A stretch of 6,383 nucleotides of DNA from NCBI GenBank assembly GCA_002780065.1, contig PEWQ01000102.1, forward strand, positions 1-6,383. Reading direction: 5' to 3'. The notes under the pieces were generated by a model, which saw nothing but the letters and a program-made list of their open reading frames with translations, ran no database searches and was not told the DNA's origin. Position 1 is the stretch's first letter; every line of letters begins with the position of its first letter. Source of the DNA: Candidatus Hydrogenedentes bacterium CG07_land_8_20_14_0_80_42_17 (GTDB taxonomy: Bacteria > UBA8481). Made by a program: the position numbers and the translations under genes. Below are positions 1-6,383 of the stretch, piece after piece.

Positions 1-10
1 TAATTTGAAA

Positions 11-68
11 TTGCAAATTGGAAAGTGCAAATTGAAAATTTTATTTTTCCAATTTTCATTTTTCAATT
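11..68. repeat. AT-rich short tandem and inverted repeats
   Basis: Two adjacent 14-nt units sit at 11-24 (TTGCAAATTGGAAA) and 25-38 (GTGCAAATTGAAAA), differing at two positions. Bases 1-10 look like a degenerate fragment of the same unit. AATTGAAAA at 30-38 is complementary to TTTTCAATT at 60-68, and TGAAAATT at 33-40 to AATTTTCA at 51-58, so two alternative weak hairpins are possible. The second is followed by a T-rich stretch and could be a weak terminator for a gene left of the window, but the stem is almost pure A-T. No coding potential is seen here. Confidence 0.5.
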
Positions 69-119
69 ATTTCACACATTCTTCTCGCAATGACTCATGT
101 AAACACTTTTTGGACAGCT

Positions 120-222
120 CACGAATAAACACGAATGCACACTAAAATAAATATTAATTAAATAAAAAAATAATTGGTGTAAATTAGAGTTCATTAGTGG
201 TTCAATTTTATTTGTGGTTTAA
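120..222. repeat. Degenerate 10-nt-period inverted repeat
   Basis: The left arm holds three 10-nt units at 120-149 (CACGAATAAA, CACGAATGCA, CACTAAAATA). The right arm, 177-206, holds GTGTAAATTA, GAGTTCATTA and GTGGTTCAAT, and a further related piece (TTTATTTGTGGTTTAAT) runs to about 222. The arms are imperfect reverse complements, about 20 of 30 positions by eye, around an A/T-only stretch. Similar degenerate intergenic filler seems familiar from environmental bacterial genomes, but I cannot name a family. The right arm ends just before the permease ribosome binding site, so it lies in that gene's leader or promoter region. Confidence 0.5.
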
Positions 223-224
223 TC

Positions 225-229
225 GGAGG
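225..229 (+). promoter_or_regulatory. Ribosome binding site fixing the permease start
   Basis: GGAGG lies 9 nt before ATG at 239. This decides between that ATG and the in-frame GTG at 197, which lies inside the degenerate repeat and has no purine-rich site before it. A closer ATG at 231 is out of frame and reaches a stop after three codons. Confidence 0.8.
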
Positions 230-238
230 TATGAGCAG

Positions 239-2065
239 ATGAATAAGATTCCATGGAATGAGTTGGAAAATGCGGAACGTGAAATAGGCGGTCTGCACGA
301 ATTGAATTCGGATATTTCAGATTCTCCTTTAGCAAATCCGGATATCGTTCCTGTTCCCATAAAGATGCGAAGATGGGGTTGGTGGGATATTGCATGCTTA
401 TGGATTGGCATGGCAGTCTGCATTCCGACATACATGCTTGCGGCCGGGCTCATGTCGAGCGGAATGAATTTCAAACAGGCTATTCTGACAATTCTTTTCG
501 GCAACGCAGTGGTTTTGATTCCGATGATTCTTAATGCTCATGCAGGAACAAAATACGGAATTCCATTTCCTGTTTTAATTAGAACTTCTTTCGGAATTTC
601 TGGAGCACACATTCCATCTACCTTGCGGGGGCTTGTTGCCTGCGGCTGGTTTGGAATTCAGACTTGGATCGGAGGAGTTGCGATCTACGAGATGATCAGA
701 GTCTTTTGGCCTGGAATCGGAGAACTGCTTGGAGGCAGGCCTTTACCACTTCTTGGAATTAATCTCGGTCAAACACTTTCGTTTCTTTTCTTTTGGGCTC
801 TGCACATGGCGATAGTTATTGCCGGAGTAGAATCGATCAGAAAGGTTGAGGCGTGGGGAGCTCCGATTCTGCTTCTAATCGGTTTGGCGTTAGGCTGGTG
901 GGCATGGAGCGTAGGAGGCGGATTTGCAAATGTTCTCGCACAGTCGGATCACTTTCAGGAACCGTCTTTGCAGGCAGTAAGGCTCGATGATCAGAGTATA
1001 GAATTGAAGCTCGACCTCTTAAAGAACAGTGACGGCTCGTATCGAGCATCAGAATTAAAAGTTGCCGCCGGGAATTCTGTGAAAGACGCGACGGGGTTTG
1101 CCGACGCGGGTGAAACAATCGAGCCGAACGAGTTGCTGACGCTAAATGCCGGCGCGGACGAAAAATTCGCCGCAGTGAAACTTATTGATAAAAACGGCAA
1201 GGATTTTGTCATTACAACAGAAGTTAAACCCGTTGGCGGCGGGGTAAAAGTGAATTGGTGGTTGACTGTTTTCTTTCCGCTCTTGACTGCTATGGTCGGA
1301 TACTGGGCTACTCTCTCTTTAAATATTCCGGATTTTTCAAGGTTTGCAAAGTCTCAGAAAGAACAGTTTATTGGGCAGGCGGTGGGGCTTCCGACTACGA
1401 TGACTTTTTATGCATTCATCGGAGTCTTCGTCACGTGCGCCTCTTTGCTTGCGTTTCCGGACGTTTTGATTTCCGAGCAGGCCCCGTGGGATCCGGTTCA
1501 GCTTCTCGCAAGATTTAAAAATCCTTTGATTGTTTTCGTCTCGATGTTCGGACTTGCTTTAGCGACGATAACAACAAATGTTGCGGCAAATGTTGTGGCT
1601 CCGGCTGTAGGCTTCTCTAATCTTGCTCCGAACAAAATTACATTCAAGATGGGAGGAATAATCACAGGATTCATCGGCATTCTGATTATGCCATGGAAAC
1701 TTTTGGCATCTGCAGGAGCCTATATTTTTACATGGCTGATAGGCTACTCTGCTTTATTGGGCGGTATTGCCGGCGTCATGATTTCGGATTATTACATTTT
1801 TAGGAGAGCAAAGATCGATTTGCTTCAGCTCTATATTCCAAACGGAAAATATAAGGGATTCAATTTTGCAGGTATCACTGCATTTGTTCTTGGAGTCATT
1901 CCAAATATACCGGGTTTTTTGATTCAGGTTGAATTTATTTCGCCTGAGTCTTTACCTTCTATATTCAGAACCATTTATACTTATGCCTGGTTTGTGAGCT
2001 TTGGAATAGCTTTTGTCGCATATCCGATTCTTGCAGAGACAATATTCAAAAAGTCCGAAAAATGA
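239..2065 (+). CDS. NCS1 family nucleobase:cation symporter
   Basis: Inner-membrane permease of the nucleobase:cation symporter-1 family (Mhp1 / allantoin / cytosine / uracil type), 608 aa from ATG 239. What is seen: a TM1 segment with the LWIGMAVCIPTY signature (55-66), the TM3 motif GWFGIQTWIGG (136-146), the TM6 motif GYWATLSLNIPDFSRF (354-369), and TTNVAANVVAP in TM8 (445-455). By family knowledge W137, Q141, W356, N447 and N451 match the Mhp1 ligand-binding residues W117, Q121, W220, N314 and N318, so the substrate is probably a pyrimidine base, hydantoin or a related ring. The protein is about 100 residues longer than usual. The excess is a hydrophilic stretch at roughly 240-336 between TM5 and TM6, which faces the periplasm in the LeuT fold. 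The stop is 71 bp before the aminotransferase, suggesting co-transcription and a role in pyrimidine catabolism. The exact substrate cannot be read from sequence. Confidence 0.92.
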   Translation: MNKIPWNELENAEREIGGLHELNSDISDSPLANPDIVPVPIKMRRWGWWDIACLWIGMAVCIPTYMLAAGLMSSGMNFKQAILTILFGNAVVLIPMILNAHAGTKYGIPFPVLIRTSFGISGAHIPSTLRGLVACGWFGIQTWIGGVAIYEMIRVFWPGIGELLGGRPLPLLGINLGQTLSFLFFWALHMAIVIAGVESIRKVEAWGAPILLLIGLALGWWAWSVGGGFANVLAQSDHFQEPSLQAVRLDDQSIELKLDLLKNSDGSYRASELKVAAGNSVKDATGFADAGETIEPNELLTLNAGADEKFAAVKLIDKNGKDFVITTEVKPVGGGVKVNWWLTVFFPLLTAMVGYWATLSLNIPDFSRFAKSQKEQFIGQAVGLPTTMTFYAFIGVFVTCASLLAFPDVLISEQAPWDPVQLLARFKNPLIVFVSMFGLALATITTNVAANVVAPAVGFSNLAPNKITFKMGGIITGFIGILIMPWKLLASAGAYIFTWLIGYSALLGGIAGVMISDYYIFRRAKIDLLQLYIPNGKYKGFNFAGITAFVLGVIPNIPGFLIQVEFISPESLPSIFRTIYTYAWFVSFGIAFVAYPILAETIFKKSEK

Positions 2066-2136
2066 TTGCAAAATCTTTATTGATTAAATAGACTACAATG
2101 TTCTATTAGTAAAAAACAAAAGCAAGAGGTGCAGTA

Positions 2137-3447
2137 ATGGAAAAAAAATTAACTTCTGTAGAGATCGGCAATAAGCGCAAAGAGTATTTGCTTCCTTCGA
2201 CAATGACATATTATCGCAATCCCGTAACTATAGTAAAAGGGGAGATGCAGTATGTTTATGACGACAAAGGGAAAAAATATATCGATGCGTTTTCCGCGGT
2301 CGTTACTATTTCCGTCGGGCATTGTCATCCTGAAGTTCTCGATCGTGCGATCGCTCAGATGAAAGAACTCCAGCACATGACTACGCTCTACTATCATCCT
2401 AAAATTGTGCAATACGCCGAGAAGATGGCGAAAGTTGCAAATAACGCGAATCCTGATCTCAAGGTTTCGTTCTTTACGAATTCGGGTTCAGAAGCGACCG
2501 AACTTGCCGCTCTACTTGCGAAGAACTACACGGGCACTCACGAATTCGTAGCGCTCAGGCATTCATTTCACGGAAGAACTTTGATGGCGATGACGCTTAC
2601 AGGCCAATCGCTCTGGCGCCATTCACTTCCTTATGTATTTGGAGTTCATCATATTCCTGCAGGATACACGTATCGAAAACCCGAGCAGATGACGGATGAT
2701 CAGTTTGTCGATTACTGCGCGCGTGAACTTGAAGAAGTGATTAAATATCAAACGTGCGGAAAGATCGCGGCATTGATTGCAGAGCCTATTCAGGGCTTTG
2801 GCGGCGTTATTTGCCCTCCACCAAATTACTTCAAACGAATTTATGATGTTGTAAAAAAATATGGCGGACTCTTTATTTCGGATGAGGTGCAGACCGGGTT
2901 TGGAAGAACAGGCGACAAATTCTTTGGAATTGAGCATTGGGGAGTCAAGCCCGATATCATCACAATGGCGAAGGGAATCGGAAACGGCATTCCGCTTGGA
3001 GGAATTATCACCACATCTGAAATTGCAAAATCGATGACTGGAAAGGTTCACTTCAATACTTATGGCGGCAATCCTGTTTCAATGGCGCAGGGCGAAGCTG
3101 TGCTCGATGTAATCGAGAAGTATAAATATGCGGAGAATGCTCGGGTTGTCGGACAAGAGATCGTAAATGGAATGAAGAAACTTATGGAAAAATATTCAGT
3201 CATCGGTGAAGTGCGCGGCAAAGGATTGATGCTTGGAGTAGAGCTAGTTAAGAATCCTGAGACGAAAGAACCGGCGCCTCAGTTGACGCTCGACATAATG
3301 GAAGAAGCAAAGAATGAAGGAGTGCTTTTAGGAAAGGGAGCAATGGCAGGGAATGTAATTCGAATCAAGCCGCCGCTTTGCACTACAATTGAGGACGCTA
3401 AAACCATCGTATCAGTATTCGAAATTGCATTGAAGAGAGCGATGTAG
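2137..3447 (+). CDS. Class III PLP aminotransferase, AGXT2/beta-alanine type
   Basis: Cytosolic PLP-dependent aminotransferase of fold type I, class III (ornithine/GABA/AGXT2 group), 436 aa, full length for the family. Seen: VVTISVGHCHPEV near the N-terminus (55-67), typical of AGXT2-like enzymes; the phosphate-binding NSGSEA (115-120); HSFHGRT (142-148); EPIQGFGG (216-223); the cofactor-ring Asp in DEVQTGFGRTG (D249); Schiff-base lysine K279 in MAKGIGNGIPLGG; FNTYGGNP (306-313); and the late IRIKPPL arginine (R409). An AAGAGGTG ribosome binding site ends 5 nt before the ATG. AGXT2-type enzymes move the amino group of beta-alanine, 3-aminoisobutyrate or alanine onto pyruvate or glyoxylate. 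Beside a nucleobase permease the best inference is the last step of reductive pyrimidine breakdown (beta-alanine to malonate semialdehyde). 4-Aminobutyrate or another omega-amino acid remains possible. The catalytic set looks intact. Confidence 0.92.
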   Translation: MEKKLTSVEIGNKRKEYLLPSTMTYYRNPVTIVKGEMQYVYDDKGKKYIDAFSAVVTISVGHCHPEVLDRAIAQMKELQHMTTLYYHPKIVQYAEKMAKVANNANPDLKVSFFTNSGSEATELAALLAKNYTGTHEFVALRHSFHGRTLMAMTLTGQSLWRHSLPYVFGVHHIPAGYTYRKPEQMTDDQFVDYCARELEEVIKYQTCGKIAALIAEPIQGFGGVICPPPNYFKRIYDVVKKYGGLFISDEVQTGFGRTGDKFFGIEHWGVKPDIITMAKGIGNGIPLGGIITTSEIAKSMTGKVHFNTYGGNPVSMAQGEAVLDVIEKYKYAENARVVGQEIVNGMKKLMEKYSVIGEVRGKGLMLGVELVKNPETKEPAPQLTLDIMEEAKNEGVLLGKGAMAGNVIRIKPPLCTTIEDAKTIVSVFEIALKRAM

Positions 3448-3524
3448 AGGGCAACATTCTTCTACTTTTCTAAATTGTATAATCGAATTGCGGTGCGCGA
3501 GGTGCGTGATGCCTATAGCCTCTT

Positions 3525-4007
3525 CTATACCTTTCTTGGTATGAGATCGCGTTTGAGATTGGATATTCTATCGAGAAAAACTCTTCCGTCGAGATGATCG
3601 ATTTCGTGTTGAACCGCAATTGCCTCGAGCCCGTCGCATATCCAAGCATGCATTCTTCCGTTGATATCTCGAGATGCAACCGTTACGGCTTCATATCGTT
3701 TTACATTACCGGTAAAATCGGGAATGGATAGGCATCCTTCTCTAACCAACTTTATGCCGCCTTCATGAACTATCATGGGATCGATAAGCGTCAACAGCCC
3801 GTGCCCTACTACACCGTGTTTTCTTGTGGCGTCAACTACAGCAACCCGCAAATCTACTCCTATTTGAGGTGCGGCGAGCCCAATACCATTTGTTGCATAA
3901 AGAGTATCGGCTAAATCGGCTAGAAGTTCTCTCACATTCGACAACGACACTGACCTGCAAATTTTGCGAAGCGCCGGATCAGGGTATAAAAGAATTGACT
4001 TAATCAG
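3525..4007 (-). CDS. def: Peptide deformylase, probable CTG start
   Basis: Removes the formyl group from the N-terminal methionine of nascent proteins, in the cytosol at the ribosome exit. All three metalloprotease motifs are present: GIGLAAPQIG (41-50), EGCLSIP (90-96) and QHEIDHLDG (133-141). They give metal ligands C92, H134 and H138, catalytic E135 and Q48. The first conventional start, GTG at 3950-3948, would remove the family's N-terminal strand. Translation upstream in the same frame reads IKSILLYPDPALRK, exactly the expected deformylase N-terminus, and no ATG, GTG or TTG lies between there and the in-frame stop at 4031-4029. I therefore place the start at CTG 4007-4005, giving 160 aa, a normal length. 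That CTG overlaps the TGA of the ACT gene (CTGA), with GGAG 11 nt upstream, so translational coupling is likely. ATT at 4004, or a base error hiding an ATG, are alternatives. Function is near certain; the start is about 0.7. Confidence 0.93.
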   Translation of the reverse strand: MIKSILLYPDPALRKICRSVSLSNVRELLADLADTLYATNGIGLAAPQIGVDLRVAVVDATRKHGVVGHGLLTLIDPMIVHEGGIKLVREGCLSIPDFTGNVKRYEAVTVASRDINGRMHAWICDGLEAIAVQHEIDHLDGRVFLDRISNLKRDLIPRKV

Positions 4008-4552
4008 AGTGTGACCGGCTCCATCGAGTTAATTCGAATATCGACATCAAGTTCTTCGCTCGTTCTTTTCAGTTCACGATTGAGCGCAATCATATCGATT
4101 TTACGAGTAGGCTTCGCCTCGACCAGCATTAAATAGATAGGCGTATTTTCTGTCGCAATAATTCGAGTCTCGATTGATATAATATTTATTCCAAAATCAA
4201 ACAGAACTTTAGAAGCGCGGTAAACTATTCCGGATTTATTGCCTCCGGAAATAGAAATGGAAAAAATCTCTCCGCTGTTGTTTGTATTTTTTTTATTTTC
4301 TGAAGCGTCTTCTATTTCATCGCAGTGAAGAATTAATTCGACTTCTTTTTTTAGCGGTTCCAGAGCATTCAGCAATGACTCAAGGCTTTTCTCTTCAGCA
4401 TGCGCTACTGCAAACAGCATCGAAAACCTGCCTGCAAGTATCGCCATTGTTGAATCTTCTATATCATATCCCTCATCGAAAAGAACTTTTGTTATTTTCG
4501 ATACGATGCCCGGACGATCCTTACCCGATGCCGTCAAAAAGAAACGCGTCAT
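4004..4552 (-). CDS. Double ACT-domain protein, GcvR-like
   Basis: A 182-aa protein made of two ACT domains, small-molecule-binding modules usually sensing amino acids. Domain 1 covers about residues 3-76 with the typical SGKDRPGIVSKI turn (9-20). A hydrophilic linker rich in Asp, Glu, Asn and Lys follows (about 78-95). Domain 2 covers about 96-175 and opens with the related GGNKSGIVYRASKVLFDFG turn (103-121). This is the architecture of GcvR, the glycine-cleavage regulator of enterobacteria, and of many uncharacterised ACT-ACT proteins. No DNA-binding or catalytic domain is present, so it probably acts through a partner; ligand and partner are unknown. Its stop overlaps the proposed def start by 4 nt, so the two are co-translated. 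The start ATG has only a weak purine-rich site (GAG) upstream. The GcvR name reflects architecture only, because no gcv genes are in view. Confidence 0.85.
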   Translation of the reverse strand: MTRFFLTASGKDRPGIVSKITKVLFDEGYDIEDSTMAILAGRFSMLFAVAHAEEKSLESLLNALEPLKKEVELILHCDEIEDASENKKNTNNSGEIFSISISGGNKSGIVYRASKVLFDFGINIISIETRIIATENTPIYLMLVEAKPTRKIDMIALNRELKRTSEELDVDIRINSMEPVTL

Positions 4553-4587
4553 ATTTTACTACTCATATTTTGGAATATCATTATTAC

Positions 4588-4615
4588 ATTATGCTGATTT
4601 TTTTTTGCAGCTCAA
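4588..4615 (-). promoter_or_regulatory. Candidate promoter for the ACT-def unit
   Basis: On the minus strand TTGAGC (4615-4610) and CATAAT (4593-4588) are separated by 16 nt. They match the sigma-70 consensus at 4/6 and 5/6 positions. Transcription would begin near 4581, about 30 nt before the ACT start codon. The surrounding DNA is very A/T-rich, which makes chance matches common, so this is tentative. Confidence 0.4.
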
Positions 4616-4645
4616 GATTTTTTTTCGTTTTAAGTAAAATAAGTC

Positions 4646-4673
4646 TTGCATAATAAAAATAAATGCGTATATT
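4646..4673 (+). promoter_or_regulatory. Candidate nusA promoter
   Basis: TTGCAT (4646-4651) and TATATT (4668-4673) are separated by 16 nt, a 3/6 and 5/6 match to sigma-70 boxes. A start near 4680 would place the whole hairpin at 4684-4735 inside the nusA leader of about 108 nt. The -35 match is poor. A promoter downstream of the hairpin, for example around TAAAAT at 4740-4745, is not excluded but has no visible -35 partner. Confidence 0.35.
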
Positions 4674-4683
4674 CAATTTAAAC

Positions 4684-4735
4684 CTCATAAAAAATAGAAG
4701 AGGGTGGAGCAAAAACTCCGCCCTCTTTTTATGAG
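4684..4735 (+). terminator. Intrinsic terminator in the nusA leader
   Basis: AGAGGGTGGAG (4699-4709) pairs with CTCCGCCCTCT (4716-4726) across 11 positions with one G-T wobble, around a CAAAAA loop. It is followed immediately by a T run (4726-4730), the classic intrinsic-terminator layout. Outside the core, CTCATAAAAA (4684-4693) is complementary to TTTTTATGAG (4726-4735), so the T run can also pair in an extended stem interrupted by a short 5' bulge. No + strand gene ends nearby: the closest, the aminotransferase, stops more than 1.2 kb upstream with two opposite-strand genes in between. The likely role is therefore attenuation within the nusA leader. A minus-strand role is less likely because nothing on that strand is transcribed into it except antisense to nusA. 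Confidence 0.85.
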
Positions 4736-4768
4736 CTAATAAAATTGCGTTATAGGAGAATTATCTTC

Positions 4769-4773
4769 GGGAG
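4769..4773 (+). promoter_or_regulatory. nusA ribosome binding site, unusually long spacing
   Basis: GGGAG lies 14 nt before the nusA ATG, longer than the usual 5-9. A second purine block, AGGAG at 4754-4758, is further still. Between GGGAG and the start sits a five-codon frame, ATG 4774 to TGA 4789-4791, whose stop overlaps the nusA start codon as ATGA. GGGAG could also lie in the loop region of a small ATCT/AGAT hairpin (4763-4775). The nusA start is still supported because the protein N-terminus aligns with the family from this Met. Confidence 0.45.
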
Positions 4774-4787
4774 ATGTATTCAGTTAT

Positions 4788-6365
4788 ATGAAACAGAAAA
4801 TAACCTCTTTACCGATATCAGAAGCTATTGAAGAGGTTTCAGCAGAGAAGGGATTCGACCAGTTGACACTTAAAACTGCAGTCGAGGAAGCAGTATCTCA
4901 AGCCTTTTGCAAACACTTTCAAGTGAACATGCCTGTCACTACTAAGTTGAACCAAAATGGAAAATTTTCAATTCAAGCGGCTAAGACAGTTGTTGAGCGT
5001 GTAGAGGATTCTCTGACAGAAATTGCTCAATCTGATCCAATTGCAAAAGATTATGGATTGGGTGATTCCGTGTATGTCGAAATTACCAGTTCGAGCATTG
5101 GCTCTAAGACCGAAAACATAACTGATGTTTTTGGCCGAATGGCGGCTTTGATTGCAAAACAGGTTATTAGGCAAAAGATGAGAGATGCCGAACGCAGGCT
5201 TATTTACGAGGAATACAAGGGCAGAGAAGGCGAACTGATTCACGGAAAAGTTCAGCGTGTAAGGAACGGCTCTCTGATTGTGGAACTGGGAAAGACCGAA
5301 GCTATATTGCCCCGGCGTGAAATTCCTGTGCGCGAAAAATACAAAGAGAATGAAAGAGTGAAAGCCGTGATCATTGAAGTCAGGCTTGGACCGAAAGGAC
5401 CTCAGATTATTCTTTCACGTTCGCATCCGTGGTTTCTGAATAGACTTTTTGAGATGGAGATTACGGAGGTTTTTGACAAGACAGTCGAGATCAAGGCGAT
5501 TGCCCGCGAAGCAGGTTTCCGATCGAAGGTTGCGGTTTCTTCGCGGGATTCAAACGTGGATCCGGTTGGAGCATGTGTCGGACAAAAAGGAATTAGAATT
5601 CAGACTATTGTCAGGGAACTTGGCGGCGAAAAGATCGATATTGTGAATTGGGTCGAAGAGCCGACGACGTTCATCAGAAATGCTTTGTCGCCTGCCGAGT
5701 GCGAGCGAGTAATTGTAAACGAAGCCACGAAGACTGCTGAGGTCATAGTTTCAGACGAGAATCTTTCGCTCGCAATCGGCAAGGACGGTCAGAACGCACG
5801 CCTTGCGGCGAAGCTGACGAATTGGAAGATCGATATTCATTCTAAGAGCGAGATATCAAAGGATGAGGCTGACAAGTTGTTGAAGATTGCTTTCGGAAGT
5901 ACTCCTGAAGAATTTTTCGCCAGCTTTAATATTGGACCTGAGACGGCTCCGATTCTTTCTGCCGCCGGCATAGTCGATATTGCTGAGCTTGCCAGAATCG
6001 ATGTTGCTCAGCTTGCCGAGCTAGTCGGTCCGGCTCCGGCGATAATTATTTCTGACGAGGCGAGAAAACGTTGGGAGGAATATAAGAGCCAGATATCTGA
6101 TATTGCAGAGCCTGAAGATTTTGATAAGAAATTAAAGAAGAGAAAGAAGAAGAGAGAAAAAGGCGAAGAGGTAGTTATCGTAGAACCGTTTGCTCTTCCA
6201 AATGGTCAAACAGTTTCGAGTGAAAAAGAACTTGTGTCTGTACTTGATGAATTACCTGGAGAGGAACTAGAGTCTTTACTTATGTCGGATCAGTTGAAAG
6301 AATGGATGCAAAATATAGGTATGAAGCCGGAATCAATTGCGGAACTTATGGCGAGATACAGATAG
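4788..6365 (+). CDS. nusA: Transcription termination/antitermination factor NusA
   Basis: Binds RNA polymerase and nascent RNA, promotes pausing and intrinsic termination, and takes part in rRNA antitermination. The protein has 525 aa. Domains in order: N-terminal RNAP-binding domain (about 1-140), S1 domain (about 146-210, from GELIHGKV), KH1 (about 228-300) with VGQKG at 264-268, and KH2 (about 305-372) with IGKDGQNARLA at 330-340. The family hallmarks AREAGFRSKVAV (239-250) and DPVGACVGQKGIR (258-270) are clear. After KH2 a helical region at about 376-435 resembles the helix-hairpin-helix C-terminal repeats seen in several NusA families. A strongly basic stretch follows (447-458, mostly Lys/Arg), then an acidic helical tail ending at 525. 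It stands first in its unit, without rimP directly upstream, and is followed at once by a Shine-Dalgarno-like sequence for another gene. The leader terminator suggests autoregulated expression. Confidence 0.97.
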   Translation: MKQKITSLPISEAIEEVSAEKGFDQLTLKTAVEEAVSQAFCKHFQVNMPVTTKLNQNGKFSIQAAKTVVERVEDSLTEIAQSDPIAKDYGLGDSVYVEITSSSIGSKTENITDVFGRMAALIAKQVIRQKMRDAERRLIYEEYKGREGELIHGKVQRVRNGSLIVELGKTEAILPRREIPVREKYKENERVKAVIIEVRLGPKGPQIILSRSHPWFLNRLFEMEITEVFDKTVEIKAIAREAGFRSKVAVSSRDSNVDPVGACVGQKGIRIQTIVRELGGEKIDIVNWVEEPTTFIRNALSPAECERVIVNEATKTAEVIVSDENLSLAIGKDGQNARLAAKLTNWKIDIHSKSEISKDEADKLLKIAFGSTPEEFFASFNIGPETAPILSAAGIVDIAELARIDVAQLAELVGPAPAIIISDEARKRWEEYKSQISDIAEPEDFDKKLKKRKKKREKGEEVVIVEPFALPNGQTVSSEKELVSVLDELPGEELESLLMSDQLKEWMQNIGMKPESIAELMARYR

Positions 6366-6370
6366 ATAGT

Positions 6371-6375
6371 AGGGG
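6371..6375 (+). promoter_or_regulatory. Ribosome binding site of a truncated downstream gene
   Basis: AGGGG, continuing as AGGGGCAGG, begins 5 nt after the nusA stop, and the window ends 8 nt past it. It probably serves the next gene of the nusA operon. infB is the common neighbour in bacteria, but no coding sequence of it is visible here. Confidence 0.5.
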
Positions 6376-6383
6376 CAGGTTAT

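Follow-up and report, generated by a model that had tools for sequence, protein, structure and literature searches.

What does a strong terminator hairpin do in the leader of nusA, and which signal would govern it? We examined this question in a window of 6,383 nt, the whole of contig C7 (PEWQ01000102.1) in the assembly of Candidatus Hydrogenedentes bacterium CG07_land_8_20_14_0_80_42_17 (2.39 Mb in 207 contigs; 87% complete).

Genes and promoter of the nusA leader

The genes and the candidate promoter around the leader are as follows.

3525-3950, - strand: peptide deformylase gene
4004-4552, - strand: gene for an ACT-domain protein, divergent from nusA
4646-4673, + strand: putative nusA promoter, read from the sequence (TTGCAT at 4646-4651, a 16-nt spacer, TATATT at 4668-4673)
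4788-6365, + strand: nusA, 525 aa, with NusA_N, S1 and KH domains; first gene past the leader

A common region of 235 nt separates nusA from the divergent ACT-domain gene. The putative promoter is weak by consensus, with matches at 3 of the 6 positions of its -35 element, though plausible, and it was missed by a promoter scan with a stricter cut-off. We infer that nusA transcription starts near 4680. Many other leaders, too, have promoter-like pairs ~10-40 nt 5' of their hairpins. At the contig end, positions 1-69 hold an A/T-rich imperfect inverted repeat whose 33-nt arms are 76% complementary.

The sequence-only reading of this locus had held that no + strand gene ends upstream that would need a terminator. 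This claim was borne out: because the divergent ACT-domain gene lies there, the hairpin has no recognisable + strand gene ending 5' of it, and the + strand ORFs that do end there (4282-4653, 123 aa, and 4506-4637) are short, lie for the most part antisense to the ACT gene and matched no Pfam family. It is scarcely credible that the hairpin is the ordinary 3' terminator of an upstream + strand transcript or acts bidirectionally to block antisense transcription. It is almost symmetric, with an 11.7-bit match on the opposite strand to the covariance model described below (R1), and the 123-aa ORF ends at 4653, but that ORF is the largely antisense one without a family match, and the upstream genes are divergent both in the window and in the related genome G001.

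A stable hairpin ending in a U-tract

Two further features occupy the leader itself.

4697-4728, + strand: intrinsic terminator hairpin of the rimP-leader type, core GGTGG/CCGCC, from its fold, its R1 match and its conservation in G001
4726-4730, + strand: U-tract, from the sequence; the 3' end of a short leader RNA is expected near 4730-4735

The arms GAAGAGGGTGGAG (4697-4709) and CTCCGCCCTCTTT (4716-4728) enclose a 6-nt loop, CAAAAA (4710-4715), and are predicted to form 13 bp with a free energy of -22.3 kcal/mol; UUAUG lies 3' of the stem. The surrounding 65-nt stretch folds at -28 kcal/mol, compared to a mean of -8.9 for shuffled sequences (z -8.4; equalled in 0 of 200 shuffles). From 4735 to the nusA ATG at 4788 there are 52 nt. 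Both the fold relative to shuffles and the gene layout thus agree with the earlier claim of a strong terminator hairpin and U-tract between a plausible promoter and nusA. A simple terminator scan did not list the hairpin at 4697-4728, probably because its stem runs into the T-run. A repeat or mobile element was also considered and set aside, as a search of the window's own genome found no second copy of the element.

Conservation in a second genome of the phylum

Comparison within the phylum was with one other genome, Candidatus Hydrogenedentota bacterium J006 (G001; RFFU01000027.1), whose NusA is 54% identical to that of the window. The G001 nusA leader carries GAGGGTGGGG..CCCCCGCCC (full stretch AGAGGGTGGGGAAAACCCCCGCCCTTTTT). 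Local alignment of the two intergenic regions gave a score of 33 at the hairpin, which was reached in 0 of 3000 shuffles (extreme-value p ~2e-4), and nothing else of note aligned; local alignment was used in place of MAFFT, whose alignments of the two leaders displaced the stems by two bases. Likewise, a whole-genome search with the pattern GAGGGTGGN(3-10)CCGCCCT, which was derived from the two copies, gave a single hit per genome, in the nusA leader both times. Loss of the hairpin in relatives, which the sequence-only reading had named as evidence against its proposal, was looked for in G001, where the hairpin is retained in the nusA leader.

The ORF upstream of nusA in G001 also points away from nusA, and infB comes after nusA; the window's contig stops before the position where infB would follow. 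In G001 the terminator lies some 170-220 nt from nusA, according to which start codon is chosen. In the same G001 locus (L010, ~3127-3137, - strand), GAGGGTGGAGC is repeated shortly 5' of the nusA GTG start (3120), in the same letters as the 5' arm of the window's terminator. This second copy could have a Shine-Dalgarno role and might compete for the 3' arm of the terminator.

Assignment to the rimP-leader class

In the rimP-leader of Naville and Gautheret (2010; PMC2965389), a terminator hairpin whose stem has the conserved motif GGGc..gCCC precedes rimP-nusA-infB. The authors saw no antiterminator in it and suggested NusA as its ligand, or alternatively RimP. We scanned rimP leaders of 30 families from other lineages, most of which showed (A)AAGTGGG..CCCACTTTT 40-140 nt 5' of the RimP domain. 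The covariance model R1 was built from 26 of these rimP leaders, with the window and G001 left out. Compensatory changes were found at 6 of its 9 pairs; conservation of the core is partly due to selection, in that the sequences were picked by the core pattern. When applied to 17 held-out rimP leaders, R1 found a sense-strand element of at least 15.9 bits in 13. The sequence-only reading had proposed to look for covariation in the stem across related genomes; the stem is kept in G001, and the compensatory changes come from the rimP leaders of other lineages.

The top R1 match in the window is the hairpin itself (4697-4733; 19.3 bits; E 0.002), and across the whole G001 genome the nusA leader ranks first (26 bits). 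Because R1, built without both sequences, picks the window hairpin and the G001 leader first, the window hairpin is, by its sequence, an attenuator of the rimP-leader type, a class that is already known and occurs very widely. Several other hairpins in the window's own genome reach R1 scores as high as 19.3 bits, so the score alone would not identify the window hairpin, which is identified by its position and conservation. Its stem core, GTGGAG/CTCCGC, is one pair off GTGGG; the core is GTGGGG/CCCCGC in G001 and usually GTGGGC. The U-G pair (GTGG/CCGC) of the window and G001 also occurs in the rimP leaders of G012, G029 and G043, and the A-U pair that replaces G-C in the window is also found in G045. 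Nearly all leaders examined retain a T-rich tail directly 3' of the stem.

An Rfam scan of the window returned solely sub-threshold, terminator-like resemblances. RF01770 (rimP), which exceeded its gathering cut-off in one control genome alone, had no match at the hairpin site when searched in the window's genome and in G001. Weak resemblances to small RNA families were among these hits, and any stop at 4730 gives a short RNA, as would be expected if an independent small RNA were encoded between the divergent genes and ended at this terminator, with a separate nusA promoter downstream of 4735. We consider such a small RNA very unlikely, since the resemblances are far under gathering scores and terminator-like only, and since the element precedes nusA or rimP across many lineages.

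The strongest R1 match in the window's genome (24.4 bits) is a hairpin at another locus (L102 1480-1590; G000:C10 ~7662-7708), where a promoter-like TATAAT is followed by GAGCGGG..CCCGCTC and a T-run, with a glycosyltransferase ORF ~40 nt further on and the previous gene ~600 nt back. This hairpin is possibly another start-proximal leader terminator.

Hairpins directly before nusA in genomes without detectable RimP

RimP_N (PF02576) was undetected in the window's genome and in G001 by a search that was positive in 145 of 193 genomes and that may miss diverged RimP. We examined the nusA leaders of a further 34 genomes, none of which had a RimP match, and in 19 of them a sense-strand R1 match of at least 15.9 bits lay directly 5' of nusA (16 of 23 genomes in one survey, plus G013, G049 and G005). 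The distance from match to NusA domain, 18-110 nt in 18 of the 19 and 178 nt in G049, is too short for a rimP gene between hairpin and nusA. Beyond these, matches as strong in the 23-genome survey were limited to the same hairpins read on the antisense strand and a single match ~480 nt 5' of nusA (G154).

Several matches were set aside: one in G031 on the wrong strand, a loopless one in L022, and those in G014 and G154, which lie ~440-480 nt 5' of nusA, far enough for an undetected rimP to intervene. The loci of the last two (L086 920-961 and L130 489-523, respectively; one family) have strong rimP-leader hairpins, no RimP match and room for a strongly diverged rimP.

The presence of the hairpin directly before nusA in 19 of 34 RimP-less genomes implies, on these sequence matches, that the element tracks nusA rather than rimP. 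This pattern makes NusA a better candidate than RimP for the conserved effector, although a diverged RimP could escape the Pfam model. The hairpin stands directly on nusA here and in many other lineages because rimP, with which the operon usually begins, is missing or undetected. On a NusA tree the RimP-less genomes were spread, with at least 13 changes of state, of which the well-supported (starred) branches of this poorly resolved tree force just 2.

Additional pairings in the leader RNA

Two candidate elements could pair with parts of the terminator.

4680-4687, + strand: AAACCTCA, common to the G001 leader and lying between the -10 element and the hairpin in both genomes
4684-4735, + strand: outer helix CTCATAA/TTATGAG around the terminator in the full-length RNA (4684-4690 with 4729-4735), predicted fold

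Pairing of the U-tract with an upstream A-run, which the sequence-only reading thought would alter the strength of the stem, is half confirmed. The complementarity is real, with 4684-4693 matching the reverse complement of 4726-4735 at every position, and the predicted fold places a 7-bp outer helix across a 6-nt bulge. Conservation fails: the outer helix is absent from the G001 nusA leader, and pairing of the A-run beyond the main stem is probably incidental. The U-tract is wholly paired in the predicted full-length fold, as it would be if the element were no terminator and instead a stable 5' UTR hairpin, active in a 20-bp form that includes the outer helix, that protects the mRNA or shapes translation. 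This role is extremely unlikely in view of G001, which lacks the outer helix, and of the T-rich tail that nearly all leaders keep after the stem.

A word as long as AAACCTCA was shared in 25 of 5000 shuffles. Its CCUC (4683-4686) and GAGG (4700-4703), which lies in the 5' arm of the terminator, are predicted to be able to pair, and the predicted fold of the nascent RNA has -4.1 kcal/mol in the window and -8.1 in G001. From these two sequences, the CCUC-GAGG pairing is a possible weak antiterminator. An RNA switch of this kind, NusG or growth-linked pausing could each supply the signal, in place of NusA, to an attenuator of the rimP-leader class. We judge a signal other than NusA to be unlikely: CCUC is common to both phylum genomes and can reach the terminator arm, but it is seen in just two sequences, its pairing is weak relative to the -22 kcal/mol of the terminator, and the general rimP-leader has no antiterminator according to Naville and Gautheret (PMC2965389).

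Proposed control by NusA

Because the hairpin is conserved in G001 and matches R1, which was made without it, there is good sequence-level support for its role as an attenuator in the nusA leader. We think it likely that this hairpin is a terminator of the rimP-leader class behind the nusA promoter, that NusA stimulates it, and that it provides negative feedback on nusA. Among mechanisms, control by NusA has the best support and is probable, by analogy and because the hairpin stays on nusA where RimP is undetected. In E. coli, NusA represses its own operon and feedback has been reported (PMC6511841). NusA-stimulated termination in the B. subtilis nusA operon leader, and autoregulation, are reported in PMC12288461.

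RNA polymerase would start near 4680, and the hairpin would form within ~50 nt, at the very 5' end of the transcript. Polymerase would then either stop near 4730-4735, freeing a short leader RNA, or continue into nusA. By stimulating termination at the hairpin, high NusA would lower its own expression. Termination at the hairpin in the cell is what we infer, and the stem is so stable that it might occur even without NusA.

Comparison with known systems and significance

The description of the rimP-leader left undecided whether RimP or NusA is sensed (PMC2965389), and RimP-less lineages with the hairpin directly before nusA, the window included, separate these two candidates by comparison; their nusA leaders are minimal, at ~50 nt. 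There is perhaps an even chance that the so-called rimP-leader is properly a NusA leader: a pan-bacterial terminator for autoregulation, retained by nusA even in lineages where rimP is undetected. If so, NusA and not RimP would be the conserved effector, and the element, of which Rfam covers the gammaproteobacterial form only, would be among the most widespread protein-sensing leaders. In this phylum the NusA leader may also carry the CCUC antiterminator. These comparisons suggest that a broad RNA family for the rimP-leader-type element is missing from Rfam, whose RF01770 the window does not match.

The window element belongs to a known class in a nusA-first layout. Like the rimP-leader (PMC2965389), it is a short G-rich/C-rich terminator hairpin with a T-stretch in the 5' UTR of the nusA/infB operon, and its 52 nt falls within the 4-130 nt that separate rimP-leaders from their first gene. 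Unlike the rimP-leader, it has nusA first, with RimP undetected, and its stem is longer and more stable; its core, GGTGGAG, has U-G and A-U pairs where most have U-A and G-C. The E. coli metY-rimP-nusA-infB leader also places terminators ahead of an operon with reported NusA feedback (PMC6511841), but it is longer than the window's leader, has metY and tandem terminators, and scores 14.7 bits with R1. The B. subtilis attenuator, as reported in PMC12288461, is likewise a leader terminator upstream of nusA with proposed negative feedback by NusA; that leader stands before rimP (ylxS; PMC2965389), in contrast to the window, and its NusA dependence is reported from experiments, whereas that of the window would follow by analogy.
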